From the NCBI GenBank assembly GCA_001303705.1, contig LJUI01000177.1:1-7326 (forward strand): a stretch of DNA of 7,326 nt. Direction: 5' to 3'. Shown one piece after another: positions 1-7,326 of the stretch. The stretch's first letter is position 1. Each line of letters begins with the position of its first letter. Made by a program: the position numbers and the translations under genes. The notes beneath the pieces are model-generated. The model did not search any database. It saw only the letters and a program-made list of their open reading frames with translations, and was not told the origin of the DNA. The stretch comes from a candidate division TA06 bacterium SM23_40 (GTDB lineage Bacteria > LJUI01 > SM1-40).

Positions 1-1
1 A

Positions 2-28
2 GGCGACTCCTGTCGTCGGCGACTCCTG
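2..28. repeat. Short tandem direct repeat at the left edge
   Basis: The 11-mer GGCGACTCCTG occurs at 2-12 and again at 18-28, a 16-bp period. It lies just before the L,D-transpeptidase gene and may continue beyond the window. Its role is unknown; it could be a minor tandem duplication in the upstream region. Confidence 0.4.
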
Positions 29-64
29 CACTTCATCGCTCTATTTCGAAAGACGGGGGTGCCA

Positions 65-1753
65 ATGAAGGGATACCTCATAACCGGCATCGTAGTGGGC
101 GCGGCCGTGGCCCTCGCCTGCGCGAACGGAGGTGCAGCGCAGACACTGCCGGATCAGGTAGACGAGCGGCTCCGGGCCCGGCTCGAGGCTGCCGGAGTCC
201 CGGCGAGGGCGGTAGTGGGTGACGAACTCGTCTATGCCTCGATCGCTTTGCCGCGTTTCTACGAGATCCGTACCTATCGGCCAGCCTGGAGTGACGACAG
301 TGGACCGACTGCAGACACGGACAGCCTCGTTGCGGCGATCCGGGACGCAGATCGCGAGGGCCTGGAGTCCGAACACTATCATCTGGCGGAGATCGTGGAG
401 ACGCTCAAGGAGATCCGCGAGAACCAAGCTCTTCGAAGACCACTCGACCCCCGAAGGCTGGCAGACCTCGATCTGTTGCTCACCGACGCGTTTCTGCTGT
501 ACGCGTCCCATCTTCTCGCCGGACGCGTCAACCCGGAGACGATCGATCCGGAATGGCACGCCAACCGGCGCGACTCTGATCTTTCCGTTGTCCTGCAGGA
601 CGCCCTCGCCTCCGGGCGTTTCCGCGACACCCTGGAGCAACTGCTTCCCCATCACGTCGGGTACAGGAGATTGCGGCAGACTCTCGCGCAGTATCGCGAG
701 CTGGCGGCCCAAGGGGGATGGCAGAAGGTGCCGGAAGGTCCCAAGATGGAGAAGGGGGATCGCGGTGACCGAATCCGCCTCCTGCGCAGCCGGATGGAGG
801 CTGCTGGCGCTCCTGTCCGCACGGCGGCCAGCCATGACGATCTCTTCGACGAGGCACTCGAACAGACCGTGCGCACCTTCCAGAGGCGATACGGGCTCGA
901 TGTCGATGGCGTAGTGGGACAGGCCACACTGGCGGCGCTCAACATCCCGGTCGAGGCTCGGATCGACCAGATCGAGGTGAATCTGGAGCGGTGGCGGTGG
1001 CTTCCCCAGGAACTCGGGCCGCGGCACGTCATCATCAATATCGCCAACTTCGACCTGGATGTTGTCGAGGGCGGCCGGACGGTGCTCTCAATGCTCGCAA
1101 TAGTGGGAAGGCCCTACCGGCGAACGCCCATCTTCAGCGACAGGATGACCTATCTCGTGCTGAATCCCCACTGGCACGTCCCTACGAGCATCGCCGTGTT
1201 GGACATCCTGCCCACGCTGCGCACCGACGCCGGTTACCTGGCCAGCCAGAACATGAGGGTGTTGCAGGGCTGGGGCTCCCAGGAGCGCGAGATCGATCCC
1301 CGGTCGATCAATTGGTCCGAAGTCTCCGCCGCCAACTTCCCCTACAGGTTGCGGCAGGACCCGGGGCCGGGTAACGCCCTGGGCCGTGTGAAGTTCATGT
1401 TCCCCAATAAGTTCAACGTATATCTCCATGACACGCCGGCGCGAGACCTTTTTGCCAGGACGCGGCGCACCTTCAGCTCTGGCTGCATTCGGATCGAGAA
1501 GCCGATCGATCTGGCGGAGTATCTGCTGCGGGGCGATCCGCAGTGGACGCGGGAGAAGATCCTCGCCGCTATCGACAGACGCGTCGAACAGACAGTGCGG
1601 TTACCAGAAGCGATCCCGATTCACCTGCTCTACTGGACCGCCTGGGCTGATGAGGACGGATCTATTCAATTCCGGAACGATATCTATGACCGAGACAGAC
1701 TCGTGCTCGAGGCGCTCCGCAGTGGACCGCCCGAGCCAACGGAAGAGAAATAG
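65..1753 (+). CDS. L,D-transpeptidase, YcbB/LdtD type (murein 3-3 cross-linking)
   Basis: A 562-aa exported enzyme that by family would form 3-3 (mDap-mDap) peptidoglycan cross-links in the periplasm. Residues 1 to about 26 are a Sec signal peptide ending GGAAQ. A helical scaffold region follows (about 50-225), then a PG_binding_1 domain (about 228-296, with FQRRYGLDVDG), then the YkuD catalytic domain (about 320-490). The catalytic signature is visible: H455 in YLHDTP, then SSGCIR with nucleophile C474 and R476. The long insert between LNPHWHVP and FMFPNKFNVYLHD matches the capping loop of YcbB enzymes. E. coli LdtD has the same domain order at 615 aa. ATG at 65 is chosen because GGGGG lies 5 nt upstream and the signal peptide begins there. 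GTG at 59 is an in-frame alternative, and the frame is open to the left edge. It forms an operon with the M15 peptidase 11 nt downstream. Function is near certain at family level. Confidence 0.93.
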   Translation: MKGYLITGIVVGAAVALACANGGAAQTLPDQVDERLRARLEAAGVPARAVVGDELVYASIALPRFYEIRTYRPAWSDDSGPTADTDSLVAAIRDADREGLESEHYHLAEIVETLKEIRENQALRRPLDPRRLADLDLLLTDAFLLYASHLLAGRVNPETIDPEWHANRRDSDLSVVLQDALASGRFRDTLEQLLPHHVGYRRLRQTLAQYRELAAQGGWQKVPEGPKMEKGDRGDRIRLLRSRMEAAGAPVRTAASHDDLFDEALEQTVRTFQRRYGLDVDGVVGQATLAALNIPVEARIDQIEVNLERWRWLPQELGPRHVIINIANFDLDVVEGGRTVLSMLAIVGRPYRRTPIFSDRMTYLVLNPHWHVPTSIAVLDILPTLRTDAGYLASQNMRVLQGWGSQEREIDPRSINWSEVSAANFPYRLRQDPGPGNALGRVKFMFPNKFNVYLHDTPARDLFARTRRTFSSGCIRIEKPIDLAEYLLRGDPQWTREKILAAIDRRVEQTVRLPEAIPIHLLYWTAWADEDGSIQFRNDIYDRDRLVLEALRSGPPEPTEEK

Positions 1754-1764
1754 GAGACACTCAG

Positions 1765-2772
1765 ATGCTTCGAACTCCTGACAGATCGGCTCCTGCCGCG
1801 GTGTGCTTCGTCGTCGCGTCGGCCTTCATCCTGGCCGCAGCTGGCGGCGCCTCGGGTCGAACGGATGGCGGCTTCTCCCCCGAGAAGGCCAGTTTGGCCT
1901 TACGGGTCGGAGATCTCGTGGTGCCCTACCGCGTCTTCGCCATCTCCGCCATGCCCGAAGAGATCGTACCGCTCGAAGTTCTCGGTTCCGGGGATTTCGT
2001 ATCCGGAGGGGAAGAGCGCTATCTCCTCGAGCCTTCGCGCGACGGGATCGCCCGGAAAGGGCCCGGGCGATGGCAGTGGCAGGTCCCGAAGGAGGCAGGC
2101 CTCTACCCGATCCGAATAGTGGATACGGAGGCCGCTGACACCATCACCCTCAATGCTTTCGTAATCGTGCCCTACGATCAGCTGGAGGGCGAATACCTCA
2201 ATGGCTACCGAATCGGCAGATACCCTGCGATACCTCTGAAGCGACTACCGATCTATAAGCCACCCCGGGGCTTCATCGAGGTAACAGAGGAGAACGCGGA
2301 GACCTACGTCGCGCCGCACTTCCGGCTGAGCCAGTTTCTATGCAAACAGGGTGGAGATTATCCGAGATATTTGGTTCTGAAGGGGAAGCTGCTCCTCAAG
2401 CTGGAGCTCATACTCGAGAAGGTGAACGAAAAAGGCTATCCCTGCACTACTCTGCACATCATGAGTGGGTACCGTACACCCTACTACAACAGAGTGATTG
2501 GAAACGTCAAGTACAGCCGCCACATCTACGGCGGCGCGGCGGACATATTCATCGACGAGGACCCCAGGGATGACATGATGGACGATCTCAACAAGGACGG
2601 CAAGATCGATTACCGAGATGCTGCCGTCCTCTATGGCATCATCGATCGAATGTACGGGAGATCCTGGTACGAACCCTTCGTCGGCGGCCTTGCCAGATAC
2701 AAGAAGACCGCCTCACACGGGCCGTTCGTCCATGTGGACGTGCGAGGCTTCCACGCCAGGTGGGGAGACTGA
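1765..2772 (+). CDS. M15-family murein peptidase, MepK/YcbK-like, with EF-hand-like loop
   Basis: A 335-aa exported zinc peptidase. Residues 1 to about 30 are a signal peptide. About 40-150 form a beta-rich N-terminal domain of unknown role. The C-terminal 150 residues are the M15 (Peptidase_M15_3/DUF882-like) domain: SGYRTPYYN, then S251-R-H253 and D260 of the SxHxxGxAxD motif, then H323-V-D325. H253, D260 and H323 are the expected zinc ligands. E. coli MepK (YcbK) cuts cross-links and is encoded next to the LdtD gene; the same order here supports a murein hydrolase role, though a D,D-carboxypeptidase is also possible. Between D260 and H323 lies D274-LNKDGKIDYR-D285, with acidic or Asn residues at positions 1, 3, 5, 9 and 12 of a calcium loop, as in EF-hands and dockerins. 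The start is supported by GGAGA at 1753-1757, 7 nt before ATG, overlapping the upstream stop codon, so the two genes are probably co-translated. Confidence 0.88.
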   Translation: MLRTPDRSAPAAVCFVVASAFILAAAGGASGRTDGGFSPEKASLALRVGDLVVPYRVFAISAMPEEIVPLEVLGSGDFVSGGEERYLLEPSRDGIARKGPGRWQWQVPKEAGLYPIRIVDTEAADTITLNAFVIVPYDQLEGEYLNGYRIGRYPAIPLKRLPIYKPPRGFIEVTEENAETYVAPHFRLSQFLCKQGGDYPRYLVLKGKLLLKLELILEKVNEKGYPCTTLHIMSGYRTPYYNRVIGNVKYSRHIYGGAADIFIDEDPRDDMMDDLNKDGKIDYRDAAVLYGIIDRMYGRSWYEPFVGGLARYKKTASHGPFVHVDVRGFHARWGD

Positions 2773-3300
2773 AGTCACCCGCTGCAACATGGCGGCCGTC
2801 CTCGCAACAATCGCCCGGTGGATGTCCAAGGCCACATCGTCCCCCCCAGGGACGTTGGTAGGTCCTGAAGGTTACGGGCGGGAACGTCTGTAGCATAGCA
2901 GCAACGGACCCCCGGTCAATTGCCTCTTTCACCCGATGTCAATGCCACATAGAAATATCCTATTCTTCGCCAAGTAGAAACGTCCCGTTTTGCCCGACGG
3001 CATGGAGGGCCCGATCCACAGACGCCCGCGGCCCGCTACGAGGCTATCCGGACAGGCACATCCCCCCGCTACGTCTCGCTGCGATCGCGCAATGATAACG
3101 AATCACTCTAACTGAGAAGCGTATTCCCCTGATGCTAAATGCGTTAGCTGTTTTCCATCGGCCTGTCGAAATCCCCTGCGTCTCCCGGGTGCTGCGCGAC
3201 GCGGCACCAAGCGGCTGGGCTGTCCCTTTCCTGTGTGGCGCAGAGCTCAGGCCCACTGCTGGCGCCGGTCGCGATGCGCCCCGGACACCGTACGGCCCGC
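2773..3300. other. Intergenic region without a supported gene
   Basis: The region lies between two converging genes. Open frames exist on both strands, but none has a convincing start, ribosome binding site or recognisable protein. Visible items are a 6-bp hairpin (CGTCCC 2838-2843 with GGGACG 2849-2854), which has no T tract and is a poor terminator; an imperfect pair of 11-mers at 2950-2985; and a weak 5-bp hairpin GCTAA/TTAGC at 3134-3148 followed by TGTTTT. It may hold decayed mobile DNA. Confidence 0.5.
2950..2985. repeat. Two imperfect 11-mers, possible solo IS end
   Basis: TAGAAATATCC (2950-2960) and TAGAAACGTCC (2975-2985) match at 9 of 11 positions with a 25-bp period, and TGTC stands 9 nt to the left at 2937-2940. 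Some insertion sequences of the IS21 and IS481 type have TG-starting ends with repeated binding sites of this look. No transposase gene or matching opposite end is seen, so this would be a remnant at most. Confidence 0.25.
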
Positions 3301-3504
3301 CTACTCGACATGATAGTCCTCGGGGCCGGCAGTGCTGGGCCAGCTGGCGGCCACGACCCGCTTGTACACGACCTGATAGCATTGCCCCACAACATCCGCC
3401 AGGTCAAGGGGCTGCTTGGACTGAGCTCCTTTTCCGCCAAAGAACCCGTTGCCAATCATCGCCACAATGATGTCTCCGGCGATCTCCTCCGCCTTCTTGT
3501 TCAT
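3301..3504 (-). CDS. Small protein of unknown function (67 aa)
   Basis: I do not recognise the family. The product begins MNKKAEEIAGDIIVAMIG, a likely amphipathic helix, then a Gly-rich turn (FFGGKG), then a second helix (DLADVVGQCYQVVYKRVV), then a short polar tail. There is no signal peptide or clear membrane segment, so it is probably cytoplasmic. That it is a real gene rests on three points: an AGGAGG-type ribosome binding site just upstream of ATG 3504, a helix-turn-helix-like amphipathic pattern unlike the Arg/Pro-rich shadow frames, and a plausible promoter at 3557-3585. It lies downstream of the beta-helix gene on the same strand but about 230 nt away, so it is probably transcribed on its own. 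It could be a small structural or regulatory protein; no reaction can be assigned. Confidence 0.68.
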   Translation of the reverse strand: MNKKAEEIAGDIIVAMIGNGFFGGKGAQSKQPLDLADVVGQCYQVVYKRVVAASWPSTAGPEDYHVE

Positions 3505-3556
3505 TCCTCTCCTCCTCTACGTTGACCCTGCGAATACGGGCAGAGATCCAGTACAT

Positions 3557-3585
3557 CGTATACCACGCTCTGGCGGCTTCGGCAA
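3557..3585 (-). promoter_or_regulatory. Putative sigma-70 promoter of the 67-aa gene
   Basis: Read on the - strand, TTGCCG (3585-3580) and TATACG (3562-3557) are separated by 17 nt; each matches 4 of 6 consensus bases. Transcription would start near 3550, giving a leader of about 45 nt before ATG 3504, which contains the strong ribosome binding site. This is predicted from sequence only. Confidence 0.33.
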
Positions 3586-3624
3586 GAGCCTTCTGTTGGA
3601 TGCCGAACGAAGAGTAAGCGACAG

Positions 3625-3644
3625 AAAATCCCCATCTCGCGGGG
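3625..3644 (-). terminator. Weak terminator-like hairpin after the beta-helix gene
   Basis: On the - strand CCCC (3644-3641) and GGGG (3633-3630) flank a 7-nt loop and are followed by ATTTTC. It sits about 90 nt past the stop codon at 3734 and before the promoter of the small gene. The stem is only 4 bp, so support is weak. Confidence 0.22.
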
Positions 3645-3733
3645 CGCTACGGCTGTGGCCTCGCAGTCCGGGGAGCTGGTTTCCCAGCATTGCGTCCTCG
3701 CCGCCGGGACAGAAGCGAGTAGTCCAGGTGCGG

Positions 3734-4633
3734 TTACGGTTGGGCCACCACGAATGTGAACTCGTCCCGGTCGTACACCACCGCAGGCGGCACACCGATT
3801 CCGGACCGATACACATAGGTCCCCTGTGGCGCCGTCGCCGGCACCTCGCGATCCAGGTGGCGCTGTGTGACAAAGTGGGCGGGCAGGGTGTACCGGTCCG
3901 GGCCGCATAGACCCAGAATGCCACCCCGCGGCAAGATAACCTGCGTCAGGATCCAGAGCGCCTCGGGCTGGGCCCACCGGTTGATGAGAGTATAGGTGAC
4001 GCCGAGCTCACCGCCCGGCAGGACCTCAGTGGTATCCGGCGTGAGGTACAGGGTCAGGTAGTCTTCCTGATCAAAGAAGTGAGCACCCATGTCGCTGCGG
4101 GTCCCGTCTTGATCGAGGGAGTCGGGATGTCCGGAATCGATGCACGGCGAACCCCAGAGGAGACGGTAATCCCCCTTCTCTGCCAACACGAATACCGGAT
4201 CGGCATCGATGTTTCCGCCGCCGGGCCACCCGCCTTCAACATCGGAATAGCTGATCGTGATCGAACTAGACGTGTCGAGCGATACCTCTGGCCCCGTCAG
4301 CGCGCTATCACCCCAGAGGATCGAGTTCATGACGGTGATTGAGGAATTCCCGTAGCAGTCGACCCCGCCCCCCTGAGCGGAGGCCCTGTTTTCTGCAACG
4401 GTGCTACCGGAGAGCGTCATCGTAGAATGATCGAGGCAATGGATACCGCCGCCGCGCTCGTTGGCCGTGTTTCCCGTGATCGTATTCCCGGCGAGCGTCA
4501 TCGATGAGTGGCGCCAGCAATGGATGCCGCCGCCGCACTCGGAGGCGGCGTTTAACGCAATGATATTGTTGCGCACCTCTGCAGAAGAATAGGCCCAGCA
4601 GAGAATCCCAGCGCGATTATGCCGCCCCCCCAC
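3734..4633 (-). CDS. Beta-helix surface protein, C-terminal half (frameshifted)
   Basis: This frame continues the beta-helix of the gene upstream at 4552-5541 and is very likely the same gene in a second frame. True homology begins near 4615 (GILCWAYSS), directly after the G7 run at 4625-4631. GTG at 4633 is only the first available start, and MGGRHNRA is probably not a natural N-terminus. It holds the rest of coil 8, coils 9 and 10 beginning GGGIHC, and coil 11 beginning GGGVDC. A typical end of such helices follows: SYSDVEGGWPGGGNIDADPVF, then GDYRLLWGSPCIDSG and a DxDGTRxDMGA element. The last 105 residues or so form a beta-rich, probably Ig-like domain (LPGGELGVTYTLINR to DEFTFVV). Alone it lacks a signal peptide and would not be exported. 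The role is probably a cell-surface or secreted binding protein; no catalytic site is identified. Confidence 0.75.
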   Translation of the reverse strand: MGGRHNRAGILCWAYSSAEVRNNIIALNAASECGGGIHCWRHSSMTLAGNTITGNTANERGGGIHCLDHSTMTLSGSTVAENRASAQGGGVDCYGNSSITVMNSILWGDSALTGPEVSLDTSSSITISYSDVEGGWPGGGNIDADPVFVLAEKGDYRLLWGSPCIDSGHPDSLDQDGTRSDMGAHFFDQEDYLTLYLTPDTTEVLPGGELGVTYTLINRWAQPEALWILTQVILPRGGILGLCGPDRYTLPAHFVTQRHLDREVPATAPQGTYVYRSGIGVPPAVVYDRDEFTFVVAQP

Positions 4634-5541
4634 TCGGCCGAGTTCGCTGTGATCCTATTCCCTATGATGGCCGGCGAGACACCGTGACAACGGATCCCTC
4701 CTCCGATCACACCGGCATTTCCCGTGATCACGTTGCCGAGGATGGCAGGAGAATGCAGAGACCAACAGCAGATCCCCCCGCCCTCCCAGGCGACATTTGC
4801 CGCGATGATGTTATTCTCGATGATCGAGCTAGACCTTCCACAGGCAACTCCACCACCGTGGTCATACGGTGCCCTGTTCTCGATGATTTCGTTGTCCCTT
4901 ATGGTGGGCGAGGCGTCCCAACAATAGACCCCCCCGCCAATCAGCAAGGCGGTGTTGCCCGTGATGAGGTTGCCCGTGATGAAGGCCGAGGCGTCGTGTG
5001 CGCAGCAGATCCCCCCGCCGAGATCTGCCGTGTCTTCCATGACGGTGTTGCCGGCAATCGTGGGGCTCGACTCTCCCTCACAGTAGATCCCTCCTCCCCA
5101 TGCTCCGCTCCTGTTCGCGGTGATTGTGTTCCCCAAGATCGAGGGGGAGGATGCAAGGCAGTAGATTCCTCCGCCGTTGCCGGTCGCGATCCACCCGTTG
5201 CTGATCGTGAAGCCCCGCACGACCGCGTCAGAGCCTTCTCCGGTGTGGAAATAGAATCCTCGATGGGGTTCTGATGCAGTGCCCTGACAATCAATGATGG
5301 TTAGATCAGGCCCATTCTCGGACACCAGGAGTAGCGCCTTGCCGTAGAAATCGATATCTCGGTTGCCGTCGCCCGTGTATGTGCCATCGGCGACGAGCAC
5401 TGTATCCCCGCCCACTGCCGCGTCGATCCCCGCCTGGATTGTCGGGTACTCGAGCGGAACGTGGATCACAGCGCCAGACGCGATCGATATGAGGCCGACC
5501 ACAGCATGAGATGCTGCCACCCACGACCACACCTGCTTCAT
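4552..5541 (-). CDS. Beta-helix surface protein, N-terminal half (frameshifted)
   Basis: Starts at ATG 5541 with a signal peptide (about residues 1-24, MKQVWSWVAASHAVVGLISI and on). The usual cap of right-handed parallel beta-helix proteins follows: IHVPLEYPTIQAGIDAA, GDTVLVADGTY and LTIIDCQG. Then come seven coils of about 23-27 residues with the pattern GGG[IV]xCxxxSSPxIxxNxIxxN. Every coil has a Cys two residues after the GGG[IV] Ile/Val. The eighth coil breaks at GGG near 4625, after which 20-odd residues (from IALGF on) do not fit the repeat and end at 4552. A purine-rich ribosome binding site, GGAGGGGG, lies at 5559-5552. One extra base at the break would join this to 3734-4633 as a 602-aa protein. 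It would be secreted or surface-exposed; pectin-lyase folds include glycan-binding and glycan-cleaving proteins, but no active site is evident. Confidence 0.8.
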   Translation of the reverse strand: MKQVWSWVAASHAVVGLISIASGAVIHVPLEYPTIQAGIDAAVGGDTVLVADGTYTGDGNRDIDFYGKALLLVSENGPDLTIIDCQGTASEPHRGFYFHTGEGSDAVVRGFTISNGWIATGNGGGIYCLASSPSILGNTITANRSGAWGGGIYCEGESSPTIAGNTVMEDTADLGGGICCAHDASAFITGNLITGNTALLIGGGVYCWDASPTIRDNEIIENRAPYDHGGGVACGRSSSIIENNIIAANVAWEGGGICCWSLHSPAILGNVITGNAGVIGGGIRCHGVSPAIIGNRITANSAEWGGGIIALGFSAGPILLQRCATISLR

Positions 5542-5858
5542 TTTCGTCTCACCCCCTCCGGAAGGGTCCGTGGAACAAGCAAGAGAACGACCCCTTCCCG
5601 GTATGCTCGGTGCCGTTCTCCAGGAACCAGCCTATGCTATTGTGACACAACAGCCCTTCCCGACGCCACCGCGCGCGATCTGCTTCCCCTCAATGAGCAG
5701 AACTATCGGGAATTCATTTGCTGTACGCGGCCTCTGATTCCCCCCTTCTCTGAAGATCGTTCGGAATCCGGCCAGAACCGCCCCTATGGAGCCACCCTGG
5801 TATGGTATCGCCATTTACAGAGGATGTCAAGTGAATAGACGCCCGCGCGACATTCATG
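5542..5858. other. Divergent intergenic region
   Basis: This lies between the beta-helix gene (- strand) and the promoter of the GIY-YIG operon (+ strand) and must hold the beta-helix promoter, but I see no convincing -35/-10 pair for it. A short palindrome, TTGTG-A-CACAA, is at 5640-5650 and could be an operator. CCCTTCCCG occurs twice, near 5592 and 5654. GGGAAT (5708-5713) can pair with ATTCCC (5737-5742) across a wide loop. No credible coding frame is present. Confidence 0.4.
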
Positions 5859-5887
5859 TTGACCCGAGGCCTCCACAGGATTATACT
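5859..5887 (+). promoter_or_regulatory. Sigma-70-like promoter of the GIY-YIG/DUF6884 operon
   Basis: TTGACC (5859-5864) and TATACT (5882-5887) are separated by exactly 17 nt, and each matches 5 of 6 consensus bases. Transcription would start near 5894, leaving a leader of about 105 nt before ATG 6000. This is the best promoter match I found in the window. Confidence 0.6.
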
Positions 5888-5922
5888 TCTCCATCGACTT
5901 CTTGGCACAAGGAAAACTATGC

Positions 5923-5963
5923 CGGCTTGGCGCTTGGGGTGCCCTGACACCTCCGGCAAGCCG
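5923..5963 (+). promoter_or_regulatory. Structured leader hairpin upstream of the GIY-YIG gene
   Basis: CGGCTTG (5923-5929) pairs perfectly with CAAGCCG (5957-5963). Inside it, GGGGTG (5936-5941) pairs with CACCTC (5948-5953), with one G-U pair, around loop CCCTGA. The two stems are separated by an internal loop. The structure lies in the predicted transcript, 21 nt before the AGGAGG ribosome binding site at 5985-5990. No T tract follows, so it is not an obvious terminator. It could affect RNA stability or bind a protein. Confidence 0.4.
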
Positions 5964-5999
5964 CTGTCGACCATCGCCTGAACCAGGAGGTCATCTGCG

Positions 6000-6704
6000 A
6001 TGCCGAAGACATATCAACAGATAACCGATCGAGTCTACACTCTGGTCGAATCCCTGCCTCGCTACAATCACGAAACACCCGCGAGTCACTTCCCCACCAA
6101 CGGCGTCTACCTCTTCTTCGAACGTGGCGAGGTTGTGCAGAGACGCGGCAAGATCCTCCACCGCATCGTCAGGGTGGGCACTCACAAGAAGGACGGCAAG
6201 CTCAGAGACCGGATCCATCAACATTTCGGTACTGCCCGCCCTCTCGGAGGGAACAAGAACGCGAGCGTCTTCCGTAAGCACCTGGGCGGCGCGCTCTTGG
6301 CGAAGTTGAATCCGGAAGATCCCCGCCTGGACCGCTGGCTGACGCACATGTCCCCTACGTTCCCCGAAGTCGAAAAGATGGTGAGCCTTCAGCTGCGGTT
6401 CAACTTTGCCTTCACCTGCATCCGGGTCAACAGGACGAAGGAACGCCTCGCCCTGGAACGCAGCCTCATTGCTCTCCTCGCGCAGCACCCGTTGGGCGAG
6501 CCGTCGACACGGTGGCTCGGCAGATATGCCACGATCGACGCGATCCGAGGCAGCGGTCTCTGGAACACGCAGCATCTGAGCGCTGCTCCTCTCAGCGCTG
6601 AAGAGCTCACGCGCCTCGAACAGTTGATCAAAGCCTCCCGTGCGAAAAGACGGAGTACTCGTCCGAAGAGGCGAAGCACTCGTGCAAAGGGAAGGCGCAA
6701 GTGA
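6000..6704 (+). CDS. GIY-YIG-like nuclease with basic C-terminal tail
   Basis: A 234-aa, probably cytoplasmic protein. A GIY-YIG fold is indicated by G35-V-Y37 (GIY position), R58-V-G60 (YIG position), LRDRIHQHF with R69 or R71 as the catalytic-arginine candidate, and ALERSLIALL with E153 as the metal-binding Glu candidate. The spacing between GVY and RVG is longer than in minimal domains and the Tyr of YIG is replaced by Arg, as in divergent family members. Such enzymes cut one DNA strand in repair, restriction or mobile elements. Residues 211-234 are a Lys/Arg-rich tail with a 7-residue repeat (KRRSTRP, KRRSTRA), likely to bind nucleic acid. AGGAGG at 5985-5990 stands 9 nt before ATG. The stop overlaps the next gene's GTG by 4 nt (GTGA), indicating coupled translation. 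Family call is fairly sure; substrate unknown. Confidence 0.78.
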   Translation: MPKTYQQITDRVYTLVESLPRYNHETPASHFPTNGVYLFFERGEVVQRRGKILHRIVRVGTHKKDGKLRDRIHQHFGTARPLGGNKNASVFRKHLGGALLAKLNPEDPRLDRWLTHMSPTFPEVEKMVSLQLRFNFAFTCIRVNRTKERLALERSLIALLAQHPLGEPSTRWLGRYATIDAIRGSGLWNTQHLSAAPLSAEELTRLEQLIKASRAKRRSTRPKRRSTRAKGRRK

Positions 6705-7249
6705 AAGGCTTCCTGGTCATCATCCCGTGCCGCCAAGCCAAGATCTGGGACAGAGATCCGAAGCGGGGACCGATGCCTGCGTGCGACGCATACACGGGAG
6801 CACCGTTCAAGGTCAACAGAGCATATGCTGAGCGCTTCGGTGAGCGGTGGATCATCCTGAGCGCTAAGTACGGGTTCATCTCTCCGCTGTTCCAGATACC
6901 CGGTCCGTACAACATCACCTTCAAGAGCAAGTCGACGGATCCGGTCTCGCTTTCGACATTGAAACAGCAGATCGCCATCCAGGGCCTGGACCACTTTCCG
7001 ATAGTGATCGGACTCGGAGGCAAAGAATATTGCTGCACGATCAAACAAGCGTTCGCGCCGCTCTCTGGGGAGCTCCGCTTCCCCTTCGCTGGATTACCCA
7101 TCGGCAAGTCCATGCAGGCAATACGGTGCGCTATCGACGACGGGAATCCGTTTCCCGAAGTGGGCCTTGGCGACGTTGAACCGCCGCATCAGCTCTGTGA
7201 TACTTCGGAGCGGTTCGATGATAGGATCGAGTTAGAAGGCATACCATGA
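6701..7249 (+). CDS. DUF6884-like protein
   Basis: A 182-aa cytoplasmic protein of unknown biochemical role. It shows the hallmarks I associate with DUF6884: an N-terminal strand ending in Cys10 with Lys14 (PCRQAK), then P26-A-x-D29-A-Y-T-G-x-P-F36, then W50-IILSAKYG58-F, then PYNITF (69-74), and a late FPFAGLPIGKSMQAI segment (127-141). The conserved Cys, Lys, Asp and SAKYG residues look like an active or nucleotide-binding site, but this is inference. Start is GTG 6701, overlapping the upstream stop, with AAGGGAAGG just before it; the next ATG would cut off the conserved Cys10 region. Coupling to the GIY-YIG protein suggests one process or complex. A role in nucleic-acid modification or defence is possible but not shown. 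Confidence 0.75.
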   Translation: MKGFLVIIPCRQAKIWDRDPKRGPMPACDAYTGAPFKVNRAYAERFGERWIILSAKYGFISPLFQIPGPYNITFKSKSTDPVSLSTLKQQIAIQGLDHFPIVIGLGGKEYCCTIKQAFAPLSGELRFPFAGLPIGKSMQAIRCAIDDGNPFPEVGLGDVEPPHQLCDTSERFDDRIELEGIP

Positions 7250-7260
7250 GGAGGGAGCAG

Positions 7261-7326
7261 ATGAAGAGCATACTCGTTTCTCTCGGCATTGTCACGCTCT
7301 GCGTGACCGTCATTATCATGGGAGGA
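7261..7326 (+). CDS. Start of an exported or membrane protein (partial)
   Basis: The frame begins MKSILVSLGIVTLCVTVIIM and stays open to the window end (22 residues visible). One Lys followed by a long hydrophobic stretch indicates a signal peptide or membrane anchor. GAGGAGGGAG at 7248-7257 is a strong ribosome binding site for ATG 7261. An in-frame ATG at 7246 overlaps the stop of the previous gene but would place Arg-Arg-Glu-Gln before the hydrophobic segment and lose this site. It lies 11 nt after the DUF6884-like gene, so it is probably in the same transcript. The function cannot be judged. Confidence 0.65.
   Translation, partial: MKSILVSLGIVTLCVTVIIMGG

What the first reader, a model, noticed from the sequence alone, without database searches (positions are those of the whole stretch)
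6000..7249. Coupled GIY-YIG nuclease and DUF6884-like gene: candidate two-gene nucleic-acid module
A divergent GIY-YIG protein and a DUF6884-like protein overlap by 4 nt (GTGA) behind their own promoter, so they are probably made in fixed ratio and act together. GIY-YIG domains cut DNA; the DUF6884-like partner has conserved Cys, Lys, Asp and SAKYG residues that look enzymatic. I know of no characterised system with this pair. A defence, DNA-repair or DNA-modification role is inference.
Basis: partly seen in the sequence, partly recalled or inferred. Interest (0 to 1): 0.62.

Follow-up and report, generated by a model that had tools for sequence, protein, structure and literature searches.

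The report
Paired nuclease and base-handling gene, defence candidate
Two overlapping bacterial genes make a DNA-cutting (GIY-YIG-fold) protein and a partner related to proteins that handle unusual DNA bases; the same pair occurs side by side or fused in about 17 phyla of bacteria and archaea and is already listed, untested, as a candidate anti-virus system.

Summary
B (6000-6704, 234 aa) and A (6701-7249, 182 aa) overlap by GTGA and share one promoter-like region. The pair is not new to databases: PADLOC lists it as the candidate defence system PDC-M57 (B 4e-43, A 5e-10), with no paper found that describes it. Of 80 relatives of B fetched from genomes without regard to A, 73 have A adjacent or fused, in about 17 phyla. 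Gene order flipped repeatedly, and fusions exist in both orders, so the two parts very probably act together. B lacks a Pfam match, but its confident model fits only GIY-YIG structures. Y37, R71, H75 and E153 are kept; the YIG tyrosine is an invariant Arg. A is a YaaA-fold DUF6884 protein whose CxxxK motif is kept in 81 of 82 partners. The two relatives closest to the window sit beside type I restriction genes and a candidate defence gene. Best explanation: a DNA-targeting immune module in which A recognises or processes an unusual base and B cuts; the substrate is unknown. A few fused copies sit in an apparently undescribed operon with QueC, SIR2 and a deoxyribosyltransferase, hinting at 7-deazaguanine chemistry. 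The window pair belongs to a divergent clade.

The parts
5859..5887 (+). Promoter-like site TTGACC-17-TATACT upstream of the pair
   Evidence: Consensus scan, 10 of 12 matches; no functional evidence
5985..5990 (+). Shine-Dalgarno AGGAGG, 9 nt before the ATG of B
   Evidence: Read directly from the sequence
6000..6704 (+). Gene B (PDC-M57B): GIY-YIG-fold nuclease variant, 234 aa; Y37, R58 (in the YIG slot), R71, H75, E153
   Evidence: PADLOC PDC-M57B 4.4e-43; AlphaFold2 pLDDT 94.7; the best structural matches are all GIY-YIG proteins; conservation
6701..6704 (+). GTGA overlap: stop of B and start of A
   Evidence: Sequence; the same 4-nt overlap recurs in relatives
6701..7249 (+). Gene A (PDC-M57A): DUF6884, YaaA-fold protein, 182 aa; C10xxxK14, LSAKYG 53-58, Y31, Y70, Y110
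   Evidence: Pfam PF21818 3.8e-15; PDC-M57A 5.3e-10 and DpdC 1.3e-5; fold from the A domain of a fused homologue, E. coli YaaA Z 10.4

Best explanation
The two genes make a two-part DNA-targeting immune module. A, a YaaA-superfamily (DUF6884) protein, binds DNA and takes an unusual, modified or damaged base into a CxxxK/LSAxxG pocket, either reading it or chemically processing it. B, a GIY-YIG-fold nuclease whose YIG tyrosine is replaced by arginine, then cuts the DNA there. The likely result is destruction of foreign phage or plasmid DNA, in the manner of modification-dependent or base-excision-coupled restriction. Shown here: the genes, the pairing, the fusions, the predicted folds and the residue conservation. 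Inferred: DNA as substrate, base flipping, cleavage and the defence role.
For: Pairing: 73 of 80 B relatives found by B alone have A adjacent or fused; fusions occur in both orders (A-B in L080, L087 and others; B-A in L024). Gene order changed many times on the B tree while linkage persisted. At least four divergent YaaA-type subfamilies serve as partner, and CxxxK is kept in 81 of 82. Nuclease: best structural matches are the AtGRXS16 N-terminal domain, UvrC, Eco29kI and the 5hmC-specific enzyme PD-T4-3; Y37, R71, H75 and E153 correspond by register to Eco29kI Y49, R104, H108 and E142 (PMC1952068). A: YaaA fold; a DUF6884 protein, YfjM, was found among interactors of abasic and ribonucleotide lesions (PMC11701544); DpdC of this superfamily acts on 7-deazaguanine in DNA (PMC12839542). 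Defence: listed as PDC-M57; the closest relative L022 follows hsdM and hsdS, L023 precedes PDC-S41, L084 precedes a DruE-like helicase. Patchy distribution: 7 of 386 genomes and 1 of 124 in one class. Present on plasmids and viral contigs.
Against: No activity has been tested. The window itself has no other defence genes; its neighbours are cell-wall enzymes and beta-helix proteins. Neighbours of 20 relatives are mixed, with only modest defence enrichment over matched control regions. GIY-YIG similarity is structural, with modest Z of 4-5.5, and not found by sequence profiles. Modified-base recognition rests on the partner's superfamily alone.
Confidence: 0.45

Rival explanations
1. DNA repair: A senses or excises a damaged base or ribonucleotide, and B incises the strand as UvrC or an AP endonuclease would, protecting the host's own DNA.
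For: DUF6884 protein YfjM was identified among interactors of abasic and RNA-base lesions, and YaaA acts in the oxidative stress response (PMC11701544). UvrC's GIY-YIG domain is among the best structural matches. Some loci show no defence gene beside the module, such as L017 and L071.
Against: Patchy presence, spread to plasmids and viral contigs, and restriction or defence neighbours in the relatives closest to the window.
Confidence: 0.22
2. The module belongs to mobile elements and serves them (inter-element competition or plasmid stability), sitting with ParB and the anti-restriction protein ArdC.
For: Several alphaproteobacterial and haloarchaeal loci lie next to ArdC and ParB-like genes; a ParB-DUF6884-ArdC order without B occurs on a conjugative plasmid.
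Against: Many loci show none of these genes, and neither does the window.
Confidence: 0.15
3. B is not a nuclease; the GIY-YIG fold is a scaffold for nucleic-acid or protein binding, and A is the only enzyme.
For: The YIG tyrosine is an invariant arginine, and sequence profiles do not recognise B as GIY-YIG.
Against: The other catalytic positions Y37, R71, H75 and E153 are nearly invariant. Hpy188I is a restriction enzyme of the fold predicted to have Lys in the same slot (PMC2630997).
Confidence: 0.1

Closest known systems
PDC-M57 (PADLOC candidate phage defence system; M57A and M57B)
   Same: Both proteins match the PADLOC models and are adjacent
   Different: The window's B lies in a divergent clade set apart by a long, fully supported branch. 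PDC-M57 has no published function that I could find
Eco29kI, Hpy188I and PD-T4-3 (GIY-YIG restriction enzymes)
   Same: Predicted fold of B and the Tyr/Arg/Glu positions (also the His in Eco29kI); PD-T4-3 is described as a 5hmC-specific cutter
   Different: B has Arg in the YIG slot and a separate YaaA-type partner; sequence similarity is not detectable
YaaA / DUF6884 proteins such as B. subtilis YfjM
   Same: DUF6884 profile, CxxxK and LSAxxG motifs, YaaA fold
   Different: Here linked or fused to a GIY-YIG-fold protein; below the YaaA Pfam cut-off
Dpd system (DpdC)
   Same: A shares part of the DpdC profile (1.3e-5); DpdC processes 7-deazaguanine in DNA
   Different: No DpdA or DpdB found beside the pair in the window; only a partial profile match
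Type IV CBASS and qatABCD (QueC-family defence systems)
   Same: A subset of fused relatives sits in an operon with a QueC-family protein and a SIR2 protein
   Different: A nucleoside deoxyribosyltransferase and the fused DUF6884-GIY-YIG gene in place of the other known components; not present in the window

Membership tests
PDC-M57 | Match to the M57A model | tested here: met
   PDLC04712 5.3e-10
PDC-M57 | Match to the M57B model | tested here: met
   PDLC04713 4.4e-43 and PDLC04714 8.6e-27
PDC-M57 | The two genes are adjacent | tested here: met
   4-nt overlap
PDC-M57 | Anti-phage activity | not testable with these tools
   Needs an experiment
GIY-YIG superfamily | GIY-YIG fold | tested here: met
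   VIA: the six rows shown are all GIY-YIG structures, Z 3.9-5.5, rmsd 3.0-4.5, 83-115 aligned; topology strand-strand-helix-strand-helix. Plain Foldseek gave no significant match, so the support is modest
GIY-YIG superfamily | GIY half-motif with its tyrosine | tested here: met
   GVY, Y37 invariant in alignment A6
GIY-YIG superfamily | YIG half-motif with its tyrosine | tested here: not met
   RVG, R58 invariant. A known exception exists: Hpy188I has Lys there. So I call B a GIY-YIG-fold motif variant, not a canonical member
GIY-YIG superfamily | Catalytic Arg and metal-binding Glu | tested here: met
   R71 and E153 nearly invariant, with H75 four residues after R71 as in Eco29kI; assignment by register, not by a superposition that I could inspect
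GIY-YIG superfamily | Conserved Asn (N154 in Eco29kI) | tested here: inconclusive
   N189 is conserved but its spacing from E153 differs
DUF6884 (PF21818) | Score above the Pfam cut-off | tested here: met
   56.7 bits against 30
DUF6884 (PF21818) | CxxxK and LSAxxG motifs | tested here: met
   C10xxxK14 and LSAKYG
YaaA (PF03883) | Score above the Pfam cut-off | tested here: not met
   14.1 bits against 29.6; the fold is shared in a homologue
Dpd 7-deazaguanine DNA modification | DpdA and DpdB beside DpdC | tested here: not met
   No such gene among the window's ORFs; the contig is only 7.3 kb
Type IV (modification-dependent) restriction | Cleaves only modified DNA | not testable with these tools
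   Needs purified proteins and modified phage DNA

The most novel reading that the evidence does not exclude
PDC-M57 is a restriction system keyed to 7-deazaguanine-type bases: A processes or recognises a preQ0-like base in DNA and B cuts there, and in some bacteria the pair is wired into an operon with a QueC-family enzyme, a nucleoside deoxyribosyltransferase and a SIR2-like effector, a new class of nucleobase-linked immunity.
Probability: 0.15. Interest if true: 0.82.

Novelty: new variant of a known kind. Interest (0 to 1): 0.55.

Why it matters
The pair is widespread, compact and mechanistically unknown. If it cuts DNA at unusual bases it adds a YaaA-type base handler plus a GIY-YIG nuclease to the known ways bacteria tell foreign DNA from their own, would give DUF6884 and perhaps YaaA a function, and would link the QueC family to a further immune operon.

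Tried and rejected
Single-protein search of viral contigs found no relative, but an alignment search did. Phage genome records gave none. Plain Foldseek of B against PDB and viral models gave no significant match; the support comes from the second-look aligner. Profile search of B against PDB sequences gave only chance matches. Profile-profile comparison with a small GIY-YIG set was not significant, though its short local match put R71 and H75 in register. The same-phylum distribution test was impossible because only one genome of the phylum is held. A homing-endonuclease reading was rejected: no intron or intein seen, and a conserved partner gene. The defence-island test by matched neighbours and controls was weak: 228 against 54 PADLOC models matched, but one protein can hit many models, so I do not rely on it. 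A 75-aa domain near L025 was checked as a general third component and found in only 4 loci.

Full report
What is there. The window carries two co-directional ORFs, B at 6000-6704 and A at 6701-7249, with overlap GTGA, a good Shine-Dalgarno before B and a sigma-70-like site at 5859-5887. Upstream lie an L,D-transpeptidase, an M15-type peptidase and a beta-helix protein. The window is a whole 7.3-kb contig of a 2.88-Mb draft genome, the only genome held of its phylum.

Names. B has no Pfam or PHROGs match, but PADLOC's PDC-M57B at 4.4e-43. A is DUF6884 (3.8e-15), with PDC-M57A 5.3e-10 and a partial DpdC match 1.3e-5. PDC entries are unpublished candidates from guilt-by-embedding (PMC12988326 and PMC11811056); no held paper names PDC-M57. 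So the pair is catalogued but uncharacterised.

Pairing. A genome scan with B alone found 276 relatives; 80 were kept. Neighbour analysis found A next to B, on the same strand, or fused, in 73 of the 80; L033, L046, L048, L050, L053, L084 and L094 lack it, and L033 (the same contig as L021) begins inside B. Including the plasmid and other-genome loci, the tree set has 41 B>A, 25 A>B, 9 fused and 14 without A within 500 bp; two further fused loci were left out of the tree. Three haloarchaeal plasmid loci in that last group have a DUF6884 gene about 2 kb away. Fusions are mostly A-B; L024, from the window's own clade, is B-A. In 29 whole genomes the strong DUF6884 matches (over 40 bits) number 13, and by coordinates 12 are the copy beside B, so adjacency is not explained by many DUF6884 copies. 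On the B tree the order label needs 11 changes. Most B>A loci have the same 4-nt overlap. Ten of 14 viral contigs with B also have A.

Clade. The window's B groups, across a fully supported long branch, with Syntrophomonas and other Bacillota, Methanobacteriota, Nitrososphaerota, Poribacteria, Myxococcota and Dependentiae sequences, apart from the larger PDC-M57B clade. Relatives span about 17 phyla and both prokaryotic domains, while presence is patchy: 7 of 386 and 1 of 124 genomes. This fits horizontal transfer, as for defence genes, but does not prove it.

Fold and active site of B. The model of the window protein has pLDDT 94.7. Among 402 chains aligned, the rows shown are all GIY-YIG structures: the AtGRXS16 N-terminal domain Z 5.5, UvrC 5.4, Eco29kI 5.0, PD-T4-3 4.1 (that the plant Grx domain and PD-T4-3 have the GIY-YIG fold is from my own knowledge and, for PD-T4-3, PMC10952713). 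Such Z values are modest by the tool's own caution; that only one fold appears is what persuades. Y37, R71, H75 and E153 are nearly invariant and correspond to Eco29kI Y49, R104, H108 and E142, whose mutants lose all or nearly all activity (PMC1952068). The YIG tyrosine is an invariant Arg (RVG); Hpy188I is predicted to have Lys there (PMC2630997).

Fold and active site of A. In the natural fusion L080 (pLDDT 93.9, pTM 0.87) the A domain matches E. coli YaaA at Z 10.4 and AF0587 at 8.5, above the rest. The high pTM of the two-domain chain and the long helix joining them suggest a defined arrangement (inference). CxxxK is kept in 81 of 82 A proteins; the exception is a second A copy in L095. 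Partners fall into at least four YaaA-type subfamilies by my reading of the sequences and profile scores. Conserved Cys and Lys argue for chemistry rather than mere binding (inference). YfjM, a DUF6884 protein, was found among interactors of abasic and RNA-base lesions (PMC11701544); DpdC hydrolyses a 7-deazaguanine base in DNA (PMC12839542).

Neighbours. The closest relative, L022, has hsdM (5e-208), hsdS (1.2e-97), an unassigned 475-aa gene, then B and A in one direction. L023 is followed by PDC-S41 (1.5e-108), a Schlafen-type helicase; L084 by a DruE-like helicase. Five fused loci (L036, L068, L080, L087, L063) share QueC (4e-54 in L068), a SIR2-like gene and a nucleoside deoxyribosyltransferase. 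In L036 and L068 the QueC gene overlaps the fusion by 4 nt. The recent survey of the QueC family describes a cluster with deoxyribosyltransferase neighbours but its main text names no SIR2, GIY-YIG or DUF6884 gene (PMC13329287), so this operon looks undescribed; the search covered open-access papers only. Eight loci lie near ArdC.

Mechanism. I favour a two-part DNA-cutting immune module: A presents or processes a base, B cuts. Shown: genes, linkage, fusions, predicted folds, conserved residues. Inferred: substrate, cleavage, defence. Repair is the main rival. A 7-deazaguanine link is the most novel reading and is supported only by the superfamily of A and the QueC operon in a minority of relatives, not by anything in the window.

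Noticed in passing
L036 8880-12898, L068 8898-12913, L080 8794-12937, L087 8802-12915, L063 9422-13530: Compact operon: QueC-family gene, fused DUF6884-GIY-YIG gene, SIR2-like gene, nucleoside deoxyribosyltransferase, in distant bacteria (in L063 QueC lies downstream). Looks like an undescribed immune operon.
   Followed up: partly
L037, L088, L074; L174 1552-7026: On plasmid-like regions the pair lies near ParB-like and ArdC genes; L174 shows ParB-DUF6884-ArdC without the nuclease, so the nuclease may be an optional part there.
   Followed up: partly
L025 9248-9517, L095 10606-11598, L026 10388-10945, L044 8596-9903: A recurrent ~75-aa domain (GDLHRxVGGYPGxNHRMPxCC in L025 and L095) stands next to or fused to the module in four distant loci; possibly a DNA-binding part.
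   Followed up: partly
window 3734-5541 (-): A beta-helix repeat protein is split over two overlapping frames (4552-5541 and 3734-4633), with a run of seven C at 4625-4631 in the overlap: assembly error, frameshift or phase variation.
   Followed up: no
window 59-2772 (+): An L,D-transpeptidase with scaffold and peptidoglycan-binding domains is followed closely by an M15-type peptidase: a cell-wall gene pair.
   Followed up: no
L095 9074-9808 and 10606-11598: Two A paralogues flank one B; the upstream one has lost the CxxxK motif.
   Followed up: no
L084 8689-9530; L044 8596-9460: Extra N-terminal regions upstream of the module that read like helix-hairpin-helix proteins; L084 has a weak DUF6308 match, L044 no Pfam match.
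   Followed up: partly
L021 1-1495: In a Dependentiae contig a B-like protein without A has a long extra C-terminal region, and the next ORF also reads like a GIY-YIG protein.
   Followed up: no
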